DNA of 64,000 bases. Origin: Anabaena sphaerica FACHB-251 (GTDB lineage: Bacteria; Cyanobacteriota; Cyanobacteriia; Cyanobacteriales; Nostocaceae). The notes beneath the pieces were generated by a model. That model was not told where the DNA came from. It made no database searches and saw only the letters and a list, made by a program, of their open reading frames with translations. This document shows, one piece after another, positions 1 through 64,000 of this stretch. Position numbers and translations under genes: made by a program. Location of the stretch: positions 1 to 64,000 of the forward strand of contig NZ_JACJQU010000016.1 in the NCBI RefSeq assembly GCF_014696825.1, written 5' to 3'. Numbering within the stretch: position 1 is the stretch's first letter; every line of letters begins with the position of its first letter.

Positions 1-462
1 AGCCAACATCAGAAAAGATACATTACACAAAATCACGACTTATATTAGCAAAAACCACGCGGTTATAGGGATAGAGGATTTGAATGTATCCGGGATGTTA
101 GGTAATGGGAAATTATCAAAAGCTATAGCCGCTATGGGCTTTTATGAATTTAGGAGGCAGCTAGAATATAAAACACAACTATATGGCAGTAAGTTAGTAA
201 TTGTGGATAGATTTTATCCCAGTAGTAAGACTTGCTCAAGTTGTGGAGAGAAGAAATCATCTCTGTCATTATCTCAAAGAGTGTTTAAATGTGTTCGCGC
301 AGCGTGGCGTAAGCCATTAGCTGTGGTTTTGAGTGTGACAGAGATTTAAACGCTGCGATTAATTTAAAAAAAGAAGCGGTCAGATTGATCGTGTTAGCCT
401 GTGGACTAGATAGTGCCGACACTTCTAGGATGAAGCAGGAAGAAAAAGCTGGCTCTTGTTAG
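1..462 (+). pseudogene. tnpB: IS200/IS605-family TnpB (OrfB) 3' remnant, frameshifted
   Basis: The 3' part of an RNA-guided nuclease-type TnpB; the gene begins before the window. Reading from base 2, the GIEDLNVSGM block (RuvC acidic residue, bases 68-97) is followed by FYPSSKTCSSCG, the first half of the zinc ribbon. The frame breaks at about 293-321, where roughly 23 extra bases replace the second knuckle. The correct frame resumes at 322 with CGFECDRDLNAAINLK, which carries the final RuvC Asp, and ends at TAG 460-462. A protein made from the 5' frame would lack the second Cys pair and the last catalytic Asp, so the nuclease is almost certainly dead. No IS end is obvious downstream. The family call is firm; the insertion reading is a direct frame observation. 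Confidence 0.9.
293..318. repeat. REP-like GC-rich insertion inside tnpB
   Basis: A GC-rich stretch (TTCGCGCAGCGTGGCGTAAG and neighbours) sits in AT-rich tnpB exactly where the frame is lost. Removing about 23 bases restores the zinc-ribbon spacing between the Cys codon at 290-292 and CGFEC at 322. It resembles the short interspersed 'GCGTAGCGTGGC' repeats seen in many Nostocales genomes. That resemblance is from memory; the frame effect is seen directly. Confidence 0.6.
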
Positions 463-570
463 CATTAGTTAGCTTTTTTGGATCGGCAGAATAAATATCA
501 CTATTCCTTGTTCCCTGTTCCCCATTTTCGGTTCCCTTTCCTCACGGATAAATTCTTAACTCCAATAGAC

Positions 571-704
571 TTATACCACCTCTACTTTGAAACCCATAGT
601 TTTTTCTTAATCGGGTTTTGTTCCTAAATCCTACACTCTTCCCTGTTCCCTGTTCCCTGTTCCCTTTTGACAAACTCCAGTTCTCAACTTGGACGAGGTT
701 TATA
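571..704 (-). mobile_element. MITE-like dispersed element, copy A
   Basis: Nearly identical, in inverted orientation, to 34288-34415. The ends are imperfect inverted repeats (TTATACCACC at the left, GGACGAGGTTTATA at the right). Inside it carries the GGGAACA heptad, with three full units here against two in copy B, so the copies differ by one 7-bp unit. It lies in the 314-bp gap between the tnpB relic and the DUF6464 gene. No coding capacity is convincing. Confidence 0.75.
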
Positions 705-776
705 TATAGCTTTAGCAATAGTTTATCTATTGCGATACTATTTTTAATAATGTAAATCACATAACATACACTGATT

Positions 777-1178
777 ATGGAGCCAGACTCTTTACCAACT
801 GAGGTAATTTTGACAAATCCGCGTCAGTCTCTTGGTAGATTACAACTTGATTGGACACCCCAACCGGGAAACTATCTTGATTTTGAAGGCAAAACCTATG
901 CAGTATTAGAGCGCCGTCATAGGTATCAATTGAAAGCAGGACGCTACCGCTTACATAATATTGCTATTTATGTTCAAAAAGCTAAACGACCATCAGAAAA
1001 AACTTTAGTAGCTGGACGTTGGGTAATTGGTGATGCTAGTTGTGACTACAATGCTAATTCAGAAATCATTCGCTGTGCAGTTAACCCAGAAGGACCTTGT
1101 AATTCTTGCCGTTTTTATGAAAATTCAGGGAACAGGGAACAGGGAACAGGGAACAGGGGGAGAATAACAAATGACTAA
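777..1178 (+). CDS. DUF6464 family cyanobacterial protein
   Basis: A 133-residue protein of unknown function. A small beta-rich N-terminal half ([18 protein letters not shown]) is followed by a Cys motif region: CDYN..., then [17 protein letters not shown] at about residues 98-114. This Cys arrangement is what I associate with the DUF6464 family, widespread in cyanobacteria, and may bind metal. The last about 17 residues ([11 protein letters not shown]...) are encoded by a GGGAACA short tandem repeat, so the native C-terminus has probably been replaced or extended by repeat DNA. The stop overlaps the stop of convergent fmt by 4 bp. No function is assigned. Confidence 0.8.
1126..1160. repeat. 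GGGAACA heptanucleotide tandem repeat (STRR)
   Basis: About four to five units of the 7-bp sequence CAGGGAA inside the 3' end of the DUF6464 gene. They are translated as the [10 protein letters not shown] tail. The same heptad lies in the MITE copies and at several intergenic sites of this window. Confidence 0.85.
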
Positions 1179-2173
1179 TGACCAATTACCTCTCCTACTG
1201 TTAAATGAGTACCATTAACAAAATCCCATCCTGACTGGGGACGTTTACCAGTTAGCTGAACTTCTCTCAACCACAAAAAACCTTCCCCAGTTTGTACAAT
1301 TGCTCCTATTCCCTTGGCAATGCTTACTACTTCTCCAGGTTGGGCAGATACAGTTGACAAATCAGGTATTTTGTGTATTTTATCTTGTAATTGTTCCGGT
1401 AATTCTTGAATATAAGCAGCATCTAAGGGAACAGTAGCAGTAATTTTCAGCTGTTGATTGCGAAAGGTAGTGATGCAGTTAGGATAAAAGCCTCTAATTT
1501 GATTGTGTAATTCAATAGCACTTTTTGACCAATCCAAATTATAATCATCCTTTTGAATCAAAGACGCATAAGTGGCTAAAGAATTATCTTGGGGAATAGG
1601 TTGAATTTCCTGAAGTTCCAACTTTAGCAAAGTTTCCACCAATAAATCTGCACCTATGACAGCCAGCTGGTCGGCTAAAATTTGGGCATTATCCAGTAAT
1701 TTAATGGGTGTGGTGGCTTTTAGGAGCATATCTCCTGTATCCATCCCCACATCCATTAACATAGTTGTGATTCCGGTTTCTTTCTCCCCGTTATATAGAC
1801 ACCACTGAATGGGAGCAGCCCCTCGATACTGAGGTAAAATCGATCCATGTACGTTGATGCAAGCTAACTTTGGCATCTTTAAGATTTTCTTAGACAAAAT
1901 TTGTCCATAAGCAACCACTACAAACACATCCGCATCTAATTGTTGTAATTGGATTAAAGTTTCAGCATCTTTTTTAACTCTCTCAGGTTGCCATACTGGG
2001 AGGTTGTGAGCATTAGCAACTGTTTTGACAGGTGAAGGAGTCAGTTTATTCCCGCGTTCTCTGCGTTTATCCGGTTGGGTGACAACTGCTAAAACCTCAA
2101 AATCAGGATGATACAGTAATTTTTCTAGAGTAGGAGCGGCAAACTGGGGAGTCCCAAAAAATACTACTTTCAT
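1175..2173 (-). CDS. fmt: Methionyl-tRNA formyltransferase
   Basis: Transfers a formyl group from 10-formyl-tetrahydrofolate to initiator Met-tRNA in the cytoplasm. It has 332 residues, slightly longer than the E. coli enzyme. The N-terminal Rossmann-like domain starts [14 protein letters not shown]. The catalytic site is intact: N107 and H109 in [19 protein letters not shown], and D145 in [11 protein letters not shown]-terminal OB-type domain (residues about 210-330) completes the protein. It is monocistronic and convergent with the DUF6464 gene. The translation start is unambiguous because the conserved N-terminus begins at this ATG. Confidence 0.97.
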
Positions 2174-3126
2174 TAGTGATTAGTTACTGGTTATTAGTTA
2201 TGAGTTACTAGTCAATATTAAGTGCGTCACGAATCACTGACAACTGACAGCCCGCAACTGACTAAATGACAATAACAAGGAAAAAGATGCAAAGCAATTT
2301 TGCTTTGACGACATTAAATTTTAGCTATTTAGTGGTAAAGTATTTATTATCGGTGCAACAAAAAGTTCCTTAATAAAATACAATGCCTTGGCAAGCAGAT
2401 CAGCTAATATCAATCAGTGATTGTATCTGCTGTTTGCAGGTATAGATATTTCGTTTTGTCTCATGGCTGGAAAATTCAGCATCTACTCACCCAATTTATT
2501 TGATAATTGACCAAATTCAGCTTTCTTGCATCTGCGCGATCGCAATATATATTTTATTGGTTTGAGAGCAAATTTGCAATTTATGAATTTGGATAAATGA
2601 CGGTGAGGTTTTATGGATGTTGCTCAGACCGTGGTAGATTTTTAAAGGAATAAATCACTTTCAGACAGATACTCTTTAGTTTTATCGGGGTTGGCGCTGT
2701 TATACCAGATTATACAAAGGGAAAACTGAGTTAAATGGTTTAGTTTTTGCTAAAACATTTTTATCAGAATACATAAATTGAGGCACTAGCTTTAGTCACC
2801 TAAGAGCGTAGTTTATATCCTTTCTCAAGTTACCTATATTTGGTCCTACCTAAGTATGGGCATAATTTAGGCATCCATTTACACGTAGATGACTGGAATG
2901 ATCAACAGCAATATTCACTGTAATTAAATTGGCCTGAACAACCAAGTAATTTAAAGAATGTAAAGGTGTGAACAATGATTGGAAAATTTTTGTAAAGTGA
3001 TGCAAAATTTGGCGAGATGATCTCGTTAGAGCTTCTAGTTTGTTGTTATACATATAATCATAGCTTTTCCTCTTCCTGCATAGACATTGCTCCTCACATA
3101 GCCACCGCCCCTTAGAGAGTCCACTC
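2174..3126. other. Long AT-rich intergenic region (953 bp)
   Basis: Divergent upstream region of fmt and the secreted protein gene at 3127. I see one HIP1-like CGCGATCGC near 2536 and a small hairpin at 2290-2307 (CAAAGCAA, 2-nt loop, TTGCTTTG). There is no credible gene. A 92-codon open frame on the minus strand at 2850-3128 has no recognisable domain. Confidence 0.5.
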
Positions 3127-4440
3127 ATGCTGAAATCCCTTTTGCTGTCAGGATGGTTCCGCGTACAACCATTTCTTAAGTACGTTATCGTTGTTATATT
3201 AATTGCTCCCTTAGTAGGTGTATCAATTCACTCTAGCGTAGCGAAACAATCACAATTAAAAGTAGGAAAAATTAGTTCAAGTCCTGGCAAATCTGATTCA
3301 ACGTCCCAAGTAACGGCTATTGCTAGGGAAAATGATTTAAAACTAGGTGAAGTCAAATCCTTGGAAGCAAAATTTGGGAATGTTGTACCAGTAGACAAGT
3401 CTGTGAGTGAAGAAAGGCAAGTATTACTGGCCGATAAAATTGATTCTGGGGCAGGACAAGAAAATCAGCACTCAAATAGTAATGTACCTGTTAGCGATAT
3501 CTTGGGGCTAGTTAAACAGGGAAATTTAGCAAAGATCCCTGGTGGTCAAACTGATTTAATCCAAAAATTAAAGGATGCTAAAGTCCAGGCTTTACGGGGT
3601 GAAGTTAACTCTTTAGAAAGTGAGAGTCTGAAAAATGAAATATTAAGAACAGCGACAGGAACATCAAATATTAGAGAATCACAGCCTTCCTCCATGACGG
3701 AAGTACCTGTAGATGAACAGCAAAATCAGTCCGACGCAGTGCCAGATGATCCCATAGGTAGTCCTCATCCAATTCCTTGGAAATGGATCATGATGACTCA
3801 GGAAGCTATTGGTGGTCAAGGGGGTTCTGGGGTGCGACACTATCGTAGTATACCAGTAGTTTCTCCCGATGGTAGATATGCTGTTTATAGCCGAGTGCAA
3901 CTAGAAGTGCAACCGGAAATGCACAACAGCCGAGTTACCAGCTTGTTGTTTATCGAAGATCGGCAAACCAAGAGTTTACGGGTAATGGCTAAAACTGCTG
4001 CCATTGCTGATCCACTGTTAAATCAGCCAATTCCCGCCCAACAAACTGATGCCGAAGGGAAAATAGGGGTTTTAGTTCCGGTTAGCTGGTCTCAAAAAGG
4101 CGATCGCTTTTTAGCCCGCAAATTTGTAGGCATCTTCAACACAGCAGATGTGACAGACCATGCAGTAATTTGGGATCGGCAAGAAAATCATACCAAAACC
4201 GTTGCTCCAACCCAAGGGGAAGATGAGCATGAAAAAATAGCGATATTATTAGGTTGGAGTAAAAAACAACCCGATCATGTGCTATTCCGTGCAGGTGAAC
4301 TAGGGGAAGAAAATTGGCCTTTGATACAAGTTGCTAGTGATGGCAAAAGTGTAAATGTCACAAACGATGGCGATCAGCCTGTTACTTTTGGTGAAAGAGA
4401 TACACAGATTTGGGCAGAACCTCAAGTTGCTTCCAGATAG
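3127..4440 (+). CDS. Secreted or membrane-anchored protein with a propeller-like C-terminal half
   Basis: A 437-residue protein I do not recognise by name. A hydrophobic segment (YVIVVILIAPLVGVSIHSSV, about residues 18-37) is a signal anchor or signal peptide. Residues about 40-190 are low-complexity, charged and Ser/Gln-rich, probably disordered. Residues about 210-437 contain blade-like repeats (VSPDGRYAVYSRV; WSQKGDRFLARK; ILLGWSKKQPDHVLFRAGE) of TolB/WD-type sequence style, suggesting a small beta-propeller in the periplasm. It is monocistronic and followed by a strong hairpin. The function is unknown; the fold assignment is inference. Confidence 0.6.
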   Translation: MLKSLLLSGWFRVQPFLKYVIVVILIAPLVGVSIHSSVAKQSQLKVGKISSSPGKSDSTSQVTAIARENDLKLGEVKSLEAKFGNVVPVDKSVSEERQVLLADKIDSGAGQENQHSNSNVPVSDILGLVKQGNLAKIPGGQTDLIQKLKDAKVQALRGEVNSLESESLKNEILRTATGTSNIRESQPSSMTEVPVDEQQNQSDAVPDDPIGSPHPIPWKWIMMTQEAIGGQGGSGVRHYRSIPVVSPDGRYAVYSRVQLEVQPEMHNSRVTSLLFIEDRQTKSLRVMAKTAAIADPLLNQPIPAQQTDAEGKIGVLVPVSWSQKGDRFLARKFVGIFNTADVTDHAVIWDRQENHTKTVAPTQGEDEHEKIAILLGWSKKQPDHVLFRAGELGEENWPLIQVASDGKSVNVTNDGDQPVTFGERDTQIWAEPQVASR

Positions 4441-4477
4441 TGAATCAAAATTTTGGATAATAAATATTAATTTTAAT

Positions 4478-4513
4478 TCCCGTTGTTGCCCAAGGTGATA
4501 ACGGGTATTTTTT
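4478..4513 (+). terminator. Rho-independent terminator
   Basis: The stem CCCGTT...AACGGG is followed by TATTTTTTG, 38 bp past the stop of the gene at 3127-4440. The remaining 230 bp to the next gene holds only short GAGTCAG-type repeats. Confidence 0.7.
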
Positions 4514-4751
4514 GTTATCCGCAGCAAGATGTTTTTAAAGTTGAGCTATAGCAGGAGTCAGGAGTCAAGAGTAAAACCCTTTTGTAGTGGGAGTTTCATT
4601 ATCAATTGATGTCCTAACCACCCTGTCCATGGCTATACTTATTACCATTTAGGGCATATTGCAGGTACATGAGGTACAAAATTTGCTCACAAAGCTACGG
4701 CACACTCATGCTTTTACTCCTGACCCCTGACTGCTGAATTCAGCTATATGT

Positions 4752-5525
4752 TCAGGCTGATTTAAAAAATCTAATAATCTCCCGAACATGATCCAGAAAT
4801 TGCCCATCTGTAGAAAGTTGTGCAATGGCATTTCTGGCTTCTCTGGATAGTCGCTCATGTTCAACTTGGTTTGTAGCCCGTAATTCTTCTAAACTAGCAA
4901 TAATACGAGCTAATTCTCGACGAGTTTCTTCATTAAACCTTTGGTTATTTGCTGCCAAAGAATATGGTTGTTCTGGGTTAAGTTGGTCTTCTAAAGATTG
5001 GACTTTTTGCTCTATTTCATAAAATCGGTTACGAAGTTCCAAAATATCTTCACGCGGATAGGTAAATGCTTGACGAATCATTCTTAACCGAGCATATAAA
5101 TATTCGTAGGCGCTAATAGCAGGACGGAGTAAAGTTAATAACAAAGCTGCGCCAGAACTGATATATCCCACAGCACTAATACCAGTAGCAGCTAGGATAT
5201 AAAGAGCAATAGCTGAAACTAAGTGTAAACCAATAGCCAACCAGAGCGATCGCTTGGCTAAAACTTTCACATACTTAACTTGTTTCTCATCTACAGGAAT
5301 ATTTTTTTCTATAGATTCTGCTGCTTCTGCTAAAACTTCCTTAGCTTGAAAATGGACATTCCACGGAACTGTCACAATCACCAATAACCACCAAAAACTA
5401 GCACCACCAATTACCCAGTCGAGAACATTACCTGCGGGTATATGGAACCATTGCAAAACACCAAAAGCTACCAAGAATGTGACTACAATTCCCACAATAG
5501 AACTGATAAAAAAGTTCAAATACAT
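4752..5525 (-). CDS. Membrane protein with C-terminal coiled coil, unknown function
   Basis: 257 residues. Four hydrophobic segments are visible (about residues 4-26, 37-55, 93-112 and 117-140), giving an integral membrane N-terminal half. The C-terminal half is highly charged and predicted helical (LRNRFYEIEQKVQSLEDQ; ELARIIASLEELRATNQ), typical of a cytoplasmic coiled coil. No catalytic motif is seen. It is monocistronic, with about 770 bp of non-coding DNA upstream. It looks like a conserved cyanobacterial hypothetical; possible roles are scaffolding or membrane-associated sensing, with no direct evidence for either. Confidence 0.7.
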   Translation of the reverse strand: MYLNFFISSIVGIVVTFLVAFGVLQWFHIPAGNVLDWVIGGASFWWLLVIVTVPWNVHFQAKEVLAEAAESIEKNIPVDEKQVKYVKVLAKRSLWLAIGLHLVSAIALYILAATGISAVGYISSGAALLLTLLRPAISAYEYLYARLRMIRQAFTYPREDILELRNRFYEIEQKVQSLEDQLNPEQPYSLAANNQRFNEETRRELARIIASLEELRATNQVEHERLSREARNAIAQLSTDGQFLDHVREIIRFFKSA

Positions 5526-6036
5526 TGTTCTCTGTCTCCAGTAAAACTGTTACCTTTATCATGTTCACAAGTTCCCAGTGATACATATATCATTGTGCTG
5601 GTTTTTCTAATAGCACATCATCTTCAAAAAAGATAAGATGTCAAAATTAATCATAATTGTTTCACCAGCAGCTTGATAAAGTGCGGCTATTTGTGGAAAT
5701 CAACAACCCTACTCAGAAAAAGTCAACTCAGCGTTTTATGTATTCCTTGCCTTAACTTGATGGAGACTTGACAATTAATAGCACAAGAGATAGTCTATAA
5801 TTATTGCGGGTGTTTAATCAAAACCTTCTTAATTAATCAAAAATTAAACCCCTGAAAATCAGTAAAAACTTCAGCATCTTGGTAAGTTCGGTTTGGTAAG
5901 TTCGTTCGGGTGTCATCGGAAAAACCCCAAGTCTGAATAGACATGGATTTTATTGGTACGCAGTTTCGGTTAGGGTAACTGAATAGAATCTAGGTTTTAA
6001 TTTGCATAGAATTTAACCTCAATTCTTCATACCCAG

Positions 6037-6100
6037 ACTGCAATCTATATCAACTCTGGCTACTTACAGCACAGAGCAACATCGTCACGCAGATTAACAG
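6037..6100. repeat. 64-bp direct repeat, unit 1
   Basis: Begins ACTGCAATCTATATC and ends GCAGATTAACAG. It matches 6122-6185 over the full 64 bp with only a handful of substitutions. The units start 85 bp apart and contain internal complementary blocks (CTGGCT... / ...AGCACAGAG). They lie 110-260 bp upstream of the 6295 start codon. Confidence 0.9.
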
Positions 6101-6121
6101 CGGGGTGAACTCCTATCCTCC

Positions 6122-6185
6122 ACTGCAATCTATATCTACTCTGGCTGCTCACAGCACAGAGCAACTTCGCAACGCAGATTAACAG
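6122..6185. repeat. 64-bp direct repeat, unit 2
   Basis: Second copy of the repeat at 6037-6100, same orientation and same length. Differences are single-base substitutions (e.g. ATCAACTC/ATCTACTC, ATCGTCACG/TTCGCAACG), with no indels, which suggests selection on length or a recent duplication. Confidence 0.9.
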
Positions 6186-6294
6186 TAAAAATTGACAAAC
6201 TGCGGCACTAAAGCCCTACCACAGCGGATGAGTAGATTACATCGCAGTAGCGGCAATTATCAAAAATTGGCAGAACCAAAAATAGTACAGAATT

Positions 6295-9200
6295 ATGAGC
6301 GAACAAGTTTTTAACATCTCCACACTTAATGGTACAAACGGCTTTACTATCATCAATGGACCGATTCATGATGACCACTTAGGCTACTCAATTAGCAACG
6401 CTGGAGACGTTAACGGTGACGGCATCGATGACATAATTATTGGCGCTCCCCTAGATGATCCCAATGAGGAAAATAATGCAGGAAGCAGCTATGTAGTATT
6501 TGGTACTAACCAAGGCTTTCCTACCACCATAGATATCTCCACCCTAAATGGGATCAACGGCTTTACTCTAATCGGTGGTACAGAAGGTGACGGATCAGGC
6601 CATTCAGTCAGTGCAGCAGGAGATATTAACGGCGACGGTATCGACGACCTAGTGATCGGCGCACCCTTTGCTGACCCAAATGGTGAGAGTTCTGGGGCTG
6701 CATACATAGTATTTGGCAAAAATAGCTTCAGTTCCACCCCTACTATCAACCTTTCCAGTCTTAATGGTACGAACGGTTTTATTATCAACGGACTGGCTGC
6801 GGAAGACGAATTAGGCTATAAAGTCAGCAATGCGGGGGATATCAACAAGGACGGCTTTGATGATCTAATTATCGCCGCTCCCAACGTCTACAGCAATCCC
6901 AACGGTCAACCTGGAAAGGCTTACGTAATATTTGGTCAGAGTAACTTTAATTCCAACTTCGACCTCACCAGTCTGAATGGTAGCAACGCCTTTGTCATCA
7001 ACGGACTGACTGCGAACGACGAATTAGGCTTTGCGGTCAGCAGTGCTGGAGACGTTAATAATGACGGTATTGATGACCTCATTATTGGCGCACATTATGC
7101 CGACCCCAATGGTAGCAGATCCGGGCGGGCATACATAGTATTTGGCAGCGAAGAACAATTTTCATCAACCCTTGACCTCTCCAGTCTTAACGGCAGCAAC
7201 GGCTTTATCATCAACGGTCAAGATGATGAGGAATTAGGCTTCTCCGTTAGCAGTGCAGGGGACGTTAATAATGACGGTATTGATGACATAATTATTGGCG
7301 CACCCTTTGCCCATCCCAATGGCGTAACTCATGCTGCTGGAATCAGTTATGTAGTATTTGGTAAAGATGGTAACTTTGAACCCATCTTAGATCTTTCCAC
7401 CCTTGATGGTAATAACGGCTTTGCCATCAAAGGCATTGGAGAATCTGACAACTCAGGCTGGGCTGTTACTGGTGTGGGAGATGTCAGCGGCGATGGTATC
7501 GACGACTTCATCATCAGCGCCAACAATGCAGATCCCAATGGTGAGAGTTCTGGCCAGAGCTACGTAATATTTGGTAAGAACAACTTTGGGTCCTCCATCA
7601 ATCTTGCCGATATTGATGGCACTAACGGCTTTGTCATCAACGGCAAATCTGTGTGGGATAACTTAGGTCATTCAGTCAGCGGTGGAGGAGATGTAAACGG
7701 TGACGGTATCCGTGACCTAATTGTTAGCGCCCCTTTTGCTGACTCCCAAACTGGGGAAGGCTACGTGATTTTTGGCATCAATAACACCCCCACAGATTTG
7801 TTACTTAGTAACGAGAATGTTGATGAGAATGTTGCAGCCGAAACAGTTATTGGCCAATTTACTACCACTGACCCCAACGCAAAAGTTCAGAAGTTCACCT
7901 ATAGCTTAGTTGCTGGTGCTGCGGATAATGATGCTTTCATTATTGATGGTGATACTCTGAAAATTAAGCAATCTCCAGACTTTGAAACCAAGTCAAGTTA
8001 TCTCATCCAAGTTATAACTACAGACCAAGGTGGACTGTCGTATCAGAAGGAATTGACTATTAATGTTAATGACATCGATGAAACAGGAGGCAATACAGGT
8101 ACAAATACAGCACCGACAGATTTAGCCTTAAGTGCTACTACTGTTAATGAGAATATTACAGACGAAACTGAAATTGGCACATTTATCACTACTGATCTAG
8201 ACACAAGTGATACCCACATCTATAGCTTAGTTGATGATGAAAACTATCCTGATAATGCTGCTTTTATCATTAGTGGCAACAGTCTGAAGATCAAAAAATC
8301 TCCAGATTTTGAAACTAAGTCAATTTACAACATTAGTGTCAGGACAACGGATGCTGGTGGACTCTCTTTTGTAAAAGAGTTGACTATTAATGTTAACGAC
8401 ATCAACGAAAACCAAGAACCTCCAACTGGTGGAAATACCCAAACTCAAGTAGTCAAGATTGGTGATGATGTTGTTCAAATCATCAGCAATAATAGCAAAG
8501 TCAGATTTGAAGCCAACCTTCAAGCCAATAATTCTAATTTGGTTAAGGAATTAGCAGTATTTACCGTTGATGATGCAGATGGTAAAATTAATGGCATTGC
8601 CCCTGGTGAGGATGGATATACTCAGGCCGCATTGGCAAGAAGTAAGGTAGTTTTCTCTGCTATTGCTAAAATTCCTAACCAGTTTGATATCAACAATCTC
8701 AATAAGTTATTAGAATTGAATGCCAATGATAAATTGAGATTCTATATAGTGGAGGATGGAACAAATGATTCTGTAAAAGCTGGGTTTACTCCTCTTACCA
8801 ATGTTATTTTCCCTAGCTTATCAAGCCTCAATATTACCCCGTTAGATGATGATAAGTTCTCTGTTGATTTGGGGAATTTGGTTGTAAATATTAACGCTAC
8901 AGATAAACCCTTATCTCTGGGTACAAATCTACAAGATAGTTCACAAGGAGAAAACATTGATTTACGCAATGTAACTGGTTTAGTGAACGCTGAATTTACA
9001 GTTTACCGAGAAGCAGCATTTGATAATTACGTTGGCTTCTATAAAGTCACTGATGAAACCGGTGGAATTGATATTGATGGTGATGGTAGTGCCGATATCT
9101 TGCCCGGACAAGCAGGTTATACTCAAGCTGCGGTTAATCAGCATTTAAGCAATTTTGGTTTGACTGTTGGTAATGGACAAACAGCGACTTTTAGCAGTAC

Positions 9201-9444
9201 TTTAGAAGGTGGTGCTATCTACGTACCATTTATTATTGCTAATGGTAGACCCGATGCTGTTCTTGATAGTAATCCCAACAATGATCCATCAGTTTACTTT
9301 ACATATTTAGGTGCTAATTCTGATCGTGTAGATCACGTTCGACTTTTGGGAGATAACACCTTTGGTTTTGAAGATATAAGCGGTGGTGGAGATTTAGATT
9401 ACAACGATATGGTTGTCCAAGTTAAATTGTCAGCCATAGTTTAG
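6295..9444 (+). CDS. FG-GAP/integrin-alpha-like repeat protein with cadherin and DUF4114 domains
   Basis: A 1049-residue surface or secreted protein. Residues about 1-495 hold seven FG-GAP repeats, each with a calcium loop of the form GDVNGDGIDDIIIGAP and a YVVFG strand, expected to form an integrin-like seven-bladed propeller. Residues about 500-710 hold two cadherin-like repeats (NENVDENVAAETVIGQF...; VNENITDETEIGTF...), each ending INVNDI. Two DUF4114-like modules follow; the second, at the C-terminus (GFYKVTDETGGIDIDGDG...DLDYNDMVVQ), is canonical and the first (about 750-900) degenerate. There is no N-terminal signal peptide, as in many cyanobacterial type I-secreted calcium-binding proteins. 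Likely adhesion or a cell-surface role (inference). Start ATG with long leader. Confidence 0.88.
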   Translation: MSEQVFNISTLNGTNGFTIINGPIHDDHLGYSISNAGDVNGDGIDDIIIGAPLDDPNEENNAGSSYVVFGTNQGFPTTIDISTLNGINGFTLIGGTEGDGSGHSVSAAGDINGDGIDDLVIGAPFADPNGESSGAAYIVFGKNSFSSTPTINLSSLNGTNGFIINGLAAEDELGYKVSNAGDINKDGFDDLIIAAPNVYSNPNGQPGKAYVIFGQSNFNSNFDLTSLNGSNAFVINGLTANDELGFAVSSAGDVNNDGIDDLIIGAHYADPNGSRSGRAYIVFGSEEQFSSTLDLSSLNGSNGFIINGQDDEELGFSVSSAGDVNNDGIDDIIIGAPFAHPNGVTHAAGISYVVFGKDGNFEPILDLSTLDGNNGFAIKGIGESDNSGWAVTGVGDVSGDGIDDFIISANNADPNGESSGQSYVIFGKNNFGSSINLADIDGTNGFVINGKSVWDNLGHSVSGGGDVNGDGIRDLIVSAPFADSQTGEGYVIFGINNTPTDLLLSNENVDENVAAETVIGQFTTTDPNAKVQKFTYSLVAGAADNDAFIIDGDTLKIKQSPDFETKSSYLIQVITTDQGGLSYQKELTINVNDIDETGGNTGTNTAPTDLALSATTVNENITDETEIGTFITTDLDTSDTHIYSLVDDENYPDNAAFIISGNSLKIKKSPDFETKSIYNISVRTTDAGGLSFVKELTINVNDINENQEPPTGGNTQTQVVKIGDDVVQIISNNSKVRFEANLQANNSNLVKELAVFTVDDADGKINGIAPGEDGYTQAALARSKVVFSAIAKIPNQFDINNLNKLLELNANDKLRFYIVEDGTNDSVKAGFTPLTNVIFPSLSSLNITPLDDDKFSVDLGNLVVNINATDKPLSLGTNLQDSSQGENIDLRNVTGLVNAEFTVYREAAFDNYVGFYKVTDETGGIDIDGDGSADILPGQAGYTQAAVNQHLSNFGLTVGNGQTATFSSTLEGGAIYVPFIIANGRPDAVLDSNPNNDPSVYFTYLGANSDRVDHVRLLGDNTFGFEDISGGGDLDYNDMVVQVKLSAIV

Positions 9445-9464
9445 AAATAAGTTTAGAAATCTCT

Positions 9465-9494
9465 TATAGAGACGTTTCATGAAACGTCTCTATA
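9465..9494. terminator. Perfect 30-bp palindrome, terminator-like
   Basis: TATAGAGACGTTTCA and its exact reverse complement form a perfect 30-bp palindrome 20 bp past the FG-GAP gene. A related, imperfect copy (GTAGAGATATTCC / GGAACGTCTCTAC) follows the PhoX gene at 34236-34263. It is therefore a dispersed palindrome family that can also act as a transcript 3' end. Confidence 0.65.
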
Positions 9495-9636
9495 ATCATG
9501 ATTAAGTATCAGCATGATGATGAATAAGAAGGTAAATTGGTATTAGCGTGTATTGCTGGTAAATAAAGTACAATATTTCATTACACAACCATCATGTAGC
9601 AAAAAGATTTTACTGCTGACTGCTGACCGCTGACTG

Positions 9637-10068
9637 CTAATAGCTGCTGTAAATTTTCACTTGGTCTTTTGAAGACTGCAAAATTCTTCTGAGGGAATTT
9701 TCCTTAACTATCATGGCTGCATGATTAATATCTAACCATATCCTTTCTCTTTGCGTTGCTTCTGGCCAATCTTCTAACACTTTTTCCACTGGCAACCAAA
9801 ATAAATGAACTTGATAAATATTACCGCGTTTACGATATTTATAAGCACCTATTTTTTCACTATTCACTTGACCCACAACTCCTGCTTCTTCCCAAGCTTC
9901 TTTAGCTGCTGAATCTGATGGACTCATACCCTTACAAACTCCTCCTTTGGGAATTACCCAGCTTTGACGTTTACGAGTAGTGATCAATAAAACTTCTACT
10001 TTTCCATCTCGGACACGATATGGAATTACTCCTGATTGTTTGCATATTTTGTTGGTTTTTCTTCTCAT
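9637..10068 (-). CDS. Nudix hydrolase with variant Nudix box
   Basis: 143 residues. Hydrolyses nucleoside-diphosphate-X compounds if active; small eukaryote-like DIPP-type members act on inositol or nucleoside polyphosphates. The Nudix box runs from the GG of IPKGGVCKGMS through KEAWEEAGVVG: the REUXEEXGU half is present (with Lys for Arg), but the first conserved Glu of GX5E is Met. The core metal ligands EE are kept. The N-terminus (SGVIPYRVRDGKVEVLLITT) and WVIPKGG fit the superfamily. Monocistronic. The substrate is unknown. Confidence 0.85.
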   Translation of the reverse strand: MRRKTNKICKQSGVIPYRVRDGKVEVLLITTRKRQSWVIPKGGVCKGMSPSDSAAKEAWEEAGVVGQVNSEKIGAYKYRKRGNIYQVHLFWLPVEKVLEDWPEATQRERIWLDINHAAMIVKENSLRRILQSSKDQVKIYSSY

Positions 10069-10251
10069 GGGAGTTTATTCCTGATAAATTAACCTCGATA
10101 TTGTCATTACTGCGATACTTATAGGGTGATCGTTACAGTCATCTTGGCAGTGTTGACTATAAATCTATTAATACCCTTGGTTACATCTTTCACTGGCTTA
10201 ACTGGTTATTCCGTATAATATTTAACGAAGTTTGATTATTTATCCTCATTT

Positions 10252-10359
10252 ATGCCAAATTCGTGGGATGATTATGTGGTAATTAAAGCACAAGGTTTAG
10301 GCTATTACCCAAATATATTAGTCAAAACTAACCAAGTAAAAAAGCCATATTGGCAATAA
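10252..10359 (+). CDS. Possible 35-residue small protein
   Basis: ATG at 10252 to TAA at 10357-10359 encodes MPNSWDDYVVIKAQGLGY... ending KKPYWQ. It has balanced, protein-like composition and ends 13 bp before the next ORF on the same strand, which suggests a two-gene unit. There is no clear Shine-Dalgarno and no family recognised. Short length keeps confidence low. Confidence 0.3.
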   Translation: MPNSWDDYVVIKAQGLGYYPNILVKTNQVKKPYWQ

Positions 10360-10372
10360 AAGAGTCTCTGTT

Positions 10373-10813
10373 ATGCAACCCAAACCCCCAACATTTTGGT
10401 TAATTGAACCTGAAAAAAACTCATCACAACAGATAATAGCTGGAGGAGTTATCTTACCAGATGGACAAGTGGCTATAGCTCGATGTTTGCCAAATTCTAC
10501 TCATGCTACTTTCCCATCTTTAAAATCTTTTCAACAGTTGCAAGACAAAAGGGGTAGACAGTTAGTATTTGATGATCATTCACGAGATGGATATGATCTC
10601 AACTCTTTTAAGTTAGTTAGAAAGAAAGATGTAACAGGTATTAGTGGAACTGGTATAGTTGCTGTAGGATGTTATTTTCAAAGTTTTGGTGGTCTTGCTG
10701 TTATGCAATGGTTGACTGACGCTGCTTCAACTGCTTGGTATCCGGGAGGATGGGAACAAATCGAATTGATTCATGGACACAATCGTAAAACTCAAATTGT
10801 CATGGATGTTTAA
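10373..10813 (+). CDS. Hypothetical protein
   Basis: 146 residues, no family recognised. Predicted mostly beta at the N-terminus (FWLIEPEKNSSQQIIAGGV; VAIARCLPNS), with Gly-rich middle (TGISGTGIVAVGCYFQSFGG). No signal peptide or membrane segment. It follows a possible 35-codon ORF. About 150 bp downstream begins an SDR gene on the same strand. Composition and length look genuine; the function is unknown. Confidence 0.6.
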   Translation: MQPKPPTFWLIEPEKNSSQQIIAGGVILPDGQVAIARCLPNSTHATFPSLKSFQQLQDKRGRQLVFDDHSRDGYDLNSFKLVRKKDVTGISGTGIVAVGCYFQSFGGLAVMQWLTDAASTAWYPGGWEQIELIHGHNRKTQIVMDV

Positions 10814-10961
10814 ATTTCGATAAAATTATAGCAGTCCTCTTTGATTTATAAACTGACTCATGAGGACAGGGAATAGGGAATAGAAAGTGTTTGTGAATGA
10901 TTTAGGATGTCTATATATAGGATGCGGATTAGATTTATAAAATTTCTCATATTGAACAATT

Positions 10962-11789
10962 ATGACTAACATAGAAAATTCTAGTGTAAATTTCGTACTA
11001 GTTACTGGTGCTACTGGTGGTGTCGGACAGCTTGTAGTCGGCAAACTATTAGAAAAAGGTTTGTCAGTTCGCATCCTCACACGAGATGCAACAAAAGCTA
11101 AAAAGATGTTTGGCAACAAGGTAGAAATTGTTGTTGGTGATATCCGCGAACCAAATACCCTCCCAGCAGCAATGCTAAATATCACCTCCATTATATGCTG
11201 TACAGGAACTACGGCTTTTCCATCTGCTAGATGGGAATTTGATTCACCTCCCAACATTATCGAATGGGGTCTGGCTTTGTTTGACCCCAAATCAATTGAA
11301 GGTAAAGCAAAAAATACTCCCTTCAAAGTTGATTCCCAAGCTGTTAAAAACTTAGTCGCAGCAGCACCTAAAAATTTAAAAAGATTCGTTTTTGTCTCTT
11401 CCTGCGGTATACTCCGTAAAAATCAAATTCCTTTTAGTATTCTCAATCGCTTTGGTGTCTTAGATGCTAAACAACAGGGAGAAGAAGCGATAATTAATTC
11501 AGGAATTCCCTATACAATTATCCGTCCTGGACGCTTGATTGATGGACCATTCACTTCCTATGATCTTAATACTTTACTCAAAGCAAAAACGGAAGGTAAG
11601 TTAGGAGTAGTATTGGGTAAAGGGGATAAACTTTCAGGTGATACTAGTCGCATTGATGTGGCTGCTGCTTGTGTGGAAAGTTTGTTTTATCCAAGTTCTG
11701 CTGGGCAGGTTTTTGAGTTAGTTAATCAAGGAATAAGACACCCTGTAATTGATTGGCAGCAGCTTTTTTTGGAGATTAGTAATTCTTAA
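10962..11789 (+). CDS. NAD(P)-binding atypical short-chain dehydrogenase/reductase
   Basis: 275 residues with an N-terminal Rossmann fold: VLVTGATGGVGQLVVGKLL contains the TGXXGXXG dinucleotide motif (about residues 12-22), and VRILTRD is consistent with NADP preference. Later blocks (FVFVSSCGI; YTIIRPGRLIDGP) match atypical/extended SDRs such as the NmrA/SDR_a5-like cyanobacterial-plant group, which often lack the catalytic YxxxK. Here that Tyr-Lys pair is not evident. It could be a redox enzyme, or a chaperone-like or assembly factor of photosynthetic complexes. Monocistronic. Confidence 0.85.
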   Translation: MTNIENSSVNFVLVTGATGGVGQLVVGKLLEKGLSVRILTRDATKAKKMFGNKVEIVVGDIREPNTLPAAMLNITSIICCTGTTAFPSARWEFDSPPNIIEWGLALFDPKSIEGKAKNTPFKVDSQAVKNLVAAAPKNLKRFVFVSSCGILRKNQIPFSILNRFGVLDAKQQGEEAIINSGIPYTIIRPGRLIDGPFTSYDLNTLLKAKTEGKLGVVLGKGDKLSGDTSRIDVAAACVESLFYPSSAGQVFELVNQGIRHPVIDWQQLFLEISNS

Positions 11790-11853
11790 GGAGTCAGGAG
11801 TCAGAATACTGGTTAAATCATAAATTAACAAATTTAGATCCCCCCTTATCAAG

Positions 11854-12244
11854 CAGGGCTGTTTCATTCCCTAAAACAGGTAAAATAGCAAGTGTTGAGG
11901 GGGTAAAATTATGGGTGCTTCTCTGATGGAACATCTGCGGCAAGTGGAAGACTTCAGAACGACTAATGGTCGAAGACATCCACTCTGGCTGGTATTGCTG
12001 TTTGTAATAATGGGAACAATGAGTGGATATGTCGGGTATCGAGCATGGGGGAATTTCGTTAAACGCCATCGTCAAGTATTGATCAAAAAGTTTGAAATCC
12101 AAAAACATGGTGTTCCCTCATACTCAACGATCAGACGGGTAGTCATGGGAGTAGATTTTGATAAGTTGGCCACTTCATTCGCTCAAAGATTTCTCTCCCA
12201 TGATATTGACAAACTCCTTCTCCTTATGGAATGAAACAGCCCTG
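11854..12244 (+). mobile_element. Internally deleted ISAs1-type element (non-autonomous)
   Basis: A 391-bp element bounded by perfect 17-bp terminal inverted repeats (CAGGGCTGTTTCATTCC at 11854-11870; its complement at 12228-12244). It sits inside a CCCCCTTATCAAG...GATCAAGGGGGG palindrome, so it appears to have inserted into a dispersed palindromic repeat. The flanks CTTATCAAG / CTGATCAAG look like an imperfect target duplication. It encodes only the N-terminal transposase domain. Confidence 0.85.
11911..12234 (+). pseudogene. ISAs1-family transposase N-terminal fragment
   Basis: 107 residues. MEHLRQVEDFRTTNGRRHPL and the following hydrophobic stretch match the DDE_Tnp_1-associated N-terminal domain of ISAs1 (H-repeat) transposases. 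The catalytic DDE domain, about 250 residues in full elements, is absent, and the stop codon TGA lies within the right terminal inverted repeat. It cannot catalyse transposition; it may be mobilised in trans by a full copy. Confidence 0.85.
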
Positions 12245-12381
12245 CTGATCAAGGGGGGCTAAATTTTTCTGTGATATCGTTACAAATTATATCTTCCCTT
12301 AATCTTCTTAATAAGGGTGGATAAATTTTTCAAAGTCTCCCTTTTTAACTGGGATTTAGGGAGATATATTTTTGCTCAATT
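12245..12381. repeat. Dispersed-repeat debris
   Basis: Fragments of the CCCTTTTTAACTGGGATTTAGGG-style intergenic repeat follow the mini-ISAs1. There is no gene. Confidence 0.4.
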
Positions 12382-12837
12382 TCACACAAATTTCAAAGAA
12401 TCTAATCTTCCTAAAACTGTCATATCTTCTGCATCTAATTCTACAGGTATACCACTACGAATTAGTTCTGAAAAATCTTCATTAGGAACCATAATCGTCA
12501 GTGCATAAAGACGAGAATTACCAGTATTTCTAATCAAATGAGTGCCTGTTGCGGGAACTAATAAACTATCTCCTGCTTTAATGGGTACTTTTTTACCATC
12601 ACAGATAGCAACTCCTTCTCCTTTGAGAATAAAAAACATTTCTACTGCCCATTGATGGCGATTTGGTGGGGTTTGTCCACCCACATCAAAGATTTCCACA
12701 CAGCAAGTTAAAGAAGTATTCGCAGAGGTCGAATCAAAGATAATTGCTAACCGATTAGAGTCTTGAGGACTGATGCGGTATGCTTGATAATCTTTGGGAG
12801 ATTTGATAACTGGAATTACACAGCGAGTAGTAAGCAT
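12382..12837 (-). CDS. Cupin-domain protein
   Basis: 151 residues, single-domain cupin. Motif 1 (HQWAVEMFFILKGEG, with His and Glu ligands) and motif 2 (LVPATGTHLIRNTG, with His) can form a metal site. The C-terminal segment (LIRSGIPVELDAEDMTVLG) is not part of the barrel. It is the downstream partner of the cysteine hydrolase gene (43-bp gap, same strand), so both are probably co-transcribed. The role is likely binding or conversion of the same small molecule, or regulation. The substrate is unknown. Confidence 0.85.
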   Translation of the reverse strand: MLTTRCVIPVIKSPKDYQAYRISPQDSNRLAIIFDSTSANTSLTCCVEIFDVGGQTPPNRHQWAVEMFFILKGEGVAICDGKKVPIKAGDSLLVPATGTHLIRNTGNSRLYALTIMVPNEDFSELIRSGIPVELDAEDMTVLGRLDSLKFV

Positions 12838-12880
12838 ATATTTGGTTTGGTAATTGGTAATTGGCTAAAAATTAAAAAAT

Positions 12881-13660
12881 TTATAACTCCTGACTCCTGA
12901 CTCCTGCTATAATTGCCGAAGAATCTGTGACAAAACCAAAGCATTGTTTGACATTGTACAAAGTGGCTTGCCAACAATATTCTGGTGAAGTTGTGGCTGT
13001 ACAATCGGTGACTAAAATGCAATCGTATCCTAAAAAGTTAGCATCACACAAAGTTGTCAAAACACATTGATCAGCGTTGACACCTGTAAATAATATTGTC
13101 GTTATTCCCAGGTTCCGCAGAATACTATCTAAAGGTGTATCCCAAAACCCACTCATGCGATATTTATCAACGCAAATATCTGTCGGAAGTTGTGGTAGTT
13201 CATCTACTACAGCAGCCGCCCAACTATCCTTCATGAGAACTTCTGCACCGTTGCTAGGTAGGGGATCACCTAATCCTACACCTTCACCTGTAGGATTATA
13301 GACATGAAGTAAACCTGCACTAATATTGAGTAAGTCCGGTCGATTTCCCCAATTGAGCCAAATTATAGGCACGTCAGCAGCCCGCAGTTGTGGTAATAAA
13401 TTTTGCAAAGGTGCAATGGGTTGACGGGCGGGGGTGACATCTACGCCGATATGCGCTAACCAACCATCAGGATGACAGAAATCGTTTTGCATATCAATAA
13501 TGATAATGGCGGTTTTTGCCAAATCAAGGCGCAGGGTTTTGGTTTCTGTTGATAAGATAACGGGTTGTGGGGTTTTTTGAGGACGAGTAATGTCTGCAAA
13601 CGTCTGATTGACTCCCCAAGCATTGGGGTAAAATCCTAGTGTTCGTAACGGTAGATTCAT
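12881..13660 (-). CDS. Isochorismatase-family cysteine hydrolase
   Basis: 259 residues from the ATG at 13660; a GTG four codons upstream is possible. The catalytic triad of the family is visible: Asp in IIIDMQNDFCHP, Lys in VDKYRMSGFWDT, and Cys in TGVNADQCVLTT. The family hydrolyses C-N bonds (nicotinamide, ureidoacrylate, N-carbamoyl compounds, biuret). The N-terminal extension before residue 40 and the KDSWAAAVVDEL segment recall RutB/biuret-hydrolase-like enzymes. It is transcribed divergently from the amidohydrolase gene (82-bp spacer) and followed by a cupin. The neighbourhood suggests degradation of a nitrogen compound (inference). Confidence 0.9.
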   Translation of the reverse strand: MNLPLRTLGFYPNAWGVNQTFADITRPQKTPQPVILSTETKTLRLDLAKTAIIIIDMQNDFCHPDGWLAHIGVDVTPARQPIAPLQNLLPQLRAADVPIIWLNWGNRPDLLNISAGLLHVYNPTGEGVGLGDPLPSNGAEVLMKDSWAAAVVDELPQLPTDICVDKYRMSGFWDTPLDSILRNLGITTILFTGVNADQCVLTTLCDANFLGYDCILVTDCTATTSPEYCWQATLYNVKQCFGFVTDSSAIIAGVRSQEL

Positions 13661-13742
13661 AAATGCTAACACCCAATATCATTGCTTAATTTGTAACTTG
13701 AAATGATGTTAATTGTTCAATTACTTAATCAAGGTTAAAATC

Positions 13743-15140
13743 ATGAACTTTACTATTCAGAAAGCTTTAATTGCTGTTACAGATGGTTACACAACTTTAG
13801 ATGTTCAGGTTGTTAATGGTATCATTACTGCTATTGGTGAAGATTTAGATGTGATTGGTACAGCAATTAACGGTGAACATAAACTGCTGCTTCCTGGGTT
13901 TTTTAATGCCCATACCCATTCTTCGGAAAAGTGGCAACGGGGAGTAATTCCACCTTTGCCTTTAGAATTGTGGTTAGCCCACCTATATGATTTTGCTCCC
14001 TTGGATACAGAACAAGTTTATCTTAGCGCCTTGGGAACTGCTGTAGAAACTTTACTTTCTGGGGGAACGAGTGTAGTAGATCATTTGGTGTTAATTCCTG
14101 GTAAGGAGATGGAAACCATCACTACAGTAGTTCGCGCTTATCAAGAAATAGGAATTAGGGCTTTTATTGCCCCTTTAATTCAAGATGAATCTTTGACTGC
14201 TGGGATGCCTACGGGGGAATTAACACAAAATCATGAACCTTATTTTCGTTCGACTGCGGAAACTTTAGCAATTATTGAAGAAGCTGTAATTAAGTTTCAT
14301 CGTCCAGATGAAGGGATAAATATTTTAGTTGCACCAACTGGAATACAGTTATGTACTGATGCTTTATTTACAGGTTGTATTGATTTGAGTAATCGTTATA
14401 ATCTTTGTCGTCACTCTCACTTATTGGAAACTAAAGCCCAGGAAAAATTAGCAGCAGAAAAATATGGTTGTAGTGCGGTTGAACATTTAAATAGGATTGG
14501 TTTTTTGAGCGATCGCACTAGTTTAGCCCATTGCGTTTGGTTAACTGATGCTGATATTCAAATTCTGGCAGAAACTCAATCTACAGTTGTGCATAACCCG
14601 TTAAGTAATCTGCGTTTAGGTAGCGGTATTGCACCGATTTTAAAATATCGTCAAGCTGGGGTAAATGTAACTTTTGGTTGTGATGGTGCTTCGAGTAATG
14701 ACTCTCAAGATTTGTTAGAAGCGATTAAAATTGGTTCTATCTTACATAATGTTACCGATTTTGATTATCAATTATGGATTACACCGCGTCAAGCTGTAGA
14801 AATGGCTGCTTTAGGTGGTGCAAAAGGATTAAATATAGATGAAAAACTGGGTTCTCTAACTGTGGGAAAAAAAGCAGATTTAGTTCTTTATGATTTAACT
14901 AGTTTATCTTTGCTTCCTCGTACAGATCCCATTGGTTTATTGGTTTTAGGTCGTCCTGTGAATGTTGTTAATAGTGCTTGGGTCAATGGTAAACAAATTA
15001 TCGCTGATGGGAAAGTTACCACTATTAATGTTGATGAATTACGCCAAGAATTATTTAACCGCAGTCAGTGGGAAACAAGGGGTAAATCGCCAACTGTAGC
15101 GCAAATCGAGTCTCATTATCGTCAAGTGATGGGTTTGTAG
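13743..15140 (+). CDS. Amidohydrolase (AtzA/TrzN/SsnA/guanine deaminase-like)
   Basis: 465 residues from ATG 13743, preceded by AAGG; the in-frame TTG at 13713 is less likely. Metal ligands are visible: FFNAHTHSSEKW (HxH), RHSHLLETKA (His and Glu), LAHCVWL (His) and FGCDGASSNDSQDL (Asp). The family deaminates or dechlorinates N-heterocycles (cytosine, guanine, 8-oxoguanine, S-adenosylhomocysteine, triazines). The C-terminal VGKKADLVLYDL block closes the composite beta-sandwich. It is divergent from a cysteine hydrolase and cupin: together they could open a ring and hydrolyse the product. The exact substrate cannot be read from sequence. Confidence 0.9.
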   Translation: MNFTIQKALIAVTDGYTTLDVQVVNGIITAIGEDLDVIGTAINGEHKLLLPGFFNAHTHSSEKWQRGVIPPLPLELWLAHLYDFAPLDTEQVYLSALGTAVETLLSGGTSVVDHLVLIPGKEMETITTVVRAYQEIGIRAFIAPLIQDESLTAGMPTGELTQNHEPYFRSTAETLAIIEEAVIKFHRPDEGINILVAPTGIQLCTDALFTGCIDLSNRYNLCRHSHLLETKAQEKLAAEKYGCSAVEHLNRIGFLSDRTSLAHCVWLTDADIQILAETQSTVVHNPLSNLRLGSGIAPILKYRQAGVNVTFGCDGASSNDSQDLLEAIKIGSILHNVTDFDYQLWITPRQAVEMAALGGAKGLNIDEKLGSLTVGKKADLVLYDLTSLSLLPRTDPIGLLVLGRPVNVVNSAWVNGKQIIADGKVTTINVDELRQELFNRSQWETRGKSPTVAQIESHYRQVMGL

Positions 15141-15163
15141 GTTGTGTATTGAATTTGTACCAT

Positions 15164-15186
15164 TAGGACAGGCATCTTGCCCGTCC
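15164..15186. repeat. Dispersed GGACAGGCA palindrome
   Basis: GGACAGGCATCTTGCCCGTC forms a stem-loop just past the amidohydrolase. It resembles a common cyanobacterial intergenic repeat and could serve as a terminator. The rest of 15141-15330 shows nothing coding. Confidence 0.5.
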
Positions 15187-15334
15187 CGCAAGGTAGGTGA
15201 AGATAAAATACTTTTCAATTGATTTATTAGGTTGATGGATGTAAAGGGTCTTAATAATGCTCGAAACCCTGCCTGATGAAAATGGATATCAGCAGTTAGT
15301 GCATCAGTAATTTCTCGACTCTGCATCACGATGA

Positions 15335-15734
15335 ACTGCAATCAACCAAACTCCATTCTTTATCCTATCGAATAGCAGTTTATTTGTGATTTTCTTAACT
15401 TGATTTCTAATCCCATCATCAAATTTAGCTAGTTCTTGCCTTAACTTTCTTTGTGCCAGGTTATAGACTAACATGGTAATACTCCGTCTCCTATTAGATG
15501 TTCTGTTGCTTTTCCTACAAAATATTCGTCAAATAGGTATAATGGGGCGCTTAAAAACCCTAATCCATTCAATATCATTGCTTTCATTACTTGTCCTGGT
15601 GTGAGAATTTCTTTTGTTTTTATTCCCACTATTTTATTCACTTCTTCTACCAATTCCATCTCATCTATTATTCCCGCTACTATTCCTAAATGGTCTATAT
15701 TTAGGATTTGTATGGCAACTTGAGACTCTTTCAT
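15335..15734 (-). pseudogene. IS1634-type transposase relic with internal deletion
   Basis: The N-terminal 85 codons (MKESQVAIQILNIDHLGIVA..., DUF4277-like domain) are open to about 15480. Beyond that, in another frame, lies LVYNLAQRKLRQELAKFDDG...QVKKITNK, a block normally near the C-terminus of the same transposase. The DDE catalytic centre between them is missing, so an internal deletion plus frameshift has occurred. No terminal inverted repeats were identified. Clearly non-functional. Confidence 0.8.
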
Positions 15735-15933
15735 GTTTTTTCTCTTTCTCTATTTCGCACTTATTATTTTACAATAAATAGTCTGAAATGATTACCAGCC
15801 AACCATTTCAGGCTTTATATTTTTACAATTTCTAATTATTTAATCTGCTTCAATATCTGCAGAATGTGGGATTAATCAGGGCTGGAAAATGCCAACCCAT
15901 GTAATTTTAGAGTTTGGATTTTAGATTTTGGAT

Positions 15934-17217
15934 TTAATTATTATTCGTTGTCGTAGTATTTTGAGCAGCTTGTTTACCTAAAATCTCAATAGCTTTAGCA
16001 AATTGAGGGTCTTCTAAAGTAGCTAGTTTCTCCCGTTCTTTTAGCCATAAATCTTGTCTTTGGGCATCAGTCAAATCCACTTTTACATCTGGATCAATGC
16101 CATGCTTATTAATATCTTTACCGCTAGGGGTATGATATTTAGCAATAGTTACTGCTAACCCTGAACCATCTTCCAAAGGACGCACAGATTGTACTAAACC
16201 CTTACCAAAAGTTTGCGTACCAACTATTACCCCACGTTTATTATCCTGCAAAGCGCCTGAGAGAATTTCACTGGCACTAGCTGAACCCTTATCCACTAAC
16301 ACCGCCAACGGTTTAGTTGTCAAAGCACGTCCTCTGGCTATTTCCCGCTCTTGCTCACCTTGACGGTTGATAGTAGAAACTATGGTTCCTTTATCCAACC
16401 ACATCCGGGCAATGTCCACACTGGAGAATAATAAACCACCAGGATTACCCCGCAAATCCAAAACGTAAGCAGATACGTTTTTACCCTCTAACTTATTAAT
16501 AGCGTCTTTCATTTCCTTGCCAGCATTAGCACTGAACTGATTCAGGCGAATGTAACCAATTTTACCTGCTGGAGTTTGCTTTTCAGAAAACTTAACCGGA
16601 TGAATTTCAATCCGCGCCCGTGTGATGTCAAATTGTTTTTTCTGACCATTCCGCAGGATTTTCAGCTTCACGTTGCTTCCCGCTTCACCCCGAATTAAAG
16701 ACACAGCTTGGTTAGTGTCCATGCCTTCAGTGCTTTTGCCATCAATTTCCAGGATGACATCCTTAGCCAGAATTCCCATCTTAAAGGCAGGTGTATCCTC
16801 AATCGGGGAAATCACAACCAATTGCTTAGTTTTTTCATCCTGACTGATAGTAATACCAATACCTGTGAGTTCTCCAGAGGTATCAACCTGCATATTCTTG
16901 AATTCCTCTGGGTCCATAAACCGGGTGTAAGGGTCTTCTAGCTTTTTCAGCATTTCCCGGATGGACTTATAAGCTTCCTGTTGATTACTGTAGGACTTGC
17001 TTAAATATTGTTTACGAACAGCCTGCCAATCGACTTGATTAAAAGTACCATCTACATATTGGCGGTGAACAATTTGCCAAACTTCATCTATCAACTCTTT
17101 GGGACTTGCTTTAAATAAAGCCTGACCACGGGAGTGAATGCCAAGACTAGTAACCGCAATTGTAGAAAGCGTCACTGCTGTAGCACCTAAAACAAGTCTA
17201 CTTTTTGTAATCACCAT
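15934..17217 (-). CDS. C-terminal processing peptidase (S41 family, CtpA-like)
   Basis: A periplasmic or lumenal serine protease that trims C-termini; in cyanobacteria one paralogue matures the D1 protein of photosystem II. From ATG 17217 it has 427 residues (an upstream ATG at 17262 is possible). A signal-anchor (LVLGATAVTLSTIAVTSLGI) is followed by the N-terminal domain, a PDZ domain (GIGITISQ...GVSLIRGEAG-type region, about 95-190) and the catalytic core. The core contains DKGSASASEILSGALQDNK (Ser) and TFGKGLVQS (Lys) for the Ser-Lys dyad. Which Ctp paralogue it is (A, B or C) is not decided here. Confidence 0.93.
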   Translation of the reverse strand: MVITKSRLVLGATAVTLSTIAVTSLGIHSRGQALFKASPKELIDEVWQIVHRQYVDGTFNQVDWQAVRKQYLSKSYSNQQEAYKSIREMLKKLEDPYTRFMDPEEFKNMQVDTSGELTGIGITISQDEKTKQLVVISPIEDTPAFKMGILAKDVILEIDGKSTEGMDTNQAVSLIRGEAGSNVKLKILRNGQKKQFDITRARIEIHPVKFSEKQTPAGKIGYIRLNQFSANAGKEMKDAINKLEGKNVSAYVLDLRGNPGGLLFSSVDIARMWLDKGTIVSTINRQGEQEREIARGRALTTKPLAVLVDKGSASASEILSGALQDNKRGVIVGTQTFGKGLVQSVRPLEDGSGLAVTIAKYHTPSGKDINKHGIDPDVKVDLTDAQRQDLWLKEREKLATLEDPQFAKAIEILGKQAAQNTTTTNNN

Positions 17218-17273
17218 AATGACAGCTGTGTCAGAGGGAAAATTTATAGTCAGTATGCCCAATCTAACACAGG

Positions 17274-17385
17274 AATTGGGGATTGGGGATTGGGGACTGG
17301 GGACTGGGGATTGGTGATTGGGTTTTCTGCATTTTTCTCATAAAGTTTTTCTTCCCTGTCACCTGTCACCTGTTCCCTGTCACCT
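17274..17385. repeat. GGGGATT/GGGGACT and CTGTCAC short tandem repeats
   Basis: Two STRR tracts separate the ctp and ispG genes: about seven units of GGGGAYT at 17274-17321, and CTGTCAC / CTGTTCC units at 17353-17385 that end 4 bp before the ispG stop. Confidence 0.85.
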
Positions 17386-17388
17386 CAT

Positions 17389-18612
17389 TTAAGGGTCTAC
17401 CCAACGTCCATCAGCTTTAATCAGATTAATCAACTCCTCTACACCTTGATTTTCGGGAACTTTTTTAATTTCTTCCCTGCCACGATATAAAGAAATGTAA
17501 CCGGGTGTTTTGCCAACATAACCATAGTCAGCGTCTGCCATTTCTCCAGGTCCATTAACAATACAACCCATCACGGCAATATCTAACCCTGTTAGGTGTT
17601 TGGTGGCTTCCCGAACTGTGTGCAGCACTTCTTCTAAGTTAAACAAAGTTCTTCCGCAAGAAGGACAAGCGACATACTCGACCATTGTTTTCCGCAAACC
17701 TAAAGCTTGCAGAATGCTGTAACAAACGGGAATTTCTTTTTCTGGTGCTTCTGTCAAAGACACACGGATGGTATCACCCAAACCATCAGCTAATAATGTG
17801 GCAATGCCAGCTGTAGATTTAATTCTGCCATATTCCCCATCACCGGCTTCTGTTACACCCAGATGTAAAGGATAGTCCATCCCCAAATCATCCATGCGTT
17901 TGGCCATCAAGCGATAAGCAGCAACCATCACGGGAACTCGTGAGGCTTTCATGGAAATGACGATGTTACGAAAATCCAAAGATTCACAAATGCGGATGAA
18001 TTCTAAGGCAGATTCTACCATCCCTTCTGGAGTGTCACCGTAGGTAAATAGCATTCTTTCAGCTAAGGAACCATGATTTACACCGATACGCATGGCTTTA
18101 CCTTGATCACGCAAGGAAATGACCAATGGTGCTAAGGTTTCGCGGATTTTTTCGCCAATTTCGTCAAATTCAGCTTTTGTGTATTCGGTGCGGCTGGTAT
18201 TTGGTTTTTCAAACACATACAACCCTGGATTGATACGCACTTTTTCAATGTGTTTAGCAACTTCCAGGGCAATTTTCATGCCGTTGTGATGGACATCGGC
18301 GACAATGGGAACATCACGGTATGTTTTGATTAATTTTTGTTTAATTTCTGCCAATGCTTTGGCGTGTCCTAGACTGGGAACTGTAACGCGGACAATTTCG
18401 CAGCCTATTTCATGGAGACGACGAATACCCGCTACAGAACCATCAATGTCTAGGGTATCTTCATTAATCATTGATTGTACCACCACAGGGTATCCTCCCC
18501 CAATGGTCACATCTCCCACCTTGACAGGACGGGTTTTGCGGCGTTTGATGGTGGTGTCAAAGACAGGTTGACTAGTGGTGTTAGTAGTTTCAAGAGTCGG
18601 CAGAGTTTGCAT
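17389..18612 (-). CDS. ispG: 4-hydroxy-3-methylbut-2-enyl diphosphate synthase (GcpE)
   Basis: Penultimate enzyme of the MEP isoprenoid pathway; converts MEcPP to HMBPP with a 4Fe-4S cluster, reduced by ferredoxin or flavodoxin. TIM-barrel signatures include [17 protein letters not shown] and IVADVHHNG. The cluster cysteines are in [13 protein letters not shown] and [13 protein letters not shown] chose the ATG at 18612 (MQTLPTLE, 407 residues) because GAGG precedes it and the length fits cyanobacterial homologues; an ATG 27 codons upstream adds a non-conserved tail. Monocistronic. ispD of the same pathway lies at 55471. Confidence 0.97.
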
Positions 18613-19029
18613 AACCTCAACAGGTAGATTTTCTGTAGCTAAAATATCAGATCGGAAAAGCTTCTGATTCTCAGATTGCCACAGTTGAGGCATTTTTGGG
18701 TGATGGATTGGAAAATTTACCGAAGAAGAATTCAGGAGTCAGGAGCCAGGAGTCAGAATGACTCCGGTGCTACTGGTGGATGAATCGAGGTTTAAAGCCC
18801 CTGGATTTATCCGTGGAGAAAAGAAAAAATTTTCGCGCGGTTGTTACCCCTGACTATTACGGCACGTCTACGACGAACAGGCATTCTGACTCCTCTTCAT
18901 TCCTTCCCCACACCTATTCTTCCACAAAAACTTTTCAATCTAGTGAATTTCTCTTCTTTGAGCTACCTCAAAGACAGCAGGATAAAATTTTGGCAGATTG
19001 GGGATAGAACAGATTCAGAGGTCAGACAA

Positions 19030-19806
19030 ATGACCAACACTATCCTTAATTTCTCAACCGCTTCGGGACACCAAGTTTTAGCAGCAGCAGGTAAAAAATA
19101 TCTACGTCCTGGTGGACGCATAGCTACAGAAAAATTATGCCAATGGGCGAATTTTCAACCAGGTGACAGAGTTTTAGAATTAGCTTCTAGCTTTGGTTAT
19201 AGTGCCATTTCTCTGGTTCAACGCTACCATGTAAAGGTAGTCGGAATAGAAAAAAATCCCGTAAGTGTCGCTAGTGCGCGTGTTAATGTCCGCTTTGCTG
19301 GCTTAGAAAATGAAATTGAAATTATTGAAGGTGATATTTTCCAACTGGATAAAATACCAGGAAAGTTTGATTATGTTTTAGCTGAAGCAATTCTGACCAT
19401 GCAATCTCCACCAGGGAAAGCCAAGCTGTTAACAGAAATTGACAACAAACTGAAACCGGGAGGTAAATTTCTCTCCCATGAATTATTAGCTAATGAGAAA
19501 GAAACAGAAATTAGTGCAGAGTTAGCCAAGGTAATTCGAGTTAATTCTACACCTCTTTCAGCAAGTAACTGGATTCAGGCTTTTACACAAGCAGGATTAC
19601 AAGTACAGAAACATGAAACTGATGCTATGAATTTACTTAATCTGTGGCGAATGTTGCAAGATGAAGGCATTTTCAACACCATGCGGATTTTCTGGAATAT
19701 CTTAACACAGCCTGCTATTCGCCAACGCATTTTAGAAATGCGTCATATTTTCCATAAATATGAGCAAGAACTAGGCTACATCATTATCTGTGCTGTTGTT
19801 GAATAA
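19030..19806 (+). CDS. SAM-dependent class I methyltransferase
   Basis: 258 residues from ATG 19030 (GAGG 10 bp upstream). The open frame extends to 18841, but that part runs through non-conserved intergenic DNA. Motif I is DRVLELASSFGYSA, with Ser-Phe in place of the usual Gly-x-Gly; motif post-I is VVGIEKNPVSV; IIEGDIFQL and FDYVLAEAILTM follow. The C-terminal helical part (NTMRIFWNILTQPAIRQRI) is shared with methyltransferases of the cyclopropane-synthase/sterol type. First gene of a compact three-gene unit with a cupin (38-bp gap) and a 163-residue orphan (21-bp gap). The substrate is unknown. Confidence 0.88.
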   Translation: MTNTILNFSTASGHQVLAAAGKKYLRPGGRIATEKLCQWANFQPGDRVLELASSFGYSAISLVQRYHVKVVGIEKNPVSVASARVNVRFAGLENEIEIIEGDIFQLDKIPGKFDYVLAEAILTMQSPPGKAKLLTEIDNKLKPGGKFLSHELLANEKETEISAELAKVIRVNSTPLSASNWIQAFTQAGLQVQKHETDAMNLLNLWRMLQDEGIFNTMRIFWNILTQPAIRQRILEMRHIFHKYEQELGYIIICAVVE

Positions 19807-19843
19807 TATTTTGATTCTTGACAAACTTTATTATGAGATTGCT

Positions 19844-20170
19844 ATGAGTTCTACTGTCACTCAACTACAAGAACAAATTGAATATCCCCGTGCGGGAGTT
19901 TTCAGCAAAGTGCTGGCAAAAGATACAGCTTGTCAATATACCCTCTTTTGTTTAGCAGCTAACACCGAAATATCTGAACATACCTCTACACGCAATGCTA
20001 CTGTCAATGTCTTGGAAGGTAGAGGTTTACTAACTTTATCAGGGGAAGAAATTAAATTAGAACCTGGAGTTTTTATTTTTATGCCTGCTAATGCCCCTCA
20101 TGCTTTACAGGCTGAATCTAATCTATCATTTCTGCTCACACTTTCTGAAAAATCAGCAGATATTAATTAA
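19844..20170 (+). CDS. Small cupin protein
   Basis: 108 residues from ATG 19844. Single cupin barrel: ISEHTSTRNATVNVLEGRG (motif 1, with His/Thr at ligand positions rather than HxH) and FMPANAPHALQAE (motif 2, with His). This resembles small cupins encoded next to nitric-oxide or redox-stress genes and Crp/Fnr regulators; a Crp-type gene indeed lies 0.9 kb downstream on the other strand. Co-transcribed with the upstream methyltransferase and downstream orphan, given the short gaps. Confidence 0.82.
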   Translation: MSSTVTQLQEQIEYPRAGVFSKVLAKDTACQYTLFCLAANTEISEHTSTRNATVNVLEGRGLLTLSGEEIKLEPGVFIFMPANAPHALQAESNLSFLLTLSEKSADIN

Positions 20171-20191
20171 TTATTTTGGGAGATTGGCAAA

Positions 20192-20683
20192 ATGTCATCA
20201 CTAATTTCTACCTTTACCGAAAATTTAGATTTTTCTCAATCAGAAATAGAATCAATACTTTCCACACCTTTAAATGAGGTGCTTAATTCAACGGCATTAA
20301 AACAAGAATTAAACAGTTTAGATATTAACTTGCTGCGAGAAACTTTACCAACCGCAGGACAAGTATTAGCTGAAAATTTACCACCTTTTTATAATTGGCT
20401 AAAAAATGAATTAGGAGTGAAGCGTGTTCCTGATAGTCCAGATCATACAACAAAATGGGTAATCAACTTTCTCCATAATCAAGAAAGTTTAAATCACCTC
20501 GTTGAGTTACATCGTCCAGTTCCACACGCAGCTTTAGAACAAGCTGTTCCTCGTTTGGTGGGTTTATTTGATGGTGTGGAAGATATTAAAGTTCGTCAGG
20601 AATGGGAAAAGGCGGTTGCAGCACTTTGTTTAGTTTTAGTTGTTGATGCCCGTGAACAAGAAAAACTTGCTAAGGTGTGTTAA
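20192..20683 (+). CDS. Helical hypothetical protein
   Basis: 163 residues with GGGAG 12 bp before the ATG. Mostly alpha-helical by composition; Leu-rich N-terminal half, then NLPPFYNWLKNELGVKRV, LHRPVPHAALEQAVPRLVG and a C-terminal helix VAALCLVLVVDAREQ. Several His/Glu residues could bind metal, but no motif is recognised. Third gene of the methyltransferase-cupin unit. No family known to me. Confidence 0.7.
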   Translation: MSSLISTFTENLDFSQSEIESILSTPLNEVLNSTALKQELNSLDINLLRETLPTAGQVLAENLPPFYNWLKNELGVKRVPDSPDHTTKWVINFLHNQESLNHLVELHRPVPHAALEQAVPRLVGLFDGVEDIKVRQEWEKAVAALCLVLVVDAREQEKLAKVC

Positions 20684-21054
20684 TTGTTTTGGTGGAAAAT
20701 GTCCACCCAGCCCTTTTAAGGTGACTCGAAAAATCTTTTCTTTCCTCTCTAGGCGATTTGTATCTCTGTGGTTGAAAAGTCATTTATCTAAGAGGTTGTT
20801 TGAAAAGTATTGTATGAAACCAGCAATTGCCAGAAACCTAACCCCCCTACCCCCCTTCCCTACAAGGGAATGGGGATTTTAAAGCCTCTTCCCTTGCAGG
20901 GGAGAGGTTTGGAGAGGGGTTAATTTATACATAAAAAACTTTAAAAACATCCTCTAACCGCAGAGGCGCAGAAAACGCAGAGGTATGAGGTGAAAGAAAG
21001 AGGGATGTTTTATCTAACATTTACCCACTTTGAAAGGGCTATATAATACCAATT
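20684..21054. repeat. Nested dispersed inverted repeats between convergent genes
   Basis: 371 bp without a gene. An outer inverted pair related to the ACCGCAGAGGCGCAGA repeat family lies at about 20748-20780 and 20955-20985. Between them is a palindromic C-rich/G-rich element (CCCCCTACCCCCCTTCCCT ... AGGGAAT / CTTCCCTTGCAGGGGAGAGG) at about 20838-20922. It separates the methyltransferase unit from the convergent crp gene and may end both transcripts. Confidence 0.7.
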
Positions 21055-21753
21055 TTACTCAATTTTTCCATCGGCAATATCGTCTAATTTATGAATATCA
21101 ATTATTGTGATTTCTCCACCTCGATGATAGTCAATTACTGATTTCATACTTTTAATTAACCGCACACATTCTTCATAGGTAATGCCAATACTCCGCGCCA
21201 TGCGATAATATGATAAGCTTTCTTTTAAACGTTCACCTTTTGCTGTTGTTTCTGTTCCCGATGTAGTAGCAAAATATTGAATTAATCTCGCAAGTCGAAT
21301 AATTGCCCTTTCCGAAACTAAACCATGAACTGTTTGATGTAATTGCTGAATTCGGTTATTGAAAACTCCTAACATTCGCAAAGCAATATCAGGCTTTTTT
21401 TGAATCGCTGTTAATAAAGCATCCCGTTCTACGGTGAGAATTTCACAATCAGTTTCAGCGGTGACTGTGGCTGGAGAAATACCATTACCTAATAATGCAG
21501 GTGCGGCGAAAATTTCTCCAGTTCCTAAGTTGCGAAGTATTGTTTCTTTACCTGTGGTTGCTGTTTTACTAACTTTAATTATTCCACTGGCAACAGCATA
21601 CAATTTAGCGGGTAAAGAATCACTTTCATGAAAAATTATCTCCCCTTTTCCATAACTTTTCAACACAGTATAAGGTTGCAGATTTAGTTTATCTGTGGTT
21701 TCTAAATCTGCAAACACTTTAATTTGGGTAATTTGTGCTAAGGAAGCCTGCAT
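21055..21753 (-). CDS. Crp/Fnr-family transcriptional regulator
   Basis: 232 residues from ATG 21753, which overlaps the upstream amidase stop as TAATG, so translation is coupled. Residues about 15-130 form the cyclic-nucleotide-binding-like beta-roll (YGKGEIIFHESDSLPAKLYAV; GEIFAAPALLGNG). The canonical cAMP-binding RxS in the PBC is not present, and there are no N-terminal Fe-S cysteines, so the effector is not cAMP or an Fnr cluster by simple inspection. The C-terminal HTH is divergent (MARSIGITYEECVRLIKSM). Likely controls the amidase and/or the convergent methyltransferase-cupin operon (inference). Confidence 0.9.
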   Translation of the reverse strand: MQASLAQITQIKVFADLETTDKLNLQPYTVLKSYGKGEIIFHESDSLPAKLYAVASGIIKVSKTATTGKETILRNLGTGEIFAAPALLGNGISPATVTAETDCEILTVERDALLTAIQKKPDIALRMLGVFNNRIQQLHQTVHGLVSERAIIRLARLIQYFATTSGTETTAKGERLKESLSYYRMARSIGITYEECVRLIKSMKSVIDYHRGGEITIIDIHKLDDIADGKIE

Positions 21754-23150
21754 TATAGGGCAAATGCGGGACGATAATGAATCCAAGGATTAGCTGCTTC
21801 TAATTGCGCTGCGAGGCTGATAATGGTAGATTCAGCGGCAGGTTTCCCAACTAACTGCACACTCATGGGTAAGCCGTTACTATCAAAACCTACAGGAATG
21901 GCGATCGCAGGTAATCCAGTAGCATTTGCTACAGGACAAGGGGCAACCCAGTTAATAATATTCTGGAATGTCTCTTCAGGACTCAAATCTGCCCATTCAT
22001 CCACGCGAATTGGTGAATGCAAATAAACGGGTAGCACTAACACATCTATCTGATCAAAAAAGGCGACAATTTGCCGTGATGCTATTTGCATTTGTGCCAA
22101 TGCTTGCAAATATTCAGCCGCAGAACCAGTTCTAGCAAATAACCAGCGATTCAAGGGCTGTAAGGCTTCTGGGGGTATTCCTGCGGCTGCTACTCCCGTT
22201 TGCCAAACAATTTGAAATGGTTCTACTAAACCGCTGAAATCAGGGCATTTTTCTTCTACTTGATGTCCCAATTGTTCTAGAAGTTGAACTGTTTGTAAAA
22301 CTCCTTGTTTACAATTCTCGTCTGCTGATCCCAAGGGATGAATGTTGGTACTAAAAGCTATTTTTAAGCTAGAGGTTTTTACTTGAGTTGCAGCGAGAAA
22401 GGAAGGTTGTGGATCGCTTAACCAATAAGGATCACCGGAAAAATAGCCAGATATAACATCTAACATTGCTGCTGCATCTGCTACAGTTCTGGCGATTGGT
22501 CCACTAACAGCTATCCCTCCCAATCTATCGCCAACAGGTGCTTTTGTGACTCTTCCCCGCGCTGGTTTGATTCCCACTACACCACAACAAGCCGCAGGTC
22601 CCCGAATGGAACCACCACCATCGGAACCTTGAGCGATCGCACTCAATCCCGCTGCTACGGATGAGGCTGCACCACCGCTGGAACCACCGGGGGTATATTC
22701 TAAGTTCCAAGGGTTTCTAGCTGGTGGAAATCCCGCAGGTTCGCTGTAAGGACAAGAACCTAATTCGGAAGTTGCAGTTTTGCCAAGAATCGTAAAACCG
22801 GCTTGTTTAATTTTGATAACTACGCCATCATCATAGTTAGCGATATTATTTACTAAAGCCGGATTTCCGTAAGTGCAGGTAACACCTGCTACGGCATTTA
22901 AATCTTTAATAGAAATCGGTACACCAAAAAATGGCGGTAGTTCTGAGGTGGTTGTGAGCAGTTCTGTTTTGGCTTTAGCATCAGCAACAGCTAAATCTGC
23001 TGTAACTGTAAAATAACTTCCCAGTTGGGGATTTAAGCGGGAAATTCTTTCTAAATATATTTCTACCAATTCTAGAGGTGACACTTCCCGACGACGGATT
23101 AATTGCGCTAACTCTAAAGCTGGGGTAAAAGCTAAATCAGTTTCATTCAT
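21753..23150 (-). CDS. Amidase (amidase-signature family)
   Basis: 465 residues from ATG 23150; the open frame continues upstream only through a GGGAATA repeat. The Ser-cisSer-Lys triad is recognisable: Lys in PISIKDLNAV, cis-Ser and nucleophile Ser in GGSSGGAASSVAAGLSA and QGSDGGGSIRGPAACCG. Similar to AtzF/allophanate hydrolase-like and GatA-like amidases, but not co-located with gat genes. TAATG-coupled to the Crp-type regulator. It probably hydrolyses a small amide; together with the hydrolases at 12-15 kb it adds to a nitrogen-salvage theme (inference). Confidence 0.9.
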   Translation of the reverse strand: MNETDLAFTPALELAQLIRRREVSPLELVEIYLERISRLNPQLGSYFTVTADLAVADAKAKTELLTTTSELPPFFGVPISIKDLNAVAGVTCTYGNPALVNNIANYDDGVVIKIKQAGFTILGKTATSELGSCPYSEPAGFPPARNPWNLEYTPGGSSGGAASSVAAGLSAIAQGSDGGGSIRGPAACCGVVGIKPARGRVTKAPVGDRLGGIAVSGPIARTVADAAAMLDVISGYFSGDPYWLSDPQPSFLAATQVKTSSLKIAFSTNIHPLGSADENCKQGVLQTVQLLEQLGHQVEEKCPDFSGLVEPFQIVWQTGVAAAGIPPEALQPLNRWLFARTGSAAEYLQALAQMQIASRQIVAFFDQIDVLVLPVYLHSPIRVDEWADLSPEETFQNIINWVAPCPVANATGLPAIAIPVGFDSNGLPMSVQLVGKPAAESTIISLAAQLEAANPWIHYRPAFAL

Positions 23151-23484
23151 TGTTATCGCAGGGAACAGGGAATAGGGAATAGGGTTAAAAGTCTTGTTGT
23201 ATCGAAGTTTTATACATCTATCAGGAGTTAGAGTTTTTGTATATTTCACAATTATTAATTTAGACTCTTGATATTACTTCTACTTTTTAGCAAGCTATCA
23301 TTTTCAGATGCGTATGTCTAGAGACACAAACTTGCTCAAACCCTGGCTGTGATCCAAATTTGTATCCTCCAAAAATATAAATCAAAATGCGATCGCTTTG
23401 TTAAGGAGTGTGATTTCACTTACGGCTTACACCAAGCCATGCTATCAGCACTGCGATCCGCGCGATCGCAATTCTCAACCCAAA
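23151..23484. other. Intergenic region with HIP1 sites
   Basis: 334 bp. Holds a GGGAATA repeat next to the amidase start and two GCGATCG-containing stretches near 23390 and 23462. No gene is supported. Confidence 0.5.
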
Positions 23485-24372
23485 TTAGCTGCGACGTTGC
23501 TGACGGGATGCCACAAATAGCACAGCCATCACACCAAGCGGTAAAAGTGTGGAAGGTTCTGGCACTGATTGAGGAGGCTGATAATTAGTTTTCAGATTGC
23601 CTACCATAGCAATTAAATCATTATCACATTCTGGTGACAAGTGAACTATGAAACTACCATCAGGTAATAACTTCCTGGAAAAACTGAAAGCTAAGGTTTG
23701 AGTACCTGTAGCGCCAAAATGAGCAAAATTTAGTCCCAAATTGCTAACATCATTTAATACATTCACATCCCCAATCTTTGTCCCCGTAGCAATCACATTT
23801 TGAACGTGATGATTTTCATTGAAATAAGGATTTATCATCCCTAAATCACCATGAAAAGGGTTTCCTCCTTTACTAATTACCCTGTTGTTATAACCCCTTA
23901 AACTCGCATCCTGTAACAGCAAACCATTCTCTTGAGCAATAGCTTTGGCTGTGACATTCTGATAAACTCCTAACTCCGGTACACCTGATTCATTTACTGC
24001 CCAATGTACACCGAATAATTCACTAGCAGCATTAGCAACATCTAGAGATTTTCCCGTGAAATTTAGCAATAAATCGCCCCAAGCGACATGAAAATCCTGA
24101 GCATAAATATTGCTAATTCCTCCAGCAGGTAAATTGGTATTAATTGCAAAGGTGATCTCGTTAGCAGTTTCCTTCATTGCCATGCCATAAATTTCGTAAG
24201 GTGAGTCACTAATACCAACACTCGGTGACAAACCATCATTAAAAGAATCAATGGTGTAATACCATTCACCTAACAAACTACTAGCATGAGCAGGTTGCAC
24301 AGAAGTAGATATTAAGCCAAAACTAGTCGCAAGTAAGCCTAACAGCAATTTAGTAGCTTTTTGGCACAGCAT
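23485..24372 (-). CDS. PEP-CTERM exosortase-dependent surface protein
   Basis: 295 residues. N-terminal signal peptide (KLLLGLLATSFGLISTSVQ...AHA). A beta-rich body follows, then a C-terminal sorting signal: VPEPSTLLPLGVMAVLFVAS followed by RQQRRS. A Cys motif (SPECDNDL) precedes the tail, as in XDD-type exosortase substrates; that subfamily assignment is tentative. Expected to be processed by an exosortase and displayed at the surface or exported. Monocistronic, with about 170 bp to map upstream. Confidence 0.9.
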   Translation of the reverse strand: MLCQKATKLLLGLLATSFGLISTSVQPAHASSLLGEWYYTIDSFNDGLSPSVGISDSPYEIYGMAMKETANEITFAINTNLPAGGISNIYAQDFHVAWGDLLLNFTGKSLDVANAASELFGVHWAVNESGVPELGVYQNVTAKAIAQENGLLLQDASLRGYNNRVISKGGNPFHGDLGMINPYFNENHHVQNVIATGTKIGDVNVLNDVSNLGLNFAHFGATGTQTLAFSFSRKLLPDGSFIVHLSPECDNDLIAMVGNLKTNYQPPQSVPEPSTLLPLGVMAVLFVASRQQRRS

Positions 24373-24488
24373 AAAAATTTTTATCCCCTGTTAATGGGTA
24401 AATTTATTAACAGAACAAGATAACTTTATAGCTATATTTTTGTGGTTAATTTTACAAAACTTCAAATTTGAATAGAGGTTAAAAAACA

Positions 24489-24525
24489 AGAACCCCAACT
24501 TCTGGAAAAAGTCGGGGTTCTGCAC
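24489..24525. terminator. Hairpin terminator after map
   Basis: AGAACCCCAACTT pairs with AAGTCGGGGTTCT around a 7-8-nt loop, lying 20-55 bp past the map stop on the minus strand. A sequence-related palindrome follows the gene at 49163-50683. Confidence 0.7.
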
Positions 24526-24545
24526 CAAATTTCTATTAATTTGGG

Positions 24546-25376
24546 TTAAATGTCCGATCTATCAGTCAAAATCTCATAACCGCTATCTGTTACTAAGACC
24601 GTATGCTCAAATTGAGCAGACAAAGCATTATCAACTGTCACGGCAGTCCATCTATCAGCTAAAATCCTGGTATTTTTAGAACCAGCATTCAAAATTGGTT
24701 CAATCGCTAAAGTCATACCGGCACGCAATTTCACATTGGGAATATCACGAGTCCGGTAATTAAATACCGCTGGTTCTTCGTGTAAATTTCTACCTACACC
24801 ATGACCTGTAAATTGTTCAACCACACTAAATTTATTAATTTTTACATGGTCTTCAATCGCACCAGCAATATCTACTAGGTGGACACCAGCTTTTACCTGT
24901 TCAATACCTTTAAATAAAGCTTCTTCCGCTACACGAATCAATCTAGCAGCTTCTGGAGTCACTTCACCCACAGCAATTGTAATACACGAATCTCCGTGAA
25001 ATCCCTGGTAATAAGCTCCTGTATCAACTTTTAATACATCTCCTGCCCGAATCACCTTTTTCGGACTAGGAATGCCATGTACAACTTCATTATTAATACT
25101 AGAACAAATTGAAGCCGGAAAGCCGTGATATCCTTTAAAGCTAGGTGTTGCACCCATTTCCCGGATGCGTTTTTCTGCGTGAGCATCCAAATCAGCTGTA
25201 GTCATTCCTGGCTCTACTAGCTCAGAAATTTCTTTGAGAACAGTTGCTACAATCTTAGCCGATTGCCGCATAATTTCAATTTCGCGGGGAGATTTAATTT
25301 CAATGCCCCGGCGTTGTTTTGGTGCTGGTTTTGGCTGGGCTGGTTGAGAAAGCAAGTTACTGAAAATGTTCATCAT
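24546..25376 (-). CDS. map: Type I methionine aminopeptidase
   Basis: Removes initiator Met from nascent proteins. 276 residues: an N-terminal extension of about 25 residues ([14 protein letters not shown]) and the pita-bread fold. All five metal ligands can be seen: Asp in VDTGAYY, Asp in HGDSCIT, His in FTGHGVGRN, Glu in AIEPILN and Glu in QFEHTVLV. One substrate-binding His is in YHGFPASIC. The Pro-rich extension lacks the Cys-rich zinc finger of MAP1a. Start MMNIF; either ATG is possible. Monocistronic. Confidence 0.96.
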
Positions 25377-25460
25377 GAAATTTAGTAATTACTGGGGCTT
25401 TACGGCTTAGGTTTCCAGTTGTTGGGATTTATTGAGAAAATTATCTATATTCACGTTAAC

Positions 25461-26984
25461 TTATTTTGCCCTGTTAGAGAAATCTGTAAGCAGTCGTGCT
25501 TTTTTCAGGAGGAATTTTAATACAGTTTCTTCCGTAGAAATTATATCTGCTATAGCTTCCATACCGGATTGGATAGTACATTGATGATTAGCAGCAGATA
25601 AGACTAAGCTTTCGGGTTGTATAGTTACCTCATAGGTAGCAGACCCAGAAAAGGAAGTTTTTCCTGGTAACGTTTTTTGTTGGGAAGTGTAGCTGATGAC
25701 ATCAGGAGAAATCTCGCTTACTTCTCCTTTGAGAGTGCCAAAATCTGTATAGGAACAACCAGAAACACGGAGTTTTACATCCTGACCTTTTGTGACCTGG
25801 GGAATATCTGCCGATGTCACCCAAGCTTTGAAAATTAAAGGGGATTCACTGGGGGCAATTTGGGCGACAATATCACCAGAACGCAAAACCTGAGCAGTGT
25901 TACGCAAATTAAGTTCTTGAATAGTACCAGAAACAGCAGCTTTAATGACGGTATTGGCAATTTCTTGATTTACTTGCTGAAGTTCTTGTAAACTGGTGTT
26001 AATTTGTTTTTGGATCTCTAATTTTTGCTGGATTAATTCTTCTCGTTCTCGGTTTAAATGAGCGAGACTAAATTTACCTGTAGCAATTTGGGCGGCAATT
26101 TTTTCCTGGGCAATAATCACATTAGCATTGTTGGGGTTGAGTCCCGTTAATAATGCTTGCTGTCTAGCTTTGGCAGCTTCTACAGCTTGTTGTTGTTGTG
26201 CAATTGCTTCACGGTATTCTTCTACAGTAGCTTGTTGTGATACCAATAATTGTTCTTGTTGTTCAACTGCTAACTGTGCTTCTTGCAGTTGGTCTATAGA
26301 AATAGAACCTGTTTCAGCTAAGGGTTTATACCTGTCGCGCCTTGCCTTAGCTGCTTTAAAAGCCGCCTCGCCGGATTTGACGTTAGCTATAGCTGATTTT
26401 AACTTAATTTTGGTTATTTGCAGTTCTTTTTCGGCTTGTTGTGAATTAGCTTCACCTTCCTGAACTTGAGCAAGAGAACTAATTTTTTGATCTTGAAAAT
26501 CTCTTTGACTGCGGCTGAGTTCTGCTTTAGAGGCAATGATATCACGTTGGTTGCGATCGCTCTCTGCTTGTATTTGTCCATCCAAAGCTCGAATTTGAGC
26601 ATCAATTTGGGATAATTGCAGTTTCGTTTTTTGGATATTTGTTAACAGTTGTTGCTTTTGAATTTGCCAACGATAATCATCAATTTTCGCCAGAACATCA
26701 CCTTTTTTTACTACTTGATTATTTTTTACATTCATACTTTTAATAGTACCTTCTGTTATTGCTTGTACTAAACGTAATTCTCCCATAGGACGCACTGTAG
26801 CAGGAGCTTTGATAATAACTTTGTATTTCAAAATTCCTGAAATTATCATAGCTGCACTAAAAATTGATAACAATGCTAACCCACCAAAAGTAGTCCAACG
26901 ACTAATAGGTGGTAAAAATTCATTAGGACTAGCAGGTGTAAGAAATTCGTAATTACTTCCAGCTTCAATTTTTGTTTCAGACAC
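25461..26984 (-). CDS. HlyD-family membrane fusion protein of the peptide exporter
   Basis: 507 residues. One transmembrane segment near residues 31-53, a biotinyl-lipoyl-like beta domain (VKKGDVLAKIDDYRWQ), then a long coiled coil (about residues 80-340, very Gln/Ala-rich), a second half-lipoyl (AAVSGTIQELNLRNTAQVLRSGD) and a C-terminal beta-barrel. It spans the periplasm linking an inner-membrane ABC transporter to an outer-membrane channel. It is divergent from the precursor peptide gene at 27236, with the peptidase-ABC transporter next; together these form a double-glycine peptide secretion locus. Confidence 0.9.
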   Translation of the reverse strand: MSETKIEAGSNYEFLTPASPNEFLPPISRWTTFGGLALLSIFSAAMIISGILKYKVIIKAPATVRPMGELRLVQAITEGTIKSMNVKNNQVVKKGDVLAKIDDYRWQIQKQQLLTNIQKTKLQLSQIDAQIRALDGQIQAESDRNQRDIIASKAELSRSQRDFQDQKISSLAQVQEGEANSQQAEKELQITKIKLKSAIANVKSGEAAFKAAKARRDRYKPLAETGSISIDQLQEAQLAVEQQEQLLVSQQATVEEYREAIAQQQQAVEAAKARQQALLTGLNPNNANVIIAQEKIAAQIATGKFSLAHLNREREELIQQKLEIQKQINTSLQELQQVNQEIANTVIKAAVSGTIQELNLRNTAQVLRSGDIVAQIAPSESPLIFKAWVTSADIPQVTKGQDVKLRVSGCSYTDFGTLKGEVSEISPDVISYTSQQKTLPGKTSFSGSATYEVTIQPESLVLSAANHQCTIQSGMEAIADIISTEETVLKFLLKKARLLTDFSNRAK

Positions 26985-27235
26985 AGTTTAGGTGACAGGT
27001 GACAAGTTACAGAATTATAAATCTTTTAGTGTATGAGTGTTTAGTGCCTAAGAAAGTGTTGTAATTTGTAGACAGATGATAAAGTGGCACATCAGTGAAA
27101 CCACGCTTATTTACAAGGACATATTCTAATTATCAAAGCATAAAATCAGTAAAAATACACAGAAAAGAGTATCTTTCTCTTTTGATTCTTTTTTGTCGTC
27201 AATTGTTCATCTTTGTATTTTTGAGGTAAATCAAA

Positions 27236-27478
27236 ATGTTCAATCAAGAAACAGCTAAACAACTATTCCTTAATAGCCAACTTTGGGAAGAAATTACTGA
27301 TACTCAAAGTGAAGCAATTAGTGGTGGAAACCCTCCAACCATACAAGAAATAGGAGAAAGAATTTATGAAATAGGAGTAATAGTATCTGATACACCAGGT
27401 TATGATGCAGACAAAACATCCACTATCTTAGGAATTGTTACCACCAAGAATGGAGCTATTAAGAAATTTTTCTCATAA
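27236..27478 (+). CDS. Double-glycine leader peptide precursor 1
   Basis: 80 residues. Leader of 31 residues with QLWEEITDTQSEAISGG: the hydrophobic/acidic helix plus GG cleavage site recognised by C39 peptidases. The predicted exported core is 49 residues (NPPTIQEIGERIYEIGV..., ending AIKKFFS), with no cysteine, so it is not a lanthipeptide or disulfide-stabilised bacteriocin. The leader shares LW(E/A)EITDT with precursor 2. No modification enzyme is nearby. It may be an unmodified bacteriocin or a signalling peptide (inference). GAGG lies 8-10 bp upstream of the ATG. Ended by its own terminator. Confidence 0.85.
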   Translation: MFNQETAKQLFLNSQLWEEITDTQSEAISGGNPPTIQEIGERIYEIGVIVSDTPGYDADKTSTILGIVTTKNGAIKKFFS

Positions 27479-27507
27479 ATTTTAAACATTACCTTTTTGA
27501 AACCGGC

Positions 27508-27546
27508 AAGTCAGTGATTTACTAATAGTAGATACTGACTTTTTTT
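27508..27546 (+). terminator. Intrinsic terminator between precursor 1 and the transporter
   Basis: AAGTCAGT and ACTGACTT form a perfect 8-bp stem with an 18-nt loop, followed by a T-rich tract. It should make a short abundant precursor mRNA, with reduced read-through into the transporter. Confidence 0.75.
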
Positions 27547-27899
27547 GAAAATAGTTATTTAAGGTTTTCAGTTTACTAATTACCAGTTAATTTTTGATAA
27601 TTTCTTAACTTAACATATTTGCTTACTAAGTAAGTCGGCACGAAAAAACCGAGGTATGTAAAAAAAATGTAAAGTTCCTGAAAACCTCTTCCCTCCTGCC
27701 TCCTGCCTTGTCATAACGACAATTTTTAACGCCTACCTACTTATAGCAGGTAAGAGGGTTGAAAGTCTATTATTATATAGCTTTATGATAAAAATTTATA
27801 TCTGATTTATTTGCAATCTGCTGTATATTTTTAACGAGACACTAAGACAAACAAAAGAACATGGTATAAAGTTTTTAACCTTTGATTTTCTAACAGTAG
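27547..27899. other. Spacer upstream of the peptidase-ABC transporter
   Basis: About 350 bp, AT-rich, with one CTCCTGC repeat near 27690. It probably carries the promoter of the transporter gene. No small gene or second precursor was found. Confidence 0.4.
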
Positions 27900-30044
27900 A
27901 TGAAATATCCGATAGTTCTGCAACACAGTGAAGAAGATTGTGGTGCTGCTTGTATTGCTACCATAGCCAAACATTACGGACGTACCTTTACTATTAACCA
28001 TGTGCGGGAAGCAGTGGGTACAGGACAACTAGGTAGTACACTTTTAGGTTTAAAACGTGGTGCAGAAAATCTCGGTTTTAACGCCTGTCAAGTTAGGGCG
28101 ACTCCAGAACTAATAGATCAACTCCATCAAGCACCACTTCCAGCAATTATTCACTGGAAAGGCTATCATTGGGTAGTTTTATACGGTCAAAAAGGTAAAA
28201 AATACATAGTTGCAGATCCCGGTGTGGGTATTCGTTATCTCAGCCGTGAAGAACTAATCACAGGTTGGGTAAATCGGATCATGCTGTTATTAATACCTGA
28301 TGAAATTCGTTTTTATCAGCAAGAGTCTGATCAGGTTGGTGATTTCAGACGTTTTTTAGCCCGTGTTTTACCTTATCGTCATATTTTAACTGAGGCAATT
28401 TTCCTAAATTTAGTCATGGGAATATTATCTCTAGCTTCACCTTTTTTAATTCAAATTCTTACAGATGATGTTTTAGTTAGAGGAGACACAGATTTACTAA
28501 CTACAGTGGGTATTAGTGTGGTTCTTATGAACCTTTTTAGTAGTACTTTAAAGTTAGTACAATCTAATATGATTGCCAATTTTGCCCAACGTTTAGAATT
28601 AGGACTAATTTTAGATTTTGGTAGACAAATCCTGCGACTACCCCTAACTTACTATGAATCACGCCGTAGTGGTGAAATTGTCAGCCGTTTACGTGATATT
28701 CAAGAAATTAATCAGCTAATTTCCCAAGTTGTACTGCGTCTTCCCAGCCAAACTTTTATTGCTGTGGTTTCCTTGGGATTTATGTTATTTTACAGTTATA
28801 AATTACTGGTTTTAACTATTTTGTCTTCTTTATTAATGACTTGTTCAACAGTTATCTTTCTTCCTACCTTACGGCGAAAAATCAGTAATGTTTTAATCAA
28901 AGAAGCTGAAAACCAAGGGGTTTTAGTAGAAACTTTTAAAGGAATGCTAACTTTAAAAACGGCTAACGCTGAACCACAAGCTTGGGAAGAAATTCAAACC
29001 CGTTTTGGGAGTTTGGCAAATCTCACATTTAGCACTATTCAAATTACTATTATTAATAATGTATTTTCTGGGTTAGTTTCCGGTTTAGGTAATCTGGCTA
29101 TTTTGTGGTTTGGTAGTAGTTTAGTTATTAGTAAAGAATTGAGTATAGGTCAATTATTGGCTTTTAATGCAATGAATGGTAATTTCATCGCTTTAATTAC
29201 TACTGTAATTGATTTTATAGATAAATTTGCTCGTGTGCAAACTGCAACCCAACGAATTACAGAAGTCATTGATAGTACCCCAGAAGATGAAAATCAACAA
29301 CGTAAACCAGATGCAAAAATTCCTGAAGATGCTAATATCATCTGTACTAATGTGAATTTTCACCATGCAGGAAGAACCGATTTATTAAAAGATTTTTCTA
29401 TTAATATTCCTGGGGGTAAAGTTACAGCTTTAATTGGTAAATCTGGTTGTGGAAAAAGTACCCTAGTTAAATTAATTGCTGGTTTATATCCCTTACAATC
29501 TGGTAGTATTAGATTGGGAATTTATAACCAAAAAGATTTATCTTTATCTAGCATTCGTCAACAAGTAATCTTAGTTCCCCAAGAACCACATTTTTGGAGT
29601 CGTTCGATTTTAGATAATTTCCTTTTTAGTCATCCTTATGCGACTTTTGAACAGATTGTTAAAGCTTGTCAAATTGCTGGTGCTGATGAATTTATTAATG
29701 ATTTACCAGATAATTATCAAACGGTTTTAGGAGAGTTTGGGGTGAATATTTCTGGTGGACAAAAACAAAGATTAGCTTTAGCTAGAGCTATTGTTACAGA
29801 CCCACCTATTTTAATCTTAGATGAATCTACTAGCGCACTTGACCCTATATTAGAAACCCAAGTTTTGGATAAACTTCTATATTATCGTCAGGGTAACACT
29901 ACAATTATGATTAGTCATCGTCCCAGAGTGATTAGACGTGCTAATTTTATTATTATGTTGGATAAAGGACAGTTGAAAATAGAAGGAACTCCAGAAGATT
30001 TACAAGCTGAATCTGGAGAACATTTAGATTTTTTAATTCCTTAA
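27900..30044 (+). CDS. Peptidase-containing ABC transporter (C39, bacteriocin-type)
   Basis: 714 residues. The N-terminal C39 cysteine peptidase carries C14 (EEDCGAACIA), H90 (GYHWVVLYG) and D106 (ADPGVG); it cleaves after Gly-Gly of leader peptides. Six-helix transmembrane domain at about 150-430. The nucleotide-binding domain has Walker A GKSGCGKST (about 512-520), signature SGGQKQR (about 617) and Walker B ILILDEST (about 637). Acts as cleavage-and-export pump in the inner membrane together with the HlyD protein. Flanked by two GG-leader genes that are its obvious substrates. Confidence 0.95.
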   Translation: MKYPIVLQHSEEDCGAACIATIAKHYGRTFTINHVREAVGTGQLGSTLLGLKRGAENLGFNACQVRATPELIDQLHQAPLPAIIHWKGYHWVVLYGQKGKKYIVADPGVGIRYLSREELITGWVNRIMLLLIPDEIRFYQQESDQVGDFRRFLARVLPYRHILTEAIFLNLVMGILSLASPFLIQILTDDVLVRGDTDLLTTVGISVVLMNLFSSTLKLVQSNMIANFAQRLELGLILDFGRQILRLPLTYYESRRSGEIVSRLRDIQEINQLISQVVLRLPSQTFIAVVSLGFMLFYSYKLLVLTILSSLLMTCSTVIFLPTLRRKISNVLIKEAENQGVLVETFKGMLTLKTANAEPQAWEEIQTRFGSLANLTFSTIQITIINNVFSGLVSGLGNLAILWFGSSLVISKELSIGQLLAFNAMNGNFIALITTVIDFIDKFARVQTATQRITEVIDSTPEDENQQRKPDAKIPEDANIICTNVNFHHAGRTDLLKDFSINIPGGKVTALIGKSGCGKSTLVKLIAGLYPLQSGSIRLGIYNQKDLSLSSIRQQVILVPQEPHFWSRSILDNFLFSHPYATFEQIVKACQIAGADEFINDLPDNYQTVLGEFGVNISGGQKQRLALARAIVTDPPILILDESTSALDPILETQVLDKLLYYRQGNTTIMISHRPRVIRRANFIIMLDKGQLKIEGTPEDLQAESGEHLDFLIP

Positions 30045-30195
30045 CTATGAAAATATAGCAAATTTGCGTTTTTATTTAGAAAACACATCCTACAATTATT
30101 TATGATAAAAATTAGTTTTTTTGATAGTTATATTTACGGAAAGTCAGATATTATGTTTGTTATTGAGATCTGTTTTAAAACAAGGTAAAAACATC

Positions 30196-30462
30196 ATGAC
30201 TTCTCAAAACCCCCAAGAATCAAATCTCTGGGCAGAAATTACTGATACGGAAGCTGCACAGGTAGTAGGTGGATATACTGCTGAACCGGCATTTGTGGCA
30301 GTACCTAGCCAAAAACCAGATGGTGTGATTCCATCAGGTAAAGTTCTTGGATTTAATGAATTTATACCTGGTATCTTTGGTGGTGAGCAGAAAGGTAAAT
30401 CAGGTACAACACTCTACTATCCTTTGAATGAAGATGGTCCTGTTTTTGAACTTCCTCTGTAG
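30196..30462 (+). CDS. Double-glycine leader peptide precursor 2
   Basis: 88 residues from ATG 30196 (AAGG upstream; an open frame to 30121 is probably untranslated). The 26-residue leader NLWAEITDTEAAQVVGG ends in GG; the core is 62 residues (YTAEPAFVAVPSQKPDG..., ending DGPVFELPL), Pro/Gly-rich and Cys-free. The cores of precursors 1 and 2 are unrelated, so the transporter appears to accept different cargo through a common leader. 150 bp downstream of the transporter on the same strand. Confidence 0.82.
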   Translation: MTSQNPQESNLWAEITDTEAAQVVGGYTAEPAFVAVPSQKPDGVIPSGKVLGFNEFIPGIFGGEQKGKSGTTLYYPLNEDGPVFELPL

Positions 30463-30635
30463 TTACCCTCCCTGTGAGTTTTTCTTTTAGATTCTTGTAG
30501 AAGAATATTTCAGCAACCCCTAGTTATTGTTGTCAACAGTCTAACCTCTAAATTTTGCGGATTTTTTCAGGAAAAATTCACATCTAGAAATCCTGTACAT
30601 CCTCAAATCCTGTGAATCCTGATTCTGATGATAGA

Positions 30636-31142
30636 TCAGGATTTAATCACAATATCTCCAACCATCCCCGCTTCTGAATGTCCAGCGATCGTACAACGTA
30701 AACGATATTTTCCTGATTTGAGGGGAACAAATACCCATTGCGCTTCTGCACCGGGTTTTAGTTCTAGTTCATGAATAGCACCTTTAATTTCTACATTCCC
30801 GGCTTCAACTTTTTGTGTCCAAATCGCATCAGCAAAATCTTTGCTCGTAAAATAGTGCTTGACAGGGCTAGGATTAGTTAACCGCAGATTGTACCGATTA
30901 CCAATTTCAAATTCCAGGTAATTTGGCTCAAATTTAAGTTCACCCGCAGCATTACCCAAACTGACGGTAATTTCTGTCGGTGCTTGTTTGAGTATATCAC
31001 CAGATAAATTCCCTGCCATTGCTGGAGTTGCACCGATGAAACTTAAAAAAACTAGCAATGTGAATAAATAAATGACTGAATATAGACGTTGGGTAATCTT
31101 CGTCAGATGACAATATATTTTCATCTTGGTAGTCAGTAACAT
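30636..31142 (-). CDS. Exported cupredoxin (type 1 copper protein)
   Basis: 168 residues with a signal peptide ending AMA (about residue 43). The cupredoxin domain has the type 1 copper ligands H96 (VKHYF), C150 (RCTIAGH), H155 and M160 (EAGM). A C-terminal CxxxxHxxxxM spacing is usual for azurin/plastocyanin-like electron carriers and for the C-terminal domains of some reductases. Possibly electron transfer in the periplasm; partner unknown. An alternative ATG at 31124 would shorten the N-terminus by six residues. Confidence 0.87.
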   Translation of the reverse strand: MLLTTKMKIYCHLTKITQRLYSVIYLFTLLVFLSFIGATPAMAGNLSGDILKQAPTEITVSLGNAAGELKFEPNYLEFEIGNRYNLRLTNPSPVKHYFTSKDFADAIWTQKVEAGNVEIKGAIHELELKPGAEAQWVFVPLKSGKYRLRCTIAGHSEAGMVGDIVIKS

Positions 31143-31438
31143 CTCTGACTATTATCTACCATCTAAGCCTATTTATGACACCTGTCACCTGAGTTGATAT
31201 TAAGTCAGCTTAATTACTGGCAATATATGATGGCAAGTATAACTAAGTGAGCGTAAGCTTTTAGGATTGCTTGGCAGCGATCGCAATGACAACTGTTTAG
31301 CCTTAAACGATATCACAGACTGCGCCACAAGTCTACAGAGACTTATTTGCATAAGTCCCTGACACATTTTTTGCAGTTCTAGCCCTGCACATTTTGGGTA
31401 CTCTAGCTAGAATAATAGTCAATTAGTTTGATTTTTAA

Positions 31439-32101
31439 TTAAGTTAGCTTGATTGCTGAGGCAGAAGCTGACTTTTTCTTTAAGAATCCAGCCACAGAAC
31501 CAAGTACCAACAAACCGAAAATTGTTCCAGGTTCAGGGATTCTATTTGCTGTTAACTGACCACCAAAATCATAATTACACCCTCCGCTAATAACGCAGGT
31601 TTCTGGGTTCAGGTCATCTGGCTTTAAGAAAATGGTAGCGGTTGCCAATCCTTGTGAAGAGTCTTGGAAGGTATAGAATAATAAGCCATTGCCAGAAAAG
31701 GTAGCTTCATTTCCCAAGTCAAAGCCGGTAGATGTGTTATAACTGCCTGATTGCAGAATAGTCTTGGTGACTGTATCGAAGTTGAAATTGAAGCTAGAGC
31801 TAGGACTAGTCGTAGGACTTGAGAAATCGTAAGCGAAAGTTTTTAATAAATTGCCAGTGGGGTTGAAGAAGGAAAGAGTAAATGTCTCTAGCTGATTTTG
31901 GGTAACGACACTACCTGAAAAATTATCGCTAAAACTGAACTGCCCTTTAGCAGAATAACCTTGCGCTCCTGTCCAATTAAGACCGAATAAGGCTGCATTC
32001 GCACTAGGAATATTAACAAAAGTCGCAACAGAGGAAACAGCAGCAACAGCTACTGTCGCTTTGATTTGGTTGCAAATGCTTTTCATTTTTTTTGATGCCA
32101 A
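31439..32101 (-). CDS. PEP-CTERM protein
   Basis: 220 residues. N-terminal signal peptide (VAVAAVSSVATFVNIPSANA). The body is beta-rich and Ser/Thr/Phe-rich (GQFSFSDNFSGSVV) like many exosortase targets. The C-terminal sorting signal is PEPGTIFGLLVLGSVAGF followed by LKKKS. Exported and probably surface-linked. Monocistronic. Confidence 0.88.
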   Translation of the reverse strand: MASKKMKSICNQIKATVAVAAVSSVATFVNIPSANAALFGLNWTGAQGYSAKGQFSFSDNFSGSVVTQNQLETFTLSFFNPTGNLLKTFAYDFSSPTTSPSSSFNFNFDTVTKTILQSGSYNTSTGFDLGNEATFSGNGLLFYTFQDSSQGLATATIFLKPDDLNPETCVISGGCNYDFGGQLTANRIPEPGTIFGLLVLGSVAGFLKKKSASASAIKLT

Positions 32102-32828
32102 CTATTGTGATGTTGTTTTAGCTATCAGCTAATTTTTGGTTAGCTTAACAAAAGGTGAAATTTAGAAATTGAATTTCCATAACCAACTAAGCACGATAAC
32201 AGAGGATGTAACCAATGCCGTCAGCTTACTTCCTGTAGTTCAGATGCTTTAACGTAGGGTCATAGAAATATTGATCTTATTTGACCTAATCCATTTCTAA
32301 AAAAGTGCCTTTGGGGAGATTCTATCATTAGATTCAATTCCATAAATGTAAATTGAACTGATTTTCTCTAAAAAAATCAAAAAGATAAATTCGAGTTTTT
32401 GAAAAAAGTATATTTTTTCAATTAGTTAAATCAATCTTTAACTATCCTTAACTTATCGTTGTTATTTTATCCATCTAAAAATTTTCCCTGGTATTTATCA
32501 GCGGATGTAATCTTTGGGAATAGAGCCTAATTGATATGGAAACTTTAATATCAACAATTTTGCTTTTTATTGAGGAAATATTCTAAAAAAGCTACTAATA
32601 ACAACCAACCTTTTATTAAATCAATCATTACCAAAGCTTAATCAACATCACATATTTTAATAATTAAGGCTAATGTGAATTTAAACATCCTGTTATCACC
32701 TAAAGGTTGCCAGACTTTACAGAACAGTAGTTTTAGAGATCATTAATAAAATCACAATGGTCTCAACATTGAAGAACTAATTCACATTAGACGTTTAGTT
32801 AACATTTTACATAACCAAAAATTTCCAG
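32102..32828. other. 727-bp AT-rich region upstream of the PhoX gene
   Basis: Divergent promoter region of the PEP-CTERM and PhoX genes. No ORF of substance. Contains a possible PHO box, listed separately, and long poly-A/T runs. Confidence 0.45.
32436..32468 (+). promoter_or_regulatory. Possible PHO box (PhoB/SphR-type direct repeats)
   Basis: Three units at 11-bp spacing, CTTTAACTATC-CTTAACTTATC-GTTGTTATTTT, resemble the cyanobacterial CTTAACCT repeat pattern. They lie about 370 bp before the phosphatase start, which is far for a promoter operator unless the leader is long. The third unit is weak. Confidence 0.3.
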
Positions 32829-34148
32829 ATGACATTATCAAGACGTAAGTTCTTTACCTTGGCAGGTGCAACTGCGGCTACCACTTTAGCAGTCTCTCCT
32901 TTAGAAGGTCTTCTTGCTAGAGCAGCATTTGGTCAAACAACGCCTACGACTATAGGATATGGTCCGCTTTTCCCCGGTGCTGACGGACTTTTAGCAGTAC
33001 CAGCAGGATTCCAGTATCGGGAGATATCTCGCACGGGTAATCTCATGTCTGATGGTAATCCAGTGCCTAGCAACCATGATGGTATGGCAGCCTTCCAAGG
33101 ACCCAGAGGCACAACCATCTTGATTTGTAACCACGAAATTGGCGGCACTGGCACTACTGGAAAAGTACAAGTACCCAGTGATTTGGCTTATGATGCTCTT
33201 TGCAGAGGTGGTACTACAACCTTAGTTGTAAATTCCAATCGTCAGCTAGTTAAACAGTTTGCCTCTCTTGGTGGAACTATTCGTAACTGTGCGGGTGGCC
33301 CAACTCCTTGGGGTTCATGGATTACCTGTGAAGAAGATGTAAGTGGAACAAGTAGCGAACGTGTACAGTTACACGGTTATAACTTTGAGATTCCGGCGAG
33401 TGCCACCGGGCCTGTAAAGGCAGTACCTCTCACTGCTATGGGACGCTTTAATCATGAAGCTGTGGCTGTAGACCCCGCAACTGGCATTGTTTACCAGACT
33501 GAAGATAGAGGAGATGGCCTCTTCTACCGCTTTATCCCCAACGTACCTGGCAAGTTAGCAGAAGGTGGTAGACTCCAAGCTCTCAGAATAGGTACCAATA
33601 GCAGTAGTGCTGGTAGTGTTAACACTGCTAGTGGTTTCAATATAGGACAAAGATGGAATGTAAATTGGGTAGACATTCCTATTCCTAATCCAACTACAGA
33701 TAATGTCCGGGTACAAGGTCGTAACTTAGGTGCAGCCAGATTTGCCCGTGGGGAAGGTATTTGGTACGGTAACGGTGAATTTTACTTCTGTTGTACCAGT
33801 GGTGGACCTGGAAGCCGTGGTCAAGTCTTCCGCTACATTCCTGCTACTGAGACACTTGATCTGTTTGTAGAGTCTCCAAGTGCAGGTACTCTCCGTGCGC
33901 CTGACAACATTTGTATTGCACCTTTGAATGGCGATCTCATTATCTGTGAAGATGGGGATGCTCCTAATTTCTTAAGAGGTGTAACTCCCCAGGGACAACT
34001 CTATGATTTAGCCCGTAACACCTTGAATAATGGTGATAGCGAGTTTGCTGGAGCTTGCTTCTCTCCTGATGGTCAGACTCTGTTTGTCAACATCCAAAAC
34101 CCTGGTATTACTTTGGCAATCTGGGGTCCTTGGGAAACTAGAATCTAA
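32829..34148 (+). CDS. PhoX-type (DUF839) alkaline phosphatase family protein, Tat-exported
   Basis: 439 residues. Twin-arginine signal LSRRKFFTLAGATAATTLAV at the N-terminus. PhoX/DUF839 propeller features: CNHEIGGTG, GGTIRNCAGGPTPWGSWITC, EED, FNHEAVAVDPATG, YQTEDRGDGLFYRF, GEGIWYGNGEFYFCC and CEDGD. The acidic and Cys residues used for the Ca/Fe cofactor in PhoX are largely in place. Expected to hydrolyse phosphate esters in the periplasm or outside the cell. Monocistronic, ended by a palindromic hairpin. Confidence 0.9.
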   Translation: MTLSRRKFFTLAGATAATTLAVSPLEGLLARAAFGQTTPTTIGYGPLFPGADGLLAVPAGFQYREISRTGNLMSDGNPVPSNHDGMAAFQGPRGTTILICNHEIGGTGTTGKVQVPSDLAYDALCRGGTTTLVVNSNRQLVKQFASLGGTIRNCAGGPTPWGSWITCEEDVSGTSSERVQLHGYNFEIPASATGPVKAVPLTAMGRFNHEAVAVDPATGIVYQTEDRGDGLFYRFIPNVPGKLAEGGRLQALRIGTNSSSAGSVNTASGFNIGQRWNVNWVDIPIPNPTTDNVRVQGRNLGAARFARGEGIWYGNGEFYFCCTSGGPGSRGQVFRYIPATETLDLFVESPSAGTLRAPDNICIAPLNGDLIICEDGDAPNFLRGVTPQGQLYDLARNTLNNGDSEFAGACFSPDGQTLFVNIQNPGITLAIWGPWETRI

Positions 34149-34233
34149 TGATATTTCCCAATTCATGCTCTCAGTCTTGAAACTGCCTTGTAATACACAT
34201 TTGGTGAAAATAAAATGTGCTTTTTCTAGAATT

Positions 34234-34266
34234 ATTGTAGAGATATTCCATGGAACGTCTCTACAT
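34234..34266. terminator. Palindromic terminator after the PhoX gene
   Basis: GTAGAGATATTCC pairs with GGAACGTCTCTAC and is followed by ATTCTTTTTCT. Same palindrome family as 9465-9494. Confidence 0.65.
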
Positions 34267-34287
34267 TCTTTTTCTCCTGATGTCTAA

Positions 34288-34415
34288 TATAAACCTCGTC
34301 CAAGTTGAGAACTGGAGTTTTTCAAAAGGGAACAGGGAACAGGGAAGAGTATAGGATTTAGGAACAAAACCCGATTAAGAAAAAACTATGGGTTTCAAAG
34401 TAGACGTGGTTTATA
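34288..34415 (+). mobile_element. MITE-like dispersed element, copy B
   Basis: 128 bp with 13-bp terminal inverted repeats TATAAACCTCGTC / GACGTGGTTTATA (12 of 13 paired). It matches copy A (571-704) in reverse orientation across the whole length except for one GGGAACA unit and scattered substitutions. Immediately after it GTTTATAATATCAAG occurs twice in tandem (about 34409-34438). It sits between a phosphatase and an M16 peptidase gene. Confidence 0.78.
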
Positions 34416-34479
34416 ATATCAAGGTTTATAATATCAAGTAGATGGGGTCGAGTCCAATTATCCCCAGTCCCCAATCGCT

Positions 34480-37311
34480 TTATCTATGTTGTGCCATGAT
34501 TGCAGGTCCCGCTGTCACCACCACAAATTTATCAGGATCGAGTAATTGACGCGCAGCTTCATTAACTTCATTGATGCTAACTTGCTGGATTTTTTCACCA
34601 AAAGTGCGTAATTCGAGTTCATTTAGTCCATAAACTTCATTCATAAGCATTCTAGTTGTTAATTGCTCTGGTTTAGATAGGGAAATATTATAGTTACTCA
34701 TCAGAGTATTTTTAGCGGTTTCTACTTCCTGTGCGGTAACACCATGCTGATGTAGTTGTTTTAATAGTTTACGGGTAGTTGCGATCGCTTGATTAGTATC
34801 TTCTGGGTTGGTTTGCATTTCAATCAAAAATGTGCCAATATTCTTTCCCCCTTGGAAGTTACTATAAATTCCATATGTTAAACCCAAGCGATCGCGCACT
34901 TCTGCCCCTAGTCTACTAGATAAAGTATCCCCTCCCAAAATTTGATTCAACACCAAAGCTTGATAAAATCTGGGATCTTGGCGTTTAATACCTATATAAC
35001 CCATATAGGTGACAGCTTGAGATTTACCAGGGAGAACAGAATTAACACGCATTCCCTGATCTGTCATCACTATCGGGGGATATTTGACCATCGGTGGTTT
35101 ACCATTGACTCGCCAATCACCAAATTGATTTTCAATTAGCGATCGCACTTTCTCCACATCAAAATCACCCACCAATACCAACACCATCGTATCTGGACGA
35201 TAATGTTTTTGTTTAAAAGTAATCACCTCTTTTCGTTTAATCTGCTGTATACTTTTTGGGGTCGGAAAAATATGCAATGGATGATTTTGCGGATAAAGAG
35301 ATTGAATAAATTTCCTATTAGCCACCTCATAAGGGTCGTTCAAATCTACATTCAGCATATTTAAAGCCTGTTGACGACTTATTTCCAACTCCTGAGCCGG
35401 AAATGTACTATTTCTGACAACATCCGTCATCGTCTCTAACAAAATAGGTAAGTCTTCCCGTAAACTCTTACCCTGAATACGCACACCTTCCCGTTGCGCT
35501 GTAAAATCTAAACTCGCTCCCCGCGCTTCTAAAATATTAGCGATCGCTAATGTATCCTTGCTTTTAGTCCCATTCATCAAATTAGCCGCCACCAAAGAAG
35601 CTAACCCCGCTTTCTCAGCCTGGTCAAATTCCTTACCCGCTTTAATATAACCACCTAAAGTCACCGTCGGACTACTCTTGTCTGGCAATAATAACACCCG
35701 CAAACCATTGACAAGCGTTAATCGCTGTGGTATTATTTTTTGATTATTGGAATTATTTAAATCATCTAAATTATTGCTGCCATCAACCGTACTTGGTAAA
35801 TACTTCATCACCTCAGATGCAGTTACTGTTACACCAGCAGTCAAATTTTCTTCAGATGCAGCAGAAGATGAAGATGATTGATTATTCTCATCTTTGGTAT
35901 TTTCCCCAGGTTCAAAAAAACCAACTGCTGCTGCTTGTGGTTGCAGATATTTCTTGATTACAGCAATCACATCCTCAGCTTTTACCTTGCGGACATTTTC
36001 TAGATATCGTTCTGTATATCTATAATCATTAGCAATTAACAGATCATTAGCAAATTGCTGACCTTGACTAGTGATATCACGCCTGTTTAAAATTACAGAG
36101 GCGATAATTTGATTTTTAGCGCGTTCAACTTCCTCTACTGTTACACCAGTTTTGACAAGTTTCGTAATTGCGTTATTAATAGTAATACTAATTTTTTGTA
36201 AATCTTGATTTGGTGCAGCAGACACAGATAAATCATACCAGCCAATTGCTCGCAAACTGGCGACATGAGCAGAAACATCACTAGCCAGACCTGATTTCAC
36301 CAAAACCTGATTTAGATAAGAATTCTTTCCCCCTGTCAGAATGTAATCCATCACCCCTAAAATCGGTACATCTGGATGATTTACATCTGGAAGTGGATAA
36401 ATCATCTGTAATAGTTTACCCGCACCTGGTTCTCGCAAAACGATAGGAGAAGTTGGTACTTGGGAAGTTAGGTACTTGGGGAGTTGGGAAGGTTGTTGAC
36501 TTTTAGGAAGGTTGCCAAAAATATCTTTGACTGTTTCCAAAGTTGGAGCAGTTTGGAAATCTCCCACAATCACCAATATAGCATGATCAGGATTATAGAA
36601 CTTCTGGTAATATTCCCGCACCTGCTCAACTGTCAACTTCTCCACATCAGCTTGAGTACCACCTGTAGGTAAACCATAACCATGTTCAGGAAATACAGAC
36701 TGCATCACAGCACTCTTGAGGCGGTACTTCGGACTATTTTCATAACCCCGTAACTCAGAAATTACTACCCGCTTCTCACTGGCTAGTTGCTGGGGATCAA
36801 TTAGCAAATTTTGCATCCTGTCTGCTTCCAGTTCCAGCAGTGCTTTCAGTTTATCCCGTTCCGCCGTATTGTAATATGCTGTTTGCTCATAACTAGTAAA
36901 AGCATTTGAGTCACTACCCAAAGCACTAAACAACTGTCCAAACTGAACAGGACGGTTTTTTGTGCCTTTAAACATCATATGCTCCAACTGGTGAGCAATA
37001 CCATTTATTCCTGGTGATTCCTTAGCCGAACCGATATTATACCACACTTGCACCGTTACAACTGGTGCATTATGGACTTCTTTCGTTAAAACAGTTAAGC
37101 CATTTTCCAGAACTGTCTTTTCGACATTGTTTGTCACTGTAAGATTATTTGTTTTTTCGCTTACGAATATTTGCTGAGAATGTTCCCAGGTTGCTGTCAT
37201 GAAATTGTGGCTGTTGGAAGACAGAAACTTCAAGAAAAACACTGCTATCAGCGAGAAAATGAATAAAAATAGCGGGACACGATAACGATGGAAGCCAGAA
37301 ATAACAAACAT
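34480..37311 (-). CDS. M16-family zinc metallopeptidase, two-domain (pitrilysin/insulinase-like)
   Basis: 943 residues. An N-terminal signal anchor (PLFLFIFSLIAVFFLKFL) places it in the periplasm or envelope. The first M16 half carries the inverted zinc motif H107-Q-L-E110-H111 (HQLEHMMFKGT). The second half (from about residue 510, RLTLVNGLRVLLLPDKSSPT) lacks HxxEH, as in fused PqqL-like peptidases where one domain is catalytic. Low-complexity linker near 455-475 (NNQSSSSSAASEE). Degrades peptides; the physiological substrate is unknown. Confidence 0.93.
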   Translation of the reverse strand: MFVISGFHRYRVPLFLFIFSLIAVFFLKFLSSNSHNFMTATWEHSQQIFVSEKTNNLTVTNNVEKTVLENGLTVLTKEVHNAPVVTVQVWYNIGSAKESPGINGIAHQLEHMMFKGTKNRPVQFGQLFSALGSDSNAFTSYEQTAYYNTAERDKLKALLELEADRMQNLLIDPQQLASEKRVVISELRGYENSPKYRLKSAVMQSVFPEHGYGLPTGGTQADVEKLTVEQVREYYQKFYNPDHAILVIVGDFQTAPTLETVKDIFGNLPKSQQPSQLPKYLTSQVPTSPIVLREPGAGKLLQMIYPLPDVNHPDVPILGVMDYILTGGKNSYLNQVLVKSGLASDVSAHVASLRAIGWYDLSVSAAPNQDLQKISITINNAITKLVKTGVTVEEVERAKNQIIASVILNRRDITSQGQQFANDLLIANDYRYTERYLENVRKVKAEDVIAVIKKYLQPQAAAVGFFEPGENTKDENNQSSSSSAASEENLTAGVTVTASEVMKYLPSTVDGSNNLDDLNNSNNQKIIPQRLTLVNGLRVLLLPDKSSPTVTLGGYIKAGKEFDQAEKAGLASLVAANLMNGTKSKDTLAIANILEARGASLDFTAQREGVRIQGKSLREDLPILLETMTDVVRNSTFPAQELEISRQQALNMLNVDLNDPYEVANRKFIQSLYPQNHPLHIFPTPKSIQQIKRKEVITFKQKHYRPDTMVLVLVGDFDVEKVRSLIENQFGDWRVNGKPPMVKYPPIVMTDQGMRVNSVLPGKSQAVTYMGYIGIKRQDPRFYQALVLNQILGGDTLSSRLGAEVRDRLGLTYGIYSNFQGGKNIGTFLIEMQTNPEDTNQAIATTRKLLKQLHQHGVTAQEVETAKNTLMSNYNISLSKPEQLTTRMLMNEVYGLNELELRTFGEKIQQVSINEVNEAARQLLDPDKFVVVTAGPAIMAQHR

Positions 37312-37446
37312 ATATTTTCTAGATATAAGTAAATAAGACTACAACTTTTTTACTTATACAGTTGTGATTTAATTTTTCTGGAAAATTTTCAGAAGAAGGA
37401 GTCAGGAGTCAGGAGTTCAGAAGAAGAAGAAAAATAAATTTCCCCC

Positions 37447-37519
37447 CTGCTCCCCTGCTCCCCTGCTCCCCTGCTCCCCTGCTCCCCTGCTCCCCTGCTC
37501 CCCTGCTCCCCTGCTCCCC
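37447..37519. repeat. Nine tandem copies of CTGCTCCC
   Basis: A perfect 8-bp tandem repeat, nine units, followed by CTGTCAC units (37521-37535) that form the end of the VOC gene. Confidence 0.95.
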
Positions 37520-37521
37520 AG

Positions 37522-37956
37522 TCACCTGTCACCTAACTTGGACAAAAACCGGATAAACTCTAAGGGTAAACCATCAGAGTCGGCGATGAAAGCGACTTCT
37601 AGGATGCGATCGCCTATTTGTTGCTGAGTTGGTTCTAAAAGGATTTTGAGGGGTTGCAACTCAGCTACTACAGCAATTTTTGCCTTTAAATTATCTAACC
37701 AACTGTGCAAATCTGGCACAGTTTCAGTTAAATCAAAGGAAAGATGATAATAACCCACATAATGCTCATCTGCAAAAGCATCGGGTGCGGGTTTAGGCTG
37801 AGGAATTTGGATTAGTTCAATGCGGCTATCTAATCCTTCCATCCAGCAAGCTAAAGTATAACCTGTAGTGAAGCGATCGCCAACAGTAAATCCTAACTGC
37901 TCATAGAAAGCGATCGCACGGTGAATATTAGCAGTCCGAATAGAAGCATGGTGCAT
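37522..37956 (-). CDS. VOC (glyoxalase/bleomycin-resistance-like) family protein
   Basis: 144 residues with two betaalphabetabetabeta modules. MHHASIRTANIHRAIAFYEQ is the usual VOC start with a metal His; YYHLSFDLTE and a C-terminal LPLEFIRF (Glu) supply further ligands. It could be a lyase or dioxygenase of small substrates; the function is not clear from sequence. The C-terminus LGDR and stop are encoded by CTGTCAC repeats, so the native end may have been modified by repeat growth. Confidence 0.88.
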   Translation of the reverse strand: MHHASIRTANIHRAIAFYEQLGFTVGDRFTTGYTLACWMEGLDSRIELIQIPQPKPAPDAFADEHYVGYYHLSFDLTETVPDLHSWLDNLKAKIAVVAELQPLKILLEPTQQQIGDRILEVAFIADSDGLPLEFIRFLSKLGDR

Positions 37957-38030
37957 AAAATTTTAGATTTTAGATTTTGGATTTTGGATTGAGGATCAAT
38001 CTACAACCTAAAACCTAAAATTGCCATAAT

Positions 38031-38543
38031 TTACTCAAACAGCCGGAAATAAGGATAACGTACTGGTACACCAGGTTCTTTATCCAAATCAAAATTAATC
38101 ACATCCCAGGATGGATCTTCAGTTGGATCTGGTCCAAATTCCACTGGTAAGCCATACAAACGAGCAGCACCAGCTTCCGGTTGTCCAGAACGCCAAGGAC
38201 TACTACGCTCCAAATAACCACTCATTAACTCTTGATAGCGGCGAGCAATAATCACCCGTGTAGCACGAAAGCCTTGAGTATACAACTTATCTAACGCTTC
38301 GTGAATTTCAAAGCGAATACCATCAGGATGAGTATGTTGTCGATACCATTCATTATTCCACCTACGCCAATGACGACCCGACTGGAGATGTACCAACTCT
38401 CCCGTTTTCGGATTCGCTTCAAAAGCGCCATGACGCGTACACAGATAGGTATCAGTCAGCGTCAGCGCGGGAATAGTCTGGCGACAGTGAGGACACTGTA
38501 TTTCAGGGCCAAATATTGGGTACTGTAAGCCTGGATTGATCAT
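38031..38543 (-). CDS. TIGR02652-like conserved cyanobacterial protein
   Basis: 170 residues. The N-terminus has a probable zinc ribbon (CPHCRQTIPALTL...CTRHG), followed by a conserved WRRWNNEWYRQHTHPDGIRFE block and a C-terminal RYPYFRLF. I associate this with a family found in nearly all cyanobacteria (TIGR02652), function unknown. No membrane segment. Monocistronic, divergent from the gamma-carbonic anhydrase. Confidence 0.82.
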   Translation of the reverse strand: MINPGLQYPIFGPEIQCPHCRQTIPALTLTDTYLCTRHGAFEANPKTGELVHLQSGRHWRRWNNEWYRQHTHPDGIRFEIHEALDKLYTQGFRATRVIIARRYQELMSGYLERSSPWRSGQPEAGAARLYGLPVEFGPDPTEDPSWDVINFDLDKEPGVPVRYPYFRLFE

Positions 38544-38782
38544 GAAGTGCGTACAAGCATAATTTTATTTTTACCAGCACCAATAGGTTGGATTTAACAC
38601 ATCGGCTCTGCTACTTTGAGTTAGTTGCTTACCGCCACACAATAGGGAGTTGCCGCAAAAACAATTCTTAGCAGTTCTTTCCTTAGCGTATAGGCCAAAC
38701 GGCTGTGATATCCTGGTTGTGCAACCAGCCTCAAAGGTTGGAGTTTTTCGAGTGTTCCTGGGTACCATATCAATATTCTATC

Positions 38783-39322
38783 GTGTCTACTGTTTCCTAC
38801 TGGACATCTCCCGATTTTTCTCAAGCTGCCTTTATCGCAACCAACGCCGTTGTTGTCGGCTCAGTCAACATCGCAGCAGAGGTAAGCATTTGGTATGGTG
38901 CAGTGGTTAGGGGGGATGTAGAACGCATTGAAATTGGCGAATGCACAAACATTCAGGATGGAGCCATTTTACATGGTGATCCTGGTCTGCCAACAATCTT
39001 AGAAGATCATGTCACTATAGGCCATCGTGCTGTGGTACATTCTGCCCATATTGAACGTGGGAGTTTAATAGGCATTGGCGCAATCATTCTCAATGGAGTC
39101 CGAGTTGGTCATAGTAGCATCATTGGCGCTGGTGCAGTAGTAACCAAAGACATCCCACCATTTTCCCTAGTAGTAGGCATTCCTGCCAAAATCGCCCGTC
39201 AACTCACAAACACCGAAGCAGCAGAACTCATCGAACACGCCGAAAAATACCATAAATTAGCCCTAGTTCACGCCGGCAAGGGGACTGATATTGGTTTTCG
39301 ACAGGTGACAGGTGACAGGTGA
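38783..39322 (+). CDS. Gamma-class carbonic anhydrase / left-handed beta-helix protein
   Basis: 179 residues from GTG 38783 (VSTVSYWTSPDFS), the start that matches the fold; the frame is open to 38705 but upstream residues are not protein-like. Hexapeptide repeats (GAILHGDPG, DHVTIGHRAVVHSAHIERGSLIG) carry the His ligands of gamma-carbonic anhydrases, GHRAVVH and an upstream His. Such proteins interconvert CO2 and bicarbonate or act as acyl/assembly factors. The C-terminal FRQVTGDR and stop come from the CTGTCAC repeat. Confidence 0.88.
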   Translation: MSTVSYWTSPDFSQAAFIATNAVVVGSVNIAAEVSIWYGAVVRGDVERIEIGECTNIQDGAILHGDPGLPTILEDHVTIGHRAVVHSAHIERGSLIGIGAIILNGVRVGHSSIIGAGAVVTKDIPPFSLVVGIPAKIARQLTNTEAAELIEHAEKYHKLALVHAGKGTDIGFRQVTGDR

Positions 39323-39430
39323 CAGGTGGCAGTAAGAAGGGAATAGGGAGCAGGGGAGCAGGGGAGCAGGGGAGAATAAATAACCTCCTGACTCCTGACT
39401 CCTGCCTCCTGCCTTCTGCCTTCTGCCTCC
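39300..39430. repeat. Compound short tandem repeat tract
   Basis: Successive STRR types: GTGACAG (about four units, inside the end of the upstream gene), GGGGAGCA (three to four), CTCCTGA/CTCCTGC/CTTCTGC (about seven). It separates the carbonic anhydrase from psbY. Confidence 0.85.
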
Positions 39431-39547
39431 TGATCAACTTCATCATTCTTTACACTTCCCCTTGGAAAAATACCCCACTTCAGATAAAAATAAAAATTGA
39501 TAACTGTTGACAAAACTTTAATTTTTACATAACAGAGGTTTCTAGAT

Positions 39548-39673
39548 ATGGACATCGATACCCGTGTAGTCATCGTTTTAGCACCACTAGCCATAGCAGC
39601 TGGTTGGGCTGCTTTTAATATTGGTGCTGCTGCTATTAGACAAGTACAAAACTTTTTGAACAAAGAAGCTTAA
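39548..39673 (+). CDS. psbY: Photosystem II protein Y
   Basis: A 41-residue, single-span thylakoid protein at the periphery of photosystem II near cytochrome b559. Sequence [20 protein letters not shown]... continues with [17 protein letters not shown], matching the PsbY pattern (hydrophobic helix, AGWAxFNIG). A good Shine-Dalgarno AGAGG (39534-39538) lies 9 bp before the ATG. The gene stands alone between STRR tracts. Identification is strong despite its size. Confidence 0.93.
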
Positions 39674-39759
39674 TTTAGGTAATTTAAGGGAACAGGGAAT
39701 AGGGAACAGAAGACAAGAGGCAAGAGGCAAAGAGGCAAAAGAAAAATAATCTATTCTGT

Positions 39760-39810
39760 TCTCTGTCACCTGTCACCTGTCACCTGTCACCTATTCCTGT
39801 CACCTATTCC
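39760..39810. repeat. CTGTCAC heptanucleotide repeat upstream of folC
   Basis: About five units of CTGTCAC, then CTATTCCTGTCAC twice, running directly into the folC GTG start codon at 39812, so the repeat occupies its leader and ribosome-binding region. Confidence 0.85.
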
Positions 39811-39811
39811 T

Positions 39812-41140
39812 GTGAACATCGACTCCTTACTCCAACCCTTTCAACTCTTTGGTGTTAATCTGGGACTATCCCGTATTGTCAAATTATTAGCAAATCTTGA
39901 CAATCCCCATCATCAAGTTCCGGTCATTCATGTTGCTGGAACTAACGGTAAAGGTTCTGTTTGTGCTTACCTTTCCTCCGTACTTACTGAAGCTGGTTAT
40001 CGGACAGGACGCTACACTTCCCCACATTTAGTAGATTGGACAGAACGCATCTGTGTAAACGAACAGCCAATAGAACCAGAAAGTTTGTCTCAATTAATAC
40101 TACAAGTTCAAGCTGCCATTGACCAGAACGAAGAATCACCAACTCAGTTTGAAGTAATCACCGCAGCGGCTTGGTTATATTTTGCACAACAAAAAGTTGA
40201 TATAGCCGTGGTGGAAGTCGGACTGGGAGGGCGTTTAGATGCGACAAATGTCTGTTCTCAGCCTTTAGTAACAGTTATTACATCTATTAGTCGGGAACAC
40301 TGGCAACAACTAGGTCCCACAGTGGCTGATATTGCCGGAGAAAAAGCAGGTATTATTAAACCTGGATGTCCTGTAGTAGTTGGACCATTACCTACAGATG
40401 CCCAACAAGTTGTAATATCCCGTAGCTTAGAATTACAATGCCCAATTATTACCCCTCAACCTGCTCAGGAAATTAACCCTGGATGGGCAGAATATAAAAG
40501 ATGGGGAGATGGGGAGAAAATAGAAGAATCGAAATCTACAATTAAATATCCTTTACCATTAAAGGGACAAATTCAATTAACAAATTCAGCTTTAGCTTTA
40601 GCAGCTTTAGAAATATTACAACAACAAGGCTGGAAAATTCCCGAACAAGCCATTATTAATGGCATAGGAAAAACCAAATGGCCAGGAAGAATGCAATGGT
40701 TCACCTGGAAAAAAGATAATAATACAAGTTATCAACTATTAATTGATGGCGCACATAACCCAGCTTCAGCAGAAGTTTTAAGAAATTATGTAGATAGTCT
40801 CACCCCACCCCCTCCCCGCAAGCAGGGAGGGGAGAATAATTGTGTAACTTGGGTAATGGGAATGTTAGCCACTAAAGATCATGGTGATATTTTTCAAGCA
40901 TTATTAAAAACAGGAGATAAATTATATTTAGTACCTGTCCCCGATAGTAATTCAGCCAATCTGGATAATTTAACAAAATTAGCTCTTGAAACTTGCCTCG
41001 ATTTAGGTTTTTGCAGCACCTATCCAGATGTATTTATCGCTTTAGATGCTGCTTTCACCTCGATAGATAACAGAGATAACTTAGTTGTTTTATGCGGTTC
41101 TCTCTATTTAATAGGATATTTTCTAGGTAATTGTTATTAG
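39812..41140 (+). CDS. folC: Bifunctional dihydrofolate/folylpolyglutamate synthase
   Basis: Adds glutamate to dihydropteroate/tetrahydrofolate. 442 residues from GTG 39812. Mur-ligase fold with P-loop GTNGKGS (residues 43-49), GRYTSPHLVDWTERI, EVGLGGRLDATN, ITSISREHWQQLG and the C-terminal LIDGAHNPAS block. No Shine-Dalgarno is seen, because the leader is CTGTCAC repeat. Residues about 330-343 (TPPPPRKQGGENN) are encoded by a C-rich/G-rich palindromic repeat inserted in frame between conserved blocks; likely a tolerated surface loop. Confidence 0.94.
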   Translation: MNIDSLLQPFQLFGVNLGLSRIVKLLANLDNPHHQVPVIHVAGTNGKGSVCAYLSSVLTEAGYRTGRYTSPHLVDWTERICVNEQPIEPESLSQLILQVQAAIDQNEESPTQFEVITAAAWLYFAQQKVDIAVVEVGLGGRLDATNVCSQPLVTVITSISREHWQQLGPTVADIAGEKAGIIKPGCPVVVGPLPTDAQQVVISRSLELQCPIITPQPAQEINPGWAEYKRWGDGEKIEESKSTIKYPLPLKGQIQLTNSALALAALEILQQQGWKIPEQAIINGIGKTKWPGRMQWFTWKKDNNTSYQLLIDGAHNPASAEVLRNYVDSLTPPPPRKQGGENNCVTWVMGMLATKDHGDIFQALLKTGDKLYLVPVPDSNSANLDNLTKLALETCLDLGFCSTYPDVFIALDAAFTSIDNRDNLVVLCGSLYLIGYFLGNCY

Positions 41141-41223
41141 TCATTGGGAAAGAAGGGAACAGGAAACAGGGAATAGATATACTTAAAATTCAAAAACTTC
41201 TGCCTCCTGTCTCCTGCCTTCAA

Positions 41224-42522
41224 TTACCGATTATTCCACTGTTGTGCTGCATCTTCTACAGCTTTATCTACCGTTTTTTGTCCTAACATTGCCGCTTGGA
41301 GATTTTCATAAATTGTCTTTTGCAAAAGTTTAAAATCTTTCAATTTCGGGGTTAAAACCTCTGCTTTTTGCATCTGTTCGGCGCTGATTATACGTCCCTT
41401 TTCCACAGTTGAAGCAGTAGCAGGAACTTCCTTAAAATAACTATCAGATAATGCTTTAACCGTTGAAGGTAAGACATTAGCAGCTTTAGAAAAAGCCAGT
41501 TGATTTTCGTCATTAGTAACGAATAAAGCAAATTTAACCGCTGCATCAGGGTGTTTGCTGGCACGGGGAATGACGATATTCATCACAGCCACATTTTTCT
41601 TACCAGTATCACCTGTAATTTGAGGTGCTATAGCCGAAGCTTGAGCAATTTTTGGTGCATTATTAGATATCGTCTTCAGAAACTCAGGACCAGAAGCTAA
41701 AAAAGTTGTTTCCCCAGATTGGTATAAATCAATTGCATGACGGTGGCCTTGTGTCAATGATTCTTTAGGTAGTAATCCTTTCTTATACAAATCTACCCAA
41801 TACTGAAAAGCAGCTTTTCCTTGTGGTGTATTAAAACCCGCTTTTCCCTCAGCATTTACTAAAGTAACTCCCATTTGTACAAATGATTCCAATACCTCAC
41901 CAGAATCTTGGGGTACAAAAGTGGCAAAAAAGGCGTATTTACCAGTTTTATCTTTAATTTGTTGCGCCGCTTGCGCTAATTCTGTATAAGTCGCAGGTGG
42001 TTTAATGATACCTGCTTGTTTTAACAAATCAGTGTTATAAATAGTTAACCTCGTGGTGAGATACCAGGGAATACCAAAACTCTTACCATTGAGGGTACTA
42101 GCTTGCCAAATATTTGGCAAATAGGAAGAACGAACTTCACTAGGAACTTTTGCATCCAAATCTAACCAGGCATTTCGTCCGGCTAGTTGGGAAGCAAAAT
42201 CTGGGTTAAGGTTAACAACATCTGGTGGCGTTTTTGCGGAGACAGCTGTTAAAATCTTGTTCTCCATCGCTGCCCAAGGGACATCTACCCATTTCACTTT
42301 GATACTGGGGTTTTGTGATTCAAAAGTCGTAATGAGACTTTGGAAGTAGTTGGTAAATTGGGGTTGGAGTTGCATTGTCCAAAACTCAATGGTTGCGGCT
42401 TCTGAAGCAGCAGGTTTTGTGGTGGTGCCAACATTACCTGTGCTGCAACTTACCACCCAACTAGCTAATAAACCAATTAGCGCCCAAACAGTTAGATGTT
42501 TAAATTTTTGCGATCGAATCAT
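41224..42522 (-). CDS. Extracellular solute-binding lipoprotein (sugar ABC type)
   Basis: 432 residues. Lipobox LASWVVSC with lipid-modified C26. The fold is that of UgpB/MalE-type binding proteins (FWTMQLQPQFTNYFQSL...FESQNPSIKVKWVDVPW; PPDVVNLNPDFASQLA; GIPWYLTTRLTIYNTDLL). It captures a sugar or related solute in the periplasm for an ABC importer. No permease or ATPase gene adjoins it, so the partner transporter is elsewhere. Confidence 0.92.
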   Translation of the reverse strand: MIRSQKFKHLTVWALIGLLASWVVSCSTGNVGTTTKPAASEAATIEFWTMQLQPQFTNYFQSLITTFESQNPSIKVKWVDVPWAAMENKILTAVSAKTPPDVVNLNPDFASQLAGRNAWLDLDAKVPSEVRSSYLPNIWQASTLNGKSFGIPWYLTTRLTIYNTDLLKQAGIIKPPATYTELAQAAQQIKDKTGKYAFFATFVPQDSGEVLESFVQMGVTLVNAEGKAGFNTPQGKAAFQYWVDLYKKGLLPKESLTQGHRHAIDLYQSGETTFLASGPEFLKTISNNAPKIAQASAIAPQITGDTGKKNVAVMNIVIPRASKHPDAAVKFALFVTNDENQLAFSKAANVLPSTVKALSDSYFKEVPATASTVEKGRIISAEQMQKAEVLTPKLKDFKLLQKTIYENLQAAMLGQKTVDKAVEDAAQQWNNR

Positions 42523-42735
42523 CGTGGTAATATTTTTACGGTTAACAGGGGTGAAAAACTTATGCGGAAATGTCGAGATTATAAGCTATATAGATTACTT
42601 AGTAAGAACGCCAGTTACTAGTTAAGGGACTGGGGATTGGGAAGTGGGGACTGGGAAGAATAACCTTCTGACACCTGACTTTTGACTCCTTGTTCTAAAA
42701 ATTTTCCATCTAGCAATCTTCTAGCAGGTAAAACT

Positions 42736-43863
42736 GTGGTAAACAACGTCTTTAGTAATCTTAGTAATCTTGGTAAACTCCTTGGTAAATCTAAGAAAGG
42801 TGTTGGTATTGAACTGGCACCAGATCGAATGAACATAGTTCAACTCCGTAAGCAACGCCAAGGCTTAAAAATAGAATCATTGACAACATTCCCTGTGCCA
42901 GAGGGGATAATTATCGACGGTCAAATTAACGACTCTCCCAGGATGGCGGAACTTATTCAGCAGGCAATGGCTGACAGCAAAATTAAAGCTTCCCGTGTTG
43001 CCACTTGTATACCAGGACGAGATGCTATTGTTCGCGTCATTCCTGTACCAGCCGAGTTGGATGATAAAGAGTTGCGTGAGATGGTGCTTAACCATGAGGC
43101 CGCCTTGTATTTGCCCTATCCACGAGAAGAAGCTGATGTAGATTATCAAAAATTGGGGTACTTTGTAGACGAGGATGGCATTGAAAAAGTACAAGTTCTT
43201 TTAGTTGCCACTCGCAAGGAAGTGACAGACACCTATATTAATACTTTTGCCGAGGCAGGATTAGCAGTTGATGTTTTAGAAATTAACAGTTTTGCCCTGA
43301 TTCGGACTATTCGCGATCAGTTACGGCTATTCGGACCTCAAGAAGCAGCAGTGTTGGTTGATATTGAGTTTGACAGCACTGAAATCGCCATCATTATTAA
43401 TGGAGTACCCCAATTTTCCCGTACTGTGCCTATAGGTACATATCAACTGCAAGCTGCTCTAGCCAGGGCAATGAATTTACCCACATCACGAGATATGGAT
43501 ATGTTGATGGATATGACTATTCCATCCCATACTCTAGATGCTGGAAAGACTGGGACTACTGGTGCTAATCCTGGTATGGGTCCTATGTTGAAAGTTCTGG
43601 GAGAATTATCAGATGAACTGCGCCGTTCTATTGATTTTTATATCAATCAGAGTGAAGGACTAGAAGTAGCACAGATTCTACTAGCTGGCACAGGAGGAGG
43701 ACTTAAACAACTAGATGAATTCTTTACTCAAAGATTAGGTTTTCCAACTACCCAAATAGATCCGATTAGAGATTTGTCTTTGCAGGTAGAAGCTGAAAAA
43801 TATCCCCCCGAGCAACGCCCTGGTTTGGGGATAGTGCTGGGTTTAGGAATGCGGGAGGCATAA
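42736..43863 (+). CDS. pilM: Type IV pilus assembly ATPase-fold protein PilM
   Basis: 375 residues from GTG 42736 (AGCAGG upstream); the frame is open to 42682 without homology. Actin/FtsA-like fold: VGIELAPDRMNIVQL, phosphate-loop-type blocks DIEFDSTEIAIIINGVPQFS and LLAGTGGGLKQLDEFF. Cytoplasmic protein that binds the PilN N-terminus to build the inner-membrane alignment complex. First gene of pilM-pilN-pilO-pilQ, spaced 4 bp from pilN. Confidence 0.93.
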   Translation: MVNNVFSNLSNLGKLLGKSKKGVGIELAPDRMNIVQLRKQRQGLKIESLTTFPVPEGIIIDGQINDSPRMAELIQQAMADSKIKASRVATCIPGRDAIVRVIPVPAELDDKELREMVLNHEAALYLPYPREEADVDYQKLGYFVDEDGIEKVQVLLVATRKEVTDTYINTFAEAGLAVDVLEINSFALIRTIRDQLRLFGPQEAAVLVDIEFDSTEIAIIINGVPQFSRTVPIGTYQLQAALARAMNLPTSRDMDMLMDMTIPSHTLDAGKTGTTGANPGMGPMLKVLGELSDELRRSIDFYINQSEGLEVAQILLAGTGGGLKQLDEFFTQRLGFPTTQIDPIRDLSLQVEAEKYPPEQRPGLGIVLGLGMREA

Positions 43864-43867
43864 CAAA

Positions 43868-44653
43868 ATGTACAGTTTGGATATTAACTTTCTTAAAGAC
43901 CGCTCACCTGCTGAGTTGAATGAGAATAAACCCGTCAGACAACCAATTAATGTAGAAGATTTAAAACCAGCATTGTTGGGAGTAGGTGTGGGTTTATGTT
44001 TTCCCGCTTTGGTTTTTGTTGGTTCGTGGCTTTTACAAGGCCAAATTGATCGGTTAACGCAGCAAATCGGCAAACTAGAGCAGGAAAGTAAGGAATTAGA
44101 CGGTAAAATAGCTAACATAACAAAAATCAAGGATGAAACAGCAAGTGTCAAAGATCAAACACAAGCTTTAGTGACAGTATTTGATCAAATTCGTCCTTGG
44201 TCAGCGATGTTACAAGATTTGCGCGATCGCATTCCCGCGAATGTGCAAGTTGAAACCATCAAGCAAATTCCACCCGTGATTCAAGCCCAGAACAGCGGGG
44301 TAACAAAACCTAGCAATCCTGCGGGGCTATTGGAAATTAATGGCTATGCTCGCTCTTTTAGTGATGTCAATGACTTCCTACTGAGTATGGGAAAATCTAA
44401 GTTATTGAGTGCCGCAGAAAGCCGAATTAGTACCGCAGAATTGGTTGATGCACCACCAATAACGGGTGCTATTCCACCTGAGACTAAATCTGAAGTAAAA
44501 ATCAAACCCCCTCAAGTGGTTAAATACACTATTAAAGCTAGTCTGAGTAATGTACCAGCATCTGAATTAATTCGTGAGTTAGAGCAAAAAGGCACGGTCG
44601 GATTAGTCGATAGGATTCGTAGCCTACAAAAAACAGGAGCCATTGCGAAATGA
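43868..44653 (+). CDS. pilN: Type IV pilus inner-membrane protein PilN
   Basis: 261 residues. A cytoplasmic N-terminus (MYSLDINFLKDRSPAELN) contacts PilM, one transmembrane helix lies at about 37-57, then comes a periplasmic coiled coil and ferredoxin-like domain (LLEINGYARSFSDVNDFLLSM). The longer C-terminus is usual in cyanobacteria. It overlaps pilO by 4 bp (ATGA), so translation is coupled. Confidence 0.92.
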   Translation: MYSLDINFLKDRSPAELNENKPVRQPINVEDLKPALLGVGVGLCFPALVFVGSWLLQGQIDRLTQQIGKLEQESKELDGKIANITKIKDETASVKDQTQALVTVFDQIRPWSAMLQDLRDRIPANVQVETIKQIPPVIQAQNSGVTKPSNPAGLLEINGYARSFSDVNDFLLSMGKSKLLSAAESRISTAELVDAPPITGAIPPETKSEVKIKPPQVVKYTIKASLSNVPASELIRELEQKGTVGLVDRIRSLQKTGAIAK

Positions 44654-45423
44654 CACTGAGTGATGATTTAAGTTTTTCTCAAAATACCTTTGATGATGCC
44701 TCATCATCCTATCCCACTGCCTTTGGCATTACTTTTACACCACAAATTATAGGGGGTATAGTTGGTGGTTTAGGGTTTCTTGGTGGTGTTTATATGATAG
44801 TAAACACGGTCATGCCAGCTTGGAATAATTTTCAAGATTTGCAAACAAGAAATAATAACTTGCAAGGGGAAGTTGAGCAAAAAAGGCTCAAAGCCCAACA
44901 AATTGATAAGGTACTAGCAGAGTTAGCTCAGTCCAAGCAGCAACAAACCCAAGTTCTAGCGTTATTTGCTAATGAAAAAAGTTTGGATACCTTGCTGATT
45001 GATACCAGTCTCTTGGTGGATTCCAGTAATGCTCAAGTCCCTGGAACTAATGCCGTCAGAGCCAAACTCAAAAAGTTTGTGCCATCAGGAGATAAAGCAG
45101 AAATAATCACTGATAACAGTCTGGGAGAAAAAGTCAACAATAAGCTCAAACGCCAGACTATCAAGGTAGAAATTGAAGGCAATTTTGAACAAACTCAGGC
45201 AATTATGCGTAATATCGAGCGTTTGCAGCCTTTATTACTTGTTCAAAACTATGACTCCAAATTGATACCACCAGAGGTAGATAAGTCAGATGAGAAAAAG
45301 AAAGCAGTGCGAACTGGAATCGGGAAGCTGTCAACTTCTTTTGATTTAGTGGCATTAATGCCATTGACTGCTGAAGAATTGACAGAAATAGCAGCGAAAG
45401 CCGCTCCTCCAGCCCAGAAGTAA
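44650..45423 (+). CDS. pilO: Type IV pilus inner-membrane protein PilO
   Basis: 257 residues. N-terminal cytoplasmic tail, one transmembrane helix (IVGGLGFLGGVYMIVNTV), coiled coil and a periplasmic domain (EIEGNFEQTQAIMRNIERL). Forms heterodimers with PilN to link the motor to the secretin. The ATG overlaps the pilN stop. Intact, in contrast to the downstream secretin gene. Confidence 0.9.
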   Translation: MTLSDDLSFSQNTFDDASSSYPTAFGITFTPQIIGGIVGGLGFLGGVYMIVNTVMPAWNNFQDLQTRNNNLQGEVEQKRLKAQQIDKVLAELAQSKQQQTQVLALFANEKSLDTLLIDTSLLVDSSNAQVPGTNAVRAKLKKFVPSGDKAEIITDNSLGEKVNNKLKRQTIKVEIEGNFEQTQAIMRNIERLQPLLLVQNYDSKLIPPEVDKSDEKKKAVRTGIGKLSTSFDLVALMPLTAEELTEIAAKAAPPAQK

Positions 45424-45549
45424 CCCGCAAAAGTCCTGAGTGCTGATTTGTAACTAGAATGTAAATTCAATGTACAATAGGTTACTTTTAGATTTCTGGT
45501 TAACAAGTAGATATACAGGCTCGTTTTTATTTAAGGTGAGGAATGAACT

Positions 45550-46687
45550 GTGAAACAAGTTCATAGTAATGTTTTAATTTCTAGTGCTACTGCTTGTGTG
45601 CTTTTAGCAGCGCAGCCAGTTTTGGCACAGACCACTCAAATTACTGAAGTGAAACTAAATCCCGCTGATGGGGGAATTAGTGTAATTTTAACGACTTCTT
45701 CTGGTGATAAACCCCAAGTTTTCACCACAAAAAGAGATAAAGCCTTTTCTGAGTACGACCCAAACTACACCACTGGGAGGTACATCAGGTACAGGTACTA
45801 CAGTAATTAACAACTCTAGTATACCATACGTTGTACCTGAAACAGGACAGGTTGTTGCACCTGGCCAACTCTTGATAATTCCAGGGGCAGCAGCATCAGT
45901 ACCTACGCCAATTTCCCCAGCAACTTCAAACCCCTTGCAACCAGGTTTTACAGACATTACTCAGCCTACAAATGCTATCAGAACTGTATCTGGTACTGGT
46001 AGCACTCAAACGGTAACTACAACCCAAGGTGTACTTGGCCAGGCAACAGCAGCTTTACCCTCCCTGTACAAATTCCCCAGACGATTCCTTGCAAGTTTAC
46101 AGGCTCAGGTTCAAAGCGGTAATGCCAAGATTTTGACTGATCCAACCCTAATTGTGCAAGAAGGACAGGATGCAGTAGTCAAGTTAACCTCAGAAGTGTA
46201 TGGAGGTATTAGAGTAACAGACACACTCAGAGAACCGATCATCAAGGAAGCCGGGTTAACTTTAGCAGTTAGAGTAGACAGGATTGATGATAATGGTTTT
46301 GTGTCCTTGTCTGTTGCACCTACTGTATCTGCATTTGCTGGTAGCTCACCAACTCCTGATGGCAATATTGCCTTGTTAGCAGCTAGAAGTCTTCAATCGG
46401 GTACACTGCGCTTGCGAGATGGTCAAACATTAATTCTCAGTGGTATTATTCAAGACCAAGATAGAACTACTGTTTCTAAGCTGCCTATTTTGGGTGATAT
46501 TCCTCTGCTTGGTTCCCTGTTTAGAAGAACAAACAGAACCAATGAACGCAGAGAGGTGATTGTGTTACTCACACCGCAGGTAATGGATGACTCGGAGCGT
46601 TCCAGCTACGGTTATAATTACACTCCTAGTCCACAGGTGCGGGATGTCCTTGAGCGTCGGGGCTTGAAGGTTCCTGGTAGACGGTAA
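45550..46687 (+). pseudogene. pilQ: pilQ secretin with large internal deletion and frameshift
   Basis: Starts at GTG 45550 with a good Shine-Dalgarno (AAGGTGAGG). It encodes a signal peptide (CVLLAAQPVLAQ) and the first part of an AMIN domain (TQITEVKLNPADGGISVILT), about 60 codons. After about 45735 homology resumes in another frame within the secretin region: IPYVVPETGQVVAPG, SGNAKILTDPTLIVQEGQ, GQTLILSGIIQDQDRTT and VIVLLTPQVMDDSERS to the C-terminus. The rest of the AMIN domain and the N-domains are missing, roughly 350-400 residues compared with usual cyanobacterial PilQ. Not a functional outer-membrane pore as it stands. A sequencing or assembly collapse is the alternative. Confidence 0.85.
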
Positions 46688-46698
46688 ACTGTGCATAT

Positions 46699-46722
46699 AC
46701 CCGAATTCTGTATGATTCGGGT
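46699..46722 (+). terminator. Terminator after pilQ
   Basis: ACCCGAAT and ATTCGGGT form an 8-bp stem with an 8-nt loop, followed by ATTTATAT, 12 bp after the pilQ stop. It also separates it from the convergent xisI relic. Confidence 0.7.
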
Positions 46723-46734
46723 ATTTATATCACT

Positions 46735-47087
46735 TTAAGGGGTGGCAAATTCTGTGAATTCGCGCATTTCAGGAGCATGAAAAGCCAAGACTATATCTTG
46801 TTTTGGTACACCTTTTATCAGTAAAAGTGTAGCAATTCCTACTTCTGTGCCATCATGCTGTATCCAGATTTTGCCGTTTTTGATATCAATGTGTATATTG
46901 GGCGAAGTTTTACAATACTACATCCATGAGTGCGATTGTTTCCACGCCAACCAGTATGTAAGAGAATATAATGGTCGTTTTGGGTATCTATAACCGCTTG
47001 CGCTTCGACTTCTTCCGGTGAAAATCGTCTTTGCGCTTTTTCTAAAATTAAATTTGGAACAATTCGACGATCCTCTTCTACTGCCAT
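46735..47087 (-). pseudogene. xisI: XisI-family protein, frameshifted
   Basis: The N-terminal frame reads MAVEEDRRIVPNLILEKAQR... to [15 protein letters not shown]. After about 46910 the family sequence continues in another frame: [20 protein letters not shown], then [20 protein letters not shown], ending at TAA 46735-46737. A one-base indel therefore breaks the gene. XisI works with XisH; the pair was described as controllers of fdxN-element excision in Anabaena and is widespread in cyanobacteria as an accessory pair. Its ATG overlaps the preceding xisH stop. Confidence 0.85.
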
Positions 47088-47165
47088 TGAACAATTTTCT
47101 CCTGCTTTGGCTCATAAATGAGTAAGTTGATTTGATTTCTGGCAATTACTGACCGGGTAAAACGA
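47079..47165 (-). pseudogene. xisH: XisH C-terminal remnant
   Basis: Upstream of and overlapping xisI, the frame FRRRFTRSVIARNQ...LLIYEPKQEKIVQWQ ends at TAG 47079-47081. This matches the C-terminal end of XisH (restriction-endonuclease-like fold). The catalytic N-terminal part is absent, so only a scar remains. Confidence 0.65.
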
Positions 47166-47603
47166 CGCCGAAAGAATGATTGATAAAACCATCCTTTGTC
47201 ATGTAACATTTCCTGACTCGTAACCTCAAAACATTAGTACCAATTTTAATTCTAAAGAAAAAAATAACTTTTGTTCCCAGTCCCCAGTCCCCACTTCCCA
47301 GTCCCCAATACCCAGTACCCAAGTAAGTATTTATGCTTAAAAATAGGTTGTTTCCAGGGCAACAATGAAGCAAAAAACACAATAAATCCTGAAATCTATA
47401 TAAATTAATGCTTTCATCTATCCACTTCTGGCTACAACACCTTAGAATGATTCATTGAAAAGTCGAGCCAATCTGATTTACAGCGGTTTTGAGTGTAAAT
47501 ACTCTTAAGGGACGATTTTTGTAGTTCTGCCAACAGAGATTTCCGTAAAGATGCGACAAAGTACATCTTGAAAAAATCTCAAGTAAACCTCAAGGAGTTT
47601 GAT
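47166..47603. other. Upstream region of the HU gene
   Basis: About 440 bp. Holds a GGGGACT/GGGTACT repeat (47278-47322) and an AT-rich leader. No gene seen. The frame open upstream of HU (to 47568) is not conserved. Confidence 0.5.
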
Positions 47604-47888
47604 ATGAACAAAGGCGAATTAGTTGATGCAGTGGCTGAAAAGGCTAGTGTGACTAAAAAACAAGCTGATGCTGTCTTAAGTGCCGCCATAGACACTATTA
47701 TTGAGGCTGTTGCCTCTGGTGATAAAGTCACTTTGGTAGGATTTGGTTCTTTTGAATCACGGGAACGCAAAGCTCGTGAAGGTCGCAACCCCAAAACCAA
47801 TGAAAAAATGGAAATCCCAGCCACCAAGGTTCCCGCCTTCTCTGCTGGGAAACTATTTAGAGAAAGGGTAGCACCCCCAAAAGAGTAG
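47604..47888 (+). CDS. hup: HU-family DNA-binding protein
   Basis: 94 residues from ATG 47604, with a strong AAGGAG 7 bp upstream that decides the start. Classic HU: MNKGELVDAVAEKASVTKKQ, dimer core, VGFGSFESRERKAREGRNPKT (arm base and the GRNP tip), AFSAGKLFRERV. Bends and compacts the nucleoid; in Anabaena the homologue (HanA) is needed for heterocyst differentiation. Monocistronic with a leader of more than 100 bp; 26 bp to cobD. Confidence 0.97.
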   Translation: MNKGELVDAVAEKASVTKKQADAVLSAAIDTIIEAVASGDKVTLVGFGSFESRERKAREGRNPKTNEKMEIPATKVPAFSAGKLFRERVAPPKE

Positions 47889-47914
47889 ATTCTGTTCTAG
47901 GAAATCTATTTTTG

Positions 47915-49030
47915 ATGCGACAACAAGCACACGGGGGAAATTTAGCTTGGGCAGCAGCATTAGCTGGCTGTCCCCCTGATGCTATTGTCGATTTTTCTGC
48001 CAGCATCAGCCCGTTGGGACCACCAAGCAGTGTTATTGCTGCGATTGTGTCCCAACTTGGTAATCTTAAACACTATCCTGACCCGGATTATAGTGAACTA
48101 AAACTAGCTCTGGGTCATTTCCATCAACTACCTTCTGAGTGGATTTTGCCAGGAAATGGTTCCGCAGAATTATTGACTTTAGCAGGTAGGGAATTAGCGC
48201 AATTAGCGGCTACAGTTTTAATAACTCCAGCCTTTGGCGATTACTACCGCACCCTAGCGGCTTATAACGCTAAAGTGCTGGAGGTTTCTGTTGATTTGAA
48301 GGCAGAAGGCAAAAGGCAGGAAGCAGAAGGCAGAAGGCAGGAGAAGAAATTTCCCCTCTGCTCCCCTGCTCCCCTGCTCCCCTGCTCGCCAAACCAAAAA
48401 TACGGGTTACTGCTAAATAACCCACACAACCCGACGGGGAAGCTATTTTTACGGGATGAGATTTTGCCCTACCTGAAAGATTTTGCTTTGGTGGTGGTGG
48501 ATGAAGCGTTTATGGATTTTCTGCCTCCTGATCAGGAACAAAGTTTGATTGGGTTGGTGCAGGAATATGAGAATTTGGTGATATTGCGATCGCTGACAAA
48601 ATTTTACAGTTTACCAGGGTTAAGGTTAGGATATGCGATCGCTCACCCTGATCGTCTAACTAAATGGCAATCGTGGCGAGATCCCTGGCCAGTAAATACC
48701 CTAGCAGCCGCAGCAGCGATCGCAGCACTCCAAGATACAGAATTTCAACAACAGACCTGGAAATGGCTACCACAGGCACGAAATCAACTATTTCAGGGTT
48801 TAGTTGAACATCCGGGATTAAGACCCCTAGAAGGCGCTGTTAACTACCTACTGGTAGAGTCTCAATACTCAACTTCTGAGTTACAAGAAAAGTTACTCCG
48901 ACAGTACCAAATTTTAATTCGTGATTGTCTTAGCTTTAAAGAATTAGGCGATCGCTTCTTCCGCGTCGCTGTCCGTTCCGAATCTGATAACCAACGCTTA
49001 TTAACAGCCCTTAAATCAGTGATCAGTTAA
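47915..49030 (+). CDS. cobD: L-threonine-O-3-phosphate decarboxylase-like PLP enzyme, with in-frame repeat insertion
   Basis: 371 residues from ATG 47915. PLP fold type I: HGGNLAWAAALAGCPPDAIVDFSASISPLG, LPGNGSAELL, NNPHNPTGKL, VVVDEAFMDF, and the PLP Lys in RSLTKFYSLPGLRLGY. Similar to CobD (aminopropanol arm of cobalamin) and to HisC. Residues about 127-160 (AEGKRQEAEGRRQEKK, then FPLCSPAPLLPCSPNQ) are encoded by GCAGAAGG and CTGCTCCC tandem repeats and are absent from the normal fold; the reading frame is preserved. Confidence 0.88.
   Translation: MRQQAHGGNLAWAAALAGCPPDAIVDFSASISPLGPPSSVIAAIVSQLGNLKHYPDPDYSELKLALGHFHQLPSEWILPGNGSAELLTLAGRELAQLAATVLITPAFGDYYRTLAAYNAKVLEVSVDLKAEGKRQEAEGRRQEKKFPLCSPAPLLPCSPNQKYGLLLNNPHNPTGKLFLRDEILPYLKDFALVVVDEAFMDFLPPDQEQSLIGLVQEYENLVILRSLTKFYSLPGLRLGYAIAHPDRLTKWQSWRDPWPVNTLAAAAAIAALQDTEFQQQTWKWLPQARNQLFQGLVEHPGLRPLEGAVNYLLVESQYSTSELQEKLLRQYQILIRDCLSFKELGDRFFRVAVRSESDNQRLLTALKSVIS
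48296..48392. repeat. STRR insertion inside the cobD coding sequence
   Basis: Tandem AGGCAGAAGG-type units followed by about four CTGCTCCC units, both common intergenic repeats elsewhere in this window (e.g. 37447-37519, 39340-39430). Total insert about 99 bp, divisible by three, placed between two conserved blocks. Confidence 0.85.
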
Positions 49031-49032
49031 TT

Positions 49033-49163
49033 GGGGACTGGGGACTGGGGACTGGGGACTGGGGACTGGGGACTGGGGGGAATAACCTTCTAACTCTTTC
49101 TTGCCTTTTGCCTTCTCCCACTGACTAATGACCAATGACCAATGACCAATGACCAATGACTAA
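49033..49163. repeat. GGGGACT and TGACCAA heptanucleotide repeats
   Basis: Six units of GGGGACT at 49033-49079, then five units of TGACCAA/TGACTAA at 49123-49163 that reach the start codon of the next gene. Confidence 0.92.
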
Positions 49164-50683
49164 TGAAAATTGATTACGATATTGTAATTATTGGCGGCAG
49201 TATTGCCGGATACCAAGCAGCTTTGACTGCAACTCAACTACACGCGAAGGTTGCCTTAGTACAGCCGCAAGTCAACTATGAATTGAATTATCATTACGCA
49301 TTCAACAATCTAGGTAAAATCTCCCAAGACTGCCTTGATATGGCAAATCTTGGCATTATTACCCAGGATAAAAATACTGCACCGGATATTCACCTGGGCG
49401 AGCCAATTAGTAATACGGTAGTACAAAAAAAATCAGGAATACCAATATATCAAACTAATTGCTTCTATTCTTACAAGCAAGCGATGTTGTATGCTCAAGG
49501 TATTGCAGCAAATTTCAACCAAGTTAATTCTCTTGCTAATTTAGCTGCCCAAGGGGTAGATGTGATTATTGGTAGTGGGAAATTTTCAACTTCTCAACCA
49601 CTAACTTTTGCAGTTAATGACCGAATTTTAAGCGCCCGTACCTATTTACTTGCTTGTGGTTCACGTCCTCAAATTCCTGATATTGAAGGCTTACAAACTA
49701 CAGGTTATGTCACCTTAGCTAATATTTGGCAATTTTTAGAAAAATCGAACTCCCCCAAAAATTGGATCATTCTGGGTGGTTTACCCCAAAGTATTGAAAT
49801 TGCTCAAACTTTAGCCCGGTTAGGTTGCAGCATCAATTTGATAGTCAACCATCCTAGTGTTTTTTCTCATCTTGATCCAGAAATAGCCGAATTATTGATA
49901 GCAGAATTAGAAGCTGATGGGGTGCGAATCTTTCAGCAAACAATAGTAACTCAAGTGCGACAAATTGAAGATAAAAAATGGGTTCAAGCTGGAGATAAAG
50001 CCATTGAAACGGATGAAATTTTAGTTGCAACTGCACAACAACCAAATATAGAGTTTTTGAATTTAGCAGCCGCAGGAGTGAAGTGGCATTCACGCCGTTT
50101 AGTTGTGAATGAGAAACTACAAACTACAAATCAAAGAATTTACGCTTGTGGTGATATCATAGGCGGTTATGACATAGCCAACGTTGCTAATTATGAAGCT
50201 AAAATCGCTGTAAAGAATGCTCTATTTTATCCGAGGCTTTCCGTTAATTATCGTTGTATTCCTTGGGTGATATCTTCTCAGCCAATGGTAGCACAAGTAG
50301 GTTTAACAGAGACCCAAGCTAAACGTCGATATAGTAAAAATCAAGTTTTAGTTTTCAAGAACTATTTTAAAACAATAACAGCAGCGCAAATTAAAAACGA
50401 AATTACAGGTATTTGTAAATTAACTGTTTTGGAGAATGGTAAAATTTTGGGATGTTCTATATTAGGTGCAGAAGCAGGAGAGTTAATTAATTTAATTGCC
50501 TTAGCAATGTCCCAAAATCTAAAAATTGAGAACTTAGAGAATTTAGCTTCTGTTTATCCCAGTTTTTCGGAAATCTTAGAACAAACCGCAAGAGGATGGA
50601 GTCAGCAAAGGCTGAATAAAAATCAAGTTTTGCAAGAATTTCTACAAAGTTTCTTCCATTTACGTCGAGATTGGAATTTATAA
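49163..50683 (+). CDS. FAD-dependent pyridine nucleotide oxidoreductase lacking the redox disulfide
   Basis: 506 residues, architecture of the lipoamide dehydrogenase/mercuric reductase family: FAD motif IIGGSIAGYQAA, NAD motif ILGGLPQSIEIAQTLARLG, IYACGDIIGGYDIANVANYEA, and a C-terminal dimer domain. The usual active-site CxxxxC after the first motif is replaced by NYELNYHYAFNNLG, and the C-terminal catalytic His of HPxxxE is Tyr (VYPSFSEILEQ). It therefore cannot use the classical dithiol mechanism. Possible diaphorase or quinone-type reductase (inference). Start ATG sits at the end of a TGACCAA repeat tract; no clear Shine-Dalgarno. Confidence 0.85.
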   Translation: MKIDYDIVIIGGSIAGYQAALTATQLHAKVALVQPQVNYELNYHYAFNNLGKISQDCLDMANLGIITQDKNTAPDIHLGEPISNTVVQKKSGIPIYQTNCFYSYKQAMLYAQGIAANFNQVNSLANLAAQGVDVIIGSGKFSTSQPLTFAVNDRILSARTYLLACGSRPQIPDIEGLQTTGYVTLANIWQFLEKSNSPKNWIILGGLPQSIEIAQTLARLGCSINLIVNHPSVFSHLDPEIAELLIAELEADGVRIFQQTIVTQVRQIEDKKWVQAGDKAIETDEILVATAQQPNIEFLNLAAAGVKWHSRRLVVNEKLQTTNQRIYACGDIIGGYDIANVANYEAKIAVKNALFYPRLSVNYRCIPWVISSQPMVAQVGLTETQAKRRYSKNQVLVFKNYFKTITAAQIKNEITGICKLTVLENGKILGCSILGAEAGELINLIALAMSQNLKIENLENLASVYPSFSEILEQTARGWSQQRLNKNQVLQEFLQSFFHLRRDWNL

Positions 50684-50689
50684 ACTACC

Positions 50690-50722
50690 AGATCCCCGAC
50701 TTCTTCAAGAAGTCGGGGATCT
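50690..50722. terminator. Perfect 33-bp hairpin terminator
   Basis: AGATCCCCGACTTCTT and its complement form a perfect stem 7 bp past the oxidoreductase stop. It lies between convergent genes and can serve both. Similar to the hairpin at 24489-24525. Confidence 0.8.
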
Positions 50723-50743
50723 GATTGATTGACATCTGACACA

Positions 50744-52495
50744 TTATTTATTTTTTTCACTGTTGCGCTTGAGAGTTTTTTCTGTTAAAGAAACACTACC
50801 AATACCTTGAAGAATACCACGGGCAACTAAACCTAAACCTCTACCAATGATTTGCGTTAGGATGAAGACAATACCACTACCTAAAAAAGATAATAAAGAT
50901 TGTAACCGAGGTGCGATCGCATCCCTAAATTCTAACAGTAATGTCACCACTAAAGGAACACCAGACAGCTTTGCTAACTCTTGGTTCCGAGGGGCATAGA
51001 TTGATATCTCGGCAATACCACGAGGTGCAAATACAAATAGTTCATAGCGACTTTCAAAAATTGCTTGGGGTTCATTTACGTAATTATTTAACCTGTATTT
51101 CCAAGATAAATTATTTCTAAACCTTTCAATTTCTCTTGTTGAGATCAAGTGACGATCATAAAAATTTTGTTTAATAGGTTCTACATCTGCTAAAAAATTT
51201 AGTAATGGTTGTACTACACCATTGGCAACATGAATTAATAAATTTTCTAAAATCATTGATGCTTGAGAATTTGCAGGTTCGCTCCCTGCTGAATAGGATG
51301 TATTATCAACATATAAATCTATTTGCCAAAGTAGATAAGAAAACAATTCTTCTACCAAGGGAATTTTATTGAGGATTTCAGTTTCTACACCTGCTGCATT
51401 ATTCAACAAAAAATCGACTATTTCTATATTTATCTCGCCTACAGTTATCCGCGAAAACTTGCCATAAAAGTTTGTCATGGCTGATTTCCATAAATTATTT
51501 AAGATTCTATTTTTTAACTCAGGTAGTTGCTTAATTTCAAGTGGTGGACTGCGTAGTTCATCTAATTCTTGAGATACTTTTTGTAAGATGAAATAAAGTA
51601 GTTCTCTTTTTTTGTCTTCACGAAGAATGTCAATTTCTAAAGGTATGTCTGTAAGATTTTCTAAAGGGAACTGGAGTTTATTAATACAAGATGCAAATAA
51701 TGTCGATTGTAGTGCTTTGGGACTCAGTAAAGGCGGTACAACAGTTTGCATTTGTTGTAATTCTGGTTTACTAATGGCGCTAGTGAGGTAAGAAATAGGT
51801 GGAGGTAGTGGTTGAGGTGTCTGTATTGGTTGTCTTTCCTCTGGTGCAGCTAATAAGTGATTAACTAGCCAACGCGCAGCTAACAATTCTCGGCGTTGTC
51901 CTGCGAGAATGGCTTTATCTAATATTGGTAGTCCGGGTATTTTTAATTGTGATGCAACTGCGGTGAGAGTATTATTAATATGATTGATTCCTGACAACCG
52001 GATATTATTCCTTAGTCTGGCAAAAGGTAAATGAGGTGATGGGGAATTTATTCCTGCTGTTCCTGACCAATAATAATAACCACCATTTGCTATTTCTTGC
52101 ATGATGGGGACTAATTCAGAAATGGATATACCTTTAGGACAATAGCCATTTGCACCTGTATTTTTTGCTGCTAACAGCAGTTCTGGTGTAGAGACAGAAC
52201 TCAGTAGTAAAATGGGTATATGAGGGTATAAAGCCTTGATTTGTCTACAAAATTGCAAACCTAGCTGTTGAGATTCGCTAGAACTGCCATTTCCTAATTC
52301 TAAAACTATTAAATTGACTTGGTTTTGCTCAGGTGTGGCAATTTCCGCTAAAACCTGCAAGGCAGCCGTATCTGTGGGTACATCGGCTACTACTTGTAGG
52401 TGAGGAATTGTTTCTAGAGCTACCCTTAATCCTAGACGAAAGATGGGATCTGGGTCGATTAACAATAATTTTAAGTGTAAAGGGCGATCGCTCAT
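50744..52495 (-). CDS. Pseudo-receiver domain plus DUF3685 protein
   Basis: 583 residues. Residues 1-145 form a response-regulator receiver fold (LLLIDPDPIFRLGL; ILLLSSV; GANGYCPKG with the conserved Lys). The phosphoacceptor position reads LIVLE66LG, Glu instead of Asp, so it is probably locked and not phosphorylatable. Residues about 290-583 form a cyanobacterial/plastid DUF3685 domain with a hydrophobic C-terminal part (LLSFLGSGIVFILTQIIGRG). No DNA-binding output. Function unknown, possibly a membrane-linked scaffold. Monocistronic. Confidence 0.85.
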   Translation of the reverse strand: MSDRPLHLKLLLIDPDPIFRLGLRVALETIPHLQVVADVPTDTAALQVLAEIATPEQNQVNLIVLELGNGSSSESQQLGLQFCRQIKALYPHIPILLLSSVSTPELLLAAKNTGANGYCPKGISISELVPIMQEIANGGYYYWSGTAGINSPSPHLPFARLRNNIRLSGINHINNTLTAVASQLKIPGLPILDKAILAGQRRELLAARWLVNHLLAAPEERQPIQTPQPLPPPISYLTSAISKPELQQMQTVVPPLLSPKALQSTLFASCINKLQFPLENLTDIPLEIDILREDKKRELLYFILQKVSQELDELRSPPLEIKQLPELKNRILNNLWKSAMTNFYGKFSRITVGEINIEIVDFLLNNAAGVETEILNKIPLVEELFSYLLWQIDLYVDNTSYSAGSEPANSQASMILENLLIHVANGVVQPLLNFLADVEPIKQNFYDRHLISTREIERFRNNLSWKYRLNNYVNEPQAIFESRYELFVFAPRGIAEISIYAPRNQELAKLSGVPLVVTLLLEFRDAIAPRLQSLLSFLGSGIVFILTQIIGRGLGLVARGILQGIGSVSLTEKTLKRNSEKNK

Positions 52496-52649
52496 ATTCA
52501 GGTCAAATACGGATAGACTTTGTTCCCAGCCAAAAAACCGCTGTCATACCTAGCTGAGTGATTTCCATTTTCACCTGTTTTCGCCACTTTATTTATTGCT
52601 GGTGGTAATGTAAAAGATAAGTCAGTTGCTAATGAGCAGTGGCTAATGA

Positions 52650-53108
52650 TTAATGACCATTCTCATCTGATTGTAGGTTACGGTGTCCAAAAAAGTTAAT
52701 AGTGTAGCCACTAATCTTGACTCCTGTCTGCGCTTCAACTTGATCAATCAACTCTGTGGGTAGTTCTATATGCACATCCAAAATTTGATTTGTATCTATA
52801 CAGTTGACGTGGCTGTGGGCATCACTGATATTACCGTATAAACGCCCATCACAATGTTCAATACACTCAATAATACCCTGACTGGATAAGGCTTCTAAAT
52901 TTTGATAAACAGAAGTATGACCAATGTCTTTACCTTGTTGGTTCAAGCGATCATAAATCTCTCTGGCTGAAAGATGTTCATTTGCTTGCCAGAGTAATTC
53001 TAGAATAAAACGTCGCTGGCGGCTGACGCGCATACCCAGCATTTGACACCGATCTAGAGCATCTTCTAAGGAACGAATTGCTTTTGTAGAAATAGCTGGC
53101 TTTTGCAT
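52650..53108 (-). CDS. furC: Fur-family regulator, PerR/FurC type
   Basis: 152 residues. Winged helix (MRVSRQRRFILELLWQANEHLSAREIYDRL; IGHTSVYQNLEALSSQGII), then the dimer/metal domain HCDGRLYGN...HSHVNCIDTNQI. CxxC zinc motifs are lacking. The sequence is what I remember for Anabaena FurC (PerR), a peroxide-stress regulator, rather than FurA or Zur. It probably represses peroxide-defence genes and itself: a short inverted repeat lies just upstream of the start. Monocistronic. Confidence 0.85.
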   Translation of the reverse strand: MQKPAISTKAIRSLEDALDRCQMLGMRVSRQRRFILELLWQANEHLSAREIYDRLNQQGKDIGHTSVYQNLEALSSQGIIECIEHCDGRLYGNISDAHSHVNCIDTNQILDVHIELPTELIDQVEAQTGVKISGYTINFFGHRNLQSDENGH

Positions 53109-53119
53109 ATTTCAGTTTT

Positions 53120-53135
53120 AACTATAGGGATAGTT
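53120..53135. promoter_or_regulatory. Candidate autoregulatory Fur/PerR operator
   Basis: Inverted repeat AACTAT-AGGG-ATAGTT, 12 bp upstream of the furC ATG, inside an A/T-rich stretch. Size and position suit binding by the dimeric regulator it precedes. Not a close match to any fixed consensus I can cite. Confidence 0.4.
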
Positions 53136-53751
53136 TTACCCTTCAAAGACGATTGCTGATTTTTATACGGAAGGATATTACATACAACTTTTTTTTGCTT
53201 ATACCTGTATTGTTGACGCTGAATGCTCTATTAATCACAGGTTAAAGCAAGTTTGGTCTTTGATTGACAGTTGCGTTGTCACATCCCAACTTTAAAACAA
53301 ACTCATTACAACTTTAGCTTAAAAATGCTGTAAATGTCCAGGTGATCGGTGGCGTATCTTGATTAACCATATATAATATTACAATTAATTAGTAGTATAA
53401 ATACTTAATAAGCCAATAATGACCCAAGAAATTGTCATGTGTATTGTGGGCAAATATTATATGTAAGCCTATTAAAAGGGAACAGGGAAATCCCCATAAT
53501 TAAAATTAGGGGATTTGAACGGACGTATTTTTGAAGCACTACGTGTCTTTCGACAAATGTTTTTACCTCTTTTCATCAATAAATTTAGGGGATTGAAACC
53601 CACTATTCGGGCAGGATTTTACAACTGTTCCCTATTCCCTTTTCCCTACCCGAAGGGCTTGGTCAATAGAGAGTAGCGTCAATGCCTAAAAACTGCTACT
53701 GTGGATTCTCGATACCACATTTGAGCAATCAAAAAAGCAGCCAAAAAGTCA
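53136..53751. other. Intergenic region between furC and CRR6 genes
   Basis: About 615 bp. The only structure is a pair of 26-bp similar units ending at 53520 and 53599 (see findings), a GGGAACA remnant near 53478 and a GTTCCCT remnant near 53627. No ORF. Confidence 0.5.
53484..53599 (+). repeat. Pair of 26-bp similar units, possible CRISPR relic
   Basis: Units at 53495-53520 (CATAATTAAAATTAGGGGAT...) and 53574-53599 (CATCAATAAATTTAGGGGAT...) end in TTTGAAC / TTGAAAC and agree at about 21 of 26 positions, with a 79-bp period. The ATTGAAAC end recalls type I-D/III CRISPR repeats of cyanobacteria. Only two divergent units and no cas gene, so alternatives (dispersed hairpin, AAATCCCC/GGGGATTT stem) are as likely. 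Confidence 0.3.
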
Positions 53752-54234
53752 ATGACAATCACAATCAGCCTCAATAGCAACTCCATTAACAATCTGGATT
53801 TGTCACCTGCATTAACGGTGATTGAACCACTGCTGCAAGAGGAATCCATTACATCCCAGGAACAGCAACTGCGCTTTGAAATTAACTACACACGGGAAGC
53901 AAATGATCCAAGGGAGCTTTCAGAAATTCCAGAGGTAAGGTTGTGGTTTGTGCGTTTAGATGCGAAATATCCGTGGTTGCCATTTTTACTAGACTGGAAA
54001 GCTGGGGAATTGGCGCGTTATACTGCTATGCTAGTACCCCATCAATTTAGTTCTAAAGAAGGTATACAGTACAACCCTGAAGCCTTAGAAATCTTTTTGA
54101 TGCACAAAATTTTTATTTTGAGTGATTGGCTAAAACAGCAAAGTATTCCTACTCAATTCCGGCTTAAGTCTCTAGCCCAAATCCTGGGTTATGAATTAGA
54201 AGATGCTTTCTTTGAAATGATTGAACAAAGGTAA
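53752..54234 (+). CDS. CRR6-family NDH-1 assembly factor
   Basis: 160 residues. The core RELSEIPEVRLWFVRLDAKY and YPWLPFLLDWKAGELARYTA, then MLVPHQFSSKEGIQYNPEAL, is the signature of CRR6 (chlororespiratory reduction 6). CRR6 helps assemble the NdhI-containing arm of the photosynthetic NDH-1 complex. Soluble, no transit sequence, as expected in a cyanobacterium. Monocistronic. Confidence 0.88.
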   Translation: MTITISLNSNSINNLDLSPALTVIEPLLQEESITSQEQQLRFEINYTREANDPRELSEIPEVRLWFVRLDAKYPWLPFLLDWKAGELARYTAMLVPHQFSSKEGIQYNPEALEIFLMHKIFILSDWLKQQSIPTQFRLKSLAQILGYELEDAFFEMIEQR

Positions 54235-54244
54235 GAATTCAGGA

Positions 54245-54345
54245 GTCAGGAGTCAGGAGTCAGAATGCTTGTCATCTCATGATTCTCTACAATATAAATT
54301 TTGGATTTTAGATTTTTCATTCAATCCAAAATCCAAAATCTAAAA
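54245..54345. repeat. GAGTCAG repeat and inverted AAATCCAAAAT repeat
   Basis: Three units of CAGGAGT at 54240-54262, then a long imperfect hairpin of TTTTGGATTTTAGATTTTT with AAATCCAAAATCTAAAA (54299-54345) between convergent genes. The same TTTTAGATTTTGGATTT repeat is present at 15908-15935 and 37962-38012. Confidence 0.8.
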
Positions 54346-54352
54346 CTAATAG

Positions 54353-55312
54353 TCAAGCTCCCCAGATTTTTTCTAAAACGGTTGCGGGTGGAATATCTGC
54401 CATTTTTCCTGTGGGGGATTTAATCGCTTGGAATTTATCACTTGTTGGTAATAACTTTCCGGGGTCTGTATAACCTAGTAGGGCGATAGTATAAGTTTGT
54501 ACGGCTACAGCAAGTTGTAATGGCACACTGTTGATGGATAACATCAAACTTGCACCACCAATTATGGCAGTTAATTTGCCAATATCATCAGGGGAAATCA
54601 CTTTAATACCTGGACAATATTCTAGAAGCGATGACAAAAATTGATCATCATCAGTTTCTTTAATTACCACCACGGGTAAATCAGGCTGTTTGTGTTGAAA
54701 ATCTTGAATAATTTGCTGCCAACCAGCTACAGGATAGCTGGTATCTGCACCATCGATTTGGGACAACTTGCCAGAACCACCATAAATTAGGATGTAACCT
54801 GTTTCATTTATCCCCAATCGTTTTTGTTGTTGCTGCGCCCATTCAATATCTGGTTTAAGTACATTTACTGCTAACTCTGGGCATAGTGTATTAATCCCCA
54901 AAGGTCGCAACAGGTCATGATACATGGCAGGCACATATTTGGATGTGTTCGCAGATACAACGTTCGTGAGAAAACCTGCACCCTTGCTTTTGAAGCCAAT
55001 ACGTGTAGGAATTCCTGTCAACCAGAGAAATAAACCCACAAACCAACTTTCCCCAGCAGTAATGGCGACATCATATTCGCGATCGCGAATCGTGCCTACC
55101 AAGTTACCCCAATCTGCTAAACTATTACGATCTTTGTAATCAAAGGTCAATACCTCGTGAACTGACTTGCTCACTTGGTAGGCAGCCTTTGACCGGGGTT
55201 CCACAACGACATCTATCTGCGCGTCCGGATACGAACGCTTGAGATCATCCAAAGTGGGAAAAAAGAGAATTTGGTCGCCAATTGAACCAGGTACAAGGGC
55301 TACTACTCGCAT
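54353..55312 (-). CDS. Glycosyltransferase family 9 (heptosyltransferase-like)
   Basis: 319 residues, GT-B fold. N-terminal GSIGDQILFFPTLDDLK and DVVVEPR; central ILIYGGSGKLSQIDGADTSYP; C-terminal GKLTAIIGGASLMLSINSVPLQLAVAV, where ADP-heptose-type enzymes have SxxxH; here the His is Val. It probably transfers a sugar to lipopolysaccharide or another glycan. Substrate unknown. Monocistronic, divergent from ispD with repeats between. Confidence 0.87.
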   Translation of the reverse strand: MRVVALVPGSIGDQILFFPTLDDLKRSYPDAQIDVVVEPRSKAAYQVSKSVHEVLTFDYKDRNSLADWGNLVGTIRDREYDVAITAGESWFVGLFLWLTGIPTRIGFKSKGAGFLTNVVSANTSKYVPAMYHDLLRPLGINTLCPELAVNVLKPDIEWAQQQQKRLGINETGYILIYGGSGKLSQIDGADTSYPVAGWQQIIQDFQHKQPDLPVVVIKETDDDQFLSSLLEYCPGIKVISPDDIGKLTAIIGGASLMLSINSVPLQLAVAVQTYTIALLGYTDPGKLLPTSDKFQAIKSPTGKMADIPPATVLEKIWGA

Positions 55313-55364
55313 AAATAATATATTTATTGACGCTTATCGTCCTTATTTTAGGGGAAATAGGTAA

Positions 55365-55408
55365 TGGTGATTGGTGATTGGTGATTGGTAATTGGTAATT
55401 GGTAATTG
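55365..55408. repeat. TTGGTGA/TTGGTAA heptanucleotide repeat
   Basis: About six units of GATTGGT/AATTGGT upstream of ispD, followed by CTCCTGC and CTCCTGA units to 55446. Confidence 0.88.
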
Positions 55409-55470
55409 GGTTAAATTTTCATTAAACTCCTGCCTCCTGACTCCTGCTATTTAAAAAATCGAGGAAAGTT

Positions 55471-56148
55471 GTGTATTTATTAATTCCTGCCGCAGGTAGC
55501 GGCAAAAGAATGGGTGCTGATCGCAATAAACTTTTACTACAGGTAAGCTCAAAAACGCTGATTGCTTGGACTTTGTTAGCTGCGGAAGCTGCGAGTGCTA
55601 TCAGTTGGATTGGGATTATTTCCCAACCTCACGACTGGGATGACTTCAAAGAGATTATGGCTGATTTAAAGCTCTCTAAACCAGTGGAATTTATTCCCGG
55701 TGGTTCCACCCGCCAAGAGTCGGTTTACAATGGCTTGCTGGCTCTCCCAGAGGCTGCTGAACAAGTATTAATTCATGACGGGGCGAGATGTTTAGCTACA
55801 CCTGATTTACTCAATGCCTGTGCAGCGGCTATTCGTCATTGTCCGGGGTTAATTGCGGCTATACCTGTAAAAGACACAATTAAAGTTGTGGATGAAAACG
55901 GCATAATTGAAAGTACACCTAACCGAGAACAACTTTGGGCGGCTCAAACTCCCCAAGGGTTTGATGTGAAGTTGTTGAAAGAATGTCATGCTGAAGGTGT
56001 GCGTCAAGGGTGGGAAGTGACGGATGATGCAGCTTTGTTTGAAAGATGTGGAATTGAAGTACGGATAGTACCAGGAGAGGAAACTAATTTGAAAGTGACG
56101 ACTCCTCAAGATTTAGCGATCGCAGAATTTATTCTAAGTGACAGGTGA
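55471..56148 (+). CDS. ispD: 2-C-methyl-D-erythritol 4-phosphate cytidylyltransferase
   Basis: Makes CDP-ME in the MEP pathway, three steps before IspG (17389). 225 residues from GTG 55471, with GAGGAAAG upstream. Nucleotide-binding start LIPAAGSGKRMGADRNKLL, EFIPGGSTRQESVYNGL, IHDGARCLATPDLL, VTDDAALFERCG and ETNLKVTTPQDLAIAE are all intact. The C-terminal LSDR and stop codon come from a CTGTCAC repeat immediately after the conserved end. Confidence 0.96.
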   Translation: MYLLIPAAGSGKRMGADRNKLLLQVSSKTLIAWTLLAAEAASAISWIGIISQPHDWDDFKEIMADLKLSKPVEFIPGGSTRQESVYNGLLALPEAAEQVLIHDGARCLATPDLLNACAAAIRHCPGLIAAIPVKDTIKVVDENGIIESTPNREQLWAAQTPQGFDVKLLKECHAEGVRQGWEVTDDAALFERCGIEVRIVPGEETNLKVTTPQDLAIAEFILSDR

Positions 56149-56194
56149 CAGGTGATTGGGGACTGGGAATAAATATGTTTCTTTCTTCTGACTC

Positions 56195-56295
56195 CTGTAC
56201 GGGCGAAGCATTCGGAAAATAAACTTGGGAAAAAACCGATAATTTATCGCCCGAATGCTGATGCTTCCAGCACGCTCCGCGAACGCCCCTACGAC
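56195..56295. repeat. REP-like inverted GC-rich repeats between ispD and scpB
   Basis: CGGGCGAAGCATTCGGAAAA is partly complementary to CGCCCGAATGC further on, followed by CTTCCAGCACGCTCCGCGAA. GC-rich against the AT-rich background, resembling interspersed repeats of Nostocales. No gene. Confidence 0.6.
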
Positions 56296-56313
56296 TCAAT
56301 ATAATTTTTAAAT

Positions 56314-56856
56314 ATGTCCAAGCAGAACATAGCCATAGCAATCAAAATAGAAGCGATTTTGTATTTAAAGGGTAAACCCTTATCTTTGAGTGAAATTGCC
56401 GATTATGCTGGGTGCGATCGCGCTACAGCTGAAGAAGGAATAATTGAACTCATGGATAATTATGCCCGTCGAGATAGTGCGCTCGAAGTCGTAGAAACAT
56501 CAAATGGTTATAGTTTGCAAGTAAGGTCAGATTTTCATGATTTAGTCAAAATTTTGATACCTGTAGAATTAGGTGTAGGAGCTTTGCGGACTTTAGCAGC
56601 GATCGCTCTCAACAGTCCCATCCTCCAAAGCGATTTGATTGAACTACGCGGTTCAGGTGTATATCAGCACGTTCCTGAACTGGTAGAATTAGGATTTGTT
56701 CGCAAACGCCGAGATGGAGAATCTCGTTCGTACTCATTACAAGTCACACCGAAATTTCACCAATATTTTCAAATTGATCAACTTCCTGAAATTATTCCCA
56801 AAACAGTGAAAGAACAGCAGTTAGAACTAGAGTTAGAGGTGACAGGTGATAGGTGA
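56314..56856 (+). CDS. scpB: Chromosome segregation/condensation protein ScpB
   Basis: Kleisin-associated subunit of the SMC-ScpAB complex. 180 residues with two winged helices: IAIKIEAILYLKGKPLSLSE..., and RTLAAIALNSPILQSDLIELRGSG, VPELVELGFVRKRRDGESRS. The C-terminal ELELEVTGDR ends in the stop supplied by a repeat (GTGACAGGTGA-like). No scpA neighbour here. Monocistronic. Confidence 0.93.
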   Translation: MSKQNIAIAIKIEAILYLKGKPLSLSEIADYAGCDRATAEEGIIELMDNYARRDSALEVVETSNGYSLQVRSDFHDLVKILIPVELGVGALRTLAAIALNSPILQSDLIELRGSGVYQHVPELVELGFVRKRRDGESRSYSLQVTPKFHQYFQIDQLPEIIPKTVKEQQLELELEVTGDR

Positions 56857-56993
56857 TTGGGGACTGGGTACTGGGTACTGGGGACTAGGAAGATGGGGAG
56901 AAAATTCTTTACCTATTCCCTGTTTTGATAAATGCGCTAGGCTTGTGCTATGGTTTAGACTAGAATTAGCAACTAAGCTAAGATGAATTGCCA

Positions 56994-57338
56994 ATGGTGT
57001 TTGATCCTGACTTTTTGAATGACAACTCTGAGGAACACACTAATCAGCTTCTGAACGATCAATTGGGGGAAAACCCGAATCAGTTATTGAAATATTTACA
57101 ACATCAATCTCCCGACGTTCTAGCCCGTGTAGCCCAGTCTGTCAGCCCGGAAATTAAACAAATCATTTCCCAGAATGTCCAAGGACTAGTGGGAATGCTC
57201 CCAGCAGAGAGTTTTAATGTCCAAATTACTACAGATCGGGATAACTTAGCGGGGCTGTTAGCATCAGCAATGATGACTGGTTATTTTTTGCGCCAGATGG
57301 AACAAAGAATGCAATTAGAGCATTTGTCTAATCAATAG
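56994..57338 (+). CDS. DUF760 family protein
   Basis: 114 residues from ATG 56994 (a TTG two codons upstream is less likely). N-terminal acidic part, then LLKYLQHQSPDVLARVAQSV, a core IIGQ-type ISQNVQGLVGMLPAE, and LAGLLASAMMTGYFLRQMEQRM. DUF760 proteins occur in cyanobacteria and plant plastids with unclear function, some linked to protein turnover. Soluble, helical. Convergent with the HtrA-type protease through a shared hairpin. Confidence 0.85.
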   Translation: MVFDPDFLNDNSEEHTNQLLNDQLGENPNQLLKYLQHQSPDVLARVAQSVSPEIKQIISQNVQGLVGMLPAESFNVQITTDRDNLAGLLASAMMTGYFLRQMEQRMQLEHLSNQ

Positions 57339-57343
57339 TTAAG

Positions 57344-57373
57344 AGTACAGACGTGATCAACTACGCCTGTACT
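57344..57373. terminator. Bidirectional terminator hairpin
   Basis: AGTACAGACGT pairs with ACGCCTGTACT (one bulge) in the 40-bp gap between the convergent DUF760 and protease genes. Confidence 0.7.
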
Positions 57374-57378
57374 ACTAA

Positions 57379-58581
57379 CTAATTTGGGGTGTCAGTTCCT
57401 GAGCGTACTTTGAAGGTTTGAGTTTTGCCCTTACGGTTGACTTCGATTTCAAGAATCTCTCCGACTTGACTTGAATCAATAATCTTCTGTAATTGGGCTG
57501 TGATGTTGACTGGTTTACCGTTGATTTTTTGAATCACGTCTCCGGGGATCAATCCTCCTTGGTCTGCTGTTGAATCTTTGAGAACTTTCTTAATCACAAT
57601 GCCAACATCTGGCTGAATGCTGAGTTGATTATCCTGATTCAACTGCTGTTTTTTGGTAGGTGAAAGGTCTGCTATTTCAATGCCCAAAGAAGGATGATCT
57701 GCTTTTCCCTTAGTCAATAGCTCATTAGCTATGCGAGCGGCAGTTTCAATGGGAATAGCAAAACCCAGCCCTTGAGCATCGGTGCGGATAGCGGTATTAA
57801 CGCCGATAACTTCACCTTGGGCATTTAAGAGGGGTCCGCCAGAGTTACCAGGGTTAATGGCTGCATCGGTTTGGATGAAGCTAACGCGTTTATTGGGAAC
57901 GCCTACCTGGGTGCTGGTGCGGCCGGTGGCGCTGATGATACCAATAGTGACAGTATTATCTAAACCTAAAGGATTGCCAATAGCGATCGCCCACTGACCA
58001 GGAATTAAGTTTTGTGAATTGCCTAACTTAACGGTAGGCAATTTATCCGCAGGAATTTTGACTACTGCTACATCGGTGACAGCATCAACCCCCACCACCT
58101 TACCCTCAAAAGTTCGGCCATCTTTGAGGGTAACTAATACTGTATCTGTCTGTGCGACTACATGAGCATTGGTTAATAATTGACCATCGGCGCTTAAAAT
58201 AAACCCTGATCCTGTACCGCGCTCAATTCGTTCTTGAGGAATTGGTTCTTCGTCTTCTCCAAAAAAACGCCGCCACACAGGATTTTTAAAAGCTTCAAAA
58301 ATCGGATTTGCCACTTTTCGAGTAGCATTAATTCGTACAACCGCAGGGCCTACTTTCTGTACAGCAGTAGCAATAAAGTTTACATTATCGCCGCCAACAG
58401 AATTCGTCATCCCCTGAGAAGGATAAGCAATCACAGATTCTGAAGGTACAGCCACTGTGACATTTTTTAACTCTTGAAAAGAGCCATTGCTAGGCAAATA
58501 TCGACTACCAAACACACCAAGACTACTGCCAATAGCCACTAAAAACAGGTAAACGGCTAATTCCTTCACAGATAACTTCAT
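57379..58581 (-). CDS. HtrA/HhoA-type periplasmic serine protease
   Basis: 400 residues. N-terminal signal anchor (LAVYLFLVAIGSSLGVFGS). Trypsin-like domain with catalytic triad H140 (LTNAHVV), D170 (VTDVAVVK) and S247 (GNSGGPLL), then one PDZ domain (PDVGIVIKKVLKDS...GGLIPGDVIQKINGKPV). Matches the HhoA/HhoB/HtrA group of cyanobacterial envelope proteases acting in protein quality control under light and heat stress; which paralogue is not decided. Monocistronic. Confidence 0.95.
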   Translation of the reverse strand: MKLSVKELAVYLFLVAIGSSLGVFGSRYLPSNGSFQELKNVTVAVPSESVIAYPSQGMTNSVGGDNVNFIATAVQKVGPAVVRINATRKVANPIFEAFKNPVWRRFFGEDEEPIPQERIERGTGSGFILSADGQLLTNAHVVAQTDTVLVTLKDGRTFEGKVVGVDAVTDVAVVKIPADKLPTVKLGNSQNLIPGQWAIAIGNPLGLDNTVTIGIISATGRTSTQVGVPNKRVSFIQTDAAINPGNSGGPLLNAQGEVIGVNTAIRTDAQGLGFAIPIETAARIANELLTKGKADHPSLGIEIADLSPTKKQQLNQDNQLSIQPDVGIVIKKVLKDSTADQGGLIPGDVIQKINGKPVNITAQLQKIIDSSQVGEILEIEVNRKGKTQTFKVRSGTDTPN

Positions 58582-58780
58582 AATTAATTAAGAATAATTA
58601 CGCTCACAGAAAGAGAGTTACTAATTTCTCAGTGTAGTCAAGCAATTGATAAGTGAACAGATTAATTTACATCACTTTGAATACATTATTGGGGATCATT
58701 TTCAGTCAAGCAAAAAAATCATCCCATATTGAAGATTCCCCAACTAAAATCTAGAATTAGCAATTTCTGGACTGGTTGAC

Positions 58781-59668
58781 ATGACTTTTCGCTATCGTCC
58801 AATGTTTCTCTGTAGCTTAATTAGCACTTTGGGGCTAATATCCCCACTAAAAGAACTGAAAAGCGCCAATGCTGCTGAACCAAGTTGTCCAACTCCCGCT
58901 TTATCTCGCATCCAAAAACATCAAGTTACTCGTGGTGAGACTTTAGATAGCATAGCCCAACGATACAAACTCATGCCAGCAACAATTATTAACATGAATC
59001 CATCTGTAAATAACGGCACAGTTACAACTGGTAGTCAGCTTCAGATTCCCCCCTTCAATGGAATTGTAGTACAAGTACCTAATGGTCAAACTTGGCGACA
59101 GGTGGCCGCAAATTACAAAGTTCGGCCAGATACTTTATTTGAGATCAATGGTTGTCAACAAAACCCCAGAGTTGTATTTGTTCCCAGTGTTTCTGGGGTG
59201 ACAGGAACGCCGAATCGGATTACTGCTTCATCTGGTGTACAAACTGCACCATCAGAAAGTATAACCGGATATCCTTTAGCTAATCCTACAACTGTAGCCT
59301 TAGCTTATGGGTGGCAAATTCATCCGATTACAGGTAAAGTTTTCTTTCATAGTGGTGTAGATTTAGTAGCACCAGTGGGTACACCTGTGGAAGCGATCGC
59401 TCCCGGTATTGTAGTATTTGCTAAAGACCAGGCCAGCTACGGCAAATTAGTCATTATTAATCACGCAGGTGGACTGCAAACTCGTTACGCCCAATTAGAA
59501 ACAATTCAAGTTACCCTGGGACAAAATATAAAACCAGGTGACATATTAGGAACTGTTGGTGCTACAGGACAACCAACGTCTAGAGAAACACACCTACACT
59601 TTGAAATCCGTGCTAATGAACCTCTTGGTTGGGCGGCAAAAGATCCAAAAGAGTATTTGACAAAATGA
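58781..59668 (+). CDS. LysM-domain M23 peptidoglycan endopeptidase
   Basis: 295 residues. N-terminal hydrophobic signal (FLCSLISTLGLISPL). Two LysM-like domains (HQVTRGETLDSIAQRYKL, about 47-91; and QVPNGQTWRQVAANYKV, about 98-135) bind peptidoglycan. The M23 lysostaphin-type domain has H190 and D194 (HSGVD) and H271-L-H273, all zinc and catalytic residues present. Cleaves peptide cross-links in the wall, so probably active in septum or growth remodelling. Monocistronic. Confidence 0.95.
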   Translation: MTFRYRPMFLCSLISTLGLISPLKELKSANAAEPSCPTPALSRIQKHQVTRGETLDSIAQRYKLMPATIINMNPSVNNGTVTTGSQLQIPPFNGIVVQVPNGQTWRQVAANYKVRPDTLFEINGCQQNPRVVFVPSVSGVTGTPNRITASSGVQTAPSESITGYPLANPTTVALAYGWQIHPITGKVFFHSGVDLVAPVGTPVEAIAPGIVVFAKDQASYGKLVIINHAGGLQTRYAQLETIQVTLGQNIKPGDILGTVGATGQPTSRETHLHFEIRANEPLGWAAKDPKEYLTK

Positions 59669-59720
59669 GGAACAGGTGACAGGGAAGAGAGGAGGGGAGC
59701 AGGGGAGGTTAATGACCCAA

Positions 59721-60752
59721 TTACCAATTACCCATTACCAATTCTGTTGATTTAATGATGTGCATTCCTGCCGCTGCAAATCTAGCAAAGCTGGCGTTAG
59801 CTTGTTCTGTGTAGTCAACAATTCCCGGAACCACAACAGGTGAGGTGCAATCTTCTAACAGATAGATTTTATTTGTCAGGGTGCTATCTATCTGTTGAAT
59901 TTCTGTTAATAAATCGTCAATTGTCCACGCCACACAATGACTTTTTGCTTGTCCACCAATAATCACCGCATCATATTCTAAAAGTTGTTTGATCAATTTT
60001 GTGTTTTTTTGTCCAATTGGTTTTTCATCAAATCCTGTTAAAACTTCGGGACGTAAAATAGAATAATTTTCTGTTAAGGGATTTTCTCCTTTTAATTCAA
60101 ATTGGGTTTGACTTTGACGGGCGATACTATGAAAAAAGATTGCTTCTTCTACCGCTGAAACCAAAGCATGACCAATTCCCCCTAACATAGAATGATAAGG
60201 CCAAACTGTGAGGGGATATTTCCCATCTTGACTAAGTTGTTGAACATAATGAAAAGCTTGTTTTTTCAGAAGTTCATAATCACCATTTGTCACACTATTA
60301 GCAACTGCTGGGTTAACTTGCCAAATACCTGCTTCAATATCTGCGGGTGTGATATTAGTTGCTGCTGGTGTAGGATGTTCTCCATCTGCATTGATCCAAA
60401 AAATTGGATGAAAAATTTGCATAGTTGTGTGAGTATCTAGGGTAGGGATAATTTTGGTAATTATGCCCAAGTGGCGATAAATAAACTCACACAATCTTTG
60501 ATTATCTTCAACTGCACCAGTTCCAGTTTGTCCACCTACATATAATTCAAAATCAGGAATACAAAAGGTATTTTGGACATCTATTAATAATAGACAAATG
60601 CGGTTTTTATCTATGGATGCTGGGGGGATATTATATTGTTTTGTCGATGCTTCCGCTGCCGATGCAAGTTGTTGATAAGGTACGCGGTATACTTCACCGA
60701 CTTTGTTGGGGTTGAAGTGGGGAGGAATGGGGAGTCGGGTTGGTTGTGTCAT
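59721..60752 (-). CDS. Nicotinamidase-like isochorismatase-family hydrolase
   Basis: 343 residues, longer than usual nicotinamidases (about 200). Asp in LLLIDVQNTFCIP, a metal-His region TLDTHTTMQIFHPIFW, and the nucleophile Cys in GGQAKSHCVAWTI are all visible; the Lys lies in the long insert. The insert of about 100 residues between them (YELLKKQAFHYVQQL...HSMLGGIGHALVSAVEEA) makes it atypical. It likely hydrolyses nicotinamide or a related amide. It is divergent (84-bp spacer) from the HEPN-like gene at 60837. Confidence 0.87.
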   Translation of the reverse strand: MTQPTRLPIPPHFNPNKVGEVYRVPYQQLASAAEASTKQYNIPPASIDKNRICLLLIDVQNTFCIPDFELYVGGQTGTGAVEDNQRLCEFIYRHLGIITKIIPTLDTHTTMQIFHPIFWINADGEHPTPAATNITPADIEAGIWQVNPAVANSVTNGDYELLKKQAFHYVQQLSQDGKYPLTVWPYHSMLGGIGHALVSAVEEAIFFHSIARQSQTQFELKGENPLTENYSILRPEVLTGFDEKPIGQKNTKLIKQLLEYDAVIIGGQAKSHCVAWTIDDLLTEIQQIDSTLTNKIYLLEDCTSPVVVPGIVDYTEQANASFARFAAAGMHIIKSTELVMGNW

Positions 60753-60836
60753 GGGTTTATTTAAACTTGGGAATATACAAATGCTGTTATAATTTCGTGA
60801 TTGCGTTAAATTTTACCTCAGCTAGATGACGGAATC

Positions 60837-61478
60837 ATGCCTGACTCTCCTACAAATATAGACCTTTCTGCGCTTAATCTAGACCAAACTCAACTCAGAG
60901 CAATTGAGCAATTACTTAATAAGATTGAGTTGCTAATTAAACAAGATTCCGTAACGGCTGAAACATATATTTATAAGCTAAATAACGAGATTATACAACT
61001 GAAGAATCAAAAAAGCCGGGCTAACAGTGGCATGGTTCCTGCCAGTATTCATGAATTAAAAACAGCTTTTCAGATTCACTTAGGTATAATTAAGGCTCAA
61101 GAGCATCAAAGTATTTCCTCACACTTGCTTATATTTTATGCTGTGGAGTGCGGACTAAAAAGGATCTGGCTTATAAGAAGAGGTTTAAAGGGAACTGATG
61201 AAATCCATGATCAAACAATGCTCACAAAAGATGGACATAACTTAGGCAGATGGGTTAAGGAACTGAGATTACCAGCTACAATAATTGGTAAGTATCCTGA
61301 TTATGATAAAATTCCCCGGTTTCATCTTGCTAAGGATGGCTCTATTCACGATCTGAAACAATCTCACCAAGTTTGGCGATATGGTATTGAAATAAAACCC
61401 GAAGATGAAAGTAACTTAGTTGAATGGCTAAAGAGTGTTTGTTCTTGGATTGAGGAAAATATTAATCTAAGAAGATGA
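60837..61478 (+). CDS. HEPN-like helical protein
   Basis: 213 residues; no named family recognised. Residues 1-60 form a coiled coil (LRAIEQLLNKIELLIKQDSV; KLNNEIIQLKNQKS). Residues about 75-205 look like a HEPN-type helical bundle: ISSHLLIFYAVECGLKRIWL (the paired helix usual in HEPN domains), DGHNLGRWVKELRL and a final QVWRYGI helix. A strict HEPN Rx4-6H ribonuclease motif is not certain. It is 62 bp upstream of the giant ATPase gene on the same strand, so they probably form one operon. The fold call is inference. Confidence 0.55.
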   Translation: MPDSPTNIDLSALNLDQTQLRAIEQLLNKIELLIKQDSVTAETYIYKLNNEIIQLKNQKSRANSGMVPASIHELKTAFQIHLGIIKAQEHQSISSHLLIFYAVECGLKRIWLIRRGLKGTDEIHDQTMLTKDGHNLGRWVKELRLPATIIGKYPDYDKIPRFHLAKDGSIHDLKQSHQVWRYGIEIKPEDESNLVEWLKSVCSWIEENINLRR

Positions 61479-61540
61479 CAAATTTTTAGCTAAGTAATTA
61501 TAAAACGTTTATTGTATTGTTATCACAAAGATTAAATATT

Positions 61541-64000
61541 ATGATTTCTACAGATATCCTGCTTAACGCTTGGTTAGATATTCGTCTTTATACTTGGGTT
61601 GATGTTGAAGAAGTTTTACTTCGCATTCAAGAAAAAAGTGATTTACCAAATTGGTTAGTTTCGGTACAAGCTTATTGGGATAGTTTAACAATCGGAATTC
61701 GTCCTGGTACTCAGGATGATGCAAAAAGCTGGCTAAAAAATGTATATGATAATCGATTCAGAATTGATGAAGAAGATGATAGGGTAGACGGACTAATCAT
61801 TTTAGAGAGTTTACCTAATAAACCACAAATTTTACCAGTAATTTTTGAAGAAACAGAGGAAGCTCATCGTATTCCTAGACTAACACCAAGTTTAGCAAGA
61901 CCAGGAATAATTATTCCAAATCGTCACGTTAGCGATAGAGAACTTCCACCAAGTTTTGACCCAGATTTCCCGCCAATAGTAGCTTTTCATTCCTTTAAAG
62001 GCGGTGTAGGACGCACAACCAATGCTATTGCTTTTGCTCAGGCTTTAATAGATGGAAACTATCGTGTACTGTTGGTAGATGGTGATTTAGAAGCACCAGG
62101 CATTAGTTGGCTTTTAGAGCAAAGACTACCTTCTCCACCTGTATCTTTTGCTGACTTAATTGCTTTGGTTCATGGTGATCCAGATCCAAAAGCAACGGAT
62201 TCAATTGGATTAGTTGCTGATAGACTTCAGAATGCTTTTATTGATAATATTTATTTCTTGCCAGCATTCCGTTCGACTAAAAGATTTACTTCATTAGAAA
62301 TTAAACCTGAGCATCTTATTCAAGGCGCAAAAAATCCATTTATACTGACACAAATACTGGCAGATTTAGGTAAGACTTTAAATGTAGATGTTGTTTTAGT
62401 TGACTTACGTGCAGGACTGTCTGAATTGTCTACAGGACTGATTTTAGATCCACGAGTTTACCGTGTTTTTGTTACAACTTTGAGTGGACAATCGATTGCA
62501 GGTACAAAGCAACTTCTAGAACTAGTGGGAGAAAGAGCGCCTTCGGTAAGAGAAACAGATCCATTACCCATAATAATTATAAGTCAAGTTCCCGAAGAAT
62601 TAAAGAAATCTGAATTATTACAAGATGAAAATAAGAATCTTGATAATCTTCTTCTTGATACGTCTGAATTCTTTTTAGAAAAAGATATACAAAGTTCAGA
62701 AGAAAATAACATTGATTCATCTAGATACGTTTTTGGAGAAGTCATAAGACATTTAAACCTAACCACTGGATTTTCTGATAGTTTACTAGTGTTACCGACA
62801 ACATGGGAAAAAGTAAATTCTCGTCTTCATCGTTCTGGAATTGTTGATAATTTACGTCCATTGCTAGATGTATTACCCATAAAGCAAACTCAAACAATTA
62901 AGGAAGATATTCGCTCAATTAGCGATCATCCTCCCGCTATAAAATCTCAAAGAGAAAGCCTTAGAGATATTAGTAAAAAATTGGTGTATGCTGAAACGGC
63001 AGAAATCAAACAGTTTTTACCTACTATTCCTCTACGTCACTTGGCTTCAGATCACAGACACCAAATTCCGATTACAGTTGTAGTTGGAGCTAAAGGTTCT
63101 GGAAAAACTTACACTTTTTTACAAATTATTCACAGAGAAAATTGGCAAAAATTTGCAGAAGATGCTTGCGCAACTCAAGTTCAGGTTGATGCTATCATTT
63201 CCCCTATTTTGGCATCAAACAATCTTAAGCCTGAAGATGTGAAACTAGTGGCAGATGTTCAAAAAAAGGCAGCACAAGCATTAGGCTTTGAAAATCCTCA
63301 AGAAATCCAAATTATTCGTGAAAACATTGAAAATTTTTGTCAGCAGGATCTTCTTGAAGGTCAGTGGAGAGAACATTGGTTAGATGTCATTGCTTGGGGT
63401 GTGGGATTCCAGCCTGAGCAAAAAGGGGCTGGTAGAGCATTAACAGAACATTTGTTTTCCCAGCAACAGCGATTGCTAGTAGTTATTGATGGACTGGAAG
63501 ATCTTTTCCAAGATTTCGCTAGTGACAAAACTCAACAGAAAGCATTGCGAGCTTTACTTCAAGCAGTTCCAGAGTGGCTGGGACAGCAACCAGGTCGTTT
63601 TTTAGGCATTCTCATTTTTATTAGACGTGATATGGTTTTGTCAGCTATACTGCAAAATGCAGCTCAGATGATGGCACGCTACGAGCCTTATGCTTTGAAG
63701 TGGAATAGAGAAGAAGCTTTAAGACTAGTAGCTTGGGTTACTTCTTTATCACCTAGTATCTCACTTATATCACAAAATACCTCACATAAGGCTATTGTAG
63801 AAGAACTTCAGAAAATGAAAGAAGAGGAGCTAACACAGATTTTAGTTCCTCTATGGGGGAAAAAAGTGGGTACTGATACCTCCAAGGAAGCTGCTTCAGC
63901 TAGATTTGTAATAGCAGCACTTTCAGACTTTAGAGGACAAATTCAATCACGAGATTTAATGCGTCTTCTTTACTTAGCAGCGGAAGCTTCTGTAGATGAT
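61541..64000 (+). CDS. Giant two-P-loop ATPase (KGGVGR-variant ParA-like plus STAND/AAA-like), partial
   Basis: Open from ATG 61541 to the window edge, 820 codons without a stop, so the 3' end is missing. Residues 1-140: an unrecognised N-terminal domain (WVDVEEVLLRIQEKSDLPNW...), possibly protein-interacting. Residues about 145-400: ParA/MinD-like fold with FHSFKGGVGRTT (K153), VDGDLEAPG (D180) and VVLVDLRAGLSELS (D288), the variant in which the deviant Walker A ends GRT. Residues about 500-820: a second P-loop, GAKGSGKT (516-523), with Walker B LLVVIDGLED (D650), then a helical region resembling STAND sensors. Such proteins are typical of bacterial conflict systems. Probably co-transcribed with the HEPN-like gene. 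Confidence 0.8.
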   Translation, partial: MISTDILLNAWLDIRLYTWVDVEEVLLRIQEKSDLPNWLVSVQAYWDSLTIGIRPGTQDDAKSWLKNVYDNRFRIDEEDDRVDGLIILESLPNKPQILPVIFEETEEAHRIPRLTPSLARPGIIIPNRHVSDRELPPSFDPDFPPIVAFHSFKGGVGRTTNAIAFAQALIDGNYRVLLVDGDLEAPGISWLLEQRLPSPPVSFADLIALVHGDPDPKATDSIGLVADRLQNAFIDNIYFLPAFRSTKRFTSLEIKPEHLIQGAKNPFILTQILADLGKTLNVDVVLVDLRAGLSELSTGLILDPRVYRVFVTTLSGQSIAGTKQLLELVGERAPSVRETDPLPIIIISQVPEELKKSELLQDENKNLDNLLLDTSEFFLEKDIQSSEENNIDSSRYVFGEVIRHLNLTTGFSDSLLVLPTTWEKVNSRLHRSGIVDNLRPLLDVLPIKQTQTIKEDIRSISDHPPAIKSQRESLRDISKKLVYAETAEIKQFLPTIPLRHLASDHRHQIPITVVVGAKGSGKTYTFLQIIHRENWQKFAEDACATQVQVDAIISPILASNNLKPEDVKLVADVQKKAAQALGFENPQEIQIIRENIENFCQQDLLEGQWREHWLDVIAWGVGFQPEQKGAGRALTEHLFSQQQRLLVVIDGLEDLFQDFASDKTQQKALRALLQAVPEWLGQQPGRFLGILIFIRRDMVLSAILQNAAQMMARYEPYALKWNREEALRLVAWVTSLSPSISLISQNTSHKAIVEELQKMKEEELTQILVPLWGKKVGTDTSKEAASARFVIAALSDFRGQIQSRDLMRLLYLAAEASVDD

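Follow-up and report, generated by a model that had tools for sequence, protein, structure and literature searches.

The window (the whole 64,000-nucleotide stretch analyzed here, on contig 16 of a 6.19 Mb genome in 44 contigs) carries a peptide export locus that, by gene content, is a further member of the cyanobacterial group III bacteriocin clusters. We consider it fairly probable that this is a type I export locus of the group III kind whose plain cargo acts extracellularly, on the filaments of the producer itself. The new point here is that its exporter belongs to one clade common to microviridin and plain cargo; such a clade was not found in the accessible parts of the literature searched, which does not prove its absence from that literature. 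The locus type is ordinary, and the apparent switch of cargo between it and its microviridin-exporting relatives makes it a useful new case.

Gene content and layout of the locus

Exporters with a C39 peptidase domain cut the leader of their precursors after a GG pair and export the core. Leader cleavage and core export by such exporters are described in the accessible text of two sources (PMC6363468, PMC10986499). The window locus spans 25461-30462, in the order hlyD (-), pepA (+), exporter (+), pepB (+), and the coordinates and parts reported for it in the earlier note are correct:

25461..26984, minus strand: hlyD-type periplasmic adaptor, 507 aa, divergent from the rest (Pfam HlyD_3, E 3.3e-20)
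27080..27091, plus strand: conserved box TAAAGTGGCACA, 145 bases upstream of pepA, a possible regulatory site
27236..27478, plus strand: pepA, GG precursor, 80 aa; leader 1-31, core 32-80 (49 aa), Cys-free; orthologues in genomes G228 and G071
27508..27545, plus strand: terminator-like hairpin with U-tract directly 3' of pepA (-14.3 kcal/mol, z -4.37)
27900..30044, plus strand: C39-peptidase ABC exporter (short-type PCAT), 714 aa, assigned by Pfam, catalytic residues and solved-chain matches
30196..30462, plus strand: pepB, GG precursor, 88 aa; leader 1-26, core 27-88 (62 aa), Cys-free; homologue in genome G130

The exporter contains Peptidase_C39 (2.8e-34), ABC_membrane (3.8e-32), and ABC_tran (2e-29) domains. 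Its C39 domain covers residues 2-130 and is of the short type, having no N-terminal CAP_ED extension. Residues Q8, C14, H90, and D106 are present, as are a Walker A motif at 513, ISGGQ at 617, and ILILDE at 637. Solved chains are matched over residues 2-706 (e.g., 4ry2) and 10-708, and their annotations are "ABC-type bacteriocin transporter" and ComA. The HlyD adaptor and the C39 transporter with C14/H90/D106 that had been claimed are all found by Pfam and residue check. The adaptor scores 3.1e-44 against TIGR01843, yet falls below the curated cut-off of that model, and it is 74% identical to the HlyD of the G228 locus. For pepB, the mechanical open reading frame opens at TTG 30121, and the ATG at 30196 has an AAGGT box before it. 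Both cores are acidic (pI 5.0 for pepA and 4.5 for pepB), with average masses, computed from sequence for the unmodified cores, of 5298.9 and 6585.4 Da.

Modification enzymes were sought in the surroundings and in the genome. Pfam was searched at E 1e-5 with 20 flanking ORFs lying in the interval 12.9-43.9 kb (two ORFs of more than 100 aa in this range, 19790-20170 and 39268-39663, were left out), and 17 of them had a match. LanC, YcaO, and radical-SAM families were absent from these flanking ORFs, and the claim that no lanthipeptide, radical-SAM, or cyclodehydratase gene adjoins the locus thus holds among the 17 ORFs named by Pfam. No peptidase-less second ABC transporter, LanM, SurA, or S8 protease was recognized among the 20 either. 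In this the cluster is like the group III clusters, as it is in its short C39-ABC exporter with HlyD and GG precursors close by; unlike them, its cargo sequences match no family. The accessible part of the survey that defined group III (Wang, Fewer, and Sivonen, 2011; PMC3140520) lists 19 such clusters and 74 precursors in them, of which 40 belong to no family with a name, and this bears out the earlier statement that such loci are known in cyanobacteria. A methyltransferase-like protein lies 5.6 kb from the locus and an M16-family peptidase 4 kb from it; nothing ties either to the locus. Inspection of the flanking ORFs recognized no immunity gene beside pepA or pepB.

Neither pepA nor pepB matched Pfam or NCBIfam at E 1. 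In the genome, LanC-like models gave no match (control over the cut-off in 1 of 14 genomes), YcaO models gave none (controls over the cut-off in 5 of 14), and the MvdD family had no match at E 0.001, its control being weak, in 1 of 14 genomes, and over the cut-off in none. The ATP-grasp ligase pair had no tblastn match in the window, the TxKxPSD motif does not occur there, and PFFARFL is absent from the pepA and pepB leaders. Radical-SAM matches numbered 23 in the genome and zero in the window. A known RiPP class was rejected for the families searched, since MvdD, LanC-like, and YcaO searches were all empty; for these families neither a known modified class nor a remote modification operon, the two findings that the earlier note had said would overturn its reading, turned up. 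The core of that reading, that two cargos without apparent modification share a leader and have an exporter dedicated to them, is supported by these empty searches and by the lack of Pfam and NCBIfam matches.

The hairpin behind pepA lies in the stretch of some 420 bases between the end of pepA and the start of the exporter. None of 200 shuffles was as stable. It is absent from the list of the consensus scan, and no comparable hairpin was found 3' of pepA in G228 or G071. A hairpin with a U run ahead of the exporter points to a separate transcript for pepA. The box TAAAGTGGCACA occurs exactly in 8 of 194 loci, every one a copy of the window or G228 pepA place, with a near-match at G071; in the window taken alone, its single match is no more than chance. 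Consensus promoters in the window were fewer than expected (11 versus a shuffle mean of 15.2), and Rfam at gathering thresholds gave no match in the window.

Leaders and histories of the two cargo peptides

The two leaders resemble each other more than chance allows. A loose leader pattern matched twice in the six frames of the window, compared to a mean of 0.01 and a maximum of 1 in 100 dinucleotide shuffles, and the exact pattern LWxEITDT..GG matched twice in the window and never in the same shuffles. A chance leader match was rejected by these counts, and the pair of small genes with a common leader described in the earlier note is real in this sense. In the 14 residues that precede GG, seven agree between the leaders, and 33 of 48 bases agree in the DNA; four codons in a row (GAA ATT ACT GAT) are identical. 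The cores are unrelated, as had been stated for these Cys-free segments of 49 and 62 residues: when the pepA core is shuffled 2000 times, 1647 of the shuffles reach or exceed its real score against pepB.

Leader similarity was scored over the 14 residues before GG. It is 0.58 between pepA and pepB, and at most 0.41 in the 24 pairs formed by these two leaders with 12 leaders of three paralogous loci. In a comparison of 47 loci, closer exporters go with more similar leaders (r 0.573, 0 of 2000 permutations), a correlation that is partly plain common descent. The pepB leader is unlike microviridin leaders (0.07-0.19); values for the pepA leader are 0.38-0.54, within what is seen at loci outside the clade (n=102; mean 0.30, maximum 0.59). 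Both sets of values count against a simple story in which the leader is an address tag.

The search for this leader through the whole genome, proposed earlier as a count of further cargo, used a DNA pattern that found pepA alone; pepB-like leaders were missed because only E, K, or Q was allowed at the third leader residue. One orphan precursor with a similar leader was also seen, first as an E 0.74 match. It lies on contig 15 of the same genome (L194:5546-5890, minus strand). Its leader is LYEEINDKEMDQIRGG, its core is built of QYPGG repeats, and its tail contains Cys; no exporter is among the ORFs listed around it. It is a possible third cargo of the same leader type.

Among 217 Nostocaceae genomes, pepA is present in three, and in each it lies at this exporter. 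G002 gives one more match (E 4e-4), which covers little beyond the leader. The leader is kept (20 of 31 residues versus G228, 20 of 27 versus G071) and the core is not (6 of 44 versus G228, 19 of 49 versus G071), with an exporter 89% identical to that of G228. Compared directly, the window and G228 cores score no better than 954 of 2000 shuffles, so they are recognizable as kin only via G071, whose core is near neutral (pI 6.4).

The history of pepB is different. It has one clear homologue in the 217 genomes, in G130 (57% over 76 aa, E 8e-21; open frame 77 aa), which carries a leader of its own, LWADMNDLEAAQIIGG; the ORFs listed for the surrounding 20 kb include no C39 exporter. Because of that separate leader, pepB does not appear to be a plain borrower of the pepA leader; at most, its EITDT part may have become alike here. 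The tie of pepA to this exporter in three genomes, and the second occurrence of pepB without an adjoining exporter, had escaped the earlier reader.

Plasmid-borne cargo was considered and rejected: tblastn of plasmids found nothing for pepB and, for pepA, a single chance match (E 0.7). A fold reading from AlphaFold was also set aside, with models that were too poor (pLDDT 40 for pepB from two sequences; pLDDT 57 for pepA from three, with a helical core). Literature search, which works by text and not by sequence, returned nothing recognizable on either cargo. A group of Nostoc proteins of about 190 aa without Pfam match (L182-L187) has a first half that resembles the pepB core and a second half that, by eye only, is like a subtilisin propeptide.

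Microviridin and plain cargo in one exporter clade

An exporter of this type is found at E 1e-250 in 202 of the 217 Nostocaceae genomes. Seventeen loci, including the window, have exporters at least 73% identical to that of the window, and the next listed is at 69%; all 16 other clade loci and one 69% locus were examined. Twelve of the 17 carry microviridin, three carry pepA (the window, G228, and G071, the last being the same contig as Nostoc linckia FACHB-104), and two carry an Arg/Ser-rich peptide. That the closest relatives of this exporter are mostly microviridin exporters was also missed by the earlier reader. Eleven microviridin precursors were found whole by scan, with PFFARFL and TxKxPSD, and the twelfth locus (G168, the same contig as L052) has one TxKxPSD motif and a leader match. 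In NCBIfam, the one precursor checked scores above the microviridin cut-off (5.4e-23), and a single Cys occurs in 7 of the 11 cores. The third cargo type, at L174 and L176 in two genomes of about 10-12 Mb, is an 18-aa Arg/Ser-rich core behind an ELTDxQ-type GG leader, encoded upstream of the exporter.

Class II microviridins are often found with C39 exporters, and some with HlyD, according to the accessible parts of the relevant reports (PMC13039773, PMC7823629, PMC8939145). Their loci (PMC13039773, PMC7823629) are like the window locus in having an exporter and adaptor of one clade with its own; the 12 clade microviridin exporters are 74-79% identical to the window exporter. The hlyD gene is divergent from the exporter in 10 of the 12, which are all those where the hlyD region is covered. 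Unlike them, the window has no ATP-grasp ligases, PFFARFL, or TxKxPSD, and pepA lies on the strand of the exporter, whereas microviridin precursors lie on the opposite strand. At least one ATP-grasp ligase adjoins 10 of the 12 microviridin loci (in one of them cut by the contig end), and none is present within 14 kb in the other two; none was found in the stretches examined at the three pepA loci. The accessible part of the 2011 group III survey (PMC3140520) does not treat microviridin loci as a group.

The exporter tree has 32 rows, and in it the 17 loci are a single clade (100/99). Inside this clade the 12 microviridin loci group together (100/99), and the window and G228 are sisters (100/100); cargo parsimony over the 17 rows gives one change. 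In the HlyD tree, 15 rows group at 100/100 and the 10 microviridin rows included at 93/85, with G071 outermost (89/91). Since both trees give one inner microviridin branch, microviridin genes probably took over a plain-peptide exporter once on this lineage in related strains, and the window would keep the older use; we infer this direction from the trees. Loss of microviridin in the window's ancestor, which the p-AU values allow, is less simple, as it takes at least two losses versus one gain. Branches just outside the clade have weak support, and several branch orders outside the microviridin group remain compatible with the AU test (p-AU 0.253 for the three pepA loci as one clade, 0.225 for the microviridin loci with the window and G228).

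Nine of the 14 outer rows of the exporter tree have a non-microviridin GG candidate (L046, L047, L057, L061-L063, L064, L065, L099), and no convincing cargo was seen in three. The ligase pair is present in two, L060 (with microviridin cores) and L107. Because L060 branches outside the clade, the association of microviridin genes with such exporters apparently arose more than once. At L057, in a Symploca MAG (5215-5601), the leader of a GG precursor has FLEGQN before LWSDLPD..GG and recalls a microviridin leader; its core is not microviridin.

We tentatively suggest a wider picture, in which microviridin genes took over an exporter of plain peptides and so altered the kind of chemistry that this lineage ships. 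This would have been possible because the leader half that binds the exporter acts as a portable address in front of any core, and pepB would be a travelling cargo that joined this exporter and whose leader turned EITDT-like beside pepA. A natural set of close exporters with plain and microviridin cargo suits tests of C39 leader specificity by swaps of leader halves.

Role of the cargo

Cargo at related exporters gives some indication of function. The genome has seven C39 domains. Six transporters, including the window's own, match the window exporter below 1e-100. Among the remaining five, three are near relatives of it (61-67% identical), and each of these adjoins its own HlyD and GG precursors. 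Locus C2 has four such precursors, of which three are near-identical copies in tandem; C3 has three, and C5 has about five, including one that contains two Cys. Two of four paralogue cargos checked were over the cut-off of the CTB family bacteriocin (NF038167), which puts cargos of two of the three paralogous exporters in that family. The family is like the window cargo in being GG cargo of the same exporter type, and unlike it in that pepA and pepB have no match even at E 1.

A strict pattern applied to 85 related loci, which missed microviridin precursors, gave 39 cargo candidates at 28 loci, and 33 of the 39 are Cys-free. The suggestion that Cys-free, unmodified cargo is the mark of an uncharacterized family is not supported by this count. 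The locus type, moreover, was catalogued in 2011 (PMC3140520), and the accessible parts of two reports describe the cargo of one such exporter as secreted and forming biofilm matrix (PMC4997328, PMC9981879). That cargo, EbfG1-4 of Synechococcus elongatus, consists of small GG proteins secreted with the help of the C39 exporter PteB. The window locus is likened to it by description, as small GG cargo with a C39 exporter; the amyloid motif described for EbfG1-3 was not seen by eye in pepA or pepB. When 10 hand-picked candidates were put to Pfam, one matched beta/gamma-crystallin (4e-11, over the cut-off), two were likely bacterial SH3 domains (3e-4 and 4e-4, under the cut-off), and seven had no match. 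The label "bacteriocin" on many cyanobacterial GG peptides therefore tells little of function. The crystallin and likely SH3 domains stand behind GG leaders at L118:5347-5691 and at L124:5418-5723 and 6379-6672, small folded domains as cargo.

In the mechanism we propose, pepA and pepB would be made as precursors, the C39 domain would bind the LWxEITDT...GG leader and cleave it behind GG, and the acidic cores, bare and 49 and 62 residues long, would pass through HlyD and an outer-membrane channel encoded elsewhere. On the producer's filaments the cores would most probably serve as matrix, surface, or signal rather than as killing peptides. Such a role outside the producer's own cells is favored over a toxin because of the EbfG1-4 matrix, the crystallin and likely SH3 cargo, the acidic cores, and the lack of a recognized immunity gene.

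The usual name of such loci implies a bacteriocin pair, with pepA and pepB antimicrobial against related cyanobacteria. Fast change of the pepA core beside a well-kept leader and exporter fits an arms race, its presence is patchy, and a Nodularia cluster of CTB type is induced by phosphate shortage and read as allelopathic in the accessible part of that report (PMC9846622). However, no immunity gene was recognized by inspection beside either cargo, both cores are acidic and match no NCBIfam or Pfam family, and the one such exporter for which experiments were consulted has cargo that builds matrix, which makes antimicrobial action rather unlikely. We judge it unlikely that the peptides are intercellular signals that this filamentous cyanobacterium exports and that neighbors then sense or re-import. 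HetC, another cyanobacterial C39 exporter, is needed for heterocyst development (PMC10986499, accessible part), leader types differ between exporters of the genome, and pepA has its own hairpin end and conserved upstream box; the cores, however, are long and strongly variable between strains, and no sensor kinase or receptor is among the 17 of 20 flanking ORFs named by Pfam.

Modification of the cores by an unlinked enzyme (radical-SAM, oxygenase, or unusual graspetide ligase) may occur in the clade, because two microviridin loci have no ligase nearby, and the genome holds radical-SAM proteins in number. For the window cores it is distinctly unlikely, given leaders without PFFARFL, cores without TxKxPSD, and the empty genome searches. 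The resemblance of the pepB core to the N-terminal domain of the Nostoc proteins of about 190 aa raises the idea of an extracellular domain that interacts with proteases. Its Smith-Waterman score is 72 versus a shuffle maximum of 51 (2000 shuffles), and hhalign gives P 0.0012; for the G130 homologue the Smith-Waterman score is 45, which 8 of 2000 shuffles attain. The match was, however, picked as the best of 217 genomes (E 0.009-0.03 per genome), the hhalign probability is only 20%, the pepB model is unusable, and Pfam and PDB searches with the Nostoc proteins gave nothing above noise, their propeptide likeness being by eye, so we hold this idea to be highly doubtful.

Tandem arrays of GG precursors were seen at two other exporters. 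In the genome of the window, three near-identical tandem precursors lie beside a paralogous C39 exporter (L191:11197-13395, minus strand), and the one checked in NCBIfam was over the CTB cut-off. In a Calothrix MAG, five tandem precursors, four of them closely similar, adjoin a C39 exporter (L087:3134-4835).
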